This document shows, in pieces, positions 1 to 64,000 of a stretch of 64,000 nt of DNA. The DNA comes from an uncultured Acidobacteriia bacterium (GTDB lineage: Bacteria > Acidobacteriota > Terriglobia > Bryobacterales > Bryobacteraceae). The stretch is from contig CAIVPR010000122.1 of assembly GCA_903907865.1 (NCBI GenBank), positions 1-64,000 on the forward strand. The letters are read 5' to 3'. Under the pieces are notes generated by a model that was not told where the DNA came from, did no database searches, and saw only the letters and a program-made list of their open reading frames with translations. How positions within the stretch are numbered: position 1 is the first letter of the stretch; each line of letters begins with the position of its first letter. The position numbers were made by a program, and so were the translations under genes.

Positions 1-160
1 CGTCGATGATCCCCGTATAACCTGTCCGAGCCGGGATCGGGCTTGTAAAACCGTTTGTCGTCATGATGAGGTTTGCCTTTCCCGCCCTGCACTCTAATCC
101 TTGTCACACAGGCTGACTCATCAAGCTTGACACAGAGGGGCCAGCCTCAAGCGGCATCCG

Positions 161-2194
161 GTGTTGGCTGTGCTGGTGTTCTTTGTGATATCCGCGTTGG
201 GAGTGCCCGTGGCATTTCTCAAGGGCAAGCCGGTCTATGCCGCGATCGCGGTCATCTACGTGTCGCCACGCTTCCAGGCCAACTTGCAGGACGCCAAGGA
301 GTTCGAACTCCAGTCGAACACGCAGTACCGCGAGTACGTTCAGCAGCAGGTCCGCACCATCAACCGGTTCGACATCGTGGAGGACGCGGTCAAGCGGCTC
401 GGCCCCGCGCAAAGTGCGGTTGTCAACAAAGGCGAGACGATGCGCCACGCGGTAGAGCGCTTGCAAGGCGCGCTGGAAATCTCACCCATTCCCGACACCT
501 ACCAGATCACAGTCGGCATTCAGGGTGACAAAAAGCAGGGCTTGGCCGAACTCGTCAATACCGTGGTCAAGGTTTTCCTCGAAAAATCGAAAAACGAGGA
601 GTTCTTCGCCAGCGACCAGCGTCTGCAGAACCTCGACGAGGACAGGGCGAGGCTGCAGAAGGAGATCGAGGACAAGCAAACGCAGCGGACCGCGATCGCC
701 CAGGAATTGGGCGTCACCACCTTCACCGACAACTACGTCAATCCCTACGACCGGCTCCTGGTGGATGCAAAGGAAGCCTTGGCGGCCGCGACGCGCGCCC
801 GGATCGAGGCGCAGGCGCAGTTTGACTCCGTGGATCCGGCCAAGGCTGGCGGACCCAGGGCGCTGGAGGCCTTCGCCCAGGACTTGGCGAGCAAAGACCC
901 GGCCCTCACAAGCATCCAGTCCAACCTCAACCAGCGGCGGGCCACCCTCCTGCAGGCTGCCAGCGGTTTGCAACCCGAACACCCGGGTCGGAAGGCCGCC
1001 GAGCGCGAGATCGCCGAAACAGAGAAGGAGCGGGATCGCATCTACCAAGGCCTCCTCAAGCAGTTTTCCGCCATGATTTTGAAGCAGCGCCAGAGCGACG
1101 CATACCGCGCCGGACAGGTCGTGCAACGCTTGGCGGATGAGGTGGAAGCGCAGGGGTCCCAAGCGTCCTTCTTCACAACGAAGTACCAAGAGGGGCGGAC
1201 TTTGGGCCTTGACATCGACCGCGCCCGCAAGCGCCAAGACAGTATCGAGGAGCGGGTCAGCTTCCTGTCTTTGGAACGTCGCGCGCCGGGGTTTGTGCGG
1301 TTGTTTTCGGAGGCGCGCATCCCCGACGAGCCCATCAAGGGTGGCAAGACCAAGCTGTTGGCGCTGGCGATGTTTGCCGGTTTGTTGTTGGGGCTGATTG
1401 CGCCGACGGTGGTCGACATCCTGGACCCCCGCCTGCATTTGCCGGGAGACGCCGAGGCGGTGATGGGTATCGCGGCAACGGGCTGGTTCTTGAAGAAGGA
1501 ACAGGCCGGGCCGGATTTCGCGATCGAACAGGTTCACAGGCTTGCGAGCCGCATCGTCCAAGACATTCAGAACAACGGGAGCAGGATCTTCGCTTTCACA
1601 TCTGTGAAGTCGGGTGGCGGCACCACTACGCTGGTGACAGAGCTGGCGAGGGCGTTGACCAAGGTGGGTGTGGCGACGCTTGCCGTGGAGGCGAACGCGT
1701 ACCGGTCCGATGCCCGATACCGGAGTCCCGGGGCCCGCGGCTTGACCGTCGTGCTCAGGGGCGGCGACCATCTGGATTCCGCGATCATCCCCGGAGACGA
1801 CGATTTGCCCGACCATATCCCGGTCGGGGATCTGGAGAGCGACTCGGTTCTACCGGACATCCTGAACCTGATTTCGTTGTTGAAGGATGCCGCAGCGATG
1901 TACGGGGCCATTTTGATCGACCTGCCGCCGCTGCTGGTATCGTCGGACGCGGAGCTAATCGCGCGAGCCGCCGATGTTACTGTGCTGGTGGTGGAGGCGG
2001 GCAAGACCACGCGACCGGAGTTGCAGGCTGCGGCGAAGACGTTGGAGCGGGTGCAACCGAAGGCAGTGTCGTTGGTGGTCAACAAGGTGGACATTAAGGC
2101 TGGAGGGGGCTTCGGGCTGAGGGCGAAGACGGAATTCGAGACCGGGGAAGCTCCTCCGGCTCCAAAATGGGCGGCGCCATGGCTCTGGCGATGA
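161..2194 (+). CDS. Wzz/GumC-type chain-length determinant fused to a Wzc-like ATPase domain
   Basis: Inner-membrane polysaccharide co-polymerase, expected to control chain length and export of the polysaccharide made by the genes downstream. A first membrane helix lies at about residues 2-20, a long coiled-coil periplasmic part follows, and a second helix lies at about 399-420. The cytoplasmic BY-kinase-like domain has a P-loop (SVKSGGGTTT, about 480-489) and a Walker B (GAILIDLPP, about 582). The usual Walker A' Asp appears as Glu (TLAVEANAY) and no C-terminal tyrosine cluster is present, so kinase activity is doubtful. The GTG at 161 is the only start in this frame after a stop at 128-130. 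However, the ten codons before it read HRGASLKRHP, which resembles the normal Wzz N-terminus, so the true start or an upstream frameshift is unresolved. Confidence 0.8.
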   Translation: MLAVLVFFVISALGVPVAFLKGKPVYAAIAVIYVSPRFQANLQDAKEFELQSNTQYREYVQQQVRTINRFDIVEDAVKRLGPAQSAVVNKGETMRHAVERLQGALEISPIPDTYQITVGIQGDKKQGLAELVNTVVKVFLEKSKNEEFFASDQRLQNLDEDRARLQKEIEDKQTQRTAIAQELGVTTFTDNYVNPYDRLLVDAKEALAAATRARIEAQAQFDSVDPAKAGGPRALEAFAQDLASKDPALTSIQSNLNQRRATLLQAASGLQPEHPGRKAAEREIAETEKERDRIYQGLLKQFSAMILKQRQSDAYRAGQVVQRLADEVEAQGSQASFFTTKYQEGRTLGLDIDRARKRQDSIEERVSFLSLERRAPGFVRLFSEARIPDEPIKGGKTKLLALAMFAGLLLGLIAPTVVDILDPRLHLPGDAEAVMGIAATGWFLKKEQAGPDFAIEQVHRLASRIVQDIQNNGSRIFAFTSVKSGGGTTTLVTELARALTKVGVATLAVEANAYRSDARYRSPGARGLTVVLRGGDHLDSAIIPGDDDLPDHIPVGDLESDSVLPDILNLISLLKDAAAMYGAILIDLPPLLVSSDAELIARAADVTVLVVEAGKTTRPELQAAAKTLERVQPKAVSLVVNKVDIKAGGGFGLRAKTEFETGEAPPAPKWAAPWLWR

Positions 2195-2315
2195 CACCCA
2201 TGTGTGGGGCAGGTTGCCAACGTGCGGCGTGGTCTCGATGCGCAGACCTGTGCCGGACTTATCCACGTTCGCTCTACCCTTCGACGTCCCCGTCACGCAA
2301 CAAACGGAGGTTCGC

Positions 2316-3380
2316 GTGAACCGCAAACCCCTCCTCATTTACGCCCTCCACAGCGGCAATCTATACGGGACCGAACGCATGGCGCTCGCCACCGCAGTCG
2401 GCCTTGCCGAGGATTTCGACTGCGTCATGATGGCCCCGGACGGTCCCGCCCTCGCCGAAGCCCGCCGCCTCGGTTTCGACACCGTCCCCTTCGCCAATGC
2501 CTCGCAATTTACCACCGGGCTGTGGAAAATCCTCGCGGAAAAGCGCCGCTTCGCCTTCCTGGCCACCGGCGTGATGCATTCGATGGTCTGCCTGGCCCTG
2601 AACAAACTCCGGCGGCGTGAGATCGCACACCTCCACCTCGTCCACGGCGGTGCCGAGGAAGCTCTGAGTTATGGACGCAAGCAGAAACTGAACGGCTGGC
2701 CCGTGCGCTTTGTCGCCGTCTCGCACTATGTCCGCGAGCGTCTGATTGCAAACGGTGCGGCCGAGGCCCAGATCTCTGTCATAGAAAACTTCCTCACCGA
2801 CGAACGCGTGCGCAATGCCCCGCAAAGGCCGCGATACACCGTCTCCGGCGTCCCGAAACTGATCGTCATCTCGCGCCTCGACCCCGAAAAACGCGTCGAC
2901 CTCCTCCTCGACGCCCTCGATCGTACGCCCGCGCTTCGCCGCTTCTCCATCCACGTCTTCGGCAAGGGCTGGGTGGAGCAGGAGTTGCGCGACCGCGCTG
3001 CCAAGTCGGGCCACACCATCGAACTCTGCGGCTTTGAGCCGGACATCGCGGGACGCCTCGCAGCCTCCGACCTCCTCGTCCACCTTTGCCCCGTCGAGCC
3101 CTTCGGCTTGGCGATTCTCGAAGCCATGGCTGCCCGCGTACCCGTTCTGGTGCCGAATTCGGGCGGGGCGGGATCGTTGATCGCTAACAACGTCTCCGGG
3201 TTCCACTTCGAGGCCAACGACGCGGACGCCTTGGCCGCACGCATCCTCGAAATCGACGCCCTGCCGCAGGACAGACTCAACGAAATCGTAAGCGCCGCTA
3301 CGGAAACCCTGCACACCCGGTATTCCGAAAAGGAGCGCGTGGCGGACTACCGCCGCCTGATCCAGGAGTCCTACCAATGA
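2316..3380 (+). CDS. Glycosyltransferase family 4
   Basis: Predicted cytoplasmic retaining glycosyltransferase (GT-B fold) that adds a sugar to the lipid-linked exopolysaccharide repeat unit. The N-terminus (KPLLIYALHSGNLYGTERMA) is a typical glycine-rich acceptor region. The C-terminal Rossmann domain carries the E-x7-E element EPFGLAILE near residue 262. I chose the GTG at 2316 because a good ribosome binding site (ACGGAGG, 2304-2310) sits 5 nt before it. An ATG at 2202 is in frame but has no such site and adds 38 unconserved residues. The gene overlaps the next one by ATGA, implying translational coupling within the exopolysaccharide operon. Donor and acceptor sugars cannot be read from the sequence. 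Confidence 0.85.
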   Translation: MNRKPLLIYALHSGNLYGTERMALATAVGLAEDFDCVMMAPDGPALAEARRLGFDTVPFANASQFTTGLWKILAEKRRFAFLATGVMHSMVCLALNKLRRREIAHLHLVHGGAEEALSYGRKQKLNGWPVRFVAVSHYVRERLIANGAAEAQISVIENFLTDERVRNAPQRPRYTVSGVPKLIVISRLDPEKRVDLLLDALDRTPALRRFSIHVFGKGWVEQELRDRAAKSGHTIELCGFEPDIAGRLAASDLLVHLCPVEPFGLAILEAMAARVPVLVPNSGGAGSLIANNVSGFHFEANDADALAARILEIDALPQDRLNEIVSAATETLHTRYSEKERVADYRRLIQESYQ

Positions 3381-4384
3381 ACCCCGTCCTTAGCGTCGTC
3401 GTGATCGGGCGCAACGAAGGTGAACGCCTCCGCCGCTGCCTTCAATCCGTCCGCGCAATGCGGAACCCGGGCGGCGACGTCGAAATGATCTACGTGGATT
3501 CGGCCTCCACCGACAACAGCGTCGCCATCGCGGAGTCCTTCGGCGCGATCGTGCTCGCGGTCAAGCCCAAGCGCCCGACCGCCGCCCTCGGTCGCAACGC
3601 CGGATGGCGCGTGGCCACCGCCCCCATCGTGCTCTTCCTCGACGGCGACACCATCCTGCACCCTGATTTCGTCATCGACTCGCTACCCGAATTCGCAGAT
3701 GCCTCCGTCGTCGCCGTCTGGGGCCACCGACGCGAGATCCACCCCGAGCAATCCATCTTCAACCGCCTTCTCGACCTCGACTGGATCTACAAACCGGGCC
3801 TCACCGAGTTTTGCGGCGGTGACGTCCTGTTCCGCCGCTCCGCGCTCGAACAAGTGAATGGCTACGACGAAAACCTGATCGCCGGCGAAGAGCCCGAAAT
3901 GTGCCGCCGACTTCGCGGCCACGGGTACAAGATCCTGCACGTTGACCGTCCAATGACCGGCCACGACCTCGCGATGACCAAGTGGGCGCAATATTGGAAG
4001 CGCGCCACCCGCGCCGGGTACGCCTACGCCGAGGTTTCCAACCGGTTCCGCGGCACAGGCATCCCGTTTTGGGAAGACGACGTTCGCCGCAATCGCAACC
4101 GCGCCCACATGATGATCGCGGCCGTCGCATTCGCGGTGATTGGATCCGCCGTATTGTGGAGTCCGCTCCCCGCGTTGGCGGTCATCGGCTTCTACCTGCT
4201 TCTGTCCCTGCGCAGCGCCTCGAAGGTGCGCTGGAAGTCGTCCGACTGGTTCACGCTCATTGGCTACGGCATCCATTCGCACTTCCAGCAACTGCCGATC
4301 TACTTCGGCCAACTCCAGTACGAGCGCGACCGCAAACAGGGCAAGTCGCGCGGCCTGATCGAGTACAAGGGGGCAGGGCAGTGA
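3377..4384 (+). CDS. Glycosyltransferase family 2, membrane-associated
   Basis: Predicted inverting GT-A glycosyltransferase of the exopolysaccharide operon. The N-terminus LSVVVIGRNEGERLRRCLQS and the nucleotide-sugar/metal motif LDGDT (about residue 88) are typical of GT2, as is the acceptor-side GEEPEMCRRL motif. Two hydrophobic stretches near the C-terminus (AHMMIAAVAFAVIGSAV and the following LPALAVIGFYLLL) should anchor it at the inner face of the membrane. It overlaps the genes on both sides by 4 bases (ATGA at 3377 and GTGA at 4381). Substrate unknown. Confidence 0.85.
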   Translation: MNPVLSVVVIGRNEGERLRRCLQSVRAMRNPGGDVEMIYVDSASTDNSVAIAESFGAIVLAVKPKRPTAALGRNAGWRVATAPIVLFLDGDTILHPDFVIDSLPEFADASVVAVWGHRREIHPEQSIFNRLLDLDWIYKPGLTEFCGGDVLFRRSALEQVNGYDENLIAGEEPEMCRRLRGHGYKILHVDRPMTGHDLAMTKWAQYWKRATRAGYAYAEVSNRFRGTGIPFWEDDVRRNRNRAHMMIAAVAFAVIGSAVLWSPLPALAVIGFYLLLSLRSASKVRWKSSDWFTLIGYGIHSHFQQLPIYFGQLQYERDRKQGKSRGLIEYKGAGQ

Positions 4385-4980
4385 AGGGTCTCCTGCTGGC
4401 CGTCCTGACCATCTTCGCGAAGATTTCGGTGTCGTTCGACCCCCTGCGTCGGCTGTGGGCCTCCGCCAAACTGTCGGCGAGGATAAACGGCCGGGTCGAT
4501 CCGTCCATCGTGCTGCAAGGCGCACCGGAAGTGCACGGGACGGGTCGCATCCAACTGGGACGCGATCTGTATCTCTATCGCGACCTCTATCTGGAAACCC
4601 AGGAGCACGGGTCCATTCAAATCGGCAACCGCGTGGTGATTTCGCGCGGGGTCCACATCGTGTCGTTCGCGGGTATCGTGATCGGCGAGAACTCCATGAT
4701 CGGCGAATATGCCAGCATCCGCGACGCCAACCACAAGTTCGGTGGCGGCGTGACTATCCGCGACTCCGGCCACGATGCGAGACCCATCGAGATCGGTCGC
4801 AACGTCTGGATCGCGCGCGGCGTGACGGTTTTGCCCGGCGTTAAAATCGGCGACAACGCCGTCGTAGGGGCCAACGCGGTGGTCACCCGCGACGTGCCCG
4901 CCGATACCGTGGTCGCGGGGATTCCGGCCAAGCCAATTCCGACGAAGCCGATTTCTCAAATGATGGGGGAGGCACGATGA
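4381..4980 (+). CDS. Left-handed beta-helix (hexapeptide repeat) acyltransferase
   Basis: Member of the LbH acyltransferase family (WcaF/NodL/maltose acetyltransferase type), which O-acetylates sugars. Hexapeptide-repeat sequence runs from about residue 50 to 185, with the usual loop residues (SIRDANHKFGGG) and the C-terminal signature IGRNVWIARGVTVLPGVKIG followed by VVGANAVVTRDVPADTVVAG. The start is set by GTG at 4381, which overlaps the upstream TGA. In this operon it most likely acetylates a sugar of the repeat unit. It overlaps the following glycosyltransferase by ATGA at 4977. Confidence 0.85.
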   Translation: MKGLLLAVLTIFAKISVSFDPLRRLWASAKLSARINGRVDPSIVLQGAPEVHGTGRIQLGRDLYLYRDLYLETQEHGSIQIGNRVVISRGVHIVSFAGIVIGENSMIGEYASIRDANHKFGGGVTIRDSGHDARPIEIGRNVWIARGVTVLPGVKIGDNAVVGANAVVTRDVPADTVVAGIPAKPIPTKPISQMMGEAR

Positions 4981-6242
4981 CGCCGAGGATTTTATTGTCC
5001 GCCTACCAGTGCGGGCCCGGCATGGGGTCGGTGTCTCAGATCGGGTGGGAGTGGTATTCCCGGTTGGCGAAACGCGTCCCTGTGACCCTCGTCACACACA
5101 TCCGCAACGAAAAGGCACTCAAGGACGCCGGGACGCCGCTGCCGGGTTCCGAGGTCCACTACATCGACACCGAGTGGTTCGCCGGCCCCACTTACCGGTT
5201 TGCGTCGAAACTGTTTCCCCGCAGTCAGCACTCGGCGTTCCTGGTGTCCTCGGTGGACTACTTCGTCTATGATCGCGACGCCATCAAGTTGCTCAAAAGC
5301 CTCGGCCCGAAGAATCATTGGGATCTGGTGCATGCCGTGACGCCGGTATCCCCTGCCGGGGCCACGCGGCTGCATACGCTGCGGCTGCCCGTCGTCCTGG
5401 GGCCTTGGAACGGCGGTTTGGCCTCTCCGACCAACTTCCCTGAAATCATGAAGGACGACGTCGGCTGGCTGTACAAGATCCGCGACATCGGTCGCTACCT
5501 GGACAGCGCGTTCGGCACCACCGCCACCGCCGCTGCCATCCTGAGCGCCACCAAAGCTACTGACGCCGCAGTCCGTGCCTCCGCCCGCGACCGCTGCGTC
5601 CGCATGATCGAAAATGGCGTGAACCTCGACCTCTTCCAGCCAGCGACGTGGACTCCAGGCCCGTCGCTCTCCAACCCTCTGAAGATCGTGTTTGTGGGCC
5701 GACTCGTCCCGTTCAAGGGCGTTGGAATGCTGATCGAGGCCGTCCGCCGCGTCAAGGAGCGGATTCCGATTCAACTGACCGTGGTCGGCGAAGGCCCATT
5801 GCGCGCCGAATGGGTGGAACTGGCGAAGTCCAAGGGCGTCGCCGATGCCGTGCGGTTCACCGGCAACCTGCCCCTTCCCGAAGTTGCCGCCGAGATGGCC
5901 CGTTCGCATGTGTTTTGCCTGCCGTCGATCCGAGAATCGGGCGGCGCGGTGGTTTTGGAGGCCATGGCCGCCAGTTTACCCGTTCTGGCCGCCAACTACG
6001 GGGGGCCGGCGGAGATTGTGGACGAAGAAATCGGGCGTCTGCTGTCGATGGACGGCTCGGAGTCGCTGATCGCCGACATGGTGCGCAGTTTCGACGAGAT
6101 CGTGACCAATCCCGACGCTTGGCGCCGCAAGGGTTTGGCTGGACGCGCCCGCGCCGAAAAGCTTTACGGCTGGGATGCCAAGATCGGGACCGCCATCGAT
6201 CTTTACCACCGAATCCTGGAAAAGAGGCCTCTGAATGGCTAA
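4977..6242 (+). CDS. Glycosyltransferase family 4
   Basis: GT-B fold glycosyltransferase of the exopolysaccharide operon. The N-terminal acceptor domain contains the GxGS-type segment CGPGMGSVSQIGWEW. The C-terminal donor-binding domain contains KIVFVGRLVPFKGVGMLIEA and the E-x7-E element ESGGAVVLEAMAASLPV near residue 320. The ATG at 4977 overlaps the stop of the acyltransferase, and the last 8 bases overlap the next gene. Its role is presumably addition of one sugar to the lipid-linked intermediate. Specificity is unknown. Confidence 0.85.
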   Translation: MTPRILLSAYQCGPGMGSVSQIGWEWYSRLAKRVPVTLVTHIRNEKALKDAGTPLPGSEVHYIDTEWFAGPTYRFASKLFPRSQHSAFLVSSVDYFVYDRDAIKLLKSLGPKNHWDLVHAVTPVSPAGATRLHTLRLPVVLGPWNGGLASPTNFPEIMKDDVGWLYKIRDIGRYLDSAFGTTATAAAILSATKATDAAVRASARDRCVRMIENGVNLDLFQPATWTPGPSLSNPLKIVFVGRLVPFKGVGMLIEAVRRVKERIPIQLTVVGEGPLRAEWVELAKSKGVADAVRFTGNLPLPEVAAEMARSHVFCLPSIRESGGAVVLEAMAASLPVLAANYGGPAEIVDEEIGRLLSMDGSESLIADMVRSFDEIVTNPDAWRRKGLAGRARAEKLYGWDAKIGTAIDLYHRILEKRPLNG

Positions 6243-7479
6243 GCCCCTCCTGAAATACCTGCTCGTCACCCACATCCCCTTCGCCCGCAACGCGGCTGGC
6301 GACGTGGTGCTCGACAGTCTTTGGGCCCGCGATCTCGACGGCATCGCCCAATCCGGTTGGGCTGTACGCGTCTGCGCCCCCGAATTGGCCTCCGAGGCCG
6401 CCATCCGCACCTGGGGACCCAGCGCCGCAACGTTGCCAAAGGATGGCCCCATCCAGTTTTCCGGCTTTCCCCCGATTGCCCGCCGCATCGACATCTGGAA
6501 GTGGCCCAAGATCCGCTCCGTGCTCGCCCGCGAAGTGGAGGCCGCCGACCTCGTCCATAGTTCCAACGTGTTCCAGCCCTATGTCGGCTTGGCCTACGCC
6601 CACGATTTGGCGGTTTCGAAGGGCAAGAAGACCGTCTACGTCATCGCCGAAGACTTCAACGACATGCTGGAGTGGGAGTTCGTCCGTGTCGGGAACTCGC
6701 AATCGGAAATAGCCCGTCGGCAGCGGCAGGTGGATAGCTTGGAGGCGCGGTCGAAGCTCAGTGCTTCCACTGCCAGCCTGACCTTTCTGCATACCCCCGC
6801 AGCCGTGGCCCGCTACCGCTTGTCGACGCGCAACGGAATCGCGATCCGGCAACCTGGCCACGAGACGGACGATGTCATCTCCACCACGGATTTCGCAGCC
6901 AAGTGCCATGCGCTGGAGTCCGGCGCACCTCTAGCGATTGTTGCGGCATGCCGCCACAAGCCATTGAAAGGGTTGGATTTGTTGATCCGCGCCATCGCTA
7001 TCTTGGAGCGTCGAGGCGTACCGGTCCAAGCCAAGTTCTTCGGCTCCGGCGAGCAGGGCGGGGATCTTAAAGCACTCGCCGCGCGCCTCAAAGTCGACGA
7101 CCGCGTGCTGTTCCCCGGCTCCCTGCCGCCCGGCAGCGACGTCTACCGTGCCATCGGCGAAGGCCATATCTTCGCCATGCCGCACCGCACCACCGACTTC
7201 GGTCGCGCCTTCTTCGACGCCATGGCTGGGGGCACCCCGGTGCTGGCCTTCCGTACCCCGGCCAGCATTGAGACCGTACGCGACGGTGTCGACGGCATGT
7301 TTGCCTCGCTGGACGACGTCGAGAGCCTCGCGTCCGCGATCCAGCGTTTCCACACCGACCGCCAATTGCTCATCCGCTGTTCCCAAGCCGCACGCCAGCG
7401 CGCGCTCGACAACACCCGGTCCGATTGGTACCGGTTGCGCGCCGAATGGACCCGTCAGTTGTTCCCGGAGGGAGTTTAG
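6235..7479 (+). CDS. Glycosyltransferase family 4 (divergent)
   Basis: Third GT-B type glycosyltransferase of the operon. The donor-binding half is clear (AIVAACRHKPLKGLDLLIRA, VKFF-like segment near residue 265, and GRAFFDAMAGGTPVLAF near 324). The E-x7-E motif is degenerate, with Gly-Arg in place of the first Glu, so it may use an unusual mechanism or acceptor. The N-terminal half is poorly conserved by eye. It overlaps the upstream gene by 8 bases and is followed after one base by the flippase start. Confidence 0.75.
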   Translation: MAKPLLKYLLVTHIPFARNAAGDVVLDSLWARDLDGIAQSGWAVRVCAPELASEAAIRTWGPSAATLPKDGPIQFSGFPPIARRIDIWKWPKIRSVLAREVEAADLVHSSNVFQPYVGLAYAHDLAVSKGKKTVYVIAEDFNDMLEWEFVRVGNSQSEIARRQRQVDSLEARSKLSASTASLTFLHTPAAVARYRLSTRNGIAIRQPGHETDDVISTTDFAAKCHALESGAPLAIVAACRHKPLKGLDLLIRAIAILERRGVPVQAKFFGSGEQGGDLKALAARLKVDDRVLFPGSLPPGSDVYRAIGEGHIFAMPHRTTDFGRAFFDAMAGGTPVLAFRTPASIETVRDGVDGMFASLDDVESLASAIQRFHTDRQLLIRCSQAARQRALDNTRSDWYRLRAEWTRQLFPEGV

Positions 7480-7480
7480 A

Positions 7481-9073
7481 TTGCCCGAAGAGCTCGAACA
7501 AGAGAACCACGCCAAAACCGTCCGCGACTCGCTCTCGCGCAACCTCGTCTTCGACATCGTAGCCCGCGTCGGGTACTTGGTGTCGCGCTTCTTCGTGCCG
7601 CCGTTCATCCTGGCGCACGTCACGCTGGAGGCGTACGGGTTGTGGTCGGCGGCGTTCATCGTGGTGTCGTACATCGGCGTTTCCACGATGGGAATCTCCA
7701 ACGTCTACGTGAAGTTCGTGGCCGAATACTCGGCACGGCGGGAGTACGCGAAGATCAACTCGCTCATTTCGACCGGCCTGATTCTCACGATTCCGGTCTG
7801 CTTGGCGGTGTTCGGCTTCCTGTGGGTCTTCTGGCCGCTGGTGGTCGGCTTCCTGCATGTGGGGGCGGCGATGCGGGAGGACGCGCGGGTGGTGGTGCTT
7901 TCTGTGGCCGCGATCTTTCTCGCCTCGATCAGCTTGTCGGCGTTTGCCGATGTGTTGCGGGGAGTCCAGAAGTCGGCCCTGACGCAAGTGGTCTGGGTGA
8001 TTGGCTACCTGACGGAGACTGCGCTGATTTTCTACTTGGTCGGGCACGGCTTGGGGGTGCGGGGCTTGGCGCAGGCGTTCCTGATCCGTACGGCGATCGA
8101 GATCGTGCTGCAGTCGATGCTGGCGTTCAAGTTGCTGCCGTGGCTGCGGTTGTCGCCGGGGCGCTGGTCGAGGGAGGCGCTGCACACGCTGACCTCGTTC
8201 GGCGGTATCGTGCAGTTGCAGAGTTTGATGGCGATTGGCCTGAACTCAATCGAGCGCGCCATGGCGGCCCCGCTGATCGGCCTCGCCGCGACGGGCCTGC
8301 TGGAAATCGGCAACAAGCTGCCGGCGATGGCGGCATCGATTCCGAGCGCCTTCGCGGGCAGTTTCGTCCCTGCGGCGTCCTACCTGCACGGCGGGCTGGA
8401 GGGAACGCCCGAGCAGCGCGACTCCATCCGCAAGCTCTACCTGAAAGGCGCGCGCTACATGAATTTGACCTGCGCGTACATTTGCGGATTCATCGGGACG
8501 GCACCGCTGCCGCTGCTGGATGTTTGGATGGGCAAGCGGTATCCCGGCGCGTCGTTCCTGATGGTGGTGTTTACGGTGCAGACCCAGGTGCACTTGATGA
8601 CCGGGCCGGGAACTTCGATCCTGAAGGGCGTCGGGCGGCCCAAGGAAGAGTTCCACTACGCCATTCCGAACATCCTGGCGCTGCTTCTGACCATGCCGGT
8701 TTTCTGGCTTGTGTACGGCGGACGGTTCACGGCGGAGGGGATTGGGCTGTCTGTGACCGGGGCCACGGTGTTGGCGGCGATTTGGTTCCTTGTGCACTCG
8801 AACCGGCTGCTGGATGTGTCGTTCGGCCAGTATTTCAAGGGCGTGGTGTGGCCGGGGATGGTGCCGTACCTGATTGGGATCCCGATTTCGTATCCGCTGT
8901 TGATGGCGACGTCGCATTTGACGCGGTGGCAGGGGGCTGGCGTGGTGATCCTTGCGGGGCTGCTCTATACGTTGCTGGTGTTTGTGGTTGTGGAGCGTTT
9001 GGTGTTTGAGACAGGTGAACGGCTGTGGTTCCGGGCTGTGCTGGCGTCGAAGGTACCGTTTTTGAGGCACTGA
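7481..9073 (+). CDS. Wzx-type polysaccharide flippase (MOP superfamily)
   Basis: Inner-membrane protein of about 530 residues with roughly 12-14 hydrophobic helices, typical of oligosaccharide-lipid flippases that move the undecaprenyl-linked repeat unit to the periplasmic face. The N-terminus (SRNLVFDIVARVGYLVSRFF) fits the family. A TTG start at 7481 is chosen because GGAGGGA at 7467-7473 is a good ribosome binding site and the previous gene stops at 7479. An earlier in-frame ATG lies deep in the upstream glycosyltransferase. It is the last gene of the exopolysaccharide operon here. No Wzy polymerase is visible in the window. Part of this gene (about 8285-8551) recurs as a decayed copy at 10821-11041. 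Confidence 0.85.
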   Translation: MPEELEQENHAKTVRDSLSRNLVFDIVARVGYLVSRFFVPPFILAHVTLEAYGLWSAAFIVVSYIGVSTMGISNVYVKFVAEYSARREYAKINSLISTGLILTIPVCLAVFGFLWVFWPLVVGFLHVGAAMREDARVVVLSVAAIFLASISLSAFADVLRGVQKSALTQVVWVIGYLTETALIFYLVGHGLGVRGLAQAFLIRTAIEIVLQSMLAFKLLPWLRLSPGRWSREALHTLTSFGGIVQLQSLMAIGLNSIERAMAAPLIGLAATGLLEIGNKLPAMAASIPSAFAGSFVPAASYLHGGLEGTPEQRDSIRKLYLKGARYMNLTCAYICGFIGTAPLPLLDVWMGKRYPGASFLMVVFTVQTQVHLMTGPGTSILKGVGRPKEEFHYAIPNILALLLTMPVFWLVYGGRFTAEGIGLSVTGATVLAAIWFLVHSNRLLDVSFGQYFKGVVWPGMVPYLIGIPISYPLLMATSHLTRWQGAGVVILAGLLYTLLVFVVVERLVFETGERLWFRAVLASKVPFLRH

Positions 9074-9377
9074 TTGACTGCGGTATTCCCGAGAGCGGAG
9101 ATTCTGGCTCTATTGAAGCGCGGGCTCCTCAGATGCCGGGAGGTGGCTTCATTGGGTCCAACGTATACCAGCGAGGATGGACGGCAAGCCGACGAATCGG
9201 TGTGATGTTGCAGAGCGTCAGACTTAGTGACATGGGGCAGATGAGGGATCTCCTAAAGGGTGATAGGCTCAAGACAGGCGGTGTGTGTCACGTGTGAGAT
9301 CCTTCACACCCCGCGCGGAAATATCCGAAGAGCCTGCCGGTGAGAAAAAAGGAAGTGTGATACGATTGTCTGTTTTG
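9074..9377. other. Non-coding gap between the flippase and the three-gene module
   Basis: About 300 bases with no convincing gene and no clear terminator. Base composition is lower in GC than the flanking operon. The only structured element I see is a short inverted repeat at 9292-9309. A TACGAT hexamer at 9361-9366 could be a -10 box for the following module. Confidence 0.5.
9292..9309. promoter_or_regulatory. Short inverted repeat upstream of the three-gene module
   Basis: GTGTGA (9292-9297) and TCACAC (9304-9309) form an exact inverted repeat with a 6-base spacer, about 70 bases before the chosen start at 9378. Antitoxins of type II modules often bind such operators; that role is inferred only from position. 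Confidence 0.25.
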
Positions 9378-10046
9378 ATGGCAGAGAACTTGATGAATCC
9401 CGACATTGGGCCGCCGCAGGGCAACGGGCTGTTCGCCTCGTCGCGATGCGACCGGGTGGATTTGCGCATTCGCGTGACGCAGGACAAGTTTGATGTGCCC
9501 AGGTTCCTCTCGTTTTTCGGTAACGATACAGAAGAGACGGCAACGGCATTTGTGACGTGCCGGACCCTCACCCCTGAATTGCTGGACTATCATTTGCACT
9601 TTCATTGGTCCCTGAGTGCCGCCGAGATTGCCCTCTTCATCTCTCTGCATGCGGGCGTCATCGACGAACGGGATGGAGAGCGCGAGCCTTACGCGGAGCA
9701 GTTTATGCCATGGCTCGGCGGATTTTTTATTAACGAGTCTGCACATTCAGATCTCCATGCTGCGTTCCAATACCCCCTGCGAGAACGGGCGAGCCGATTT
9801 CTCTTGCCCCTTAAGGTTCAAGTTTCGAGTGATGTGGACGCGGAGATTGACGGTGTCAGCATGACGTTCCCAACGAGAGTCGATGGCATCAACGGGGCCG
9901 ACGTTCGGCAACGCATGAAGAGTGTTGTTGTGGATTTGGTCGGAGACTACAGGCTGGCATTCGAGTCATTCTCCGTCAAGGAGGAGATCGCGCGTTTGTC
10001 TGCATTTGCCATGAAGCTGACAGAGGGAAGGAGGGAAGAAGTATGA
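9378..10046 (+). CDS. Unrecognised protein, first gene of a three-gene DUF433/PIN-like module
   Basis: About 222 residues, no signal peptide or membrane helix, no family recognised. Visible features are an acidic, mixed alpha/beta composition, an internal segment FSVKEEIARLSAFAMKLTEG likely to form a C-terminal helix, and two Cys near the N-terminal third. The start is uncertain: ATG 9378 is used, while GTG at 9357 or 9285 are in-frame alternatives. No good ribosome binding site is seen. Its stop overlaps the next start as ATGA, and the same kind of overlap joins the next pair, so the three proteins are probably made together. GC content is lower than in the neighbouring operon, which suggests a separate origin. 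Confidence 0.6.
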   Translation: MAENLMNPDIGPPQGNGLFASSRCDRVDLRIRVTQDKFDVPRFLSFFGNDTEETATAFVTCRTLTPELLDYHLHFHWSLSAAEIALFISLHAGVIDERDGEREPYAEQFMPWLGGFFINESAHSDLHAAFQYPLRERASRFLLPLKVQVSSDVDAEIDGVSMTFPTRVDGINGADVRQRMKSVVVDLVGDYRLAFESFSVKEEIARLSAFAMKLTEGRREEV

Positions 10047-10411
10047 TCAAGTCATCATCTCCCGAAGCCAACATTTGGAGCGGGTCGTTCTATTGTGGTT
10101 CGCAACTAGATGACCCGTGGGAGCGCTGCGATTCCAAGAACCGGCGTCCTGTCTCCACGAAGTACGAGATTCCCCTCTGTCAGGCGCTCGACCGGGCTCA
10201 GCAGCTGTCTATGTGCGTCGAGATTTCTTCCGATATTGTAGGCGGGTCTCCTAGAATCTACGGTACGCGGATTCCAGTGCACATGGTCATTAACGCCGTC
10301 GAGGAATATGGCAGCGTTGAAGGTGCCCTAAGGGCTTACGGTTGCCTTTCAGAGCGCCAAGTGAGAGATGCGCTCCAATTCGCCGCTCATGTCTTGGAGC
10401 AGCCGGAGTGA
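10043..10411 (+). CDS. DUF433 protein (VapB45-type antitoxin-like) with N-terminal extension
   Basis: The C-terminal part (about residues 58-120) is a DUF433 domain: ISSDIVGGSPRIYGTRIPV, then a helix-turn-helix-like segment ending ERQVRDALQFAAHVLE. DUF433 proteins commonly pair with DUF5615 PIN-like proteins and are regarded as antitoxins. Here the domain is preceded by about 57 residues not seen in the short family members, with no motif I recognise. The start ATG overlaps the upstream stop (ATGA) and the stop overlaps the next start (GTGA). A role as DNA-binding antitoxin is inferred from family and neighbours. Confidence 0.75.
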   Translation: MIKSSSPEANIWSGSFYCGSQLDDPWERCDSKNRRPVSTKYEIPLCQALDRAQQLSMCVEISSDIVGGSPRIYGTRIPVHMVINAVEEYGSVEGALRAYGCLSERQVRDALQFAAHVLEQPE

Positions 10412-10803
10412 ATACCCATCTCCGTCTGCTCATAGACGAAGACGTGCAGGACCCCCTAGCCGATGAGATTGAAAAGATCGCCGCATTCAATGTGGAGCGC
10501 GTTAAGGACTTGCCGAGTGTAAGGGGAAAGTCGGATGATGATGTCATCGCATACGCGAAGACTCAAAACCGAATTGTGCTCACTCTCGATGGCGGCTTTA
10601 CGAAGATTCGCAATCCGATATGCACTCATCCAGGGATTATCCGGGTCGAGGGCAGGTGTAAGCACTCGTCGGTCCTGTCCGATATTATCAAAAAATTTGC
10701 GCGATCTGGCTACAGGGCGTTATCGCATCATGCTATTACATCCTTGACCCAAGATCGCTGTCGCATCCAAACTCTACAGGACACCGTTGACGTGCGATTG
10801 TAA
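10408..10803 (+). CDS. DUF5615 PIN-like domain protein (putative toxin/RNase)
   Basis: About 131 residues beginning at a GTG that overlaps the DUF433 stop. The N-terminal LRLLIDEDVQ supplies the first acidic cluster, DLPSVRGKSDDDVIAYAK is typical of the DUF5615/Mut7-C-like PIN fold, and IVLTLDGGF supplies the later conserved Asp. PIN-like proteins of this type are predicted Mg-dependent RNases, usually the toxin of a two-gene module with DUF433. The C-terminal 30 residues (after GYRALSHHAITS) are extra compared with the short family members. Activity has not been shown for this protein. Confidence 0.75.
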   Translation: MNTHLRLLIDEDVQDPLADEIEKIAAFNVERVKDLPSVRGKSDDDVIAYAKTQNRIVLTLDGGFTKIRNPICTHPGIIRVEGRCKHSSVLSDIIKKFARSGYRALSHHAITSLTQDRCRIQTLQDTVDVRL

Positions 10804-10820
10804 TTCATCGCAGGGGCCAA

Positions 10821-11041
10821 CTGGAAATCGACACTGCCTTCGCGGGCAGTTTCGTCCATGCGGCCATCCTACCTGCACGGCGGACTTGCGGAACCCCCGA
10901 GCAGCGCGATTTCCATCCGCAGGCTCTACTAGTAGCGCGCTCGCTACATGAATCTGACGTGCGCGTACATTTGCGGGTTCATCGGGACGGCACCGCTGCC
11001 GTTGCTGGATGTTTGGATGGGCAACCGCTACCCCGGCGCGT
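10821..11041 (+). pseudogene. Decayed fragment of a Wzx flippase gene
   Basis: Bases 10837-11040 align almost throughout with the flippase at 8349-8551: shared runs include CTTCGCGGGCAGTTTCGTCC, GCGCGTACATTTGCGG and GATGTTTGGATGGGCAA. A shorter match (CTGGAAATCG, 10820-10829) precedes it after a deletion of about 38 bases. The copy has small indels, two consecutive TAG codons near 10930 and no start, so it is non-functional. It encodes the region around residues 290-355 of the intact flippase. It lies directly after the three-gene module, so either a duplication or an insertion into a second flippase gene placed it here. Confidence 0.85.
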
Positions 11042-11234
11042 AACACCGGGGCGGGCGTGGGGCTGGCAAGGTTGCCATCGGCAGGTCTAATCCCCGTGGC
11101 AACTCCGACCCTCCCCGACTAGCGCACCGTCACAATCTCGGCAAAAACGATCTCCAACTCCAGTTGCGCCAAGGGCGTCAACTGCACGACCGGACTATCC
11201 CGGTGTCCGGTCCATTGGCGACGAGCCGCAACCC
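11042..11234. other. Gap between the flippase remnant and the multicopper oxidase end
   Basis: About 190 bases without a supported gene. The minus strand from about 11220 to 11119 is open and ends in a segment rich in Glu, Leu and Val that could be the tail of a lost gene, but no family can be assigned. Confidence 0.4.
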
Positions 11235-12689
11235 CTACCCATACCGCAGCAACGCCTTGAACCCATAATCCATATGGTGCTGGATATGGCAGTGGAAGAG
11301 GGTCAGTCCCGGCTGGTCCGCCGTGAAATCCACGCTCGCGCGACCGTACGTCGGCACCACGACCGTATCCTTGATCACCCCCGATGTCGCCTTGCCGTAG
11401 ATCTCGGCGATCTCGAGTTGATGGCGGTGCAGGTGCATCGGGTGCGAGTCGTCTGTCCGGTTGTGGAACGTGAGCCGGTAGCGCGTGCCCTGTTTGAGCA
11501 CGAACTCCTGCTCGTGCGGATACGCCTTGCCGTTCACGGTGAAGCTGTTGAACTTGCCAGCCCCTCGTGGCACCTTCTCGAAAAACATGTCGATCTTCTC
11601 GGTCGGCGCGGGCCCCGTCGGCGGCTTCCCGAAGATGGTGTAGTCCCATGGCGACGGCGGCGGCGGGACCCACAGCGGCGTCCGGCGCTGGTTGGCGTAT
11701 TCGACGACGATACCCATGCCGCCCTCGCGGATCGGGTCCTCGGGCGCGCCCATGATCCAGACGCCGGGCTTGTTCATCTGCACCCAGGCGTCGATGCGCT
11801 CCCCCGGACCGAGCATCAGCACGTCCACCGCCTTCGGGTTGGGCACCGGGTTCCCGTCCAGTGCGATTACGTTGAACTTGTGGCCAGGAAGCGCCATGTG
11901 GCGGTTTTCGATCGCTCCGGCGTTGAGGAAGTGGAACAGGACCCGCTCGCCCTCTCGCACGCGGATCGGCTCGCCCGCCCCCAGCGCCTTATCGTTGATG
12001 GAAAAGATGTCGGCGGTGACCTCCCAGCCTGGAGGGCGGGTGTCGAGAACGGCGGGTTTCTCGGGCTTCGAGAGCAGGGGATCGAGGTCGTCGTTGTCCA
12101 TGGGCTGGTCCGTGAAGTACGGCTCCCAGTCGCGGAGGGCGAGGTAGTGCTCTTGGTCGTAATTGCCCGGATTCGATCCCGGCCCGCCCTCGACAATCAC
12201 GAAACCGAACATGCCCGTGTAGCTGCCGCGGTGCAGGTCGTCCATCGACATCACGTGGGTGTGGTACCAGCGGGTGCCTGCGGGGGTCGGCGTGAACTTG
12301 AAACTACGGCTACCGTGCGGGGGGACTGCGGGGCTGCCTTCCTCCTCGGCGCCGTCCGCCTCGGGGGGCAGCAGGAGGCCGTGGAAGTGCACGTACTCAG
12401 GGGTATCCGTCTGGTTGACGACATTCACCGTGACCGGCACGCCCTCCTTCATCCGCAGCCGCGGACCGGGCGACGTCCCGTTGTACCCGTAAGTGCTGAC
12501 GATGCGGTTCGACGCCAATTCCACTGTCACCGGGGCGATTTCGAGCGTGAATTCCGTACCTGACAACTCCTGGGCCGTCGATTGCAGCAATGCTTGCGGG
12601 CCCGGCATCATGTGGGCAGGCATCTGTTGGCCTATCGCCTGCGCCGCAGGTGCCAACCCCGCCAGCTTGATGAACTCTCGTCTTTTCAT
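11235..12689 (-). CDS. Multicopper oxidase (laccase-like), Tat-exported
   Basis: Three-cupredoxin-domain multicopper oxidase, 484 residues. It oxidises phenols, metals or similar substrates while reducing O2 to water, probably in the periplasm. The copper-ligand motifs are all present: HFHG (101-104), WYHTH (141-145), HPMHLH (about 416) and HCHIQHH followed by MDYG (about 466-475), the last with the type 1 copper Cys. The N-terminus MKRREFIKLAGLA contains a twin-arginine motif, so export of the folded protein by Tat is expected. It is transcribed away from the DUF4159 gene, with a 70-base gap between the starts. The natural substrate is unknown. Confidence 0.92.
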   Translation of the reverse strand: MKRREFIKLAGLAPAAQAIGQQMPAHMMPGPQALLQSTAQELSGTEFTLEIAPVTVELASNRIVSTYGYNGTSPGPRLRMKEGVPVTVNVVNQTDTPEYVHFHGLLLPPEADGAEEEGSPAVPPHGSRSFKFTPTPAGTRWYHTHVMSMDDLHRGSYTGMFGFVIVEGGPGSNPGNYDQEHYLALRDWEPYFTDQPMDNDDLDPLLSKPEKPAVLDTRPPGWEVTADIFSINDKALGAGEPIRVREGERVLFHFLNAGAIENRHMALPGHKFNVIALDGNPVPNPKAVDVLMLGPGERIDAWVQMNKPGVWIMGAPEDPIREGGMGIVVEYANQRRTPLWVPPPPSPWDYTIFGKPPTGPAPTEKIDMFFEKVPRGAGKFNSFTVNGKAYPHEQEFVLKQGTRYRLTFHNRTDDSHPMHLHRHQLEIAEIYGKATSGVIKDTVVVPTYGRASVDFTADQPGLTLFHCHIQHHMDYGFKALLRYG

Positions 12690-12759
12690 CAGGGAATCTC
12701 AGACCCATGTTATACGTCGGGAACCTGTGATACGCTTCAAGGCAATACTGGTAACGCAG

Positions 12760-13590
12760 ATGAAGACAGCCAAGCGCTTGATGACGTCCCCGGTCCTTGT
12801 GATCGTGCTCCTGTTCTCGATGGCGCTCTGCCTTTTCGCGCTGCAGCGGGGCCAGCTCATCCCGCGCTCCCAGTACAACCAGCGCTCGCAGTATTCGACC
12901 GAACAGTCCGGACCTTCCGAGTTCTACTTCAGCCGCCTCCGCTACAATTCCGGCTATACCAGCGGCGCTAGCTTCGGCTACCGCGGCTTCCGCGGCGGCT
13001 GGTCGCAGGACTTCCCCCGTGCCGACAACGACTGCCTCATCGTCCTACGCCGTCTGACGCGCATCGACGCCCCCGCGCCCCTGAACGTCGTCGACATCGA
13101 CAACGACGAGATCTACAACTTCCCTTGGATCTACGCCGTCGGCGTCAACACCTGGGGCTTCAACGACGCCGAGGCCTACCGTTTGCGCGACTACCTGCAG
13201 CGCGGAGGCTTCCTCATGGTCGACCATTTCCACGGCGAGGACGACTGGAACCGCTTCATGATGGGCATGAACATGGTCCTGCCGAACGCTATCGTGGAGG
13301 ATCTGCCGGACGACGACCCGATTTACCACGTCCTGTACAACATCGACGAGAAGTTCCAGATCCCGGGCGAAGTCTACGTCAACACCGGTCGCACGTACGA
13401 GAAGGACGGCTTTGTTCCCCGCTGGCGGGGCATCCGCGACGCCAAGGGGCGCGTGATGGTCGCCATCTGCGCCAACATGCACTTGGGCGATGCCTGGGAA
13501 TGGGCCAACACGCCGGACTATCCCGAGAAGTTTTCGGGCTTGGCGTTCCGGGTTGTGATCAACTACATTGCGTATTCGATGACGCACTAG
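12760..13590 (+). CDS. DUF4159 family membrane-anchored protein
   Basis: 276 residues. One N-terminal hydrophobic helix (PVLVIVLLFSMALCLFAL) probably anchors it, followed by a soluble domain of the DUF4159 family: NFPWIYAVGVNTWGFNDAEA, LRDYLQRGGFLMVDHFHGED, and a C-terminal AFRVVINYIAYSMTH. DUF4159 proteins resemble class I glutamine amidotransferase-like folds, but no catalytic triad can be assigned. ATG 12760 is chosen; a GTG at 12727 is in frame. Function unknown. Confidence 0.8.
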   Translation: MKTAKRLMTSPVLVIVLLFSMALCLFALQRGQLIPRSQYNQRSQYSTEQSGPSEFYFSRLRYNSGYTSGASFGYRGFRGGWSQDFPRADNDCLIVLRRLTRIDAPAPLNVVDIDNDEIYNFPWIYAVGVNTWGFNDAEAYRLRDYLQRGGFLMVDHFHGEDDWNRFMMGMNMVLPNAIVEDLPDDDPIYHVLYNIDEKFQIPGEVYVNTGRTYEKDGFVPRWRGIRDAKGRVMVAICANMHLGDAWEWANTPDYPEKFSGLAFRVVINYIAYSMTH

Positions 13591-13782
13591 GTGGAATCTC
13601 CGGGTCGCCCGGCTGCCACGACTGGGAAACGCCGGTCTGGACAATAGCCAAGTCTTGCGCGACAACCTTGCCGCCACTTCAATGGGCAAGGCAACATCCA
13701 ACCGCGGGCAGAATTCATTTCCGAACGAACCCGACACCACGCCCGTCCTTCCCCGCAGCCCCATTCCCCTTTCCATCCCTTG

Positions 13783-13788
13783 TATAAT
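13783..13788 (+). promoter_or_regulatory. Perfect -10 hexamer before ileS
   Basis: TATAAT, the consensus sigma70 -10 box, 16 bases before the ATG at 13805, in a gap of about 210 bases. It would place the transcript start near 13795, giving a leader of about 10 nt. No convincing -35 box is seen. The ATG at 13787 overlaps this box, so it is unlikely to be the true start. Confidence 0.5.
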
Positions 13789-13804
13789 GAAGGACATCCC
13801 CGAA

Positions 13805-16615
13805 ATGACCCCTCCCACAACGGATCTGAAGAAGACCGTCAGCCTGCCCAAAACGGATTTCTCCATGAAGGCCAACCTTCCCCAGGCCGAGCCCGTCATG
13901 CTCGCCCGCTGGGACAAGGAAGACCTCTACGGCCAGATCCGCCAGTCCCGCGCCGGAAAACCGGTTTACATCCTCCACGACGGCCCGCCCTACGCCAACG
14001 GCCGCATCCACCTCGGCACCGCCTTCAACAAGATCATTAAGGACTTCATCGTAAAGTCCAAGACCATGGAGGGTTTCGACTCCCCCTACGTCCCCGGCTG
14101 GGACTGCCACGGTCTCCCCATCGAGCACAAGGTCGACCAGGAGCTGGGCCCCAAGAAGGCCCTGATGACTCCCGCGCAGATCCGCCGCGCCTGCCGCAAG
14201 TACGCCGAAAAGTGGATCGACCTCCAGCGCAAGGACTTCAAGCGCCTCGGCGTCCTCGGTTCCTGGGACAATCCCTACCTCACGATGAGCCCGCAGTACC
14301 AGTCGGTCATCGCGGGCGCTTTCGTTGACTTCCTCGACAAGGGCTACGCCTACAAGGGCCTCAAGCCCGTCAACTGGTGCCTCCACTGCCGCACCGCGCT
14401 CGCCGAGGCCGAGGTCGAGTACGAGGACCACAAGAGCCCCTCCATCTGGGTTTGTTTTTCCTTGAAGTCCGACCCCGTCGCCATCGCCCCCGAACTCCTC
14501 GGCAAGAATGTCCAAGGCCTGATCTGGACCACCACCCCGTGGACCATCCCGGCCAACCTCGCCATCGCCTACAACCCCAAATATGAGTACGTTGCCGTCG
14601 AGGTCGAGGACAAGGTCTTCATCGTCGCCGCCGACCTCCTCGAAGTCACGGCCCAGAAATGTAACTGGCCCGCAGGCAAGGTCCTCGCGCGGTTCCGCGG
14701 CCACCAGCTCGAAGGCACCGTTTTCCGGCATCCGTTCATGGACCGCGACTCCATCGGCCTGCTGGGCGACCACGTCACCCTCGAACAGGGCACCGGTGCC
14801 GTCCATACCGCCCCCGGCCACGGCCAGGAGGACTACGTTTCCGGCCAACAGTACGGCCTTCCGGTCTATTGCCCGGTCGATTCCGCTGGCCGCTTCTTCC
14901 AGCCCGACACCGCGCCCGGTGAAATCCCCGCTGAACTGCTCGGCAAGACCGTCTGGGAGGGCAATCCCATCGCCGTCGAAATCCTCAAGGCGCACGGAGC
15001 GCTCGTCGGCTATGAGGAAATCGCCCACTCCTACCCGCACTGCTGGCGTTGCCACAACCCCACCATCTTCCGCGCCACCGAACAGTGGTTCATCGGGATG
15101 GACAACAACGACCTCCGCAAGCGCGCTCTCGAAGCCATCAAGGCCGTCAAATGGACCCCCGCGTGGGGCGACGACCGCATCTCCAACATGGTCTCCAGCC
15201 GCCCGGACTGGTGCATCTCCCGCCAGCGCGTCTGGGGCGTGCCCATCGTCGTCTTCTATTGCGACGCCTGCCGCCACCCGCTGACCGACAAGCTCATTCT
15301 CGATTCCGTCGTCGCCCAGTTTGCCGAGCATTCCGCCGACGTATGGTTCGAGAAGACCGCAGCCGACCTCGTCCCCGCCGGGACCGCCTGCACCAAGTGC
15401 GGCTCCACCGCCTTCGCCAAGGAAAACGACATCCTCGACGTCTGGTTCGACTCCGGCTCCAGCCACTTGGCGACGCTCAACGAGACCTTTGGTCTCTCCT
15501 GGCCTTCCAACATGTACCTCGAAGGCGGCGACCAGTACCGCGGCTGGTTCCAAAGCTCGCTCCTGATCGGCGTGGGCCTGAAGGGCTCGGCCCCCTACCG
15601 CGAAACCGCCACCCACGGCTGGACCCTCGACGCCGACGGTCGCCCCCTGTCGAAATCCATCGGCAACGGCGTCGCGCCCGAGGAGATCATCAAGGAATAC
15701 GGCGCGGAACTGATCCGCCTATGGACTGCCTCGGTCGACTTTGTCGAGGACGTTCGCATCTCGCCGACCATCCTGGTGCGCCTGTCGGAGGCCTACCGCA
15801 AGATCCGCAACACCTTCCGTTACGTCCTGGGCAACCTCGGCGACTTCAAGGCTGAAACCGACGCCATCCCGGGCGGGGAACTGCTGGAAATCGACCAGTG
15901 GATCCTCATCCGAGCCGAGGAACTGGTCGCCAAGTGCTGCCTCTACTACGCGGAACTCGGTTTCCACAAGGTCTATCGGGCCGTCTACGACTTCGCCACC
16001 GTCGACCTCAGCTCCATCTACTTCGACGTCCTGAAGGACCGCCTCTACACCTCGGCACCGACCGGCCACGCCCGTCGCAGCGCCCAGACGGCATTGCTCC
16101 GGCTCGCCAGCGCCTTGGCCCGCCTTTTCGCTCCCATCCTCAGCTTCACCATGGAGGAAGTCTGGCCGCACTTGGGCGAAAAGGGCAGCGTCCATACCGC
16201 TTACTTTCCGGAACCGGCCGATCTCACCGCCGGAATCCACGCCGAGCATCGCGCCCGCGCCGCCAATTGGGACAAGCTCGTCGGTCTTCGCGACGTGGTC
16301 CTGAAGAGCCTCGAAGCCGCCCGGCAGGAAAAGGTGATCGGCGCTCCCTTGGAAGCCTCGGTCCAGCTAGCAGCCGGACCGGACCTCTATCCGCTCCTGA
16401 AGGAGTACGAGGCCGACCTCCCCGGACTCTTCATCGTCTCCCACGCCCAGGTTGTCGAAGGCCCCGAACTCGCGGCCACCATAAGCCGCGCCTCGGGAAC
16501 CAAGTGTGAGCGCTGCTGGAAGTACACAAATGATATCGGCGAGGCCGAGGACTACCCGACCGTCTGCGGCCCCTGCGCCGTGGCCGTCCGCGAAGTCGTC
16601 GCGTCCCGGAGCTGA
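13805..16615 (+). CDS. ileS: Isoleucyl-tRNA synthetase
   Basis: Class I aminoacyl-tRNA synthetase charging tRNA-Ile; about 936 residues, normal for the bacterial enzyme. The HIGH signature appears in PYANGRIHLG (about 62-71), the KMSKS motif as LSKSIGN (about 615), and the editing domain lies between. The C-terminus has the zinc-binding CERCWKY (about 901) and CGPC (about 921) of the short, bacterial-type enzyme. ATG 13805 has AAGGAC at 13790-13795 upstream and fits a -10 box at 13783; the ATG at 13787 is a less likely alternative. It is followed by lspA after one base, suggesting an ileS-lspA-lgt transcript. Confidence 0.97.
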   Translation: MTPPTTDLKKTVSLPKTDFSMKANLPQAEPVMLARWDKEDLYGQIRQSRAGKPVYILHDGPPYANGRIHLGTAFNKIIKDFIVKSKTMEGFDSPYVPGWDCHGLPIEHKVDQELGPKKALMTPAQIRRACRKYAEKWIDLQRKDFKRLGVLGSWDNPYLTMSPQYQSVIAGAFVDFLDKGYAYKGLKPVNWCLHCRTALAEAEVEYEDHKSPSIWVCFSLKSDPVAIAPELLGKNVQGLIWTTTPWTIPANLAIAYNPKYEYVAVEVEDKVFIVAADLLEVTAQKCNWPAGKVLARFRGHQLEGTVFRHPFMDRDSIGLLGDHVTLEQGTGAVHTAPGHGQEDYVSGQQYGLPVYCPVDSAGRFFQPDTAPGEIPAELLGKTVWEGNPIAVEILKAHGALVGYEEIAHSYPHCWRCHNPTIFRATEQWFIGMDNNDLRKRALEAIKAVKWTPAWGDDRISNMVSSRPDWCISRQRVWGVPIVVFYCDACRHPLTDKLILDSVVAQFAEHSADVWFEKTAADLVPAGTACTKCGSTAFAKENDILDVWFDSGSSHLATLNETFGLSWPSNMYLEGGDQYRGWFQSSLLIGVGLKGSAPYRETATHGWTLDADGRPLSKSIGNGVAPEEIIKEYGAELIRLWTASVDFVEDVRISPTILVRLSEAYRKIRNTFRYVLGNLGDFKAETDAIPGGELLEIDQWILIRAEELVAKCCLYYAELGFHKVYRAVYDFATVDLSSIYFDVLKDRLYTSAPTGHARRSAQTALLRLASALARLFAPILSFTMEEVWPHLGEKGSVHTAYFPEPADLTAGIHAEHRARAANWDKLVGLRDVVLKSLEAARQEKVIGAPLEASVQLAAGPDLYPLLKEYEADLPGLFIVSHAQVVEGPELAATISRASGTKCERCWKYTNDIGEAEDYPTVCGPCAVAVREVVASRS

Positions 16616-16616
16616 C

Positions 16617-17120
16617 ATGATCCCCCGCGTCCAAGCCCTGCTCCTCTCCCTTGGCATCTTCGCCCTCGACCGCTGGTCGAAATGGCTGGTCGAGACCAAG
16701 CTGGGCCCCTACGATACCCGCGTCATCCTCCCCGGCTACTTCAACATCGTGCGCTCGGAAAACCCGGGTGTAGCCTTCGGAATGTTCGCCGATGGAGCCA
16801 CACAATCCCGGACCTGGGTGCTTGTGGCGGTGTCGCTGGCAGTATTGGGCGTTCTCGCCGCGATGCTCTGGAAGGTGGACAGACAGGACCGTGCCACGAC
16901 CTTGTCCCTTGCCCTGATCTTCGGCGGAGCCATCGGCAACGTCTTCGACCGCGTCCGTTCCGGCATGGTCACGGACTTCCTCGATTTCCACGTCGGCACA
17001 TATCATTGGTACGTGTTCAACCTTGCCGATTCCGCCATATGCATCGGGGCCTGTCTGATGATCCTGACCGTTATACTTGCCGGCGGAAAGCCGGCTAACC
17101 ACGGGGAGGCGGCAGCCTAG
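16617..17120 (+). CDS. lspA: Signal peptidase II (lipoprotein signal peptidase)
   Basis: Inner-membrane aspartyl protease that removes the signal peptide of diacylglyceryl-modified prolipoproteins. 167 residues with four predicted membrane helices. The two catalytic Asp lie in GNVFDRVRSG and FNLADSAI, and the conserved RSENPGVAFGMF loop is present. The start follows the ileS stop by one base, and the stop abuts the lgt start. Its direct adjacency to lgt, the enzyme that acts just before it, supports both assignments. Confidence 0.96.
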   Translation: MIPRVQALLLSLGIFALDRWSKWLVETKLGPYDTRVILPGYFNIVRSENPGVAFGMFADGATQSRTWVLVAVSLAVLGVLAAMLWKVDRQDRATTLSLALIFGGAIGNVFDRVRSGMVTDFLDFHVGTYHWYVFNLADSAICIGACLMILTVILAGGKPANHGEAAA

Positions 17121-17894
17121 ATGTTTCCGAAACTATTTCAAATCGGCGCGTACTCGTTGCCATCCTACGGCGTCTTGGTCGCCGCGGCTTTCTTGGTCGC
17201 CCTCTGGCTAACGTCGAAACTGGCCAAGGAGCGCGGCCTCGATTCCGAGCGTATCGTAAACCTCGGTGTCTATTGCGCCTTGGTTGGCATGTTGGGGGCC
17301 AAGATCATGATGATCGTCCTCGACCCTGAATACCGCGAGCATCCCGCCGAAATCTTCACACTTGCCACCCTGCAGAGTGCCGGCATTTTCTTCGGCGGGT
17401 TTATCCTGGCGCTCATCTTTGCCATTTTCTACATCAAGCAGCAGAAGCTGCCGGTCCTCGCGACCTGCGACATTTTCGCCCCCGGTGTTGCGATCGGACA
17501 CGGGATCGGTCGCCTCGGCTGTTTCGCGGCGGGCTGCTGCTGGGGCCGTCCGACGCATCTGCCATGGGCCGTCACTTTCGCCAACAAGGACGCGACCACC
17601 GGCGTGCCCCTGGGCATCCCCCTCCATCCGACCCAACTCTACGAGGCTTTCGCCGAAGCTCTGATCTGCCTCTTCCTCCTCTGGTGGCTGAAACGGAAGC
17701 ACGGCGACGGTTCCGCTATCGGCCTATACCTCGTCCTCTACGGCTTAGTCCGGTTCACGGTGGAATTTGCACGTATGCACGATTCCTCGAATCCCCTCGG
17801 AGGCCCGTTCACCCTGGAGCAATGGATTTCCCTCGGCTTGGCGGCAGTCGGTGCTGTTCTCGCGGCCCGTGCCCGGAAGTCGGCTGTGGCTTAG
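17121..17894 (+). CDS. lgt: Phosphatidylglycerol-prolipoprotein diacylglyceryl transferase
   Basis: Inner-membrane enzyme that transfers diacylglycerol from phosphatidylglycerol to the lipobox Cys of prolipoproteins, the first step of lipoprotein maturation. 257 residues, about seven helices. The Lgt signature HGIGRLGCFAAGCCWG and the HPTQLYEAFAE segment are present, and the C-terminal RFTVEFARM fits the family. ATG 17121 follows the lspA stop with no gap, so translational coupling is likely. Confidence 0.96.
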   Translation: MFPKLFQIGAYSLPSYGVLVAAAFLVALWLTSKLAKERGLDSERIVNLGVYCALVGMLGAKIMMIVLDPEYREHPAEIFTLATLQSAGIFFGGFILALIFAIFYIKQQKLPVLATCDIFAPGVAIGHGIGRLGCFAAGCCWGRPTHLPWAVTFANKDATTGVPLGIPLHPTQLYEAFAEALICLFLLWWLKRKHGDGSAIGLYLVLYGLVRFTVEFARMHDSSNPLGGPFTLEQWISLGLAAVGAVLAARARKSAVA

Positions 17895-18221
17895 AAGCGC
17901 CCGTTTCCTGATTCCGCCGAGCCGCAGCCGCGAGGGAGCGTTTATTCGAAAAACCGAAAATGCGCCGAGGCACGGCCAACTGCCGTTTCTTACGATCACC
18001 CCTTCGGCATACTGCTTGCCTATGAATTCAAAGGACAAACGGATGGCGGGCACCAAAGTTGGACGACTGGCGTTGCCGACCTCGTTCTAAGGGTTCTAAG
18101 GGTACCGATTTTGAGGAATATATCCGTCGCTCTATTGCTCTAATGACGGTCGTTCTGATATGTTGTATGGGATCGGTCCGTACAAGGAGTTTGAGGCGGA
18201 ACCGAATCGGAGAAGAATTTC
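17895..18221. other. Non-coding gap after lgt
   Basis: About 330 bases. It holds one copy of a dispersed repeat (17909-17965). The remainder is AT-richer and contains no supported gene. The last bases carry GGAGAAGA, which serves as ribosome binding site for the gene at 18222. Confidence 0.6.
17909..17965 (+). repeat. Dispersed intergenic repeat, copy 1
   Basis: The 33-base core at 17916-17948 (beginning GCCGAGCCGC, ending GCGTTTATTCG) differs at only three bases from the core at 33835-33867. Similarity extends into the flanks: CTGATTCC before and ACCGAAAA(T/C)GC after. Both copies lie directly after genes. This copy has no inverted partner. Confidence 0.8.
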
Positions 18222-18854
18222 ATGAGATTGTCACTCAAAGCCTTTACGCTGTTCGCCGTCACGGCGACCGCCCTTCAAGCCGGGAACTTCTCGTTCACCG
18301 GAACCTTTTCCACGGACGACCAGGTCCAGCTGTTCAATTTCAGCGTGGCCAGCACGACCACCGTGACCCTGCTGAGCGAGGGCTTCGGCGGTGGCATCTA
18401 CACGGGCGGCAAGAACGTCAGCGGCACGGTCATCAATCCGGGCGGTTTGGACAGCGCCTTCATATGGTTCGACGGCACCGGCACCATCCTGGACTCGGTG
18501 GACGACGACACGACCAACACTGTCAACAAGTACAACGGGTCCTACTCGGACGCGTACTACCAGGGAAGCTTCGCCGCAGGCAACTACACGTTGGCCCTCG
18601 TGCTGCACCAAAATGCCAACATTGACACGTTGCTCGCCGATGGATTCGCCCAGACGGGCAACCCCTCGTTCTCCTGCGGCGGCAGCGGAAACTTCTGCGA
18701 CGGCGGTGGCGGCAACACGACCGGCGCATGGGCTGTCGACATCATCCAAGTCGATACCGCTTCCGAGGTGACGGCGACGCCGGAGCCTGCGACGTTCGCT
18801 CTGATCGGCCTCCCGTTGGCTCTAGTCATCGCCAGCCGTCGGCGCAACTCCTAG
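18222..18854 (+). CDS. Exported DVUA0089-like protein with PEP-CTERM sorting signal
   Basis: 210 residues. An N-terminal signal peptide (MRLSLKAFTLFAVTATALQA) is followed by a beta-rich domain starting FSFTGTFSTDDQVQLFNFSV, resembling DVUA0089-type domains. The C-terminus ATPEPATFALIGLPLALVIA then RRR has the PEP motif, a membrane helix and a basic tail, which is the PEP-CTERM signal recognised by exosortase. Such proteins are exported and anchored or released at the cell surface, often in exopolysaccharide-producing bacteria. No exosortase is in the window. A ribosome binding site (GGAG) lies upstream. Confidence 0.8.
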   Translation: MRLSLKAFTLFAVTATALQAGNFSFTGTFSTDDQVQLFNFSVASTTTVTLLSEGFGGGIYTGGKNVSGTVINPGGLDSAFIWFDGTGTILDSVDDDTTNTVNKYNGSYSDAYYQGSFAAGNYTLALVLHQNANIDTLLADGFAQTGNPSFSCGGSGNFCDGGGGNTTGAWAVDIIQVDTASEVTATPEPATFALIGLPLALVIASRRRNS

Positions 18855-18887
18855 TGCGGACCTATTAGGAAGAAGAGGACGTTCACC

Positions 18888-21077
18888 ATGAGATCTCTCA
18901 CGCGGATTCTAGCTGCGGCGCTCGTTTGTGCTTTACCGTTGGCGCTCAGCGCTCAAACTGTCCCGCTCCTGCAGGACACCTTCGTGGTTTCCGGAGGTGC
19001 TACTCCCCAAGGGGGCGGCACAACTGTTTCAGTGGGCGGTGCAACCACCAACCAAGGCTTCGTGCAGTTCGACTTGTCCACGCTGCCTTCCGGCACCCAG
19101 TCGTCGAACGTGTCCAAGGCCGTGTTGTCCCTCTTTGTGACCAAGGTCTTGACAGCTGGCTCGGTCAATATTTCAGTGGCAAACGGCCCTTGGTCCGAGG
19201 CGACCTTGGTGGGCAACGGTTCGGGCGGCACGGTTCCCGCCGCCGGCGCGGCGGTGGCCAGCGGAGTTTCCATCACGTCGCCGATGCTGAATAGCTTCGT
19301 GTATGTGGATGCAACCGTTGCGGTTCAGAACTGGCTCTCGGGCACGACAAACAGTGGTTTTCTGATTACGCCCTTGGGCGGTGTGAACGTCCAGTTTGAA
19401 AGCAAAGAAAGCCTGGCGGGCGGCCACGCTGCCACGCTTGCGATTACCCTGGTGAATTCAGGCGCGACCGGTGCAACCGGTGCGACGGGCTCCATCGGTG
19501 CGACCGGCGCGACAGGTGCCGGAACCACAGGCGCAACCGGTGCGACCGGTAGCAACGGAACCAGCGGATCTACCGGTGCGACTGGCTCCATCGGCGCTAC
19601 CGGCGCGACAGGTGCCGGAACCACGGGCGCAACCGGTGCGACGGGCAGCAACGGAACGAACGGCGCAACCGGTGCCACGGGTTCGAACGGAAGCAACGGC
19701 GCAACCGGCGCGACAGGTCCTGGAACCACGGGCGCTACCGGTGCGACGGGCAGCAACGGAACCAACGGATCTACCGGTGCGACGGGCTCCATCGGCGCTA
19801 CAGGCGCGACAGGTGCCGGAACCACGGGCGCAACCGGTGCGACGGGTAGCAACGGAACCAACGGATCTACCGGTGCGACGGGCTCCATCGGCGCTACCGG
19901 CGCGACAGGTGCTGGAACCACGGGTGCAACCGGTGCGACGGGCAGCAACGGAACCAACGGATCTACCGGTGCGACGGGCTCCATCGGCGCTACCGGCGCG
20001 ACAGGTGCTGGAACCACGGGTGCAACCGGTGCGACGGGCAGCAACGGAACGAACGGATCGACTGGTGCGACAGGCTCCATCGGCGTTACCGGCGCGACAG
20101 GTGCCGGAACCACGGGTGCAACCGGTGCGACGGGCAGCAACGGAACCAACGGCGCAACCGGTGCCACGGGTTCGAACGGAAGCAACGGCGCAACCGGCGC
20201 TACCGGTGCCGGAGCTACGGGCGCAACCGGTGCGACGGGTAGCAACGGAACCAATGGCGCGACTGGTGCAACCGGCTCGAACGGAAGCAATGGCGCAACT
20301 GGTGCGACTGGTGCGGGAACCACAGGCGCAACCGGTGCGACCGGCAGCAATGGCACGAACGGCGCAACCGGTGCGACCGGCAGCAACGGAACAAATGGTG
20401 CGACGGGTGCAACAGGCTCGAACGGAAGCAATGGCGCTACGGGCGCGACCGGTGCGGGAACCACGGGCGCAACTGGTGCGACAGGCAGCAATGGAACGAA
20501 CGGCGCGACCGGCGCGACCGGTGTCGGAACCACTGGTGCCACGGGTGCCACCGGGGTCGGCGCAACGGGTCCGACCGGCAGCAATGGTACCAACGGTACG
20601 AATGGAACCAACGGTGCTACGGGTCCGACCGGCCCTGCAGGCGCGACCGGCAGTGGTGGATCCTCGACCGGATTTACACACTACCTCGGTACGACGACAG
20701 TCGGCACCACGCTATGGCTTGGGCTGAATGGAAGCATATCCAACGTTGCGAATCCTCCGGGTTTCTCTGTCTTGACCGCGACGCCCGCAGCTACGTCATG
20801 CACCATCACGGGGAGCAACGTTGTGTATTACTCCACTACCAACACGCCGATCACGCTCTTCAAGGCATCGGCACCTCCCACGAGTGCTGAGAGCGCTGGC
20901 AGCGCCGACAAGACATCCGTAACCTGCACGGGACCAAGCAGCCCTCCCGGTCTTGGATCTTGTTCCAGCAGCGTTGCAGTTAGCGGTACGAACTACCTCT
21001 GGTGGCAGTATAGCTCCGTGGTGGGAACTGGCACGGGCGGTAACGGTGCGGTCATTGTCACAACGCCGTGTAACTGA
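18888..21077 (+). CDS. Secreted collagen-like repeat protein with N-terminal DNRLRE-type domain
   Basis: 729 residues. A signal peptide (cleavage near SAQTV) is followed by a DNRLRE-like beta domain (about 25-190; [33 protein letters not shown]). A Gly-X-Y array at about 193-590 is built mainly from [12 protein letters not shown] and GST triplets. The C-terminal domain of about 135 residues contains several Cys and no known motif. Proline is almost absent from the array except GPT/GPA near its end. The array is broken at regular intervals by GAGTT, where one residue is missing from the triplet pattern. It probably forms a surface stalk or matrix fibre. The ribosome binding site AGGAAGAAGAGG precedes the ATG. 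Confidence 0.85.
19466..20655 (+). repeat. DNA tandem repeats encoding the collagen-like array
   Basis: Almost 1.2 kb of imperfect tandem repeats built from 9-base units (GGTGCGACG-like), organised into larger blocks of about 100 bases. Several blocks (for example around 19860-20050) are nearly identical at DNA level. Such arrays can expand or contract by recombination or slippage, so the length may vary between strains. Confidence 0.9.
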
Positions 21078-21141
21078 GACCGGTTCGTGCACTCGTGATA
21101 AAAGGGGGGATCCTTGCAGGGATTCCTCCGCTTGCAAACAG

Positions 21142-21177
21142 GGGGCGGGCCCAACCGGGTTCCGCCCCTTTTCTTTT
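21142..21177 (+). terminator. Intrinsic terminator after the collagen-like gene
   Basis: GGGGCGG (21142-21148) pairs with CCGCCCC (21162-21168) around a 13-base loop and is followed by TTTTCTTTT. This is a classic rho-independent terminator, 65 bases after the stop at 21077 and just before the next start. Confidence 0.8.
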
Positions 21178-21186
21178 CCAACTCCC

Positions 21187-21648
21187 ATGACCTACTCCCT
21201 CCGTCCTGAAACCGACTCCGATACTCCCTTCGTTCGGCAAATACTGATTGCCCACATGGCGCAAGGCCTCGGGGCAGCCGACTGGCCCGAGCCCCTGCGT
21301 GACCAACTCCTTGGAATGCAATACTCGGCGCGACGGCGTTCCATTGCTGCAAACTACCCAACTGGATTGAGCCAGATCATCGTCGTCGACGGCGCAAATG
21401 TCGGCTGGCTGGTGGTGGCCGAACTCCCTACCGAAGTACGACTCGTGGAAATCATGGTGGACTCGGCAATCCGCGGCCGGGGTGTCGGCAATGCGGTGAT
21501 CCGCGACATCTTAACCCACGCGTCGCAGACCGGAAAGCCGGTCCGGCTGTCGGTGGACGGCTCGAACGCCGGTGCCCGAGCTTTGTACGAACGACTGGGC
21601 TTCCGGCACACAGGTGGCGACGGCATCCAAGACTACATGGAAGTGTAG
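21187..21648 (+). CDS. GNAT family N-acetyltransferase
   Basis: 153 residues, the size of a single GNAT domain that transfers an acetyl group from acetyl-CoA to an amine. Motif A is clear: VEIMVDSAIRGRGVGNAVIR contains the R-G-R-G-V-G pyrophosphate-binding loop, and the later GSNAGARALYERLGFR is the typical motif B. ATG 21187 is chosen because it lies just after the terminator at 21142-21177; an ORF extension upstream would cross it. Substrate unknown. Confidence 0.88.
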   Translation: MTYSLRPETDSDTPFVRQILIAHMAQGLGAADWPEPLRDQLLGMQYSARRRSIAANYPTGLSQIIVVDGANVGWLVVAELPTEVRLVEIMVDSAIRGRGVGNAVIRDILTHASQTGKPVRLSVDGSNAGARALYERLGFRHTGGDGIQDYMEV

Positions 21649-21665
21649 CTCGAAGTTCCGCGTAG

Positions 21666-21671
21666 GATAAT
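21666..21671 (+). promoter_or_regulatory. -10-like hexamer 6 nt before a start codon
   Basis: GATAAT, one mismatch to the -10 consensus, ends 6 bases before the ATG at 21678, which has no ribosome binding site. Initiation at or next to the ATG would give a leaderless message. Confidence 0.35.
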
Positions 21672-21677
21672 CGGCCT

Positions 21678-22145
21678 ATGGTCCCCCCCGCCACTGCCAT
21701 CTGCCGACAACACCTGTCCTTCATGAAGTGGGCCGACGAGTTGCTACTCGACGCCATCGCCCGTCACATACCCCACGAAACCAAGGTTCTGAACCACGTC
21801 TACCTGGGTGAATTGGTCTGGCTGCGCCGCGTGCAAGGGGACAAGAACGTCCAGATCACCCAACTCGCCCCACCTGCGGACTTGGCCGCTCTCCAGGCCG
21901 CTTGGCCGGAACTGCACCGCGAGTGGCTGGACTGGGCTTCCACCCTGGAGGACTGGTCCGTGAATATCGACCACCTCAACCTACGTGGCGAGGCTTTCAG
22001 TATGCCTGCATGGCAGATCGTGCTGCACCTGTCCAACCACGGCAGCTACCACCGAGGACAAGTCTCGGCAACACTGCGCGCAGCCGGAATCGCGCCGCCC
22101 GCCACAGACCTGATTCTTTGGTTCCGCCAGAATCCGACTGTGTAA
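21678..22145 (+). CDS. DinB family protein
   Basis: 155 residues forming the expected four-helix bundle of the DinB/YfiT-like superfamily. The metal-binding His pattern is recognisable: LNHVYLGELVW in the second helix and HLSNHGSYHRGQV in the fourth. Members act as metal-dependent hydrolases or thiol transferases, but most have no known substrate. It faces the zinc-ribbon membrane gene end to end with a 3-base gap. Confidence 0.85.
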   Translation: MVPPATAICRQHLSFMKWADELLLDAIARHIPHETKVLNHVYLGELVWLRRVQGDKNVQITQLAPPADLAALQAAWPELHREWLDWASTLEDWSVNIDHLNLRGEAFSMPAWQIVLHLSNHGSYHRGQVSATLRAAGIAPPATDLILWFRQNPTV

Positions 22146-22148
22146 GCG

Positions 22149-22622
22149 CTACTGTTCCGCGGCCGACCGCTGCGCCAGTTCCCCGATGATCGGCAGCACA
22201 TAGGCCTCGCCTTGGCTCGTCTTCACCAGCATGAAGAGGGCGACTAGGACGATGACGCCTTCCAGCATCTTGTCCACGCGCATGCCGTTGTGGCTTGTTG
22301 TCGCCATGATCGGGCGCACCACCCACTGCACCATCAGCCACACCGCGAATAGGTACAAGCCTTGGAAGGCGTGGAACCGAGTGGTGACGTCGCCCTTGAA
22401 CTTCTGTGCGGCGAGCACGACCACTGCCGCGATCCAGCCGATGGTCGGCACATAACAAAGGATGGAGGCCGTCCTCGGCGTCAGTCTGTCGAGCGCATCG
22501 GAGCCGGCATAGCGGGGTGCTTGGTACGACGCCGCGCCGGGCGCGCCTTGGACCTTGCCGCACTTGGAGCAAAAAGCGTCGGCATCGGCAACTTGGTTTC
22601 CGCACTGTGTGCAAAATGGCAT
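22149..22622 (-). CDS. Zinc-ribbon membrane protein (DUF4870-like)
   Basis: 157 residues. An N-terminal zinc ribbon (MPFCTQCGNQ...FCSKCGKV, two CxxC pairs) is followed by a linker and three hydrophobic segments, including LCYVPTIGWIAAVVVLA and HAFQGLYLFAVWLMVQWVV. The arrangement resembles DUF4870/Tic20-like membrane proteins, whose function is unknown. The Met at 22622, right before the first CxxC, is preferred over the upstream in-frame Met at 22643. Confidence 0.75.
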   Translation of the reverse strand: MPFCTQCGNQVADADAFCSKCGKVQGAPGAASYQAPRYAGSDALDRLTPRTASILCYVPTIGWIAAVVVLAAQKFKGDVTTRFHAFQGLYLFAVWLMVQWVVRPIMATTSHNGMRVDKMLEGVIVLVALFMLVKTSQGEAYVLPIIGELAQRSAAEQ

Positions 22623-22687
22623 TCTGGTAATAATGTACGCCACAGGCAGCCGCTTTGTTCAAAACGGGGCCAGCGAGTGCTTCATGA

Positions 22688-22693
22688 TACGAT
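22688..22693 (+). promoter_or_regulatory. -10-like hexamer 7 nt before a start codon
   Basis: TACGAT ends 7 bases before the ATG at 22701, and no ribosome binding site is present between them. A leaderless transcript is possible. Confidence 0.35.
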
Positions 22694-22700
22694 TCGAGCG

Positions 22701-23717
22701 ATGACGATTCGCCCCGCACTGGCCGCTGTTTTCGCCGCCACCTTCCTTGCCGCCGCTCCTTCACAGGCTGCTGACGACCTCAAAGTCTGGTTTATCGACG
22801 TCGAAGGGGGCCAGGCGACGCTATTCCTGACGCCCGCCGGCGAGAGTGTCCTGGTCGACGCCGGTTGGCCAGGCTTCGGCGACCGCGACGCCCAGCGCAT
22901 CGCCTCGACCGCCAAGGCAGCGGGTATCACCGCGATTGACTACCTTCTGGTTACGCACTTCCACATGGACCACGTCGGCGGTGTGCCCGGCTTGGTTGCC
23001 AAGATTCCGGTGAAGACGTTTGTGGACCACGGGGAATCGATCGAGAAGGATGCGGAAGGCAAGAAGCTGTTTGACGCCTACGTGGCGGTACGCGACAAAG
23101 GCAAGCACCTCATCGTGAAGCCGGGCGACAAGCTGCCCCTCAAAGGCGTCGAGTGGACCATTGTTTCCGCTGGCGGCAAGTCCCTCCAGCAGCCGCTGAA
23201 GGGGGCGGGGAAGCCGAATCCGGCGTGCAAAACGTTCCAGAAGCGCGAAGTCAACGACGATGAGAACGGACAGTCGACCGGCAGCTTCATCCAGTTCGGC
23301 AAGTTCACCACTATCGACCTGGGCGACCTTCTTTGGAACAAGGAAGAGCCGCTAGCCTGCCCGAACACCAAGATCCCGGCGGTCGATGTCTACATCACCA
23401 GCCACCACGGGATGAACATGAGCGGGTCGCCCGCGTTCGTGAACATGGTGCATCCGAAGGTGGCGATCATGGACAATGGCGCTCGCAAGGGCGGGACGGC
23501 GGAGGCTTGGGACAACCAGCACGCGGTGCCGGGCATCCAGGACATCTGGCAGTCGCACTTCGCGGTGGAAGGTGGGAAGGCGCACAACTCGCCGGAGAAC
23601 GTGATCGCCAACGTGGCCGAGACGCCGGATTCGGGCTTCTCTCTGAAGCTGGTGGCGCACAAGGACGGGCATTTCGAGGTCTCCAACGGCCGGAACGGCT
23701 ATGAGAAGAAGTATTGA
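22701..23717 (+). CDS. Secreted metallo-beta-lactamase fold hydrolase (ComEC/Rec2-like)
   Basis: 338 residues with a signal peptide (cleavage near PSQAAD). The MBL metal-binding motif HFHMDHVGG is intact. Other conserved segments are WFIDVEGGQATLFL at the N-terminus and VDVYITSHHGMNMSG later, which place it with ComEC/Rec2-related MBL proteins. Cytoplasmic membrane helices of ComEC are absent, so this is a stand-alone exported hydrolase. Its last 17 bases overlap the following DUF1549/DUF1553 gene. Substrate unknown. Confidence 0.85.
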   Translation: MTIRPALAAVFAATFLAAAPSQAADDLKVWFIDVEGGQATLFLTPAGESVLVDAGWPGFGDRDAQRIASTAKAAGITAIDYLLVTHFHMDHVGGVPGLVAKIPVKTFVDHGESIEKDAEGKKLFDAYVAVRDKGKHLIVKPGDKLPLKGVEWTIVSAGGKSLQQPLKGAGKPNPACKTFQKREVNDDENGQSTGSFIQFGKFTTIDLGDLLWNKEEPLACPNTKIPAVDVYITSHHGMNMSGSPAFVNMVHPKVAIMDNGARKGGTAEAWDNQHAVPGIQDIWQSHFAVEGGKAHNSPENVIANVAETPDSGFSLKLVAHKDGHFEVSNGRNGYEKKY

Positions 23718-26610
23718 GGTCCTGATCTTCGCGGGTGTTTCGACGGTTGGGCTCTTCGGGCAGGCCATCGAATTCAATCGGGATATCCGACCGATCCTCT
23801 CAGACCGTTGCTACACCTGCCACGGTCCGTCGTCCACCACGCGCAAGTCCAAGCTGCGTTTCGATATCGAGGCGGCGGCGAAGCAGGACATGGGCGGGCA
23901 TTTCGCCATCGTTCCAGGCGATCCGGCGAAGAGCACGATCCTGGCAAGGATCTCGGCGGGCGAAAAGCCAATGCGCATGCCGCCGCTTGCGTCCGGTCCA
24001 GCGCTGACGGAGAAAGAGATCGGGCTGATCCGGGCTTGGATCCAGCAGGGCGCGGTCTGGGAGAAGCACTGGTCATTCCTGCCGCCCAAGCGCGCGGAAA
24101 CGCCGCCGGGCGTGAACCCCATCGACCATTTCGTCCGGGCGCGCCTTGCCAAAGAGGGCTTGCAGCCTTCGCCGGAAGCCGACCGGGCGACGCTGATCCG
24201 CCGCGTTACGTTGGATCTCACCGGCCTGCCACCAACGTTGGCCGAAATCGACGCGTTTCTCGCCGACCGGTCCCCAACGGCATATGAGAAAGTAGTGGAC
24301 CGCCTGCTAACCTCGCCGCGCTATGGCGAACGGATGGCGATCCGGTGGCTCGACGCCGCCCGCTATGCCGATACCAACGGCTACCAGACGGACGGCGAGC
24401 GCCAGATGTGGCGCTGGCGGGACTGGGTGATCGAGGCCTTCAATCGCAACATGCCCTACGACAGGTTTGCGGTCGAGCAACTCGCGGGCGATCTGCTGCC
24501 GCGTCCGACGTTGGACCAGCGCATCGCTACGGGCTTCAACCGCAACCACCGCGGCAACGGCGAGGGTGGCATCGTGCCGGAGGAATACGCGGTCGAGTAT
24601 GTGATCGACCGGGTGGATACGACTTCGACGGTCTTCCTCGGCCTCACCGCGGGGTGTGCCCGCTGCCACGACCACAAGTACGACCCCATCAGCCAGAAGG
24701 AGTATTACCAGCTTTACGCCTACTTCAACAGCATCCCTGAGCGCGGGAATGCCCAAAAGTACGGCAATTCGCCCCCTCTGATGAAGGCCCCGACGCCGGA
24801 ACAACAGAAGGAGTTGGCTCGGTTGCAGGGGATTGCGGAGTCTCGGGAAGTCGAGTTCAACCGTAATGCGTCTCTGTCTACCCCAAACCTTCCCGCCTTG
24901 CAATGGGCCGACCCACGCGGAGTCGCATTCGAACTTCCAACCGCTGAGTCTTTCGATGGCACTCGGATTTTGGAAGAGGGCAACGTCGCGAATTTCGGTT
25001 TCCAGGACCGGTTTACGATTTCGGTGTGGATCGACCCCGTCGCGCCCGACGGCGTCATTGTCAGTCGTGCCAAGGGAGAGGAGGAACCACCGGGATGGTC
25101 GCTCGTCTTGAAAGACGGAAAGATCCAGGCAAATCTGGTGTTGCGTTGGCTTGATGACGCGGGTCGGGTGGAGACACGGGACCCCATCGAACTGAACAAG
25201 CGGCACCACATCGCTTTCACTTACGACGGTTCCCGTTACGCGGCGGGCATGAAGATTTACGTGGATGGCGTCGAGCGTCCGTTGACGATCAACCTCGATC
25301 AGATCAACCAGAACTTCGCTGTAGCCGAGCCTTTGCGCGTTGGCAGCCGTTTCCGTGGCACCATCGAGAACCTTCGAATCTACAGCAAGGCCATGGACGC
25401 GGGCGCAGTCAAAGCAATGGCCGAGCCGCGCTCGATTGAGTCGCTCCGCCTGCTGTTCTTGTCGCACAACCCTGCGTGGAACCGGGTTCTTGACGCCCGC
25501 GAGGAGCGCGACCGCTATGCCGACACGATTCCAACGGTCATGGTGATGGAGGAACTGCCGTCCCCCAAGCCCGCGTTCGTGTTGAATCGTGGATCGTACG
25601 AACGTCCCGGTGCGCAGGTGGATCGGAACGTGCCCGCCGCCTTGCCGCCGATTCCGCCGGGAGTACGGCAGGACAGGCTGGCACTGGCGAGGTGGATCGC
25701 AAGTCCCGATAACCCGCTCACCGCGCGGGTAGCCGTAAACCGATTCTGGCAGATGTACTTTGGCATGGGCATCGTAAAGACCGTCGAGGATTTCGGCTCC
25801 CAAGGCGAATGGCCCAGCCACCCCGAACTGTTGGACTGGCTTGCCACGGAATTCGTCCACACAGGCTGGGATGTCAAGGCGATGCAGAAGACCATCGTGA
25901 TGTCGGCGACCTACCGGCAGTCGTCCAAGGCGTCGCCCGAATTGGTGAAGCGCGACCCGGAGAACCGACTCATGGCGCGGGGCCCGCGTTTGCGGCTTCC
26001 CGCCGAAATGGTCCGGGACCAAGCGCTGCTCGTATCCGGTCTCCTCGTGGAGAAGCTGGGCGGACCGTCCGTGAAGCCCTACCAGCCCGCCGGACTCTGG
26101 AAGGAACTCTCGGGGGCCGAGGATTACAAGGCTGATTCCGGCGAGGCGCTATATCGCCGTGGCCTGTACACGTTCTGGAAGCGCGCCGTGCCGCCGCCGA
26201 TGATGGCGAATTTCGATTCCGCCGGCCGCGAGGCGTGCACCGTCCGCGAGAGCCGCACCAATACGCCCTTGCAGGCGCTTGACCTGATGAACGATGTCAC
26301 TTTCATCGAAGCGGCCCGCAACCTGGGCCAGCGGATGATGCGCGAGGGCGGTGCGATGCCGGATTCCCGGTTGGCATATGGATTCCGGCTTGCCACCGGT
26401 CGCCGACCCGATGCGCGCGTAACCGGCATCCTACTGAATAGCTACAACTACAACTTGGACCGCTTCCGCACCGATCCCGCTGCCGCCGAGAAGCTGCTCG
26501 CTCAAGGTGAAAGCAAACGCGACCCTTCGCTCGATACCGCGCAACTGGCAGCCAACGCGACCGTCGCCAGTCTGATCCTGAATCTCGACGAGGTGGTGAC
26601 GGTCCAATGA
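23701..26610 (+). CDS. Cytochrome c-like (PSD1) / DUF1549 / LamG / DUF1553 protein
   Basis: 969 residues, exported (signal peptide ending near FGQA). An N-terminal haem-binding site CYTCHG (about residue 37) belongs to the planctomycete cytochrome c domain. A DUF1549 domain follows (about 130-345), then a concanavalin/LamG-like domain (about 400-567, [18 protein letters not shown] to [11 protein letters not shown]), then DUF1553 (about 660-930, [20 protein letters not shown]). These proteins occur in pairs with DUF1501 proteins, as here, and are thought to act on polysaccharides or other extracellular substrates. The biochemical reaction is unknown. It overlaps the DUF1501 gene by ATGA. Confidence 0.92.
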
Positions 26611-28010
26611 TCGACCTCCATCCCTCACGTCGGCAAGTGCTGCGGTCTGCCTTGGGTGCCGCCGCGTTCGCGTCGCTGGCCCGAGCCGAAGGCAACGACG
26701 GCATTCCCCATTTTCCGCCGACCGCCAAACGCGTCATCTATCTGTTTCAGTCGGGTGCGCCTTCGCAGCTCGACCTCTTCGACTACAAGCCGAAGCTGGC
26801 CGGCCTGCGCGCTACGGAACTCCCCGATTCCATTCGCCAGGGTCAGCGCCTCACGGGTATGACGGCGACGCAGGCGAGTTTTCCCGTCGCGCCGCCCATC
26901 TTTCAGTTCGCCCAACACGGAAAGTCGGGTGCCTGGGTCAGCGACCTGATGCCCCACACGGCCAAGGTTGTCGATGACCTCTGCTTCATCAAATCGATGA
27001 ACACGGAGCAGATCAACCACGATCCGGCCGTCACATTCCTGCAGACCGGCTTCCAATTGGCTGGCCGCCCCAGCATCGGCGCGTGGCTGTCATACGGGCT
27101 TGGCAGCTTGAATAAGGACCTGCCCGCGTTTGTCGTCATGATCTCGCAAGGGTCGGGCAACGCGGCCGACCAACCTCTGTATGATCGGCTTTGGGGCAGC
27201 GGCTTCCTGCCCAGTCGCTACCAAGGCGTCAAGTTCCGATCCGGGGCCGATCCGGTCTTGTATCTTTCGAATCCGGATGGCATTGATGCCCCGATGCGCC
27301 GTCGCTATCTGGACGACTTGGCCGCCCTGAACGACCTCAACCTGAAGGAGTACAACGACCCCGAGATTGCCACGCGCACCGCCCAGTACGAGATGGCGTT
27401 CAAGATGCAGACCTCGGTGCCGGATTTGACGGATCTTTCCAAGGAGTCGGAACGAACGTTCCAGATGTACGGCCCGGATTCGCGCAAGCCGGGCACCTTC
27501 GCGGCGAACTGCCTGCTGGCCCGTCGGCTGGCAGAGCGCGATGTCCGGTTCATCCAACTTTTCCACCGCGGCTGGGACCAGCACACGAACCTGCCGAAAC
27601 AGATCCGGGGCCAGGCGTCGGACACAGACCAAGCCTCGGCGGCACTGATTCAGGACCTGAAGGAACGGGGAATGCTGAAGGACACGCTGGTGGTTTGGGG
27701 CGGGGAATTCGGACGCACTGTGTATTCGCAGGGGAAGCTGACCGAAACCGACTACGGGCGCGACCACCATCCGCGCTGTTTCACCGTGTGGATGGCTGGC
27801 GGCGGTGTGAAGCCGGGGCTGACTTTCGGGGAGAGTGACGATTTCTCGTACAACATCGTCCGGGACCCGGTGGATGTTCATGACCTGCACGCCACCATCC
27901 TGCGGACGCTTGGGATCGACCATACCAAGCTGACATTCAAGTTCCAAGGCCGGCATTTTCGGCTGACGGATGTCAAGGGGCGGATCGTGAACGAGGTTTT
28001 GACAGCCTGA
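26607..28010 (+). CDS. DUF1501 family protein, Tat-exported
   Basis: 467 residues. The N-terminus contains [19 protein letters not shown], a twin-arginine signal. The body is a DUF1501 domain of alkaline-phosphatase-like fold: [35 protein letters not shown], and [10 protein letters not shown] with a later DHHPR segment supply probable metal ligands. DUF1501 genes typically follow DUF1549/DUF1553 genes, as here with a 4-base overlap. The shared role is likely periplasmic and concerned with sulfated or complex polymers, but this is inference. Confidence 0.92.
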
Positions 28011-28043
28011 GCTGCGGTGTTCTAGACTGAAGGCAGGAACTCC

Positions 28044-28370
28044 GTGAACGACACGCAAATTCTCGCCATCGCCATTATGGTCGCCGCACTATTGGCTGGC
28101 ACTCTGTTCAACAACAACCGGTTGACAGACCTCAAAGAACTCTTCCGCGCCGAGTTGAAGGCGACGGAGGCAAGCCTTAAGCTAAGTATTGGAACACTCG
28201 AAATGAGCGTGGACAAGCGCTTCGACGAGGTGGACAGGCGCTTCGACGCCATGCAAGCCAGTAACGACAAAGCGTTTCAATCCATCGACAACAAGCTCGA
28301 CACGCTGCTTCACATGTTGGCCGACCACAATTCCCGCATCACAAAACTCGAGGAACGGGCAAGCGCCTAG
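28044..28370 (+). CDS. Small membrane-anchored coiled-coil protein
   Basis: 108 residues, GTG start with AGGCAGGAA upstream. One N-terminal hydrophobic helix (ILAIAIMVAALLAGTLF) is followed by about 80 residues of heptad-rich, charged sequence (SVDKRFDEVDRRFDAMQ) that should form a coiled coil. No family is recognised. It is followed by a strong hairpin at 28388-28412. Confidence 0.65.
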   Translation: MNDTQILAIAIMVAALLAGTLFNNNRLTDLKELFRAELKATEASLKLSIGTLEMSVDKRFDEVDRRFDAMQASNDKAFQSIDNKLDTLLHMLADHNSRITKLEERASA

Positions 28371-28387
28371 TTTCAGATAAACTTCGT

Positions 28388-28412
28388 GGGCGGTGCCTAC
28401 CAGGCACCGCCC
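28388..28412. terminator. Perfect hairpin between convergent genes
   Basis: GGGCGGTGCCT (28388-28398) and AGGCACCGCCC (28402-28412) form an 11-bp perfect stem with a 3-base loop. It sits between the stops of two convergent genes (28370 and 28424). There is no T-tract, so it may be a bidirectional terminator aided by Rho or a 3' stabilising structure. Confidence 0.6.
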
Positions 28413-28423
28413 GCGCCAACAAA

Positions 28424-28948
28424 CTACCGGCCTTCGCTGGAGGGAGGCACAAGCCCCTTCGCCCGCATATACACGCCCATCGCGCCATAAACTTCGTTGG
28501 CGTGGACCACGATCCCATAGAGCGCGTTGATCCGCGGCTGTTGTCCGCGACCCGCAGCAACCGACTCCATTGCGTTGGCATCGGTCAAGGCGTCAAAAGA
28601 CTTGTCGCACTCGTCGAACGACTCCTTCAAGCCCGCCACCAAATCCGCTTTTGACGTCTTGCCGGTCGCCGAGCTCGGCTTCCGCGCCCCGTTGATTGCA
28701 GAGCATGTGCCCATCTGATTGGCGATGTGGGCCACGCGCTGCCCGAACGTCTCGATGCCTTCCGCGGGCTTGAAGCCGTAGGCGTCTTCCGGCATCTTTT
28801 CGGCCGCCTTCACGAAGTTTGTCTTGATGCGGCTGTACGCACCCTTCAGGATGGCGGACGGCGTGGTTGGCGGGCCAGCCTGGGCCATGAGTGCAATCGT
28901 TCCAACCACTGCCGCAACCATGGCGGCTAATGCGATCTTCTTGTTCAT
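28424..28948 (-). CDS. Exported DinB-like protein
   Basis: 174 residues with a signal peptide (MNKKIALAAMVAAVVGTIAL, cleavage near MAQA). The mature part has the DinB-like bundle pattern: AAEKMPEDAYGFKPAEGIET, HIANQMGTC and a late VVHANEVYGAM. Only some of the usual metal-binding His are recognisable. Secreted DinB proteins are common in soil bacteria but functionally unknown. The start is fixed by AAGGAG 8 bases before the ATG. Confidence 0.8.
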   Translation of the reverse strand: MNKKIALAAMVAAVVGTIALMAQAGPPTTPSAILKGAYSRIKTNFVKAAEKMPEDAYGFKPAEGIETFGQRVAHIANQMGTCSAINGARKPSSATGKTSKADLVAGLKESFDECDKSFDALTDANAMESVAAGRGQQPRINALYGIVVHANEVYGAMGVYMRAKGLVPPSSEGR

Positions 28949-29037
28949 TCGAGTGTTCTCCTTCAAGGACCTCCAGACTAGCTTATCCCGTTCCCGGTGC
29001 TGCATTCCCGAACCGAACGTGGAATCATGGAAGATTC

Positions 29038-31284
29038 ATGATCCGCTCGTTCCTCGTCTTCATCTTGGTTGCCGAACTCGCAGCGCAAACCCAGCCACCC
29101 GCCGTCACGGGTAAGGTCGTGGACGCGAGAGGCGGGGAAGCGCTCTCCAACGTCGCGGTCGCCATCGAAAACGGCCCGCGTACGGTCACTGGTCCCACAG
29201 GCACCTTCGAATTCGCCACCGTCGAGCCCGGGGACCACACCCTCGTAGTCTCCACCGTCGGTTACCACTTGGTCAAACGGCCGTTCCGGTCCACTCCGGG
29301 CGAGCCGCAACACTTCGAAATCGTTCTGAGCCCCGATACCCTCCGCCGCACCGACACCGTTGTCGTCACCGCAGGCCCCTTCGAGACACTGCGGCAGGAC
29401 AGCCCCTCCGCCATCAGCCTGTCTGCAAACGACGTTAAGAACCTGGCTTCCGTGCTTGCCGACGACCCTCTGCGCGCCGTCCAGAGCCTGCCCGGCGTCA
29501 GTTCCAACAACGATTTCGAGGCCCGCTTCTCACTGCGCGGCGCGTCCTACAACCGGATCGGCCTGTATCTCGACGATGTCATGCTCCACCAGCCATTTCA
29601 AATGCTTGCCGGACAAAACATCACCGGATCGGGCGCGGCGTTCAACGGCGGGATGGTTGAAAATCTCGAACTGCACGAGGGTGCCTATCCCGAGCGTTTC
29701 GCCGACCGCAGCGCCGGCATCCTCGACGTCCACACCCGCGAAGGGGGCCGCGACGCACTTTCCATTCGTGCCGAAGCCAGCATGTCGAACGCGGGAGTAA
29801 CTTTGGAAGGCCCGCTCGGGCACAACAAGCGTGGATCCTGGCTGGTCGGCACCCGCAAGAGCTACCTGCAGTACATCGTCGGCAGAATTACCACCGACAC
29901 CTCGCTGGTATTTGGCCTTGAGGATGTTCAGGGCCGCTTGACGTACGATCTGACGCCCAAAAACCAGCTCTGGCTCTACCTTCTGGAAAGCTATTCTTCC
30001 CTCAACAGGACCAAGAGCAGCCTGGGCATCAACTCGCTGGCGAAGGCTGGATACGACTATTCCCTCGTGAACCTCGGTTGGCGCGCGACGCCTTCGACGA
30101 AACTGGCAATCGTCACCCACGCGGCATGGATGCGCGAGAAATACGACAACCTCAACCCCAACGCGCTCCGGCTCGGCGACGGGTTTTACGGCGAATGGGT
30201 GGCGAACTCGACCGCGACGTGGAACCAGACACCCTCGGCCACCATGGACGCCGGAGTCTCCGCCCGCCGCCTTCGTGACGAAGGCTTTTCCGCCCAGTTC
30301 CAGTCCCTGACCCTCCCGCCGCGGCTGCTCGACACCCACCGTGGTACGGGCGTCCTGTCCGGCGAATTCGTACAGGAGTCTTGGACAGGACTTTCCGGTC
30401 GTCTGCACCTTTCCGCCGGAGTCAGGGGCGACCATCTTTCGACCGGGGGCGCTACGACTAGTACGCCGCAGGCATCCGCCGCGTTCATCGTGGCACCAGC
30501 CACCCGGATCCAACTCGGCTGGGGCCAATACGCCCAGTTTCCCGAGCTCTCCGTGCTCACTTCGCCGTTCGGGAGCACCCGCCTACTGCCGATTCGCTCC
30601 AACCACGTAATCGCGGCACTTGAACAGCGTCTGAGCGAGCGCCTCCGACTTCGCGCCGAGTTCTACAACCGGGCCGACCGGGACCTCCCTTGGCAACCGT
30701 TCGCCGATCCACGCCTACCCGTCGGCGCCGCATCCGTCCCCGTGCTCAGCAGTACCTATGCCAACTCCGTGCGGGGCTATGCGCGCGGACTTGAAGTGTT
30801 TGTTCAAAGAAGCAGCGCAAACCGTTTCAATGGCTGGGTTTCCTACGCATTTGGAAGGACGGGAATGCGCGAAGGAATCACGAAGTCCCGGTTCCCTGCG
30901 GATTACGACCAGACGCATACGGTGAACATATACGGCGGCTACCGTCTTCGACCCAGCGTCAATGTGAGCGTCCATTCCAGCTACGGCAGCGGTTTCCCAA
31001 TCCCCGCCTACCTCCGGCTGAGCGGCAACACCTACTTCCTCGGCCCGCAGCGCGACCAACTCCGTCTCGACTACTACCAGCGCACCGATCTGCGAATCAA
31101 CAAGTCTTGGACCAAGCGCAAGTCCAAGATCACCCTCTACGGGGAGTTGGTGAACATGACCAACCGCACCAACCGCATCTTCGACAGCCTGAACAGTTAC
31201 AATACGAAGACAGGGCAAACCTCGATCACGCTGGACTCAATGTTGCCGATCCTCCCGTCGGTCGGCATCGTGTTCGAAAAGTAG
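29038..31284 (+). CDS. TonB-dependent receptor with carboxypeptidase-regulatory-like domain
   Basis: 748 residues, outer membrane. A signal peptide ends near LAAQ. A CarbopepD_reg-like beta domain follows (about 22-105, [17 protein letters not shown]), then a TonB plug domain (about 110-230, [36 protein letters not shown]), then a 22-strand barrel region to the C-terminus. It probably imports an oligosaccharide, siderophore or similar ligand. No TonB-box could be assigned with certainty. No substrate-processing gene adjoins it. Confidence 0.9.
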
Positions 31285-31305
31285 AGGTCCGCCCATGTTC
31301 TGTAG

Positions 31306-31311
31306 TACAAT
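31306..31311 (+). promoter_or_regulatory. Possible -10 box of rplS
   Basis: TACAAT, 17 bases before the rplS ATG, in the short gap after the TonB receptor gene. It predicts a leader of about 10 nt. No -35 box is evident. Confidence 0.35.
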
Positions 31312-31328
31312 TGAAAATTAGGCCCGAG

Positions 31329-31679
31329 ATGCAAAATTCGCTGTTAACCAAGTACAACCAGAAGAACCTCCGCACCACCCCTCACCCGACGATCCGTCCG
31401 GGCGACACGGTCCGTGTTCACGTCAAGATCAAGGAAGGCGACAAAGAGCGTCTCCAGGCTTTCGAAGGTGTTTTCATCGCGCGCAACCACAGCGGCATCA
31501 GCGAGACCATCACGGTCCGCAAGATGAGCTTCGGCCACGGTGTCGAGCGCATCTTCCCGCTGCACGCGAAGATCGTGGACCACATCGACATGGTTCGCAC
31601 CGGTCGCGTCCGCCGCGCCAAGCTGTACTACCTGCGCGCCCTGCGTGGCAAGGCTGCCCGTTTGAAGGAACGCACATAG
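31329..31679 (+). CDS. rplS: 50S ribosomal protein L19
   Basis: 116 residues, the usual length. The conserved [50 protein letters not shown] and [14 protein letters not shown] segments are all present. L19 sits at the 30S-50S interface. In many bacteria it follows rimM and trmD; here it follows a TonB receptor and precedes rnhB. Confidence 0.97.
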
Positions 31680-31725
31680 TCCCGTCGCGGTAATGGCCGG
31701 GAGGACCCAGCAGGATTGAATCCCC

Positions 31726-32442
31726 ATGGGGCATACCGAGAAAGACCGTACCGCAAAAGGCCGTCCCGTACAAGACCGTACAGTTCCAAAATGGAAATGT
31801 GAGGCGACCCACGAGCGCGAACTCCGCGCTCGTGGGTTTTCTTTTGTGGCTGGCGCGGACGAGGTCGGACGAGGCTCCCTCTTCGGTGCCGTCGTGGCCG
31901 GAGCTGTAATTCTGTCCCCCGACAACCCGATCCGGGGTTTGGACGACAGCAAGCGCTTGGAGCCCGAACAGCGGGAAACGCTGGCGGAGCGCATCCGGGA
32001 GCGATCCGTCTCATGGTCGGTTGCGGCGGTTGACGCGGCTACCATTGACCGGATCAACATCTACGAGGCCTCCAGGCTCGCCATGCGGAACGCCGTTTTG
32101 AGCCTTAGACCGCGCCCTGATTTCGTTCTGGTTGATGCTGTGCCGCTGGATCTCCCCATTCCGCAGGAACCCTTGATCAAAGGCGACATGCGCTGTCACG
32201 CCATAGCAGCCGCGTCCATCATCGCCAAGGTGCACCGCGACGCGCTGATGCGCGAGTGGGACCGCTTCTATCCCGAGTACGGCCTCGCCAACCATAAGGG
32301 CTACCACGCGCCGGAGCATATCGCGGCAATCGAGCGAATCGGCCCTACCCCGCTGCATAGGCACAGTTTCGAGCCTGTACGCCGCCACGCCCCGTTTTCC
32401 TGTTGGGGCACCAGCCAACAAATGGAGATGTTCGCGGACTGA
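31726..32442 (+). CDS. rnhB: Ribonuclease HII
   Basis: Cleaves the RNA strand of RNA-DNA hybrids and single ribonucleotides in DNA. Catalytic acidic residues lie in AGADEVGRGSLFG, VLVDAVPLD and the HAIAAASIIAKVHRD region. The ATG at 31726 is the only ATG/GTG/TTG start before GTG 31846, which would cut off ERELRARGFSF, a family-typical segment. The first 23 residues (KDRTAKGRPVQDRT) are repetitive and unlike other RNases HII. Codons 28-40 encode a perfect terminator-like hairpin (31808-31845), an unusual dual use of sequence. Confidence 0.92.
   Translation: MGHTEKDRTAKGRPVQDRTVPKWKCEATHERELRARGFSFVAGADEVGRGSLFGAVVAGAVILSPDNPIRGLDDSKRLEPEQRETLAERIRERSVSWSVAAVDAATIDRINIYEASRLAMRNAVLSLRPRPDFVLVDAVPLDLPIPQEPLIKGDMRCHAIAAASIIAKVHRDALMREWDRFYPEYGLANHKGYHAPEHIAAIERIGPTPLHRHSFEPVRRHAPFSCWGTSQQMEMFAD
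31808..31845 (+). terminator. Intrinsic-terminator hairpin inside the rnhB coding sequence
   Basis: CCCACGAGCGCG (31808-31819) pairs perfectly with CGCGCTCGTGGG (31825-31836) around a 5-base loop and is followed at once by TTTTCTTTT (31837-31845). This is a textbook rho-independent terminator, placed about 130 bases after the rplS stop but within the first third of the rnhB reading frame. Confidence 0.75.
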
Positions 32443-32445
32443 CGC

Positions 32446-32820
32446 ATGAGCGAAGACCAACAGGAATTCCACGACCAGCTTCCAGTCACCGATGTGGTTG
32501 GCGAACCCGTGCATGGCACCGTAGCCGAGCCCGAGAGCAAGCCGGCGATCTCGATTCCGTCTTGGTACCGCCATGTTTCGACGGTCATATTCATCATTTT
32601 CTGCTTCGAGATGGGGTTGTTCTTGGTGGTCTACCCGTGGATCGATGCTTGGGGCAACAACTATTTCTCCATGATCGTGCCCGGACCCTACCTGATGGCG
32701 TGGCGTCAGATGTGGAACAGCAGCTACTTCCGCGGTGCTGTCAGCGGAGTCGGGCTGATCAACATCTGGATTGCCATCCAGGAAGTGTTCGGCCTTGTCC
32801 CGCGTCGCGGCAAGGGGTAG
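32446..32820 (+). CDS. Small membrane protein, unrecognised
   Basis: 124 residues, beginning 3 bases after the rnhB stop. An acidic N-terminal 35 residues precede two hydrophobic segments (TVIFIIFCFEMGLFLVVYPW and a second around GVGLINIWIAIQEVFGL). Conserved aromatic residues (WIDAWGNNYF) lie between them. No family recognised. The position between rnhB and the Cas6-like gene suggests a shared transcript. Confidence 0.7.
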   Translation: MSEDQQEFHDQLPVTDVVGEPVHGTVAEPESKPAISIPSWYRHVSTVIFIIFCFEMGLFLVVYPWIDAWGNNYFSMIVPGPYLMAWRQMWNSSYFRGAVSGVGLINIWIAIQEVFGLVPRRGKG

Positions 32821-32829
32821 TATCAAGTT

Positions 32830-33717
32830 GTGGATTTCCGCCTTTACCCGCTGCGCTTGACATTTCGCGCGACCGAAAGGCTCGTGTTTCCCCCGGGCAA
32901 GGCTGCAAACGTGCTGCGCGGTGCGTTGGGGATGTCATTGCGCGACCTCGCCTGCGACCCCGGCTGCAGCAACGCCAAGACTTGTTCCCGCGCTGCCGCC
33001 TGCCGCTATGCGCAGCTTTTCGAGCCCTCGGCGCACCTGCCGGGGCCCAGTGGCTTGCGCGACTGGCCTCGTCCGTTCGTGATCCGGGCGGCGCACTTGG
33101 ACGGCGACAGGCTCGTTACTGGTGACCAATTCCATCTCGACGTCCATCTTTTCCGCGACGATGCGGACTCCGCCCGAATCTTGGTCAAGGCATTTGCCCG
33201 TCTGGCCGCGAATGGATTTGGGCCGGGGGAGGGCAAGGCTCTGCTACAGTCGGTCCGCCTTTTGCATACCGCCAGCGACTGGGAACCGTTTGTGATCGAC
33301 CTGCGACCGACACCGCACACCGGGCGCATCCGGGTGGACTTCCAGACCCCGACGGAACTGAAACCCTTGGCACCGGGTCGGGATCCCGATTTCGCAACGC
33401 TGTTCGCCCGAATCCGTGATCGCGTGAGCACTCTGCGGGCTTGCTATGGTGCCGGGGCGCTCAATATTGAATTTAAAGCGATGGGCGAGATAGCCGACGG
33501 CATCAAGTTGATTCAATGTGAGATAGGCAATCAAGAAGTCGTTCGTCGCAGTTCGCGAACAGGCCAGAGTCACTCCATCGGCGGCTTCACCGGTCATGCC
33601 GAGTACGAAGGTGACCTCGGTCCTTTTTTGCCATTTCTGGAAGCCGCTCGCTGGACGGGCGTCGGCAGCAAGTGTGTCTGGGGCAACGGCCAGATTTCGG
33701 TCCGTCGGCTCGGATAG
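32830..33717 (+). CDS. Cas6-like RAMP endoribonuclease family protein, orphan
   Basis: 295 residues starting at GTG. The C-terminal half matches the Cas6 C-terminal family: IGGFTGHAEYEGDLGPFLPF, then ARWTGVGSKCVWGNGQISV with the glycine-rich RAMP loop. The N-terminal half has a Cys cluster (CDPGC, TC, AC within residues 43-60), possibly metal-binding. Cas6 cleaves CRISPR repeat RNA, but there is no CRISPR array or other cas gene in the window. Either it serves a distant array or has another RNA target. It lies 9 bases after a small membrane gene in the rplS-rnhB direction. Confidence 0.78.
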   Translation: MDFRLYPLRLTFRATERLVFPPGKAANVLRGALGMSLRDLACDPGCSNAKTCSRAAACRYAQLFEPSAHLPGPSGLRDWPRPFVIRAAHLDGDRLVTGDQFHLDVHLFRDDADSARILVKAFARLAANGFGPGEGKALLQSVRLLHTASDWEPFVIDLRPTPHTGRIRVDFQTPTELKPLAPGRDPDFATLFARIRDRVSTLRACYGAGALNIEFKAMGEIADGIKLIQCEIGNQEVVRRSSRTGQSHSIGGFTGHAEYEGDLGPFLPFLEAARWTGVGSKCVWGNGQISVRRLG

Positions 33718-33787
33718 GGCGGGCCCGAGGTTGGCTGCGCTTCTGCGGAGAACAAAGCCTTGCTTGGGTTGAATAACTGCGCAGGCT

Positions 33788-33885
33788 CGAACAAACACTC
33801 CCTTGCGGTCGTGGCTCGGCAACATACTGATTCCGCCGAGCCGCGACCGCGAGGGAGCGTTTGTTCGGGGCACCGAAAACGCACC
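33788..33885. repeat. Dispersed repeat, copies 2 and 3 as an inverted pair (REPIN-like hairpin)
   Basis: The left arm at 33788-33820 and right arm at 33835-33867 are 33-base inverted repeats matching at 30 of 33 positions, separated by 14 bases. The right arm and its flanks match copy 1 at 17909-17965. The element lies between the convergent Cas6-like and epimerase genes. Two of the three differences would still pair as G-U in plus-strand RNA, so a long hairpin is preserved. It resembles REP/REPIN or MITE-type non-autonomous elements; no associated transposase is present. Confidence 0.8.
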
Positions 33886-33923
33886 TTGGCGCGCTTCTCC
33901 AGAACCAACGCTCGAACCCATCC

Positions 33924-34847
33924 CTACCGGATTCCCCACTGGAACGGGTCCGCGTCGTCGAGAATCAGCTGCGTCTCGGCATTGACGAACGCCGCTCCAC
34001 GGATCCGGGGCCGCACCACGCCGCCCACCACCGTCACAGACGCCTCGAAAGCGCTCCCGATGACGCTTTCCTGCCGCCAAACCTGACCCTCGGCGAGCTT
34101 TCCGTCGGCGTACAGGCACGCCACCTTGGCGCTGGTGCCCGTCCCGCAGGGCGACCGGTCCCACGCCTTGCCCGGACACAGCACGAAGTTGCGCGAATCC
34201 GCCGCTTCGCCGACCGGCGGCCCGAACACTTCCACATGGTCCACGTCGGGATACCCCTGATCGTTCACGGCTTGGCGGATGGCCCAGGCGTAGTCGGTCA
34301 GGTGCTCCAGATTGGCGACGGTCAGCTCCACCGGTGCTCCCATCGTCAGGAAGAACCAGTTCCCTCCCCAAGCCACGTCGCCCACCACCTCGCCGTAGCC
34401 CGGAACCCCGACCCGCACCCCTGCGGCTTGGCGGTAGCTAGCCACGTTGGTGATCGTAACGTCGCCTTCCGCGTGTAACTCCGCCTCCACAAGGCCCACG
34501 GGCGTCTCGATCCGATGGACGCCAGGCTCGATCCGCCCCAGGTGCCGCAAGGTCGCCATCAGCCCGATCGTCCCATGCCCGCACATGCCGAGGAAACCCA
34601 CATTGTTGAAGAAGATCACGCCCGCGGCGCAGGCCGGGTCGACGGGTTCACACAGCAGCGCCCCCACCATCGCGTCGTTCCCGCGCGGCTCGTTCACAAT
34701 GGCCGACCGGAAGTGGTCGAGACGCTCCCGGAACACTTCGAGTCGCTCCTTCATTGAGCCTGCGCCGAGGTCCGGGCCGCCCGCCACCACGACCCGGGTC
34801 GGCTCGCCGGCGGTGTGTGAGTCAATCGCATGAATCCGAATTGGCAT
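33924..34847 (-). CDS. 4-Hydroxyproline 2-epimerase (proline racemase family)
   Basis: 307 residues. It converts trans-4-hydroxy-L-proline to cis-4-hydroxy-D-proline by a two-base mechanism. Both catalytic Cys are present: MCGHGT (Cys89, with His91) and DRSPCGTGTSAK (Cys234, after Asp230), which fits hydroxyproline epimerase rather than the Cys-to-Thr dehydratases. MPIRIHAIDSHTAGEPTRVV at the start is typical. The neighbouring hydroxyproline catabolic genes on the other strand support the assignment. Its start codon overlaps the start of the divergent oxidoreductase by two bases. Confidence 0.9.
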   Translation of the reverse strand: MPIRIHAIDSHTAGEPTRVVVAGGPDLGAGSMKERLEVFRERLDHFRSAIVNEPRGNDAMVGALLCEPVDPACAAGVIFFNNVGFLGMCGHGTIGLMATLRHLGRIEPGVHRIETPVGLVEAELHAEGDVTITNVASYRQAAGVRVGVPGYGEVVGDVAWGGNWFFLTMGAPVELTVANLEHLTDYAWAIRQAVNDQGYPDVDHVEVFGPPVGEAADSRNFVLCPGKAWDRSPCGTGTSAKVACLYADGKLAEGQVWRQESVIGSAFEASVTVVGGVVRPRIRGAAFVNAETQLILDDADPFQWGIR

Positions 34848-35979
34848 GTGTAACAATGATCGCTTGTTCGACGCGATCCACTCGTTTGACGTGATCCTGG
34901 TCGGAGCGGGTATCGTGGGCGCCGCGTGTGCGCGCGAACTCGCGGATTCCGGCTTGAAGGTTGCTGTTTGTCACGACTCCGACACTGTCGGGGCTGGCGC
35001 GACGGCCGCCGGGATGGGCCATATCGCGGTGATGGACGATTCGGACGCCCAGTTCGCTCTCACGAACTACTCGCAGAGCCTCTGGTGGGAGTTGGCAGGC
35101 ACTCTGCCGCCGGAGGCCGAATTCGCCGGTTGCGGGTCGCTTTGGGTGGCCGCCGACGACGAGGAGATGGCCGAAGTCCACCGCAAGAGCGAATACTATT
35201 CGGCACGCGGGGTCGCCGTGGACGTGCTGGATTCGGGCGGAGTCGCCAAGGCCGAGCCCAACCTTCGGCGCGGCTTGGCTGGAGGTCTACGGCTGCCTGC
35301 CGACGCGGTTTCCTACGCTCCTGCCGTCGCCCGCAAGTTGTTGACTGGCATCCAGTTGCTGCGCGGGCGGGTGGTCTCGGCAACCTCGGATGGGATTGAA
35401 TTTGCTTCCGGCGAAAGCTACTTTGCCGGTGCGGTCGTGCTGGCCACCGGGGCCGATTTGCCGCGCCTCGCGCCCGAACTTCCTGTGCGTCCCCGCAAGG
35501 GCCACCTGCTGATCACGGACCGCTATCCGGGCTACCTCAACCACCAGATCATCGAGTTGGGGTACCTGAAAAGCGCCCATTCGGAGGACGCCGATTCGGT
35601 CGCCTTCAACGTCCAGCCTAGGGTGACGGGGCAGTTGCTGATCGGCTCCTCGCGCCAGCTCGGCGTGGACCATGCCGACATTGACCATGCCATCCTGCGC
35701 CGCATGCTGGCCCGCGCGGTCGAGTACATGCCGGGTCTGGCGTCGTTGAACGGCATCCGCGCTTGGACGGGATTCCGGGCCTCGACACCCGACAATCTGC
35801 CCCTGATAGGCCTCCGTCCGGGCCATCGGAGCTTGTACGTCGCCTCGGGACACGAAGGTTTGGGGATTTCGACGTCTCTCGGGACAGCCAAACTGCTGGC
35901 GGATGCGATGCTGGGCCGTCCGTCCGCCATTCCCCGCGAGCCCTACGATCCCTCCAGGAGTTTCAACCACCATGCCTGA
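34846..35979 (+). CDS. FAD-dependent D-amino-acid (D-hydroxyproline) dehydrogenase subunit
   Basis: 377 residues of the DAO (glycine/D-amino-acid oxidase) family. The N-terminal FAD site is FDVILVGAGIVGAACARELA, and the C-terminal GLRPGHRSLYVASGHEGLGI is typical. With the [2Fe-2S] protein and the NAD(P)/FAD protein downstream it matches multi-subunit D-hydroxyproline dehydrogenases, oxidising cis-4-hydroxy-D-proline to 1-pyrroline-4-hydroxy-2-carboxylate. The ATG at 34846 leaves no room for a divergent promoter; TTG 34864 or GTG 34891 are possible real starts. It overlaps the next gene by 8 bases. Confidence 0.85.
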   Translation: MCNNDRLFDAIHSFDVILVGAGIVGAACARELADSGLKVAVCHDSDTVGAGATAAGMGHIAVMDDSDAQFALTNYSQSLWWELAGTLPPEAEFAGCGSLWVAADDEEMAEVHRKSEYYSARGVAVDVLDSGGVAKAEPNLRRGLAGGLRLPADAVSYAPAVARKLLTGIQLLRGRVVSATSDGIEFASGESYFAGAVVLATGADLPRLAPELPVRPRKGHLLITDRYPGYLNHQIIELGYLKSAHSEDADSVAFNVQPRVTGQLLIGSSRQLGVDHADIDHAILRRMLARAVEYMPGLASLNGIRAWTGFRASTPDNLPLIGLRPGHRSLYVASGHEGLGISTSLGTAKLLADAMLGRPSAIPREPYDPSRSFNHHA

Positions 35980-36205
35980 AATCCGGGTGGACGGGATGTT
36001 GGTCAACGCCGCCGAAGGCGTCTCACTGGCCGTGGCGCTTCTGTCGGCGGGACGCACCCGCTTCCGCACCTCGCTTTCGGGTGAACCCCGCGCCGCCGTC
36101 TGCGGAATGGGCGTCTGCATGGAGTGCCGCGTCACCATCGACGGCCAGCCGCATCGACTTGCCTGCCAGGTCCAAGTGCGGGAAGGCATTGAGGTACGCA
36201 CATGA
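35972..36205 (+). CDS. Small [2Fe-2S] ferredoxin-like subunit of D-hydroxyproline dehydrogenase
   Basis: 77 residues. Four Cys in the pattern of a plant-type [2Fe-2S] protein: CGMGVCMEC (Cys44, 49, 52) and Cys65. Its size and position between two flavoprotein genes match the small subunit of multi-subunit D-hydroxyproline/opine-type dehydrogenases, where it transfers electrons between flavin centres. It overlaps the gene before by 8 bases and the gene after by ATGA (36202). Confidence 0.88.
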   Translation: MPEIRVDGMLVNAAEGVSLAVALLSAGRTRFRTSLSGEPRAAVCGMGVCMECRVTIDGQPHRLACQVQVREGIEVRT

Positions 36206-37356
36206 TCGTTGTGGTGGGTGCCGGACCGGCCGGAATCGCCGCCGCGCTGGCGGTTCAAGAATGCGGCAAGGCGGTCACGGTGGTGGACGAGAACCCGTCG
36301 GCTGGCGGCCAGATCTGGCGCGGCGATCCAACGCATCGCTGGGTTGCCCGTTTCCGTGCTTTCAACATCCCGTTGATTTCGGGCGTTCGGGTGGTTTGGG
36401 GCTATCCGGCGGCGCGCACACTCGTTTTGGAAGACGCCGTAGGGGCCCGACGGCTCGCGTACGACAAGCTGGTCGTCGCCGTTGGCTCGCCCGAGATCTT
36501 CCTGCCGTTTCCCGGTTGGACGCTGCCGGGAGTCTTCGGGGCGGGCGGGTTGCAGGCGCTGGTGAAGTCGGGGTTGCCGGTGCGGGGGAAGAACGTGGTG
36601 GTCGCCGGGACCGGTCCGCTGCTGTTGGCGGTGGCTGCGTCGCTACGGAAGAAGGGGGCGAACATCCGGTTGATCGCGGAACAGACGCCTGCAGCTCTGC
36701 TTTGGCCCTTTGCGAAACAGCTTTCAGGAAGAGCGTCCAAGTTGTTGCAAGGGATAGGCTTGGCGTGGGACCTTGCGGGTATTCCGTACGCTCCGGCGTC
36801 TTGGGTAACGGCGGCGCAGGGGGATGGGCGGTTGCAGCGCATCGTGCTGAACCGGCGGGGCACCCTCGTCACCGAGGACTGCGACTACCTCGCCGTCGGT
36901 TTCGGATTGCGCCCTGCCACGGAGTTGGCCGCTATCATGGCGGGACCCGACACCATCGTGGCGGGCACGGGCGACGCCGACCTGTCCTTGCTGGAAGGCC
37001 GGATTGCCGGGTACACGGCAGCCGGAGATTTGGAAAAAGCTCGGGGACTGGAACCAGAGCGCGACCAAGCCCGTACCTTCGCGGCCTCAATCGACCGTAC
37101 CTTCGCCGTGCGCGACGAACTCCGCCAGTTGGCGGACTCCGGCACCATCATCTGCCGCTGCGAAGACGTCCCGCTCGGTCGGCTCGAAGGCAAGACCTGC
37201 TTCCGCGACGCCAAACTTCACACCCGCTGCGGCATGGGTGCCTGCCAAGGGCGGGTCTGCGGTCCGGCTCTCGAGTTCCTTTTTGGCTGGCACGGCGCCT
37301 CGCCCCGTCCACCCATCTTCCCGGCCCGCGTCGGCAGCCTGTTGTCCGAAGGATAA
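36202..37356 (+). CDS. NAD(P)/FAD-dependent oxidoreductase subunit with C-terminal Fe-S domain
   Basis: 384 residues. The FAD site at the N-terminus is IVVVGAGPAGIAAALAVQE and a second dinucleotide site is NVVVAGTGPLLLAVAAS. The C-terminal about 40 residues have a Cys pattern (CRCED, then TRCGMGACQGRVCG) like BFD/SoxA-type Fe-S domains. This domain layout is that of the large subunit of opine/D-hydroxyproline dehydrogenases. It starts by ATGA overlap with the ferredoxin gene, so all three subunits should be made in proportion. Confidence 0.87.
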   Translation: MIVVVGAGPAGIAAALAVQECGKAVTVVDENPSAGGQIWRGDPTHRWVARFRAFNIPLISGVRVVWGYPAARTLVLEDAVGARRLAYDKLVVAVGSPEIFLPFPGWTLPGVFGAGGLQALVKSGLPVRGKNVVVAGTGPLLLAVAASLRKKGANIRLIAEQTPAALLWPFAKQLSGRASKLLQGIGLAWDLAGIPYAPASWVTAAQGDGRLQRIVLNRRGTLVTEDCDYLAVGFGLRPATELAAIMAGPDTIVAGTGDADLSLLEGRIAGYTAAGDLEKARGLEPERDQARTFAASIDRTFAVRDELRQLADSGTIICRCEDVPLGRLEGKTCFRDAKLHTRCGMGACQGRVCGPALEFLFGWHGASPRPPIFPARVGSLLSEG

Positions 37357-37357
37357 T
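37352..37357 (+). promoter_or_regulatory. -10-like hexamer 6 nt before a start codon
   Basis: GATAAT ends 6 bases before the ATG at 37364. It overlaps the TAA stop of the upstream gene, so it may be coincidental. Confidence 0.2.
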
Positions 37358-37363
37358 GGCTGC

Positions 37364-38266
37364 ATGGCCACCTCGATCTGGCGCGGCGTGATTCCCGCCA
37401 TCACCACCCCTTTTCTCGAAGACATGACCGTCGACCATCCGTTTCTCGCGCGCCACGTGAAGTGGCTGGTGGAAAACGGCTGCACCGGGGTGGTCGCGCT
37501 CGGATCGTTGGGGGAAGGGGCCACCCTGACCTTCGAGGAGAAGCGCGCGGTTCTCGAAACTTGCGTGGCTGCCATAGGGGACCACGCCACGGTGATCGCC
37601 GGCGTTTCGGCGCTCAGCACCGACGAGGCCGTCCGAATCGCCAAAATGGCGAAGGCTGCGGGTTGCCACGGCCTGATGGTGCTGCCGCCGTACGTCTACG
37701 TCGGAGACTGGCGCGAGATGCGCGCTCATGTCTCCGCCGTCCTCGACGCGACCAACCTGCCGTCGATGCTCTACAACAATCCCATCGCCTACAAGGTCGA
37801 CTTTCTGCCGCACCAAGTGGCCGAATTGATGGATCTGCACCCCGCAACCATGGTTGCGATCAAGGAGTCTTCCGCCGATGTGCGCCGGATTGCGGCATTG
37901 CGCGCACTGGTGGGTGAGCGGCTCGAAATCCTCTGCGGGGTGGACGACCTGATCGTGGAGGCTGTATACACGGGAGCGACCGGCTGGATCGCCGGCTTGG
38001 TGAACGCCTTCCCGCGCGAGTCTGTCGACCTTTTCAACCACGCCTTGGCTGGCGAAAAGGATCAAGCGGCGGCCATCTACCAGTGGTTCCTGCCGTTGCT
38101 GCGCATGGACGTGGTGCCGAAGTTCGTTCAACTGATCAAGCTGGTGCAGGAATTGATGGGGATTGGCAACCGCCGCGTCCGTGCGCCGAGGTTGGTGATC
38201 GAGGGCGGGGAACTCGCGGACGCCGAGGCGACTTTGGTAACAGCCTTGCGGATAAAATCTAGGTAA
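37364..38266 (+). CDS. DapA-family lyase, probable 1-pyrroline-4-hydroxy-2-carboxylate deaminase
   Basis: 300 residues, TIM-barrel of the dihydrodipicolinate synthase/N-acetylneuraminate lyase family. The Schiff-base Lys is in VAIKESS (Lys167) and the catalytic Tyr in MLYNNP (Tyr137). Its place right after the D-hydroxyproline dehydrogenase genes points to the deaminase that turns 1-pyrroline-4-hydroxy-2-carboxylate into alpha-ketoglutarate semialdehyde. The dehydrogenase for the last step is not in this window. Other DapA-family activities cannot be excluded from sequence alone. Confidence 0.85.
   Translation: MATSIWRGVIPAITTPFLEDMTVDHPFLARHVKWLVENGCTGVVALGSLGEGATLTFEEKRAVLETCVAAIGDHATVIAGVSALSTDEAVRIAKMAKAAGCHGLMVLPPYVYVGDWREMRAHVSAVLDATNLPSMLYNNPIAYKVDFLPHQVAELMDLHPATMVAIKESSADVRRIAALRALVGERLEILCGVDDLIVEAVYTGATGWIAGLVNAFPRESVDLFNHALAGEKDQAAAIYQWFLPLLRMDVVPKFVQLIKLVQELMGIGNRRVRAPRLVIEGGELADAEATLVTALRIKSR
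38253..38258 (+). promoter_or_regulatory. -10-like hexamer before the beta-propeller gene
   Basis: TAAAAT ends 10 bases before the ATG at 38269, in the 3' end of the previous gene. A separate short-leader transcript is possible. Confidence 0.25.
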
Positions 38267-38268
38267 CT

Positions 38269-39276
38269 ATGAAAATCCGATTTGCGACTCTGTCGTCCGC
38301 GTTCCTGTTGGCCGGGCTGTGCCCCGCGCAGGAACTTACCAACATTCTCCAACTGACGTCCGGCGGCGAAAACGCCGAGGCCTACTGGTCGCCCGACGGC
38401 AAGCGTCTGGTCTTCCAGTCGACGCGCGGCGAATCCAAGTGCGACCAGATCTACGTCATGAACGCCGATGGATCCGACCAGCATATGGTCTCGACCGGCA
38501 AGGGTCGCACCACGTGCGGATATTTTCTCCCGGACGGCAAGCACATCGTCTATGGCTCCACCCATCTGGCCTCGCCCGGCTGTCCCCCCGACGCCGACAA
38601 GAGCAAGGGCTACGTTTGGGCCGTCTACCCGAGTTACGACATCTTCGTCGCCAAGGATGACGGCACCGACCTGAAGCGCCTGACGACCGCCGACGGCTAC
38701 GACGCCGAGGCCACAGTGAACTGGAAGACCAACAAGATCATCTACACGTCGATGGCGTCCGGCGATCTGGATTTGTGGGAGATGAAGCCCGACGGTTCGG
38801 GTAAGAAGCAGATTACAAAGAGCTTCGGCTACGACGGCGGAGCCGTTTTTTCGCGCGACGGGAAGAAGATCGCGTGGCGCGCGGGACATCCAAGCACGCC
38901 CGAGACCAAGGAGAAATACGCCAGCCTGCTGAAGGAGAACCTGACCAGCCCCTTCAAGATGGAGCTCTTCGTGGCCGATGCGGACGGGAAGAACGCCAAG
39001 CAGATCACCAGTTTCGGCTGTGCGTCGTTCGCTCCGACGTTCACGCCCGACGGCAAGCAGATCCTGTTCTCGTCGAACAAGCACAACTGCGACGGGCGGA
39101 AGTTCGAACTTTACTTGATCAACGTGGACGGCACGGGCTTGAAGCAGGTCACCAACTTCGACGGCTTCACGTCGTTCCCGGAGTTCGCGCCGGACGGCAA
39201 GAAGCTGGTGTTTGTGACGGATTGGAAAGCCAAGGCACGGTACGAGTTCAACGTGTTTACCGCTGACTGGAAGTAG
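38269..39276 (+). CDS. Exported TolB-like beta-propeller (PD40/WD40-like) protein
   Basis: 335 residues with a signal peptide (MKIRFATLSSAFLLAGLCPA). At least five PD40 repeats are readable: WSPDGKRLVFQS, FLPDGKHIVYGS, FSRDGKKIAWRA, FTPDGKQILFSS and FAPDGKKLVFVT. Six-bladed TolB-like propellers act in protein-protein contacts or as enzymes in the periplasm. No TolB N-terminal domain is seen, so it is not TolB itself. It starts 2 bases after the deaminase gene but appears unrelated to that pathway. Confidence 0.85.
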   Translation: MKIRFATLSSAFLLAGLCPAQELTNILQLTSGGENAEAYWSPDGKRLVFQSTRGESKCDQIYVMNADGSDQHMVSTGKGRTTCGYFLPDGKHIVYGSTHLASPGCPPDADKSKGYVWAVYPSYDIFVAKDDGTDLKRLTTADGYDAEATVNWKTNKIIYTSMASGDLDLWEMKPDGSGKKQITKSFGYDGGAVFSRDGKKIAWRAGHPSTPETKEKYASLLKENLTSPFKMELFVADADGKNAKQITSFGCASFAPTFTPDGKQILFSSNKHNCDGRKFELYLINVDGTGLKQVTNFDGFTSFPEFAPDGKKLVFVTDWKAKARYEFNVFTADWK

Positions 39277-39282
39277 TAAGGC

Positions 39283-39774
39283 CTAGTCCTTCGCCACGGC
39301 TAGCCACACCGCCGTCGGCACAAGGACGAGGATCGAAATCGTTCCAATCGCCAGTAGCAGGCCCGTTCCGGACGCTAGGAATCCGGCGACTCCCAGTGTC
39401 TGGACCGTGCCTGAAATTTGGGTAAACTCGGCGCGGAACCATTCCGACGTCGCGCCGTAGCAGGCTCCCGCGAACCATGCCGCAGCCGCCGTGCCCAAAA
39501 CCTGCGCCGCCGTAATGGGACGCGCGGCAGCTTTTTCCGCTTCGCGTCGGGCCCGCATTTGCGCCATCCACCAGACCCGTGCTGATTCTGGCGGCGCGGC
39601 TTCCGCACGCAGGCGGTCCCGGTCGGCCCGCAATTCCGTCGCCAGCAGCGCGACTTCGGCGCAGACCGCGCACGCACCCGCATGCTGCCGGAGTTCCGGG
39701 TCGACCCGCTCCGGCCACCGGCATTCCACCACCGCAGCCAGTACTTCGGCCTCGAAACAGCAATCAGACGGCAT
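39283..39774 (-). CDS. Putative anti-sigma factor with zinc-finger-like motif
   Basis: 163 residues. An N-terminal LRQHAGACAVCAE fits the HxxxCxxC of zinc-finger anti-sigma domains. Two hydrophobic segments follow (AAQVLGTAAAAWFAGACYG and FLASGTGLLLAIGTISILVL). The ATG at 39774 has AAAGGGG upstream and overlaps the end of the sigma gene by 11 bases, so the two are coupled. It presumably holds the ECF sigma factor at the membrane until a signal arrives. Confidence 0.78.
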   Translation of the reverse strand: MPSDCCFEAEVLAAVVECRWPERVDPELRQHAGACAVCAEVALLATELRADRDRLRAEAAPPESARVWWMAQMRARREAEKAAARPITAAQVLGTAAAAWFAGACYGATSEWFRAEFTQISGTVQTLGVAGFLASGTGLLLAIGTISILVLVPTAVWLAVAKD

Positions 39775-40354
39775 TGGATTTCCCCTTTCCACCGAGCAAG
39801 CCGGCCAACTTGCGCCGGGCCCGGAACAACAGCGGTTTCAGACTGCCGACCTTGAGCCCCAGCCGCTCGGCGATTTCGGCGTGCGCCTCGCCTTCGGCAT
39901 ACGCCAGCCACAACATGGCGCGCTCGTTTGGCCGAAGCCTTGCCATGGCGCGTTCCACATCGGCGCTGCGGTCCAGCGAGCCCGCCGAGTCCGATCCAGC
40001 CACCCGTTCGATATCTTCGCCCGAAACCGCAGCGACGGGCCGGATCACGCTGCGCCGTTTCGAATCGCGCGCCAGGTTGGTGGCGATGCGGTAGAGCGAA
40101 TTGCGCCGATGGGCCTCCGATTCGTACTCGGAACCGGCTCGCAGGAAGCGGTAGAAGGCCTCCTGGAGCAGATCGTCCGCAGCTTGGCGGTCGCCGGTTA
40201 CGCGGGCAAGGTACGCCCAGAGTCCGCGGGCGGTGCGGTCGTAGAAGGCGCGGAAGGAGTCCTCATCCATCGCAAAGTCCGCGCGAACAGCGTCCCGCGC
40301 ATCGGTTGGCGCGAGGACCCGGTCTTGGAAAAAGCCGGTCGCGTCACGGAGCAT
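39764..40354 (-). CDS. ECF-type RNA polymerase sigma factor
   Basis: 196 residues. Region 2 is DEDSFRAFYDRTARGLWAYL and DDLLQEAFYRFLR, including the DDLLQE promoter-melting segment. Region 4 is AMARLRPNERAMLWLAYAEG with the helix-turn-helix HAEIAERLGLKVGSLKPLLF. The start at 40354 has a strong ribosome binding site (AAAGGAGGGG), so the 28 residues before the usual family start are probably translated. It lies between an upstream membrane gene and a downstream anti-sigma factor. Confidence 0.92.
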   Translation of the reverse strand: MLRDATGFFQDRVLAPTDARDAVRADFAMDEDSFRAFYDRTARGLWAYLARVTGDRQAADDLLQEAFYRFLRAGSEYESEAHRRNSLYRIATNLARDSKRRSVIRPVAAVSGEDIERVAGSDSAGSLDRSADVERAMARLRPNERAMLWLAYAEGEAHAEIAERLGLKVGSLKPLLFRARRKLAGLLGGKGKSNAV

Positions 40355-40357
40355 CCG

Positions 40358-41190
40358 CTATTCCCCTCCTTTGGCTGCGTGGATGAGGCCTAGGCGGCGG
40401 GAGATCAGGTACGAGACGCCCGCCGACAGGACGAAACCGGCACCGATGGCCACCGCAAGCATTCCGAAGCCCTGAACAGCGTCTTGGACCTCGGCGTCCA
40501 CATGCATGGACATCAGTGCGATCCCGGCCGCCGCCAGCACCAAGCCCGCTTGGAGAGACCACAGGATTCGTCCCAACGGGGCGGATATCTGTTTGGGCCC
40601 TGGGTCGAGGAGGATGGGCGAAGATTCGAGGAATTTCGCCCCGGCGGGCGACTGGATGTATGCCATGAGCTCCTCGTTCGACGTGAAGCGTTCGAGAAGG
40701 CGAGTATGGACGTCCGTCTGGATCTTCGTTAGGCGGTTCCAACGGCGGTAGTCTACCAGAGTGCGGATCAGCCAGGTCAACCCGCCGACGATGGTCAGCA
40801 TTACCGCCAACAGGCCAGAACCCCGGATGACTTCCTGTGCTATCTCGGCGGACGCGGAAATCGCGGGTCGGCGGAACGACCGGTCCGGTTCACCGGCGTA
40901 GAAGGCACTGTTGCGGGCGATCTCGGGATGCCCGCCTACAAAGGCCGCCAAGGCCGGATACTGGGCCAAATACCCCTCATTCCCCAGAAGCTCAGGGTCG
41001 ATGGCGAGCACCTGCCGCACCGCGGGCGGGTACTGGTTCAGAAGTCGCTGGAATTCGTCCCTGGTGTGTCCGGCGTTGGGTTGATCCACTGCGAAGGACG
41101 GTGCCGGCTTGTTCGGCTTCTGTGCCCACCCGTGCCGCAGCACAACCCGATTGCCATTGCGCCTGTAAGAATCCGTTTCATCCCGCTCAT
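40358..41190 (-). pseudogene. Exported membrane protein gene with apparent frameshift in its signal peptide
   Basis: A good ribosome binding site (GAGGAG) precedes the ATG at 41190, which encodes MSGMKRILTGAMAIGL, a signal peptide start. That frame then runs into an unrelated tail. The remaining 261 residues, in another frame from about 41143 to 40358, begin LRHGWAQKPNKPAP, just what a signal peptidase site and mature N-terminus should look like. One missing base near 41141-41147 would join them. The mature part has two membrane segments (GSGLLAVMLTIVGGLTWLI and WSLQAGLVLAAAGIALM) and ends 3 bases before the sigma gene. It may be inactive, or this could be a sequencing error. Confidence 0.6.
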
Positions 41191-41236
41191 TTTGTCTTGT
41201 CTCCTCGGCGCTGAATACGCGCGGAGGGGGCCGGGG

Positions 41237-41554
41237 TTAACGCGACGGCATGGAATCCGCCGCCAATATTTCAACGGCGTTTCCGGCGGGGTCGGAGACG
41301 TAGCAGGATCGGGTGCCGTCGCGGTGCAGCTTCAGGGTGCCGAACTTTTCGGCCTCAGGGCTGACGAAGCCGATGTGGGCGGGGTGTTGTTCGGGGATCA
41401 CCAGGGCCAGCGACACGTTGTCGAAGCCGAGCAGCGCCCACGTCGGATCCTGGTACTTGATCGTGCAGCGGAAGGTGCGGGTGTACCAGTCCACGGAGGC
41501 GGCGATGTCGGAAACGGGGATCGCGACGTGGTCCAAACGGTCAAGACTGTCCAT
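41237..41554 (-). CDS. VOC/glyoxalase family protein
   Basis: 105 residues forming a single VOC module: LDHVAIPVSDIAASVDWYTR at the start and SCYVSDPAGNAVEILA at the end. The His and Glu that bind metal in glyoxalase I-type proteins are present (LDHVAI; AVEIL). VOC proteins include dioxygenases, isomerases and resistance proteins, and the substrate here is unknown. Confidence 0.88.
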   Translation of the reverse strand: MDSLDRLDHVAIPVSDIAASVDWYTRTFRCTIKYQDPTWALLGFDNVSLALVIPEQHPAHIGFVSPEAEKFGTLKLHRDGTRSCYVSDPAGNAVEILAADSMPSR

Positions 41555-41598
41555 AGTTCAATCTTAGGGCAGGGCGGGCGGTTTTGGCGGGATGGCAC

Positions 41599-41604
41599 TA
41601 CAAT
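41599..41604 (+). promoter_or_regulatory. -10-like hexamer 6 nt before the HicB-like start
   Basis: TACAAT ends 6 bases before the ATG at 41611 with no ribosome binding site between. Transcription would begin on or next to the ATG. Confidence 0.4.
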
Positions 41605-41610
41605 CAGGCT

Positions 41611-41814
41611 ATGAGGCTGTCGATTGAGTTGGACCGTGAAAGCGACGGGCGCTGGATTGCCGAGGTGCCGGAACTGAATGTGCTGTTATATGGTGCGTCC
41701 AGACAGGATGCGATCCAACGGGCCCAAGCCGCCGCCCGCGACATTAAGATGGACCGGATCGCGCATGACGACTTGCCTGACACAGCCACGGCAATTTTTG
41801 AAATCGCGGCATGA
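41611..41814 (+). CDS. HicB-like antitoxin
   Basis: 67 residues of the HicB/UPF0150 type: LSIELDRESDGRWIAEVPEL followed by GASRQDAIQRAQAAARDI. HicB proteins neutralise the HicA mRNA interferase and often repress their own operon. The ATG is chosen for the family start; a TACAAT hexamer lies 6 bases upstream. Its stop overlaps, as ATGA, the start of a truncated hicA-like sequence, so the antitoxin appears to have outlived its toxin. Confidence 0.75.
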   Translation: MRLSIELDRESDGRWIAEVPELNVLLYGASRQDAIQRAQAAARDIKMDRIAHDDLPDTATAIFEIAA

Positions 41815-41906
41815 GTTCGGGGCCATCGGCCAAGGCGCGGACCGTTTTCGCCGCCTTGAACCGGCTGGCTACGACACCACCCGCAGTGCCTTCGAAGTTG
41901 GCGTAA
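41811..41906 (+). pseudogene. Truncated HicA-like toxin remnant
   Basis: Beginning with the ATGA overlap at 41811, 31 codons read MSSGPSAKARTVFAALNRLA and then run into unrelated sequence and a TAA at 41904. The first 20 residues match the N-terminal helix of HicA-type double-stranded RNA-binding toxins (x-K-A-x-x-V-x-x-A-L-x-R-L). The catalytic His region is missing. The end overlaps the convergent peptidase gene. Confidence 0.5.
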
Positions 41907-42948
41907 GGATCTCGCAGCCGGTGCTCGTCACCAGCACCGTGTCCTCGATCCGGATCCCGCCCCAGCCTTCCAAATACACGCCCGGCTCGATGGTGATCGC
42001 CATCCCCGTCTCCAGCTTCCCCTTGCCCTTGCGGCCGATTCGCGGGTTTTCGTGGATCTCCAGCCCCAGCCCGTGGCCGGTGGAGTGCACGAACGCCTTG
42101 TCGAAGCCGTGCGACTTCAGCACTTCCCGCGCAGCCTTGTCTACCCCGACGACTCCGGCCCCCGGCTTCACCGCATCGATGGCGGCCAACTGCGCCTCCA
42201 ACACTGCCGCGTAGGCCTCGCGGTACTGCTCCGTCGGCTCGCCCAGGTGCACCATACGCGTCATGTCGCTCGCGTAGCCGTTGTGGAAGACACCCATGTC
42301 GATCAGCAGCATCCCCGGCCCTATCACCGCCGGCCCCGGATGCGCGTGCGGCAGCGCAGCCCTTACTCCCGCTGCGACGATAGTGTCGAACGCCAGTCCC
42401 TCGGCACCCAGCTTGCGGTTGGCGTAATCGATCTCGGCTGCGAATTCGGCCTCGGTCATGCCGATTTCGAGTCGCCCCAGGGCATTCTCCAGCGCCTGGG
42501 AATTCGCAATAACGGAAGCCCGGATCAGCGCGATCTCGCCCTCGTCCTTCGCCATCCGGAGGTTTTCAATGAGGCCCGAGACCCCCACCAATTCCAACCC
42601 CAGCGTGAGACCCTTTTTCAGGGCCTCGAACTGGGCGACGTTGAGGTGGTCCTGCTCGAAACCGATGTTCCGCGCGCCGGATTTCGTGAACGCTTTGAGA
42701 ACCGCCTTGGTCAGCGTTCCCTTGGCTATCACGATCTCGCAGTCTGTTTGCTGCTTCGACTGCACGGTGTAGCGCGGGTCGGTGAACAGCGTCGCCGACC
42801 CGTCGCGGAGCAGCAACAGCATTCCGTTGCTGCCGGTGAAGCCCGTCAAATATCGGACGTTCTCCGGCTTGGTAACCAGGAGCGCGTCGATCTTGTCGAA
42901 GAGAGCGGCGGCTTTCGCCCTCCGCCCGGATTCTTGCTTTGAGATCAC
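41869..42948 (-). CDS. M24 family Xaa-Pro peptidase
   Basis: 359 residues. An N-terminal creatinase-like domain (VTKPENVRYLTGFTGSNGML) is followed by the metallopeptidase domain. Metal ligands are visible: LLIDMGVFHNGYASDMTR (two Asp), STGHGLGLEIHENP (His), TIEPGVY (Glu) and RIEDTVLVT (Glu). It should remove N-terminal residues next to proline. The GTG at 42948 overlaps the stop of the oxidoreductase gene (GTGA), so the two are co-translated. Confidence 0.9.
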   Translation of the reverse strand: MISKQESGRRAKAAALFDKIDALLVTKPENVRYLTGFTGSNGMLLLLRDGSATLFTDPRYTVQSKQQTDCEIVIAKGTLTKAVLKAFTKSGARNIGFEQDHLNVAQFEALKKGLTLGLELVGVSGLIENLRMAKDEGEIALIRASVIANSQALENALGRLEIGMTEAEFAAEIDYANRKLGAEGLAFDTIVAAGVRAALPHAHPGPAVIGPGMLLIDMGVFHNGYASDMTRMVHLGEPTEQYREAYAAVLEAQLAAIDAVKPGAGVVGVDKAAREVLKSHGFDKAFVHSTGHGLGLEIHENPRIGRKGKGKLETGMAITIEPGVYLEGWGGIRIEDTVLVTSTGCEILTPTSKALRVVS

Positions 42949-43913
42949 GGGATCAGCAGGAGCTTGCCGGCGGTCCCGCGGCCTTCCAGATCGGCGTGCG
43001 CCTGCGGGGCGTCGGCCAGCGCGTAGGTCTTGTGGATGCGGAGTTCCAAACGGCCCTGCGCGATCCAACCCAGCACGTCCCCGGCGCGCCATTCGAGCTC
43101 TTCGCGGGTGAGGCAGTGGTGGGCGAGGCTCGGCCGGGTCAGGAAAAGAGATCCCTTCTGGTTCAGGATCGACGGGTCGAAGGGCGGCACCGCGCCGCTC
43201 GACTGGCCGAACAGGACCATCATGCCGCGCGGACGGATCAGGTCGAGGCCCTTGAGGAAGGTGCTGGCACCGACGGAATCATAGACCACGTCGAGGCCTT
43301 TGCCGCCGCTCAGCGCTTTCACTTCGGCGACGAAGTCCTTCTGGGTGTAGATGATGACCTCGTCGGCCCCGGCGGACTTGGCGATGGCGGCTTTCTCCTC
43401 GTTGCCGACCGTGGTGTAGACGGTCGCGCCGAGCATCTTGGCCATCTGGATGAGGAGCCGTCCGGCACCGCCCGCGCCCGCGTGGATCAGGCAGCGGTCG
43501 CCCGGCTTCAATGGGTAGGACGAGTGCGAGAGGTAGTGGGCCGTCATGCCCTGCAGCATCGCGGCGGCGGCGGTCTCGAAGGAAACGCCTTTGGGGAGCT
43601 TCACGAGCTGCGAGGTGGGGACGACAGCGTATTCGGTGTAGGAGCCGCGGAACATGCCCCAGGCCACGCGGTCACCCGGTGCAAAGCCGGTGACGCCTGG
43701 CCCGACGGCCTCGATTGTGCCAGCGCCCTCGTTGCCGGGGGTGAAGGGGAGGTCGGCCTTGTAGAGGCCGATGCGGAAGTAGACGTCGATGAAGTTCACG
43801 CCCGCCGCGCCGACCTTGATCAGGGCCTGGTTGGGGCCGGGCGACGGCACGGGGGCGTCGACATAACGCATCTCCTCGGGGCCGCCGGTTTTGGTGATTT
43901 GGATGGTTTTCAT
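42945..43913 (-). CDS. Zinc-independent quinone oxidoreductase (MDR family)
   Basis: 322 residues of the medium-chain dehydrogenase/reductase superfamily, quinone oxidoreductase branch. The N-terminal GroES-like domain has AGVNFIDVYFRIGLY and GNEGAGTIEAVGPGVTGF. The NADPH site is CLIHAGAGGAGRLLIQMAK. The Cys/His zinc ligands of alcohol dehydrogenases are absent. It reduces quinones or alpha,beta-unsaturated carbonyls. The gene lies 13 bases after the preceding gene on the same strand. Confidence 0.92.
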   Translation of the reverse strand: MKTIQITKTGGPEEMRYVDAPVPSPGPNQALIKVGAAGVNFIDVYFRIGLYKADLPFTPGNEGAGTIEAVGPGVTGFAPGDRVAWGMFRGSYTEYAVVPTSQLVKLPKGVSFETAAAAMLQGMTAHYLSHSSYPLKPGDRCLIHAGAGGAGRLLIQMAKMLGATVYTTVGNEEKAAIAKSAGADEVIIYTQKDFVAEVKALSGGKGLDVVYDSVGASTFLKGLDLIRPRGMMVLFGQSSGAVPPFDPSILNQKGSLFLTRPSLAHHCLTREELEWRAGDVLGWIAQGRLELRIHKTYALADAPQAHADLEGRGTAGKLLLIP

Positions 43914-43923
43914 GTGTTTGGGA

Positions 43924-43929
43924 ATCCTA
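43924..43929 (-). promoter_or_regulatory. -10-like hexamer before the quinone oxidoreductase
   Basis: On the minus strand TAGGAT ends 10 bases before the ATG at 43913. It overlaps the stop of the upstream gene, so it may be coincidental. Confidence 0.2.
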
Positions 43930-44490
43930 GGAAGTGCGGCGCAACGCGAGGCGCAACCCGCGCCGCGTATGGACCGCGAAAGCATACAGTAACAAATAGA
44001 GGACGGTGAACGGGAAGGCCGCGATGCGCGCCAGCACCCGGACGGCTCCTGTGCCCTCCATGCCCATGCGGGTGAGGACAAACTCGCGCATGATGGAGAG
44101 GTTTTCGCGGTGGATCCAGAAGTAGTCGCCGTTCTCGTTGACGATGAAGACTTTGGCGGGCACGCGGAAGGCCAGCATCCACTTCCACTTCGTCATGAGG
44201 GGTTCGGCGGAGCAGATCATGCCTGTGAAGGCGTAGTCGCGGGCGCGGAGTTCGCGGACAAGTTGGGTGCGCTTTTCCTTGGTGCCGTAGTCGGCGACGC
44301 GGTAGACGCGGGCGGTGTTGGGTAGTCCCGCGGGGGTGCCGCCGTAGCAGGTGACGAGGTCGATCTCGTAGTTGCCAGCCCAAGCCGGGAGGATGATCGG
44401 CAGGAGGCCCTCGAGCAGGGAGCGGGAGCCGCTTTCAATTAGGAGGATGCGCGTGCCCTTGGGTTCCCGGTTGCTGATGACGTATTTCAT
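43927..44490 (-). CDS. Unrecognised protein with C-terminal membrane helix
   Basis: 187 residues. The N-terminal half looks like a nucleotide-sugar or Rossmann-type fold (GTRILLIESGSRSLLEGLLP, then IDLVTCYGGTPAGL). A hydrophobic helix near the C-terminus (FPFTVLYLLLYAFAVHT) is followed by a basic tail. The order resembles the N-terminal part of a glycosyltransferase 9-like fold, but no motif is decisive. It is transcribed divergently from the gene at 44581. Confidence 0.65.
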   Translation of the reverse strand: MKYVISNREPKGTRILLIESGSRSLLEGLLPIILPAWAGNYEIDLVTCYGGTPAGLPNTARVYRVADYGTKEKRTQLVRELRARDYAFTGMICSAEPLMTKWKWMLAFRVPAKVFIVNENGDYFWIHRENLSIMREFVLTRMGMEGTGAVRVLARIAAFPFTVLYLLLYAFAVHTRRGLRLALRRTS

Positions 44491-44580
44491 GGGTGGTCGG
44501 AAGACCTGCCCTTATGGTACAAAGTGAGAGCCAGCCATGTATGTTCCGTCCGCCAGCCCGGTCCAAGGGCTGCTAGAATC

Positions 44581-44988
44581 ATGGTCTGGACGTCAAAAAA
44601 CATAGTGCAACCCCGTCCCAATTCGCTGGCCGAAGTTGCGGCGAGGGCCCTTGCAGGCCACCCATTCGAATTCGAACTCTCCGACTTCCTCCACGAATTT
44701 GCCGCTAAGGAAGACGTACGAATGCTGGCGGATGAGCCAGCGCTGCTGGCAGAGTTTTCTCAGGACGGCAAAATCCATGACGCCTACTTGGCAGCGGTCG
44801 CGGCCAAACTGTCCTCAAGTTTGGGCCAGCCAACGCCCACATGGACCCGTCGACCCGAACGCGTCCTCCGCGACCCATGGTTCTCCAGTCCGGGGCGACA
44901 CATGCGTGCGCTGCTCTTGGTCGAGAGTCCGGCGGCATTCCGGGAGCGGAACCTGTTCGTCACGGCCAACGCCTTGTCTGTTGCTTGA
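44581..44988 (+). CDS. Unrecognised small protein
   Basis: About 135 residues, soluble. Readable conserved-looking blocks are SLAEVAARALAGHPFEFELS, WTRRPERVLRDPWF and RALLLVESPAAFRERNLFV. Such blocks recall small proteins found beside toxin-antitoxin or nucleotidyltransferase genes, but I cannot name a family. The start is uncertain: TAGAAT at 44574-44579 ends one base before this ATG, so GTG 44605 may be the real start. Confidence 0.55.
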   Translation: MVWTSKNIVQPRPNSLAEVAARALAGHPFEFELSDFLHEFAAKEDVRMLADEPALLAEFSQDGKIHDAYLAAVAAKLSSSLGQPTPTWTRRPERVLRDPWFSSPGRHMRALLLVESPAAFRERNLFVTANALSVA

Positions 44989-44993
44989 CCGCC

Positions 44994-46118
44994 CTACTGG
45001 CGCAGCTTCTTCAGTTCGGCCTTGGCGGCGTCCAAGGTTGGATCGAGTTCGACGGCGGCCTTGAGTTCCTTCGCAGCCTCCGCCGTTCGCCCCAGATGCG
45101 CGAACGCCGTGCCCAAATGCATGCGCGCCATCGCTTCCGACGGCTGGTCGCCCTCGATGGGCATCCCCAAGTATTTTCGCAGCAGGTTGGCCGCGAGTTC
45201 GTACTGCTCGCCGTGCTCGATGGCGGCCTCGGCGATGGCGAAGTAGGCGGACATGTTTTCGGGATCGACCTTTTCCGCCCGTTCAGCGATTCGAATAGCC
45301 TCGGTCCAGCAGCCGCACATGGTGTGGACGCGGGCGAGAAGGGCCCAGGCGTCGGCGCGGCCCGGGTCGGCGTGGACCGCTTGGCAGGCCCACAGTTCGG
45401 CCTTGGACTGGTCGGGCTTGGTGCGGATATAGTACATCGCCAGCGCCGACGCGGTGTCGAAGAGCAGCGGGTTTTCACCGAAGGACTGTTTGTAGTAGGC
45501 CTCGGCCTTGGCTGGCTCGTTCAGTTCGAGCGCCAGTCGACCGGCGTAGTAGCGGCCGAGATCGGGGACGGTGGCCGCGAGTTTCTCGGCGATTTGGCGG
45601 GCCTTGTTCCGGTCCCCTCCGACCAAGGGGGGCGCGGCGAAGTAGTACATCATGAGGCCCCACTGGGCGTCGATCTGCGTTGCGTCCGCGGCGGCCTCGT
45701 CGAGCTCCTGCTTGGCGCGGCGGACGTAGGCCAGCTTCTTGAAAAGCGACGCCTTTTCGGCCAGCCGGGCTGCAGTCGCGGCCACTTGCACGTGGTAGGC
45801 CGAGTTGTTGGGATCCGCCGCAAGAGCCTTTTCGGCGAACTCCATGGCTTGCTCGAGGGTATCGGTGTCGCCGTGGGCGAGCGAGGCCTTGGCCTTGGAC
45901 AGCATCCATTCGAGCTGGCCGTTGGTCGAAGCATTTGCGGGACGCTGTTTTAGAGCCGTTTCCAGCAGGCGGGCAGCAGTTAGGTAATGGCCGCCTTCGA
46001 GGAGTTGGGCGGGGGTGAGGCGCGCCGGGGCGTCGGCGACGGGGTCGGGCAGACGGCAACCGGCGACGGCGGGGAGTGCAATCAACAGGACGGAGAGGAC
46101 GCGGATCACTGACACCAC
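44994..46118 (-). CDS. TPR-repeat lipoprotein
   Basis: About 374 residues. The N-terminus RVLSVLLIALPAVAGC has a lipobox ending at about Cys21, so lspA and lgt should process it and anchor it to a membrane. At least six TPR-like helix pairs follow (for example EQAMEFAEKALAADPNNSAYH and EAIRIAERAEKVDPENMSAY, and the last KELKAAVELDPTLDAAKAEL). TPR proteins mediate protein-protein contacts; the partner is unknown. Several in-frame GTG codons (46118, 46115, 46109) could be the start. Confidence 0.78.
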   Translation of the reverse strand: MVSVIRVLSVLLIALPAVAGCRLPDPVADAPARLTPAQLLEGGHYLTAARLLETALKQRPANASTNGQLEWMLSKAKASLAHGDTDTLEQAMEFAEKALAADPNNSAYHVQVAATAARLAEKASLFKKLAYVRRAKQELDEAAADATQIDAQWGLMMYYFAAPPLVGGDRNKARQIAEKLAATVPDLGRYYAGRLALELNEPAKAEAYYKQSFGENPLLFDTASALAMYYIRTKPDQSKAELWACQAVHADPGRADAWALLARVHTMCGCWTEAIRIAERAEKVDPENMSAYFAIAEAAIEHGEQYELAANLLRKYLGMPIEGDQPSEAMARMHLGTAFAHLGRTAEAAKELKAAVELDPTLDAAKAELKKLRQ

Positions 46119-46143
46119 AGTTACCACATCTGGGGGCGTTCGG

Positions 46144-49100
46144 CTAATGGAAATCGTGCGAACCAGCAACGGGCGAAAACGGCTCCAAACGCGAGATCCG
46201 TTTCGCCCGCACGTGGATCACCCCGTCCACCTTCTGGATCTTGCCCTCGATTACCAGGCACGGTTCCGTCACCAGAGTCACCCGGTACTGGTCGAACTCG
46301 TCAGGCATCACCACCACATTGAAGATCCCGGTCTCGTCCTCCAGGCTCGCGAACACGATGCCCTTCGCCGTCCCCGGTCGCTGCCGGACCACCACTGCGC
46401 CAGCCACCCGCACCAGACCGCCATTCGGGACCCGGTCCAGGTCCCGCGCCGGGGTTACCCCCATCGCGTCCAACTCCGCCCGACGGTAGTGGAACGGATG
46501 CGGGCCGATGGTCAGCCCCGATCCCTGGTAGTCCGCCGCCAGCCGTTCCGGGATGGTCATCTGCTCCAGCGGGGCTTCCGAGTCCAACTCCGGCACCTCT
46601 TCCAATAGTGGGCCGACCGGACGCGCTGCGCGGGCGGCCTTCCACAACGCGTCGCGTCGGTGGGCGGTGGCCAGGTTCGCCAAGGCCCCGGTTGCGGCTA
46701 ACGACTGCATTTCGTCCCGCCGCAGTTTCGGCGCGCGCCGCGCCAGTTCATCCACATCCCGGAAGGGTTTCGCCGCGACGATGGCGGCCCCGGACTCCGC
46801 CCGCAGCCCCCGCACATACCGCAGTCCGAGCCGCAAGTGTCGTTCCGGTCCCTCCACCGTACAGTTCCATTCCGACACGTTCACATCCACCGGCAACACC
46901 CGCAGTCCATGCCGCTGGGCATCCTTGATCAGCACGGCGGGCGAATAGAACCCCATCGGCTGATTGTTTAAGAGTGCGCAGGTAAACGCAGGCAAATAAT
47001 GAACTTTCAGCCATGCACTGGCGTAGGCAATGAGCGCGAAGCTCGCCGCGTGGGACTCCGGGAACCCGTACAGCGCGAACGACGTGATCGCCTTCACAAT
47101 GCGGTCCTGCGTCTCGCCGGTGATCCCCTTGCGCTCCATGCCGAGCCGCAGCCGCCCGTCGATTTCGGACATGCGCGCCTCGGAGCGCTTGAACCCCATC
47201 GCCCGCCGCAGCTCCTCCGCCTCGCCACCCGTGAAGTCCGAGACGATCATCGCCATCCGCAGCAACTGCTCCTGGAACAGCGGCACCCCGAGCGTCCGGG
47301 CGAGCACAGGCTCCAGCAGCGGGTGTAGCGCGTCGGGCGGCTCCTTGCCAGTGCGGCGGTTCAGGTAGGGATGCACCATCTGTCCCACGATGGGGCCCGG
47401 CCGGATCAGCGCCACCTCCACCACTAGGTCGTAGAATTTTACCGGCCTCAGGCGGGGCAATGTCGCTTGCTGCGCGCGGCTCTCGACCTGGAACATCCCG
47501 ATGGTGTCGGCCTTGCACAGCGTCTGGTAAACCTTCGGATCGTCCGCCGGGAGCCGCCCGAGGTCGATTTCCTCCCGCCAATGGTTGCGGATGAGGACCA
47601 GGCAATCCTCCAGCACCGCCATCATGCCGAGACCGAGCAGGTCCACTTTGATCAACCCGAGGTCGGCGCAATCCTCCTTGTCCCACTGCACGACCACCCG
47701 GTTGGGCATGCTGGCGGGCTGGAGCGGGACGACCTTGTCCAGCCGCCCCTGGCAGACGATCATGCCGCCCGAATGCTGTCCAAGGTGGCGCGGCATGTCC
47801 TGCATGGCCGTGACGATTTCCAGGAACTTCTTCACCCGGAAATTCTCGAGGTCGAGGCCCGCTTCCTTGAACTGTCGGGCGCGGTTGGCGTCCTTCGAGT
47901 CGGTCCAACCCCACATCGGCGCGAGGCTGGCCACTTTGTCCAGCGTCTTGACGTCGAAGCCGAGCACCTTCCCGGCCTCGCGCGCAGCCAAACGGCCCCG
48001 GTAGGTGATCACGTTGGCCGTCATCGCCGCCCCGCGCTCCCCGTAGCGTTCGTAGACGTACTGGATGGCCAATTCGCGCTGATCGCCGGAGGGCAGGTCG
48101 ATATCGATGTCGGGCCATTCCCCGCGTTCCTCGGACAGGAAGCGTTCAAAGAGCAGGTCCATGCCGACGGGGTCGACCGCCGTGATCCCGAGGCAGTAGC
48201 AGACGGCGCTATTGGCCGCCGAGCCCCGGCCTTGGCAGAGGATGCCGCGCTCGCGGCAGAAGCGCACGATGTCCCAGACGATGAGGAAATAGCCGCCGAG
48301 GCCCAGTCGTTCGATCAGCTTCAGCTCCTTTTCCACCTGCTGGCGGGCGCGGTCGTAGTAGGGCTGGTAGCGGCGGTGGGCACCCTCGTCGGCCAGTTTC
48401 CAGAGGTAGGAGGAAACGGTTTCGCCAGGGGGCAGAGGGTAGTCTGGGAAGCGGTAGCCGAGGTCGTTCAGGGTAAAGCCGAGGCGCTGCGAGATGCGGA
48501 CGGAGTTGTCGATGGCCTCGGGCAGGTCTGAGAACAGCTCCACCATCTCGGCGGGCGATTTCAGGCGGCGCTCGGCATTCGTGGCGAGTAGGCGGCCCGC
48601 TCCGGCGAGCGTGGTTTTGTGGTGGAGGCAGGTGAAGACGTCGAAAATCTCACGTTGGATGCTGGTGGCGTGGCAGACCCCGTTGGTCGCCACGACCGGG
48701 AGTTTCAACGACTTGGCCAGCTCGACGGCGGCTTGGTTGCGCGCCTCCTGTTTGCGGTCGTAGTGGCGTTGGAGTTCGAGGTACAGTTGTTCGGGACCGT
48801 AGATTCGGCGCAGGGTTTCGGTTTCCGCGCGGTCCACGGATTCCGACAGCGCGATTAGCCCCCCGGTGTACTCGGTCAAATCGTCTGGCGATGCGGCGGT
48901 GGCATTCAGTTTCGTACGCGTCACCAACTGCGTCAGGTTTTGGTATCCAGTCTGGTTCTCCACCAGCAAGGTGACGTGCCCGCCGCCCGCGAGGGTGATT
49001 TGGGCACCGACATGCGCTTGGATTCCGGCCTTTTTCGCCGCCTTGTGGTGCCGGGGGGAGCCGTATACGCCATCGATGTCGGTCAGAGCCATGGCTTCGT

Positions 49101-49197
49101 GGCCCTGGGCCTTGGCTATGTCGATGTAGTCCTCTGGCGGGCAGGCGCCCCGCAGGAAGCTGAAGGCCGACCGCGCGTGGAGCTCGACGTACCTCAT
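46144..49197 (-). CDS. dnaE2: Error-prone DNA polymerase III alpha subunit DnaE2
   Basis: 1017 residues. The N-terminal PHP domain begins VELHARSAFSFLRGACPPED. The polymerase active-site motif PDIDIDLPSG lies near residue 365, and a C-terminal OB-fold region (RVAGAVVVRQRPGTAKGI) is present. DnaE2 copies past DNA damage, usually with ImuA and ImuB. Neither gene is adjacent here, where a lipoprotein and a DMT exporter flank it. The ATG overlaps the upstream gene's stop as ATGA. No LexA box was found by eye. Confidence 0.93.
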   Translation of the reverse strand: MRYVELHARSAFSFLRGACPPEDYIDIAKAQGHEAMALTDIDGVYGSPRHHKAAKKAGIQAHVGAQITLAGGGHVTLLVENQTGYQNLTQLVTRTKLNATAASPDDLTEYTGGLIALSESVDRAETETLRRIYGPEQLYLELQRHYDRKQEARNQAAVELAKSLKLPVVATNGVCHATSIQREIFDVFTCLHHKTTLAGAGRLLATNAERRLKSPAEMVELFSDLPEAIDNSVRISQRLGFTLNDLGYRFPDYPLPPGETVSSYLWKLADEGAHRRYQPYYDRARQQVEKELKLIERLGLGGYFLIVWDIVRFCRERGILCQGRGSAANSAVCYCLGITAVDPVGMDLLFERFLSEERGEWPDIDIDLPSGDQRELAIQYVYERYGERGAAMTANVITYRGRLAAREAGKVLGFDVKTLDKVASLAPMWGWTDSKDANRARQFKEAGLDLENFRVKKFLEIVTAMQDMPRHLGQHSGGMIVCQGRLDKVVPLQPASMPNRVVVQWDKEDCADLGLIKVDLLGLGMMAVLEDCLVLIRNHWREEIDLGRLPADDPKVYQTLCKADTIGMFQVESRAQQATLPRLRPVKFYDLVVEVALIRPGPIVGQMVHPYLNRRTGKEPPDALHPLLEPVLARTLGVPLFQEQLLRMAMIVSDFTGGEAEELRRAMGFKRSEARMSEIDGRLRLGMERKGITGETQDRIVKAITSFALYGFPESHAASFALIAYASAWLKVHYLPAFTCALLNNQPMGFYSPAVLIKDAQRHGLRVLPVDVNVSEWNCTVEGPERHLRLGLRYVRGLRAESGAAIVAAKPFRDVDELARRAPKLRRDEMQSLAATGALANLATAHRRDALWKAARAARPVGPLLEEVPELDSEAPLEQMTIPERLAADYQGSGLTIGPHPFHYRRAELDAMGVTPARDLDRVPNGGLVRVAGAVVVRQRPGTAKGIVFASLEDETGIFNVVVMPDEFDQYRVTLVTEPCLVIEGKIQKVDGVIHVRAKRISRLEPFSPVAGSHDFH

Positions 49198-50057
49198 CGC
49201 CGTAACAGAACCAGCCCCGCCAGCACCACCGCGACCCCGACGCCGGACATCCAGCCGAGCGGTTCACCGTCCAACAGGCCCCACATCAGCCCCCAAACCG
49301 GCAAAATATAGGTCACCGACTGGATCTGAACTGCCGAAACGCGCGTTAGGAGACCGTAGTAGAGCAGGTACGCAAGGCCTGTGCCGAGGACGCCCAACGC
49401 TGCCACGGAAGCCAGGGAGAGGGTCGAAACCGCGGTTGGCCAAGGCCCGATGAGTGCGACCGGAAGCATCATCGCGGTCGCGACGGAGAGTTGGACAGTG
49501 GCGAGGCCCAGCGGGTCATGCAGTTTGAGCTTGGTCTTCGCCAGTACCGTGCCAATGGCGTAGGAGATGGCGGCAACTGCCACCAGTCCGACGCCCGCCA
49601 ACTCGGCCGCACCTTGATGCCGGCCCGTGGACAGGACGGCGATCGCGACGCCGACGAACCCGACCGCAACCCCGAGAGCGGTTCTTAGGCTGCGGGTCGC
49701 GGGAACCGTCAAGAACGAAAACACGAGCACCCAAAGCGTCGTGGTGGCATTCAGGATGGAGGCCAGACCGCTAGGGATGGAGTGCTCGCCCCACGCAATC
49801 AACGTGAACGGTATGGCGTTGTTGAACAGCGACAGCAGCATCAGGAAGGGCAGCAGGCTTCTGGGAGGGGCTGGGGCGCGCTTCACCCGCATCGCGACGG
49901 CCAGGAATGCGCTGCCGAACGCCAATCGGAGCAGCGCCATCCAAGCGGGTGGGAAGCTCTGGCCGCCGAACTTGATGAGGATGAACGACGCTCCCCAGAT
50001 CGCGGATAGGAAGACGAGTTGGGCGATGTCTCTGGAGGCCAAGGACAATTCTCGCAC
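49194..50057 (-). CDS. EamA/DMT family transporter
   Basis: 287 residues with about ten membrane helices in two EamA repeats, typical of drug/metabolite transporters that export amino acids or metabolites. Repeat starts are visible at LVFLSAIWGASFILIKFGGQ and AGVGLVAVAAISYAIGTVLA. It overlaps dnaE2 by 4 bases at its 3' end, so the two may be co-transcribed. Substrate unknown. Confidence 0.88.
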   Translation of the reverse strand: MRELSLASRDIAQLVFLSAIWGASFILIKFGGQSFPPAWMALLRLAFGSAFLAVAMRVKRAPAPPRSLLPFLMLLSLFNNAIPFTLIAWGEHSIPSGLASILNATTTLWVLVFSFLTVPATRSLRTALGVAVGFVGVAIAVLSTGRHQGAAELAGVGLVAVAAISYAIGTVLAKTKLKLHDPLGLATVQLSVATAMMLPVALIGPWPTAVSTLSLASVAALGVLGTGLAYLLYYGLLTRVSAVQIQSVTYILPVWGLMWGLLDGEPLGWMSGVGVAVVLAGLVLLRR

Positions 50058-50162
50058 TGGCGGATTCGGGCGCCGAGGAGGTCCAGAATAGCCGCGGAGG
50101 GCACGATTCTGCTAAAGGAATTGCCGAGGAGCGCCGATAAGGATAGTTGAAGACGCTCGCCT

Positions 50163-51035
50163 ATGCACCAGTTCGACATTACACTGAAGTTGCTGCTCCA
50201 AGGGCCGTCCGCAGCCCTGCTTCGGAAGCTCGCGGGCGGGAAGGTTGTGCGGTGGCTCGAAGTCGAGACCCTCAAGGTCGAAGCGCGCCGCATGGACCTG
50301 CTTTGCCAAATGGCGGACGGCAGCCTGTTGCACATCGAATTGCAGAGCACCAACGATCCGGACATGCCGGTTCGGATGGCCGAATACGCCCTGGCGGTGA
50401 AACGCCGATACAAGAGGATGCCCCGACAGATCGTGCTCTATGTCGGACGCGGTACCATGCGCATGTCGGACTTGCTTCAGGAGGGTGGCATGGCCTTCCG
50501 CTACGAGCTGGTGGACTTCCGGGAACTGGACGGCGAGGAACTTCTCGACAGCCCCGATATGGGCGATAATGTACTTGCGGTGCTGGCCCGCTTGCGAAAC
50601 CGGAAGGCCGCTGTGGCGAGGATTGTCGCCCGCATTAGGGGTCTGAAGGATACAGGCCGCGACCAAGCAGTGGCTCAGCTCGGCATTCTTGCAGGACTGC
50701 GAGGATTGGAAGAGGCGGTAAAGGAGGAACTGGAGAAAATGCCCATCGTTGTCGATTTGATGAAGAACAAGGTATTCGCGCAGGGGTATCGCCTCGCCGA
50801 GGCCGCTGGGAAGGCTGAAGGCAGGGAGGAGGGCCGGGTGGAAGGCCGCGTGGAAGGCAGGGTGGAAGGCAAGGTTGAAGGAGAACGGACACTCTTGCGG
50901 CGGTTGATCCAGAAGCGCTTTGGCACGGTTCCGACTTGGGTCGACGAAACCTTGGTGGACAAGAGCCAAGAGGAATTGGAAATGCTGGGGCTGCGACTCC
51001 TCGACGCACAGAGCATTGCCGACTTGATGATCTGA
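50163..51035 (+). CDS. Rpn/PD-(D/E)XK nuclease family protein
   Basis: 290 residues. The N-terminal part matches Rpn (recombination-promoting nuclease/transposase-like) proteins: ARRMDLLCQMADGSLLHIEL then QSTNDPDM gives the Asp and Glu-x-Gln of a PD-(D/E)XK active site. A repetitive EGRVEGRVEGKVEGER linker (about residues 220-240) precedes a DUF4351-like tail (TLLRRLIQKRFGTVP). These proteins cut DNA and promote RecA-independent recombination; they are not in themselves mobile. No flanking inverted repeats are seen. Confidence 0.82.
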   Translation: MHQFDITLKLLLQGPSAALLRKLAGGKVVRWLEVETLKVEARRMDLLCQMADGSLLHIELQSTNDPDMPVRMAEYALAVKRRYKRMPRQIVLYVGRGTMRMSDLLQEGGMAFRYELVDFRELDGEELLDSPDMGDNVLAVLARLRNRKAAVARIVARIRGLKDTGRDQAVAQLGILAGLRGLEEAVKEELEKMPIVVDLMKNKVFAQGYRLAEAAGKAEGREEGRVEGRVEGRVEGKVEGERTLLRRLIQKRFGTVPTWVDETLVDKSQEELEMLGLRLLDAQSIADLMI

Positions 51036-51076
51036 CTACATGGGGACTTCCCGTCGCCATGATTCTCGCACTGCCT

Positions 51077-51082
51077 TAGAAT
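51077..51082 (+). promoter_or_regulatory. -10-like hexamer 6 nt before the SDR start
   Basis: TAGAAT ends 6 bases before GTG 51089 and does not overlap a stop codon. No ribosome binding site precedes the start. Confidence 0.35.
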
Positions 51083-51088
51083 GGTCAA

Positions 51089-51820
51089 GTGAACGCAATC
51101 GTAACCGGCGCAAGCCGCGGCATCGGGCGGGGAATCGCCCTCGAACTCTCCAAGACCCACCGCGTCCTGGCCACCTACCTGGGCAGCCTCGCCCACGCCG
51201 AGTCCCTGCGCGCCGAAACCGGCTGTGAGATTTTCCAGTGCGATATCTCCAAGCCTGCCGACCGCGCCCGCTTGATCGACCGCGCCCGCGAGCTCTTCTC
51301 CGAGGGACTTGACCTGCTAGTCAACAACGCGGGGATCGCGCCGCGCGAACGTCGTGACGTCCTCGAGGCCACCGAGGAGAGCTTCGACGAACTGATGGCC
51401 ACGAACCTCAAGGGGCCGCACTTCTTGACCCAGTTGGCTGCCCGTTGGATGGTGGAAAACGCCTGTGGCCGCGTGGTTTTCGTGTCGTCGATTTCTGCCT
51501 TCACGGCTTCGGTGAACCGCGCCGAATACTGCATTTCCAAGGCCGGCGAAAGCATGTCGCGCCTCGTCTATGCCCAGCGGCTGGCGCACGAGGGGATCCA
51601 GGTTTTCGAAATCCAACCGGGCATCATCCGGACCGACATGATCGCCAAGGTGGAGAAGATCTACGACGAGAAGATCGCCGGAGGACTGCTTCCGCAGCGC
51701 CGCATGGGCGAGCCCGCCGACATTGCCAAGGTTGTCCGCGCCATCGCCGACGGCCATTTGGACTACTGCGCGGGCCAAGTGATCCACGCCGACGGCGGCT
51801 TCCACATCCGGTCGCTGTAG
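51089..51820 (+). CDS. Short-chain dehydrogenase/reductase
   Basis: 243 residues. Cofactor motif TGASRGIGRG, structural motif NNAG (LVNNAGIAP), and catalytic Ser-Tyr-Lys in SSISAF and EYCISK (Y-x3-K) are all present. The C-terminal IHADGGFHIRSL is typical of 3-ketoacyl-ACP reductase-like SDRs that close an NAD(P) pocket. A sugar, steroid or ketoacyl substrate cannot be distinguished. It faces the LytTR regulator end to end with a 4-base gap. Confidence 0.88.
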   Translation: MNAIVTGASRGIGRGIALELSKTHRVLATYLGSLAHAESLRAETGCEIFQCDISKPADRARLIDRARELFSEGLDLLVNNAGIAPRERRDVLEATEESFDELMATNLKGPHFLTQLAARWMVENACGRVVFVSSISAFTASVNRAEYCISKAGESMSRLVYAQRLAHEGIQVFEIQPGIIRTDMIAKVEKIYDEKIAGGLLPQRRMGEPADIAKVVRAIADGHLDYCAGQVIHADGGFHIRSL

Positions 51821-51824
51821 GCCT

Positions 51825-52616
51825 CTATAAATTCAGCATTTCCCGTAGCCGCCGACTCTGCGTGCGGCTCACCGGGATCTCGCTGTTCCGCTTGTCATCC
51901 ATCTTCAATTGCCACGTGGACTTGAACCACGGTGTGATCTCGCGCACCCGGTTCAGGTTGACCACGTACGACCGGTGCGCGCGCCAGAAAACGTCCTGGT
52001 CGAGGGCGGCCTGCAGCTCTTCTAGCGTCCGATAGGTCGATTGCCCCTCCACCTGGGTCGCCACCAGCGTGATCACACCATCGTCGATCGTGGCGTAGAC
52101 CAGATCTTTCGGGTCGATGACCAAATTCCGGGTGCCGTTACGCACGACAAGCCGGTTGAAGTTCGGCATCCGCGCCTTCTCGTTCTCAGGCTCGTCGTCA
52201 ACCTCCGCCACGGGCTCCGGAGGCACTGCGCCGACCATTCGGCGCGCGCGATCCACGGTTTCCGCCAACCGGTCCCGCTCGACGGGTTTCAGGATGTAAT
52301 CCATCGCCTCCAAGCGGAACGCTTCGACGGCATACTGGTCCCAAGCCGTTGAAAAGATGATGTGGGGCATGTCGGCCCCGGCTTCGCGGAGTCGGCGGAC
52401 AACACCCAGTCCGTCGAGGCCTGGCATTTGGATGTCGAGGAATACAAGGTCCGGATCAAGCTGGGCAATCAGCTCCAGCGCTTCCAATCCGTTCGTGGCG
52501 ACACCGGTAACCTCCACGCCGCCGATTTCGCCCAAAAGGAACCTGAGTTCGTCGCGGGCAAGTTCCTCGTCGTCCGCGATGACGGCGCTGAGGACTGGAG
52601 TCGCGCGCGTAGGCAT
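51825..52616 (-). CDS. LytTR-type response regulator, orphan
   Basis: 263 residues. The receiver domain has the phosphoacceptor Asp in LDPDLVFLDIQMPGLDG and the acidic pair in AVIADDEELARDEL. A linker leads to a LytTR DNA-binding domain (NGTRNLVIDPKDLVYATIDD ... RAHRSYVVNLNRVREITPWF). The start ATG at 52616 begins MPTRATPVLSAVIADDEELA. No histidine kinase gene is adjacent. A TATAAT (minus strand 52631-52626) lies 9 bases upstream of the start. Confidence 0.9.
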   Translation of the reverse strand: MPTRATPVLSAVIADDEELARDELRFLLGEIGGVEVTGVATNGLEALELIAQLDPDLVFLDIQMPGLDGLGVVRRLREAGADMPHIIFSTAWDQYAVEAFRLEAMDYILKPVERDRLAETVDRARRMVGAVPPEPVAEVDDEPENEKARMPNFNRLVVRNGTRNLVIDPKDLVYATIDDGVITLVATQVEGQSTYRTLEELQAALDQDVFWRAHRSYVVNLNRVREITPWFKSTWQLKMDDKRNSEIPVSRTQSRRLREMLNL

Positions 52617-52625
52617 CAAGCTGTT

Positions 52626-52631
52626 ATTATA
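52626..52631 (-). promoter_or_regulatory. Perfect -10 hexamer before the LytTR regulator
   Basis: Minus-strand TATAAT ends 9 bases before the ATG at 52616, predicting a leader of only a few bases. Confidence 0.45.
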
Positions 52632-52773
52632 GCTGCTTGGTTTGACGAAGGCGCAGGTGGTCCGGCCTGCGGCGCGTTCGCTGAGAGGAGCTAAGTCTTT
52701 TGATCGCAACGCCACAGGCGTTTCCGCCGAAATTGCCGGAGAACGCGGGGCGTTCCATGGTCGGAGCCGGTAC

Positions 52774-53775
52774 ATGCGAATCCTGATAATCGGCGGTACC
52801 CTTTTCATCGGGAAGTTGTTGGTCAAGCGCCTCGTCGCGGCGGGGCACGAGGTTTCCGTGCTGCACCGCAAGCCGGAACACCCTTTCGGCAAGAAGGTGC
52901 GCAACCTCCAAGCCGACCGTAACGATGTTGCGACTATCCGCGAGGCTGTTGCCCACCTGCGTTTCGACGCCGTCTACGACATCGCTTACGATTGGGAGCG
53001 AGGCACGACGGGCCAGCAGGTGGAAGCAACAGCCAAGGCGATTCCCGGCGACATTACCCGCTACATCTTCATGTCGAGCGTGGCGGCCTACGGCGACGGC
53101 CTCAACCACGCCGAGGACGACCCCCTCGCCTCCGACATCCACCCCGACAAATACGTCCGCAACAAGGCCGTCAGCGAGCGGGCTCTGTTCCGGATGTACC
53201 ACGAATCGAAGTTCCCGGTAGTGACGCTGCGCCCGCCGTTCGTCTACGGACCGGAAAATCCCTTCTACCGCGAGGCCTTCTTTTGGGACCGGATGAAACA
53301 CGACCGGCCCATCATTATCCCCGGCGACGGCAACCGGCTGATGCAGTTCATCTACGTCAACGACCTGGTCGAGGCCGCCTATGCCGCCCTCGAAAAACCC
53401 ACCGCCCCGGGCCGCGCCTTCAACGTGGCCGACGACAAGCCGCTGACGCAGGTCGAAGTGGTGAACGAGTTCGCCAAGGCCGTTGGCAAGTCTCCGCAAC
53501 TGGTTCGCGTGCCGCGCGACCTGATCGCCAGGAACGGGGGCAACGCCTTCGTCGAGCCCCTTTATTTCGGCCAGTATTACGACCTGCCGCCGATCACCCA
53601 AGTGGTCGGGCGCATCAAGCGGGTGCTCGGTGTCGTGCTGACGCCGTTCGCCGTCGGATTGCGGGAAACCCACAAGTGGTACCAGAGGCATCCGTCGCAC
53701 AAGACCCTGGATTTCACTTTGGAAGACAAGTTGATGAAGCTGGCCAAAGACCTGCCCCGGCACTCCGAGATGTAG
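52774..53775 (+). CDS. NAD-dependent epimerase/dehydratase (extended SDR)
   Basis: 333 residues. The nucleotide-binding loop is a shortened RILIIGGTLFIGKLLVKRL, and the active-site Tyr-Lys lies in KYVRNKAVSERALF. LRPPFVYGPENPFYREAFFW and IYVNDLVEAAYAAL are typical of the extended SDR/epimerase family. Its substrate is not evident; nucleotide-sugar or cofactor-modifying members exist. It reads in the same direction as the fatty-acid activation genes that follow, about 30 bases downstream. Confidence 0.82.
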   Translation: MRILIIGGTLFIGKLLVKRLVAAGHEVSVLHRKPEHPFGKKVRNLQADRNDVATIREAVAHLRFDAVYDIAYDWERGTTGQQVEATAKAIPGDITRYIFMSSVAAYGDGLNHAEDDPLASDIHPDKYVRNKAVSERALFRMYHESKFPVVTLRPPFVYGPENPFYREAFFWDRMKHDRPIIIPGDGNRLMQFIYVNDLVEAAYAALEKPTAPGRAFNVADDKPLTQVEVVNEFAKAVGKSPQLVRVPRDLIARNGGNAFVEPLYFGQYYDLPPITQVVGRIKRVLGVVLTPFAVGLRETHKWYQRHPSHKTLDFTLEDKLMKLAKDLPRHSEM

Positions 53776-53804
53776 TCGTCGTAAACTCGTCCCGAACCAC
53801 TTCC

Positions 53805-55310
53805 ATGTCCCACTTCGACCTTTCGGGCATCTCTCGCGACTCGCGTGGCGTTGCCCACTACGACAACCGTCCTGATTCCCTCGTGGCCATGTTGCGCGCC
53901 ACCGTGGATTCCTCTGCCGGCGCCGAGGCCTTGGTGGAGCTCGACGCCGACTCGAATCCTGCGCTGTCCCGTACCTACCGCGAGCTTTGGGAAGGTGCGT
54001 CCCGCGTTGCCGGGGGACTCCGGGCTGCCGGGGTCCGGCGCGGCGACCGGGTGGCGATTCGGCTGGGCAACGGCATCGCGTGGTCCCTTGCCTTTTTTGG
54101 CGTCCAGATGGCTGGAGCCACCGCGGTACCGGTGAACACGCGCTTCAGCGAACAGGAAGTCGAATATGTGGTCTCCGACTCCGGCAGTCGTTTCGTTTTC
54201 GAGCCCGGCGCGGCTCTCCCGGACGGCCCGGCCTTTGTCGACGAGACCGTGGGCCCCGGCGACATCTCCGCCATCTTTTACACCAGCGGCACTACCGGCT
54301 TCCCGAAGGGTGCGATGACGACGCACCGGAACTTCCTGGCCAACATGGAGTCCTGTCGGCGCGTAAATTTGGTCCCGCCGGGCCAGTTCCGCAACCTGGT
54401 TTCAGTGCCGTTGTTCCATGTCACTGGCTGCAACAGCCAACTGCTTCCTACCTGCGAGGCGGGCGGCACCACGGTCATCATGCCGCAGTTCCAGGTGCAG
54501 GCGTTCCTGAAGGCCGTTGTGGCGCAGTCCATCGACGTCCTCGCGTCGGTTCCCGCGATTTATTGGCTGGCAATCAACCAGAAGAACTTCGCGGATTTCG
54601 ACACACGCGGCGTCAAGCGCCTCATGTACGGCGGTGCCCCGACCGCCCCCGACCTGATCGCCCGCATTCTCGAATCCTTCCCGAACGCGCGCGTTTCGAA
54701 CTCCTACGGCCTCACCGAGAGCTCGTCGCTGACGACTTGGCTGCCTGCTGAGTACTCTGTCATCAAGCCCGAATCGGTCGGCGTTGCGTCCCCAATTGTT
54801 GATTTGAAACTCGACGGCGTGTCGGACGGCGTTGGGGAACTGATGGTCCGTGGCTCGAACATCGTCGCGGGCTATTGGAACAAGCCGGAGGCGACCGCCG
54901 ATACCTTCGTGGACGGTTGGCTGCGCACCGGCGATCTCGCCCGCATTGATGCAGAAGGCTTCGTGCAGATCGTGGACCGCAAGAAGGACATGGTCAACCG
55001 GGGCGGCGAAAACGTCTACTGCGTCGAGGTGGAAGGCGCACTGGCGGCGCACCCGGACGTCTTCGAGTCGGCTGTGATGGGTGTTCCCGATGCCATGATG
55101 GGCGAAAAAGTGGGTGCGGTGGTTGTGCCCAAGCCTGGCCACTCGATTGATGTCGCGGATGTCGTTGCCTTCGCGAAGTCGCGGTTGGCCGACTTCAAGG
55201 TGCCGCAGTACATGGTGGTGCGGACGGAAATGCTGCCGCGCAATCCGGGCGGGAAGATCCTCAAGAAGTCCTTGCGGCAGACGGTGGAATGGGGGAAGGC
55301 ACTGCGATGA
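53805..55310 (+). CDS. AMP-dependent acyl-CoA synthetase/ligase
   Basis: 501 residues of the ANL superfamily. The AMP-binding P-loop is YTSGTTGFPKGAM, the A5 motif is NSYGLTESSS, and the A8 core is GWLRTGDLARIDAEGFVQIV with DRKKDMVNRGGENVYC. The C-terminal Lys segment NPGGKILKKSL is present. It activates a carboxylic acid to its acyl-CoA. The adjoining MaoC-like hydratase and HMG-CoA lyase genes suggest fatty or branched-chain acid breakdown. It overlaps the MaoC gene by ATGA. Confidence 0.92.
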   Translation: MSHFDLSGISRDSRGVAHYDNRPDSLVAMLRATVDSSAGAEALVELDADSNPALSRTYRELWEGASRVAGGLRAAGVRRGDRVAIRLGNGIAWSLAFFGVQMAGATAVPVNTRFSEQEVEYVVSDSGSRFVFEPGAALPDGPAFVDETVGPGDISAIFYTSGTTGFPKGAMTTHRNFLANMESCRRVNLVPPGQFRNLVSVPLFHVTGCNSQLLPTCEAGGTTVIMPQFQVQAFLKAVVAQSIDVLASVPAIYWLAINQKNFADFDTRGVKRLMYGGAPTAPDLIARILESFPNARVSNSYGLTESSSLTTWLPAEYSVIKPESVGVASPIVDLKLDGVSDGVGELMVRGSNIVAGYWNKPEATADTFVDGWLRTGDLARIDAEGFVQIVDRKKDMVNRGGENVYCVEVEGALAAHPDVFESAVMGVPDAMMGEKVGAVVVPKPGHSIDVADVVAFAKSRLADFKVPQYMVVRTEMLPRNPGGKILKKSLRQTVEWGKALR

Positions 55311-55753
55311 AGCTGGAAGAACTGCCAGGGTTGGTGGCCCGGGAGGTCTCGGTCACCGAATGGATGGAGATCGACCAGACCCGGATTGATCTTTTTGCCG
55401 AGGCCACGGGCGAAAAGCAGTGGATCCACGTCGACCCTGTGCGCGCTGCGGCGGAGTCGCCCTACGGGGCACCGATTGCGCATGGATTCCTGACGCTCTC
55501 CATGCTGAGCCTGCTTTCGAAGGACGTCCTGCCAGTCCAGGGCGTGAAACTACGCGTAAATTATGGCCTAAACAAGGTGCGGTTCCCGGCGGCGGTCCGG
55601 GTGGGGGCGAGGATTCGGGGCCGGTTCACGGTGGCGGAAGTGAAATTGTTCGGTGACGGTGCCGACGTCGTTTTTGCCGTGACCGTGGAGCTGGAGGGAT
55701 CTGCGAAACCTTGCTGCGCCGCGGAGTGGATCGTCCGGCACTACTCGGTGTAA
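55307..55753 (+). CDS. MaoC-family enoyl-CoA hydratase
   Basis: 148 residues with a hot-dog fold. The hydratase-2 motif region is FAEATGEKQWIHVDPVRAAA and AHGFLTLSMLSLL, with the catalytic Asp-His pair in place. It likely hydrates a 2-enoyl-CoA. The ATG at 55307 overlaps the stop of the acyl-CoA synthetase, so both should be produced together. Confidence 0.9.
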   Translation: MKLEELPGLVAREVSVTEWMEIDQTRIDLFAEATGEKQWIHVDPVRAAAESPYGAPIAHGFLTLSMLSLLSKDVLPVQGVKLRVNYGLNKVRFPAAVRVGARIRGRFTVAEVKLFGDGADVVFAVTVELEGSAKPCCAAEWIVRHYSV

Positions 55754-55780
55754 TCGGCACTCTCGAGTTCGTGACCCCAA

Positions 55781-56677
55781 ATGAGCCGCTATCCCCAGCG
55801 CATTCGCATCGTCGAGGTCGGGCCCCGCGACGGGCTGCAGAACGAGGCCGTCCAACTTCCGACAGCCCTCAAAATCGAACTCATCGACCGCCTATCAGCC
55901 GCCGGGCTCGGCACCATTGAGATTGGCAGCTTCGTCTCCCCGAAATGGGTGCCGCAAATGGCCGATACCGCCGAAGTTCTCAATGGCATCGCACATCGGC
56001 CCGGCGTCTCCTACCCAGTCCTCGTCCCGAATCTCAAGGGCATGGAGTCCGCCGTCGCCGCCGGCGTGGACGAGGTCGCCGTGTTCGCCTCCGCCTCGAA
56101 ATCCTTCTCCCAACGCAACATCAACTGCACCATCGCAGAGAGCCTCCGCCGCTTTGAGCCGATCATGGCGCTGTCCCGCAGCCACGGTATCCGTGTTCGC
56201 GGGTACGTCTCCTGCGCGCTGGGTTGTCCCTACGAGGGACCCGTTGCGCATGAAAAGGTCGCCGAAGTGGCCGCCAGCCTCGCCGATATGGGCTGCTACG
56301 AAGTTTCGTTGGCCGACACTATCGGCGTCGGGACCCCGCTGGCCGCCGCATCCATGCTGGAAGCCGTGTTGCGCCAGGTTCCGGTGGACCGGCTAGCCCT
56401 GCATTTCCACGATACCTACGGCCAAGCGCTGGCAAACACCCTGGCCTGTCTGGAACTGGGCGTGTCCGTCTTGGATGCAGCCGTCGGAGGGCTCGGCGGG
56501 TGCCCCTACGCGGCTGGCGCGACAGGTAATGTGGCCACCGAGGATCTCCTCTACATGCTGCACGGTCTGGGCTGCGAAACTGGTGTCGACTTGGACCGTG
56601 TCGTGGACGCCGCGTGCTTCGTCTCCGACGCGCTGGGTCTCGCTCCGGCGTCCCATTTGGCACGATTGCGCAGGTAG
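55781..56677 (+). CDS. mvaB: Hydroxymethylglutaryl-CoA lyase
   Basis: 298 residues. It cleaves HMG-CoA into acetoacetate and acetyl-CoA, the last step of leucine breakdown. The DRE-TIM-type features are present: [12 protein letters not shown] at the N-terminus, the His-x-His pair in [10 protein letters not shown], and the lyase signature [16 protein letters not shown] containing the catalytic Cys. The other leucine catabolic genes are not next to it, so it may serve the fatty-acid genes upstream. Confidence 0.92.
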
Positions 56678-56694
56678 CCGTTGGATACTGGTGC

Positions 56695-58290
56695 ATGCGC
56701 GCCAGAATCCGCCTTGCCCCGATTTTCCTCACCCTGCTTGCTGCTGGCACCCTCGCCGCCCAGAACGCGCCCTTCGACCTTCTCATCACCAACGCCCGCG
56801 TCGTCGACGGTACCGGCGGCCCGTGGTTCTACGCCGACATCGGCATCCGGGGCGATTCCATCGCTGCGATCGGCCCGCTCGCCGGCTCTTCGGCGAAATC
56901 AGTCATAGACGCCAACCGCCTCGTCGTCGCGCCCGGCTTCATCGACATCCATTCCCACGGCTCGCGCGGCCTGTTCTCGGTCCCGACTGCAGAAAGTTAC
57001 CTGCGCGAAGGCGTGACTACGATGGTTGAGGGTCCCGACGGCAGTTCCGCCGTGCCGCTCGGCCCATACCTCGACCGCGTCGCCAAGACTCCGATTTCCA
57101 TCAACTATGCCAGCATGGTGGGGCAGGGAAGCGTCCGCCAGCAGGTGCTCGGACTCGCCAACCGGAAGGCCACTCCCGAGGAGATAGAAAAGCAGAAGGG
57201 ACTAGTCGAGCAGGCCATGCGCGACGGCGCATTCGGGATCTCGACGGGCCTTTTTTACGTACCGGGGAACTTCACACCGGTCGAGGAGGTCATCGAACTC
57301 GCCAAGGTCGCGGGGCGCTACGGCGGCATCCACGTGTCGCACATGCGCGAGGAGGCGTCGAAGATCATCGACAGCGTCCGGGAAACAATCCGCATCGGCG
57401 AGGAGGGCGGACTTCCTACGCAGGTCACCCACCACAAGGTTATCGGCGGGGCCAACTGGGGGCTCAGCGTGCAGACGCTGAAACTGGTGGAGGAGGCCCG
57501 CGCGCGCGGCGTCGACGTCACCGTGGATGCCTATCCATATACCGCGTCCAGCACCGGCATCGCGGCGTTGTTCCCGCAATGGGCGCAGGAGGGTGGCCAG
57601 AAATCGCTGGTGGAACGGCTTTCCGCTGCCGAACAGCGCGCCCGCATCAAGGCTGCCATCGTGACCAACCTCAAAGTGGACCGCGGGGCAGGGGATCCGA
57701 AGAACGTCGGCATCGCCCGCTGCACTTGGAACGCCTCGCTGGCGGGAAAGAACCTGGCCGACATCACCAGGGAGCGAGGCGTTGAGGTGAACTTCGAAAA
57801 CGCTGCCGAAACGGCGATCTACCTCCAGACGCAGGGCGGCTGCTCTGCCATCTATCATGCTATTTCTGAAGAGGATGTGGTGCGAATCCTCAAGTTCCCC
57901 TTCACCATGGTGGCATCCGATGGCGAGATCCCCGTCTTCGGCAAGGACGCCCCGCATCCCCGCAGCTACGGTACTTTCGCTCGCGTCCTCGGTGTCTACG
58001 TGCGGGACAAGCAGGTGTTAACGCTGGAGCAGGCTGTCTGGAAGATGTCCGGCTTTCCGGCCCAACGCCTGAAGATTTGGGATCGTGGACTGCTGCGGAT
58101 CGGCATGAAGGCGGACCTGATAATCTTGGACCCCGCCTTGGTGGCCGACAAGTCCCAATTTTCCGCTCCGCACCAGTATTCGGTCGGCATTCGGGATGTG
58201 GTTGTGAACGGGAAATTGGTTCTCAACAGTGGAGTTGTGACGGCGGAACGCTCGGGCCGCGTTCTCTACGGCCCCGGCTATAAGCGGTAA
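56695..58290 (+). CDS. Exported D-aminoacylase-type amidohydrolase
   Basis: 531 residues with a signal peptide (LAPIFLTLLAAGTLAA). Amidohydrolase metal site 1 is GFIDIHSHG, and further ligands are in HVSHMREE and TQVTHHKV. VDAYPYTASSTG and IHSHGSRG place it with the N-acyl-D-amino-acid deacylase branch. In many members a Cys or carboxylated Lys completes the site; here a Glu-rich region (VEGPDGSS) follows. It probably removes acyl groups from D-amino acids or related amides in the periplasm. Confidence 0.85.
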   Translation: MRARIRLAPIFLTLLAAGTLAAQNAPFDLLITNARVVDGTGGPWFYADIGIRGDSIAAIGPLAGSSAKSVIDANRLVVAPGFIDIHSHGSRGLFSVPTAESYLREGVTTMVEGPDGSSAVPLGPYLDRVAKTPISINYASMVGQGSVRQQVLGLANRKATPEEIEKQKGLVEQAMRDGAFGISTGLFYVPGNFTPVEEVIELAKVAGRYGGIHVSHMREEASKIIDSVRETIRIGEEGGLPTQVTHHKVIGGANWGLSVQTLKLVEEARARGVDVTVDAYPYTASSTGIAALFPQWAQEGGQKSLVERLSAAEQRARIKAAIVTNLKVDRGAGDPKNVGIARCTWNASLAGKNLADITRERGVEVNFENAAETAIYLQTQGGCSAIYHAISEEDVVRILKFPFTMVASDGEIPVFGKDAPHPRSYGTFARVLGVYVRDKQVLTLEQAVWKMSGFPAQRLKIWDRGLLRIGMKADLIILDPALVADKSQFSAPHQYSVGIRDVVVNGKLVLNSGVVTAERSGRVLYGPGYKR

Positions 58291-58296
58291 TAGCGG

Positions 58297-59205
58297 TCAG
58301 TGGCCCTTGGGATGGGCGTTGTCGTACACTTTCATCAAGTCCGTCAGCGAAACCTGCGTGTATTTCTGCGTCGTCGACAGCCGCGCGTGGCCGAGCAACT
58401 CCTGGATCGCCCGAAGGTCGGCTCCGGCGCTCAACAGGTGGGTCGCGAACGCGTGGCGGAGAGTGTGCGGGTGGATCGTATCGTCCCCCACAGTCCACCT
58501 TGCGTAGAACTTCACGATGCTCCGCGCGCCACGGTCCGTGAGCCTTCCTCCATGGTGGTTCAGGAATATGGCCCCCGAGTTGGCACTGAGTGGGCGTTCG
58601 GCGAGATAATTGTCGAGTGCCTCTGCGGCCTTGGTCCCGTACGGCACCTGTCGCTCCTTGCGGCCCTTGCCCCGCACCCGCACCCAGCGTTCGGCGCGGT
58701 CGACGTCCTGTAAATCCAGTCCCACGGCTTCGCTGATCCGCAGCCCGCAGCCGTAAAGCAGTTCCAACAGAAACAGGTCGCGCTTGGGATGGGGGAGTTC
58801 GATGGTCTCTGGAATGTCGCCATCCACGATGACGTTGGTTGTCTCCTCGTTCGGGACATCTGGCAAGGTCTTGGGCGACTTGGGCAGCTTCATGAGGCGG
58901 GCCGGGTCCGTCACGATCACGCCTTCGCGCGAAAGATAGCGGAAGAGCGATCGCACCGACGCCAGTTTGCGACGAATTGTTGCAGGCTGGTGGTTGCGCG
59001 CGTAAAGGCTGGCCAACCATTCGCGCATCATCGGTAGGTTGAAGACGGAGGGCTCGGGTGTGGCCTCACCCGGCGGCGTAAAGTAGGACTGGAAATCCCT
59101 GAGGTCGGCTTCGTAGTTGCGCAGCGTGTGCGGCGACTCGTTTTCGCGGGTCAGTTCGGCAAGGTACGACTGGATTGCATTATCCAGGCCCGGAACGTCA
59201 GGCAA
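58297..59205 (-). CDS. xerC: Tyrosine recombinase XerC-type
   Basis: 302 residues. Catalytic residues are all in place: Arg156 (LRISEA), Lys180 (RGKGRKER), His247 and Arg250 (HTLRHAF), His273 (GHARLST) and the nucleophile Tyr282 (QKYTQV). The N-terminal SAM-like domain is present. The length and the link to trmFO, a common pair, fit XerC, which resolves chromosome dimers with XerD at dif. It overlaps trmFO by 8 bases. No dif site was found here. Confidence 0.9.
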   Translation of the reverse strand: MPDVPGLDNAIQSYLAELTRENESPHTLRNYEADLRDFQSYFTPPGEATPEPSVFNLPMMREWLASLYARNHQPATIRRKLASVRSLFRYLSREGVIVTDPARLMKLPKSPKTLPDVPNEETTNVIVDGDIPETIELPHPKRDLFLLELLYGCGLRISEAVGLDLQDVDRAERWVRVRGKGRKERQVPYGTKAAEALDNYLAERPLSANSGAIFLNHHGGRLTDRGARSIVKFYARWTVGDDTIHPHTLRHAFATHLLSAGADLRAIQELLGHARLSTTQKYTQVSLTDLMKVYDNAHPKGH

Positions 59206-60508
59206 GGTACTCGTCCAGTTTCTCCAGCGCGATCCTGCACGTTTCGGTTTGGCGTTCCCGGCGGTCCTTCAGTGGCGGGTCGAGGGCGGGGAAGAGGTCG
59301 AACGCGATGTTGGCAGGCTGGTAGTGCTTGGGGTCGGCGTGCGAGATGTAGTGGCAGAGTGAGCCGAGCGCGGTCTCGCGGGGGAAGGCGTTGAGCGCCG
59401 TGCCTTCGAGGTGCGCCGCCATCATCCGTCCCGCCGCGAGGCCGGTCGCGATGGACTCCACATAGCCTTCGACTCCCGAAATCTGCCCCGCGAAGAAGAC
59501 CTGCGGGTGTTCGCGCAACTGCAGCGTGTCGGTCAACAACGAGGGCGCGTTGATGTACGTGTTGCGGTGGATCTGGCCGAACCGCAGGAACTCGGCGTTT
59601 TCGAGACCCGGAATCAGCCGCATGATGCGCTTCTGTTCGCCGAATCTCAGGTGGTTCTGGAAGCCGACCAAGTTGTAGCTGTCGGCGCGCAGGTTTTCCT
59701 GCCGCAACTGGACGGCGGCGTAGGGGCGTCGACCGGTGCGCGGATCGGTCAGGCCCATCGGTTTCATGGGGCCGAAGCGCAGGGTGTCGCGCCCGCGCCG
59801 GGCGATTTCCTCGATCGGCAGGCAGGACTCGAAATACGGCACGTCGTTGGGGATGTGTGCCTCGACCGCGTGCGCGGCCATGAGTTCGTCGATGAAACGC
59901 TCGTACTCGGCCTTGGTGAACGGGCAATTGAGGTAGTCGCCGGTGCCGTCGAGCGACTTGTCGTAGCGCGAGGCCGCGAAGACGATGGACCGGTCGATGG
60001 TGTGGGCATCGACGATGGGGCTGATGCTGTCGTAGAAGTAGAGGCGACCGGAACCGGTCATGCGGGCGATACTCTCCGCCAGCGCGCCGGTGGTGAGGGG
60101 ACCGGTGGCGACGATGGTGGGTCGCGAGGGGTCGATTTCCGGAAGTTCCTCGCGGCGGATTTCTATGAGCGGATGGGCCTCGATCAGGTCCGTCGTGCGT
60201 TCGGCGAAAACCTCGCGGTCGACGGTGAGGGCCTGGCCGCCGGGGACGCGTGCTTCGGCGGCGACGCGCATCAGCATCGAATCGAGGCGGCGCAGTTCTT
60301 CCTTGAGGAGCCAGGACGCGGAGGGATGCGCGTCGCTCTTGAGCGAGTTGGAGCAGACGAGTTCGGCGAGGCGGTCGGTCAGGTGGGCGTCGGTCGTGCG
60401 GACGGGCCGCATTTCATAGAGGACGACGGGGATGCCGCGCTGCGCGAGCTGCCAAGAGGCCTCGGAACCGGCGAGGCCTCCACCGACTACGATGACTGGG
60501 GAGGGCAA
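59198..60508 (-). CDS. trmFO: Methylenetetrahydrofolate-tRNA-(uracil-5-)-methyltransferase TrmFO
   Basis: 436 residues. It makes 5-methyluridine at position 54 of tRNA using methylene-tetrahydrofolate and FAD. The dinucleotide-binding site is VIVVGGGLAGSEASWQLAQ, and the segments CSNSLKSD and ETALGSLCHYISH, with the two catalytic Cys, are recognisable. The C-terminal INPxxx-like part (NIAFDLFPALDPP) is normal. It precedes xerC in the same operon. Confidence 0.95.
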   Translation of the reverse strand: MPSPVIVVGGGLAGSEASWQLAQRGIPVVLYEMRPVRTTDAHLTDRLAELVCSNSLKSDAHPSASWLLKEELRRLDSMLMRVAAEARVPGGQALTVDREVFAERTTDLIEAHPLIEIRREELPEIDPSRPTIVATGPLTTGALAESIARMTGSGRLYFYDSISPIVDAHTIDRSIVFAASRYDKSLDGTGDYLNCPFTKAEYERFIDELMAAHAVEAHIPNDVPYFESCLPIEEIARRGRDTLRFGPMKPMGLTDPRTGRRPYAAVQLRQENLRADSYNLVGFQNHLRFGEQKRIMRLIPGLENAEFLRFGQIHRNTYINAPSLLTDTLQLREHPQVFFAGQISGVEGYVESIATGLAAGRMMAAHLEGTALNAFPRETALGSLCHYISHADPKHYQPANIAFDLFPALDPPLKDRRERQTETCRIALEKLDEYLA

Positions 60509-60541
60509 CTCTTATTGTTTCATGGGGTTGGGTGAAACCCG

Positions 60542-60939
60542 TCAGCCTGTCCATTCCTTCAGTGCGAAGGCCACGGGCCACGAGGTCCCTTCGTCGAGGT
60601 TTGCCTTGTCGCTGAAGCCGATGGTGGCGTATCGCGTCTTGAACTTGTGTGCGCCTTGAAAGAAGCACACAACGTTGCCATTCTTTGCGTACGCGGGCAT
60701 GCCGTACTAGGTTTTGGGCGAGAGGTTGGGCGCGCTCTTTGACGACGGCATGGAGCCGTTCGGCCGTTGCGCGCTCCCGGTTCCGGCATTTGGGCGATCT
60801 TGGCAAGGCCTTCGCCACCCGCGTCTTTCGGGCCTCGGGCACCCTCGGCCTTGCTTTCGATGGCGCGCTCCTTCATGGCGGCGCGCTCGTCTTCGGTGAA
60901 TCCCTTGGCGGGACTGGGTGTCTTCTTCGTTGCTGCCAT
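60542..60939 (-). pseudogene. DUF1801-family gene inactivated by two frameshifts and a nonsense codon
   Basis: Reading from the ATG at 60939 (ribosome binding site AAGGAAAG upstream), the first part is MAATKKTPSPAKGFTEDERA to AKIAQMPEP. One extra base shifts the frame to ERATAERLHAVVKE, and a second shift gives LSPKT[14 protein letters not shown], where TAG replaces an expected Trp codon. The rest, [20 protein letters not shown] to ALKEWTG, ends at 60542. All parts match the DUF1801/YdhG-like family in order. The gene is clearly decayed but recent. Confidence 0.88.
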
Positions 60940-60974
60940 GGGACTTTCCTTATCACCCAATCCGCAGTGATTGG

Positions 60975-63359
60975 TCAGCGCAGCGGGGAGTCTGTCTCCA
61001 AGGTGGTGTTGCGCTGGTTGCGCCAGACAATCACCTGGACTGTTCCAAATGCGCGTGTGTCGCCTGAGAGTCGCTGGAGTTCTCTCAGCGTGTCCGTGTT
61101 CTTCCCCTCTATTCTGAGGATCACGTCGCCCTTCTGGAGCCCGGCTGCGTGGGCGCGGCTTGTCGGCGGCACTTCGAGCACGATCACGCCGGTTTCGCCG
61201 GGAAGGCCCGACGCCGAAACCTCGCCCATTCCCACCACATTCTTCACCGTTGCGCCAAGCCACGTCGCCGGTTTCGGGTCCCGTGTGGACGTCGGCTGCG
61301 GGGCGGGGAGCATCGGTCCTGGCAACTCAGGCGTCCGCGCAATCGCCTTCAACTTCGGCCATTGCACGCCAAATTGATCCATGGGGAAGTTCTTGAATCC
61401 CAGCGTCAGGGCGGGCGACCCATCGCGGACACGGTAATCCCCGGCCTTAGGGTCCATGAACAACGCGTCGGCCTCGATCGAATGTTCGTCGCGCCCGCTC
61501 TGCGCCTGCAATCCTGCTGCCGGCCTCGCCGCCGCCAAACCCGGCGTGTGCAGCAGGTTGCGATCCACATCCGCTCCCCACGGCTTGGGCACACGGATCG
61601 GCTTGTACGCACCGAACACGATGTTGTTCCGCACCACGTCGCCGCTGCCCACGAACCACACATGCGGGTGGAACGAGTTGTTCACCATCACGTTGTTTTC
61701 CATGACGCGACCGAAACCTTCGCGCAGCTTGATCCCGCCATTCAGCGCCAGGTTATTGTAAATGCGGTAGTTGCTGGAGCCGTCGTCAAGGTCGATATCC
61801 CACCCGTGGTCGCACCGCCAACGGTTGTTGCGCAGGATGGTGGGCTTGAACGCGTCGGCCATCGGCAGATCCTTGTACGGGCCGGAGCTGATCGTGTTCG
61901 GGTCGAGATCCTTCAATCCCCAGTACCGGTCGCGCCCCCACGAATTGAACGACCCATGGTCGCCGGTCTCCTTCACCGTGTCGAACACGTCGTTGAACTC
62001 GATCAAGTGTCCGCCCCAAGTGCCTTCGGAAACGTTGATGCCCGCGCGCGGCACGTCGTAGAGCGAGCAATGCCGCACCGTGATGTCCATCGACATCGAA
62101 ATTTCCACCGGCGCGGTCTGTTTCTCCACGCGCCCCGTGCGGTGGATCAGTGTGTCCTCCAGCAGGCACTCAGCCGGGTAGTTGTCGGTCTTGGGGCCCG
62201 GCGTCAGGTCGATCTCCTTCACCGACTGCCGCTGGTTGTACTCGAACAGCGGGTTGCGGACGGCGGCGGGGTCGCCCACGAAGGCCACGCCGTTGGCCCC
62301 GGCCTCGAAGATATGGCTGCGGCGGATTGCGAGGCGGCGGTTGTAGTTGTTGACGAAGATGGCGTTGCCGCCGACCTGGTCGATGAAAAGCTCCTCCAGC
62401 GCGCAGTCCTCGGTGCCGGTGAGGAAGATCGCCCCACCCCGGTAGACGGTCCAGTCGCTGCGCAGGAGCGGCTCCTTATTGTCCATGAAGGTGCGGGCGG
62501 TGTGGCGGAAGGTCAGGCCGCGGAGGGTGACCCATTTCGCGCCGCGTAGTTCCACCAGGCTGCGCAACCGCACAGCCTCCACCTTGGCCGTTTTCATGTC
62601 GAGGCCGGCGGGCGGGTCGAAATACAGGGTCCCCGTCTTTTCGTCAAGGAACCACTCGCCGGGGGCGTCGAGTTCCTCGAAGATGTTCTCCACGAACCGG
62701 TACTTGTCGTGCATCCCCATGCGGCGGTTGTTCTGCCAGCCGCCCTCGTAGGTCACGTTGCCGGTGGCATCCTTGCCTGTGATGGCGTAGTGGAAATCGC
62801 CCCACATGCTGCGGTGCATGGCGTGGATGAAGCCGCCGCGCGGATCCTGCCAGCGGGCGGCGCGGTCCTTGGCGAAGGCGTCGGGCGACCAGCCGTTGAA
62901 ATAGGCGGCGGAGGGGTCGTAATTGGGGTAGCGCGCCAGGATCTGGCGGGTACCGTTGACGAAGAGCTGGTCGGTGTGAAGCCCGGCGGGGACCTGCGCT
63001 TTCAGGATGCCGTCGCGGTAGGGGGTCCACGTCAGCTCTAGCTGGACGCCGCCGCTGAGGACCGGTTCCTCGCCGGGAATCGCCTCATAGACGGTTGGCT
63101 TGCCCTGTTTCCCCGAATCTTCGGTGGCGAGGACGAAGGTTTCGGGCAGGTAATAGGTCCCGCCGTGCAGCCAGACGGTGACTTGGCCGGAGGCCGAGGC
63201 CTTCCTAGCGAGCTTCTGGGCAACCACAAGGCTCGCGACCGGCTTCGACTTCGTGCCTTGGTTGGTGTCGCGACCGGACGGGCTGACGTAGATGGCGGTG
63301 TCGCGGGCGACCGCCGGAAGCGCGGTCGCCACCAACGCCAATAGGACTCCGAAGCGCAT
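60975..63359 (-). CDS. Right-handed beta-helix protein fused to a C-terminal PDZ domain
   Basis: 794 residues with a signal peptide (MRFGVLLALVATALPAVA). It begins like Pel-type sugar-binding beta-helix proteins (IYVSPSGRDTNQGTKSKPVA). Several beta-helix repeats follow, with Asn-rich rungs such as FVNNYNRRLAIRRS and RNNRWRCDHGWDIDLDDGSS. The final 90 residues are a PDZ-like domain (VSASGLPGETGVIVLEVPPT, RAHAAGLQKGDVILRIEGKN). It is likely a periplasmic or surface polysaccharide-active protein. It starts 4 bases after the isomerase-like gene. Confidence 0.85.
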   Translation of the reverse strand: MRFGVLLALVATALPAVARDTAIYVSPSGRDTNQGTKSKPVASLVVAQKLARKASASGQVTVWLHGGTYYLPETFVLATEDSGKQGKPTVYEAIPGEEPVLSGGVQLELTWTPYRDGILKAQVPAGLHTDQLFVNGTRQILARYPNYDPSAAYFNGWSPDAFAKDRAARWQDPRGGFIHAMHRSMWGDFHYAITGKDATGNVTYEGGWQNNRRMGMHDKYRFVENIFEELDAPGEWFLDEKTGTLYFDPPAGLDMKTAKVEAVRLRSLVELRGAKWVTLRGLTFRHTARTFMDNKEPLLRSDWTVYRGGAIFLTGTEDCALEELFIDQVGGNAIFVNNYNRRLAIRRSHIFEAGANGVAFVGDPAAVRNPLFEYNQRQSVKEIDLTPGPKTDNYPAECLLEDTLIHRTGRVEKQTAPVEISMSMDITVRHCSLYDVPRAGINVSEGTWGGHLIEFNDVFDTVKETGDHGSFNSWGRDRYWGLKDLDPNTISSGPYKDLPMADAFKPTILRNNRWRCDHGWDIDLDDGSSNYRIYNNLALNGGIKLREGFGRVMENNVMVNNSFHPHVWFVGSGDVVRNNIVFGAYKPIRVPKPWGADVDRNLLHTPGLAAARPAAGLQAQSGRDEHSIEADALFMDPKAGDYRVRDGSPALTLGFKNFPMDQFGVQWPKLKAIARTPELPGPMLPAPQPTSTRDPKPATWLGATVKNVVGMGEVSASGLPGETGVIVLEVPPTSRAHAAGLQKGDVILRIEGKNTDTLRELQRLSGDTRAFGTVQVIVWRNQRNTTLETDSPLR

Positions 63360-63363
63360 CGGC

Positions 63364-64000
63364 CTAGACCGGAACATATTGCCGCAGGTACCGCAACCCG
63401 ACCCGGAAGCCGGTCTTGTAGCCGTCGTTGATGTCGTCGCCGACATAGCCGGGGCGGTAGGTGTCGTCCTCGTGCTCGATGTTCATCGCGCCTGCATATC
63501 CCACGTCTTGCAGGACGGTGAAGAACTTGGGCCAGTCGACCTGGCCTTGGCCCGGAATTCGGTAGCGCCACCACGAAGCCGGGGATGGCGGGTTGATGCC
63601 GACCTTCGACAGCACGTTGTAGCGGATCTCGGTGTCCTTCAGGTGGACGTCCGAAATCTTCGAGACCCAGTCGCGGGCCGCTTGGTAGGGGTCCATGAAC
63701 TGGCGGAGGTAGTGCGAGGGGTCGAACTGCAGGCCGACGTATTTGCTGTCATTTAGGGCCTTGAACAGCGCCTCGTAGCCGACGGGCCCGGTTGCCACGT
63801 TCGGGCCCTCCGGCCACGGCTCCCAGACCAGCTTCACGTTGTGCTTTTCGCAGATCGGGAAATACCGTTCCTCGTATACACGCTTGATTTCGTCGGCCTG
63901 GTCGGCCAGTTTCTTGGCCGGATCCTTGCCGGACATGGTCCCGATGTGGGGCACGCCGAGGCGGCCGGCGATCTCGATCACGCCCGCCACGTGGTCGTTG
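63364..64000 (-). CDS. Sugar phosphate isomerase/epimerase-like protein (incomplete at the window end)
   Basis: The gene runs off the right end of the window; at least 212 residues of the C-terminal part are present, starting within an open frame before a GTG at 63990. The xylose-isomerase-like TIM barrel has metal ligands in VWEPWPEG, FDPSHYLRQFMD, DVHLKDTEIR and NIEHEDD. It belongs with sugar phosphate isomerases/epimerases, which act on hexoses or inositols. It lies 4 bases upstream of the beta-helix gene, so both may process one polysaccharide-derived substrate. Confidence 0.85.
   Translation of the reverse strand, partial: NDHVAGVIEIAGRLGVPHIGTMSGKDPAKKLADQADEIKRVYEERYFPICEKHNVKLVWEPWPEGPNVATGPVGYEALFKALNDSKYVGLQFDPSHYLRQFMDPYQAARDWVSKISDVHLKDTEIRYNVLSKVGINPPSPASWWRYRIPGQGQVDWPKFFTVLQDVGYAGAMNIEHEDDTYRPGYVGDDINDGYKTGFRVGLRYLRQYVPV

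Follow-up and report, generated by a model that had tools for sequence, protein, structure and literature searches.

A predicted intrinsic terminator within early codons of rnhB, downstream of rplS, in an uncultured acidobacterium

The window analysed here is a stretch of 64,000 nucleotides (positions 1 to 64,000 of contig CAIVPR010000122.1, assembly GCA_903907865.1) from an uncultured Acidobacteriia bacterium of the family Bryobacteraceae. Within it, the genes for ribosomal protein L19 (rplS) and ribonuclease HII (rnhB) are followed by a small open reading frame, ORF124, in the same direction (Table 1). RNase HII, which removes ribonucleotides from DNA, should be required at much lower levels than L19. 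The gene order is conserved among relatives: rplS and rnhB were found together in all 56 loci compared (L001-L056, some genomes being represented twice), and relatives of rplS, rnhB and ORF124 occurred together in 45 of 45 family loci (L002-L046). The ORF124 relatives from these 45 loci share 28-61% identity with it over the matched part, and searches of Pfam and NCBIfam gave no match for ORF124. The rnhB gene itself is present in 18 of 19 genus genomes and in 80 of 81 genomes of a family sample, this genome being counted in both. Judged from this gene order, a terminator in early rnhB would sit inside a conserved, co-directional rplS-rnhB-ORF124 cluster.

Table 1. Features of the rplS-rnhB-ORF124 cluster, including the predicted terminator (positions in the window).
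Feature	Position	Strand	Basis or remark
Protein with carboxypeptidase-regulatory domains and weak TonB-plug match, upstream of rplS	28891-31284	+	PF13715, E 7.6e-13; Plug 23 bits, cut-off 23.9
rplS (50S ribosomal protein L19), gene upstream of hairpin	31329-31679	+	TIGR01024, E 8.4e-43, and PF01245, E 1.1e-44, both on 31350-31676; start ATG 31329 by reading
rnhB (ribonuclease HII), intact reading frame holding the hairpin	31726-32442	+	PF01351, E 4.5e-35; NF000594, 254.7 bits, cut-off 243
Variable linker with GACCGTAC-like units	31744-31781	+	Not conserved (sister-species alignment); no repeat family found
Predicted terminator stem, 5' arm	31807-31819	+	Inverted repeat; RNA fold
Loop AACTC	31820-31824	+	RNA fold
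Predicted terminator stem, 3' arm	31825-31837	+	Inverted repeat; RNA fold
T-tract TTTTCTTTT	31837-31845	+	Ends in codons TTT TCT TTT (F-S-F), uncommon in the genome
ORF124 (small protein, 124 residues), third gene of the cluster	32446-32820	+	Relative after rnhB in 45/45 family loci

An inverted-repeat search identified a perfect stem of 13 pairs with a 5-nt loop at 31807-31837 (+). The 12-bp hairpin, 5-base loop and T-rich tail that the initial annotation had placed at 31808-31845 were all found there: 31808-31819 and 31825-31836 form 12 perfect pairs, A31807-T31837 adds the thirteenth, and one G-U pair extends the stem to 14 pairs. The T-tract adjoins the stem directly and has T at eight of its nine positions, interrupted by one C. 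It contains TTT twice together with TCT, codons that account for only 0.18 of phenylalanine codons and 0.04 of serine codons in this genome. The RNA of 31797-31850 folds with -31.7 kcal/mol (z -5.85), and none of 200 shuffled sequences folded as well. Thus, the element combines the features expected of an intrinsic terminator, namely a stable, G+C-rich hairpin, a short loop and a U-tract directly after the stem. The proposal that it could end the rplS transcript is borne out to the extent that it is a very good predicted intrinsic terminator, in the right place and within translated codons of rnhB.

The hairpin segment specifies residues T28-F40 of the 238-residue RnhB. A TGA codon at 31717 lies in frame upstream of the rnhB start, and the CCCATGG block around the start at 31726 is kept in an alignment with both sister species (G013 and G016, the two nearest species). 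Reading of the sequence found no in-frame ATG, GTG or TTG between 31726 and a GTG at 31846, confirming for these three codons the earlier claim that this interval holds no start codon. Initiation at GTG 31846 would leave the hairpin non-coding; this alternative was rejected, because the residues encoded before the GTG are conserved, and in both sister species the GTG is replaced by GTT. Conservation shows that the hairpin segment is translated, the residues that it encodes being partly conserved across the family. WKC precedes the segment in 16 of 18 genus loci, the pattern ExxLRxRG(F/Y) holds within the genus and more loosely within the family, and a Glu, an Arg and a Gly-Phe or Gly-Tyr just before the AGxDEVGRG motif are widespread in the family, while ERELRARGF itself varies.

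The region between the rnhB start and the hairpin behaves differently. In the alignment with the sister species, the start block and the hairpin block are conserved and the linker between them is not, and the length and sequence of the leader differ between this locus and the two sister species. The linker holds two exact copies of the 8-mer GACCGTAC and a partial third, so that its portrayal as 60 repetitive bases with three units was overstated, and a repeat search found no direct-repeat family in the linker before the hairpin. The suggestion that these repeats form a leader that tunes termination also loses ground, the repeats not being conserved in the sister species. The predicted fold of the leader at 31680-31810 is unremarkable (z -0.64; 50 of 200 shuffles as good). 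As a separate observation from the inverted-repeat search, CCGCAAAAG in the leader (31751-31759) can pair with CTTTTGTGG (31841-31849), which lies across the T-tract; the leader half, CCGCAAAAG, is absent from both sister species in the alignment.

The distribution of the hairpin was examined in a family set in which rnhB was found in 96 distinct genomes. One of these, G024, gave a match without the N-terminus and was dropped, leaving 95 loci, of which 84 were anchored automatically and 11, ending too early for the anchor motif, were scanned separately (two of the 11, L222 and L238, end before the position of the T-tract). With a strong hairpin defined as at least 13 pairs, one mismatch allowed, plus a T-tract, only three of the 95 loci carry one, namely this locus and those of the two sister species, and none was found in the other 92. 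The hairpin is restricted to one small clade, and a hairpin conserved throughout the family was rejected. The initial annotation had named as counter-evidence a set of RnhB homologues in which the N-terminal residues align and the hairpin never forms; it is no family trait, and outside this clade the alignment comes close to that picture. Both sister species differ from this locus by a synonymous GCT-to-GCC change that turns an A-T pair of the stem into an A.C mismatch, and their 47-base fold has -24.3 kcal/mol versus -29.5 kcal/mol here. G013 retains the codons TTT TCT TTT unchanged; G016 has TTC in place of the last TTT. The covariation that had been proposed as a check gives no support, the single differing stem pair being broken rather than compensated; with no more than three hairpin-bearing sequences and one variable pair in the stem, such a test is not meaningful. 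When one mismatch was allowed, weaker hairpins with a T-tract also appeared at a similar place in L038 (9 pairs) and L216 (8 pairs). The corresponding 60 bases of L250 give a fold of lower energy but have no T-tract; in that comparison, 76 of 86 loci were anchored. A search for recurrence in other phyla, which covered 69 distant loci out of 70 (L123 being without the motif), turned up no perfect stem of at least 8 pairs with a T-tract. In L010, of the same genus, a 9-pair hairpin (GGGGCTTCG/CGAAGCCCC) lies in the variable rnhB linker, about 60-85 bases before a conserved RnhB glycine, and is followed by A-rich rather than T-rich sequence.

A hairpin of this kind might reflect nothing but the residues encoded: ERELRARGF is prone to GAGCGCG/CGCGC hairpins, phenylalanine codons supply runs of T, and translation would mask the resulting structure, which would have no function. 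The strong form in only 3 of 95 loci, the weaker hairpins with a T-tract at a similar place in L038 and L216, and a perfect stem that lies one synonymous base away from the sister-species form are what such a coincidence would lead one to expect. However, recoding almost never yields such a hairpin. When only the 20-residue segment was recoded, stems of at least 11 pairs with a T-tract arose in 10 of 60,000 sequences and a stem of 13 in 3 of 60,000, and five synonymous recodings of 1,307 genes with the codon use of the genome produced one stem of 8 pairs and none of 9 or more.

The hairpin is also the sole strict site inside a gene in sense orientation in the part of the genome scanned, which likewise argues against coincidence. 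A background scan of 1.107 Mb of the same genome (852 genes, 17 sites) was extended to 1.75 Mb, in which perfect stems of at least 8 pairs followed by at least 6 T in 9 bases were sought, with 1,307 open reading frames called by a simple in-house script, so that the class counts are approximate; the earlier list of 852 genes, from the same script, lacked rplS, and sites classed as intergenic may include missed genes. The extended scan gave 26 sites, comprising 20 intergenic, 2 at gene edges, 2 intragenic in antisense orientation and 2 intragenic in sense orientation. Requiring at least 9 pairs left 17 intergenic sites, 2 at gene edges and 1 intragenic in sense orientation, the last being the rnhB hairpin, the only site of its class in 1.75 Mb; the two edge sites are one hairpin counted on both strands. 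A looser scan of 25000-38000 returned 9 terminator-like sites against 10.9 +/- 3.3 in shuffled sequence, thus no excess; among these the rnhB hairpin leads with 14 pairs, followed by a site with 9.

Synonymous changes bear on the same question. In comparisons covering 7 genes with G013 and 17 genes with G016, two sister species that are not independent of each other, approximately 41-42% of the codons for identical residues differ from those of this genome, yet the 13 hairpin codons show one synonymous change in G013 and two in G016. Codon-specific rates predict 6.8 changes (P 0.0003 for G013 and 0.0046 for G016), placing the segment 6th among 734 overlapping windows for G013 and 17th among 1,977 for G016, in the lowest 1%. 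The plain count of changes is weak evidence: for G013, one change or fewer is seen in 5.2% of windows overall and in 2.1% of those early in genes; for G016, two or fewer are seen in 10.4% overall and in 21.8% of those early in genes, so that among the early-gene windows of G016 the segment is not unusual at all. Windows as conserved as this one, or more so, occur in other genes, as coincidence would allow, and are not known to hold a hairpin; when the best window of each gene is ranked, rnhB comes third among the 7 genes compared with G013 and seventh among the 17 compared with G016, rplS and others being more extreme. Synonymous conservation of the segment is therefore high, not unique, and its codon-specific calibration is mixed. 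On the other hand, the uncommon codons TTT TCT TTT have been kept in one sister species, and in all but one base in the other, against the usual turnover. The segment is perhaps under selection as nucleic acid, and a functionless by-product of codon choice is unlikely.

A genuine, clade-specific intrinsic terminator in codons 28-40 of rnhB, at which most rplS transcripts end and a minority reach rnhB, is probably the correct description of this element of the rplS-rnhB-ORF124 cluster. RNA polymerase arriving from rplS would meet the element approximately 130-165 nt past the end of rplS, having travelled 80-120 nt beyond the rnhB start codon. Most polymerases would stop there, releasing rplS mRNA, and the minority that read through would make rnhB-ORF124 mRNA, so that one promoter could serve a ribosomal protein together with a repair enzyme made in lower amount. 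Ribosomes loaded at 31726 may raise readthrough somewhat, and terminated transcripts on which ribosomes had been loaded there would have no in-frame stop codon and would need rescue by tmRNA, for which the genome contains a gene (166.9 bits). We infer termination in vivo, its efficiency, the ratio of rplS to rnhB expression and nonstop rescue from this arrangement. The initial annotation had suggested a possible switch that keeps rnhB low beside rplS; the part of that idea that fits is a partial terminator, and both sister species retain the hairpin and T-tract with little synonymous change, but the element is no family trait.

The switch itself, an attenuator that terminates only when no ribosome is close behind the polymerase, so that rnhB output would track translation initiation or growth state, appears improbable. 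Measured from the start codon, the hairpin begins in frame at 80 nt and the T-tract finishes at 120 nt, at the edge of the first 100 bp, where terminators elude the ribosome, and conservation of the start and hairpin blocks without the linker would suit such a mechanism. Relevant measurements come from E. coli, in a study by Li and colleagues (PMC4824070): terminators further into the coding sequence were repressed more strongly by translation, which favors gating, but a Rho-independent terminator placed 30 bp downstream of a start codon lost only approximately 10% of its efficiency to translation, which does not. Drawing on previous studies, the authors argue that the polymerase is caught by the first ribosome within 100-200 nt and that truncated messages, having no stop codon, trigger rescue (PMC4824070). 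In addition, the leader varies in length and sequence among this locus and the two sister species, and its fold is not notable, both of which count against gating. Because the end of the T-tract, at 120 nt, lies at the edge of the escape zone, strong termination with some ribosomal relief is to be expected if this organism resembles E. coli. Another study lists six phyla with uncoupled, 'runaway' transcription, and Acidobacteriota does not appear in that list (PMC13323073). A more elaborate proposal is similarly doubtful, in which the terminator is dual-coded, occupying the same 40 bases as RnhB residues, and is kept by synonymous-site selection, rnhB expression needs a closely following ribosome, each terminated transcript loaded at the rnhB start passes a 40-residue nonstop peptide to tmRNA, and rnhB acts as a sensor of transcription-translation coupling.

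A dispersed repeat was rejected, as there is no second copy in the genome: a DNA search of this genome with the 125 bases of 31726-31850 returned 10 matches, namely the locus itself, its inverted repeat on the opposite strand, and eight short matches at E 0.125 or worse. A known RNA family was likewise rejected, since an Rfam search of 31000-32500 at E 1 returned nothing. A perfect 13-bp inverted repeat could also act on DNA as a binding site, or in RNA during processing or as a stability element, instead of as a terminator. Such a role is very improbable here: the sister species retain the T-tract beside the repeat (with one C for T in G016), and neither a second copy in the genome nor an Rfam match was found.

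The preferred reading, a partial terminator in early rnhB, has several counterparts. In E. coli, the rpsU-T1-dnaG terminator and the frd-ampC attenuator likewise stand between an abundant and a scarce gene, and ribosome loading affects readthrough at the ampC attenuator; the hairpins of both precede the downstream coding sequence, whereas the rnhB hairpin lies within it. A tR2 terminator engineered into an E. coli coding region, within its first 100 bp, is alike in being Rho-independent, in lying soon after the start, in largely escaping ribosomes and in yielding nonstop mRNA; it is synthetic and lies 30 bp after the start, whereas the rnhB hairpin is natural, lies 80-120 nt after it and occupies partly conserved codons (PMC4824070). 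In Methanococcus maripaludis, internal-operon terminators (ioTTS) that lie between genes for ribosomal proteins and genes for RNA polymerase provide a likeness in outcome, in that partial readthrough after a ribosomal-protein gene lowers expression of a scarcer downstream gene, an effect that is only predicted here; the archaeal sites are intergenic and consist of a U-tract with dependence on aCPSF1, in contrast to a bacterial hairpin in downstream coding sequence (PMC10450193). Finally, many E. coli RNA 3' ends lie inside open reading frames or 5' UTRs, and a significant number are predicted to result from premature termination; those ends were mapped experimentally, whereas the rnhB terminator is predicted, of the intrinsic type and from an acidobacterium (PMC7815308).

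No earlier description of a terminator inside rnhB was found in the openly available full-text literature. Coding-region terminators and partial terminators after ribosomal-protein genes are already known, and the rnhB case is a new, dual-coded example. If the reading is correct, a natural terminator sits in codons without harm to the protein, which would permit direct tests of how terminators early in coding regions escape ribosomes outside model species, and terminator searches that skip coding sequence can miss functional sites.

The surroundings of the cluster are less uniform than the cluster itself. The neighbor with carboxypeptidase-regulatory domains upstream of rplS is also present in both sister species, and in 2 of 45 other loci, for which at most approximately 1.1 kb of upstream sequence was compared. 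In 17 of 46 loci, the upstream frame ends in a putative TrmD C-terminus. The differing upstream side suggests that the rplS cluster has been rearranged in this clade. At a distance of 17 bases upstream of the start codon of rplS, the three species share a TACAAT box, which resembles a promoter consensus and may be a promoter of rplS itself; a promoter scan did not list it. On the downstream side, a gene for a protein with a Cas6-like domain (PF10040, E 2.4e-12) directly follows ORF124 at 32830-33717 (+); a repeat search of 32440-36000 found no direct repeats of at least 20 bases, and thus no CRISPR array was seen in that interval.
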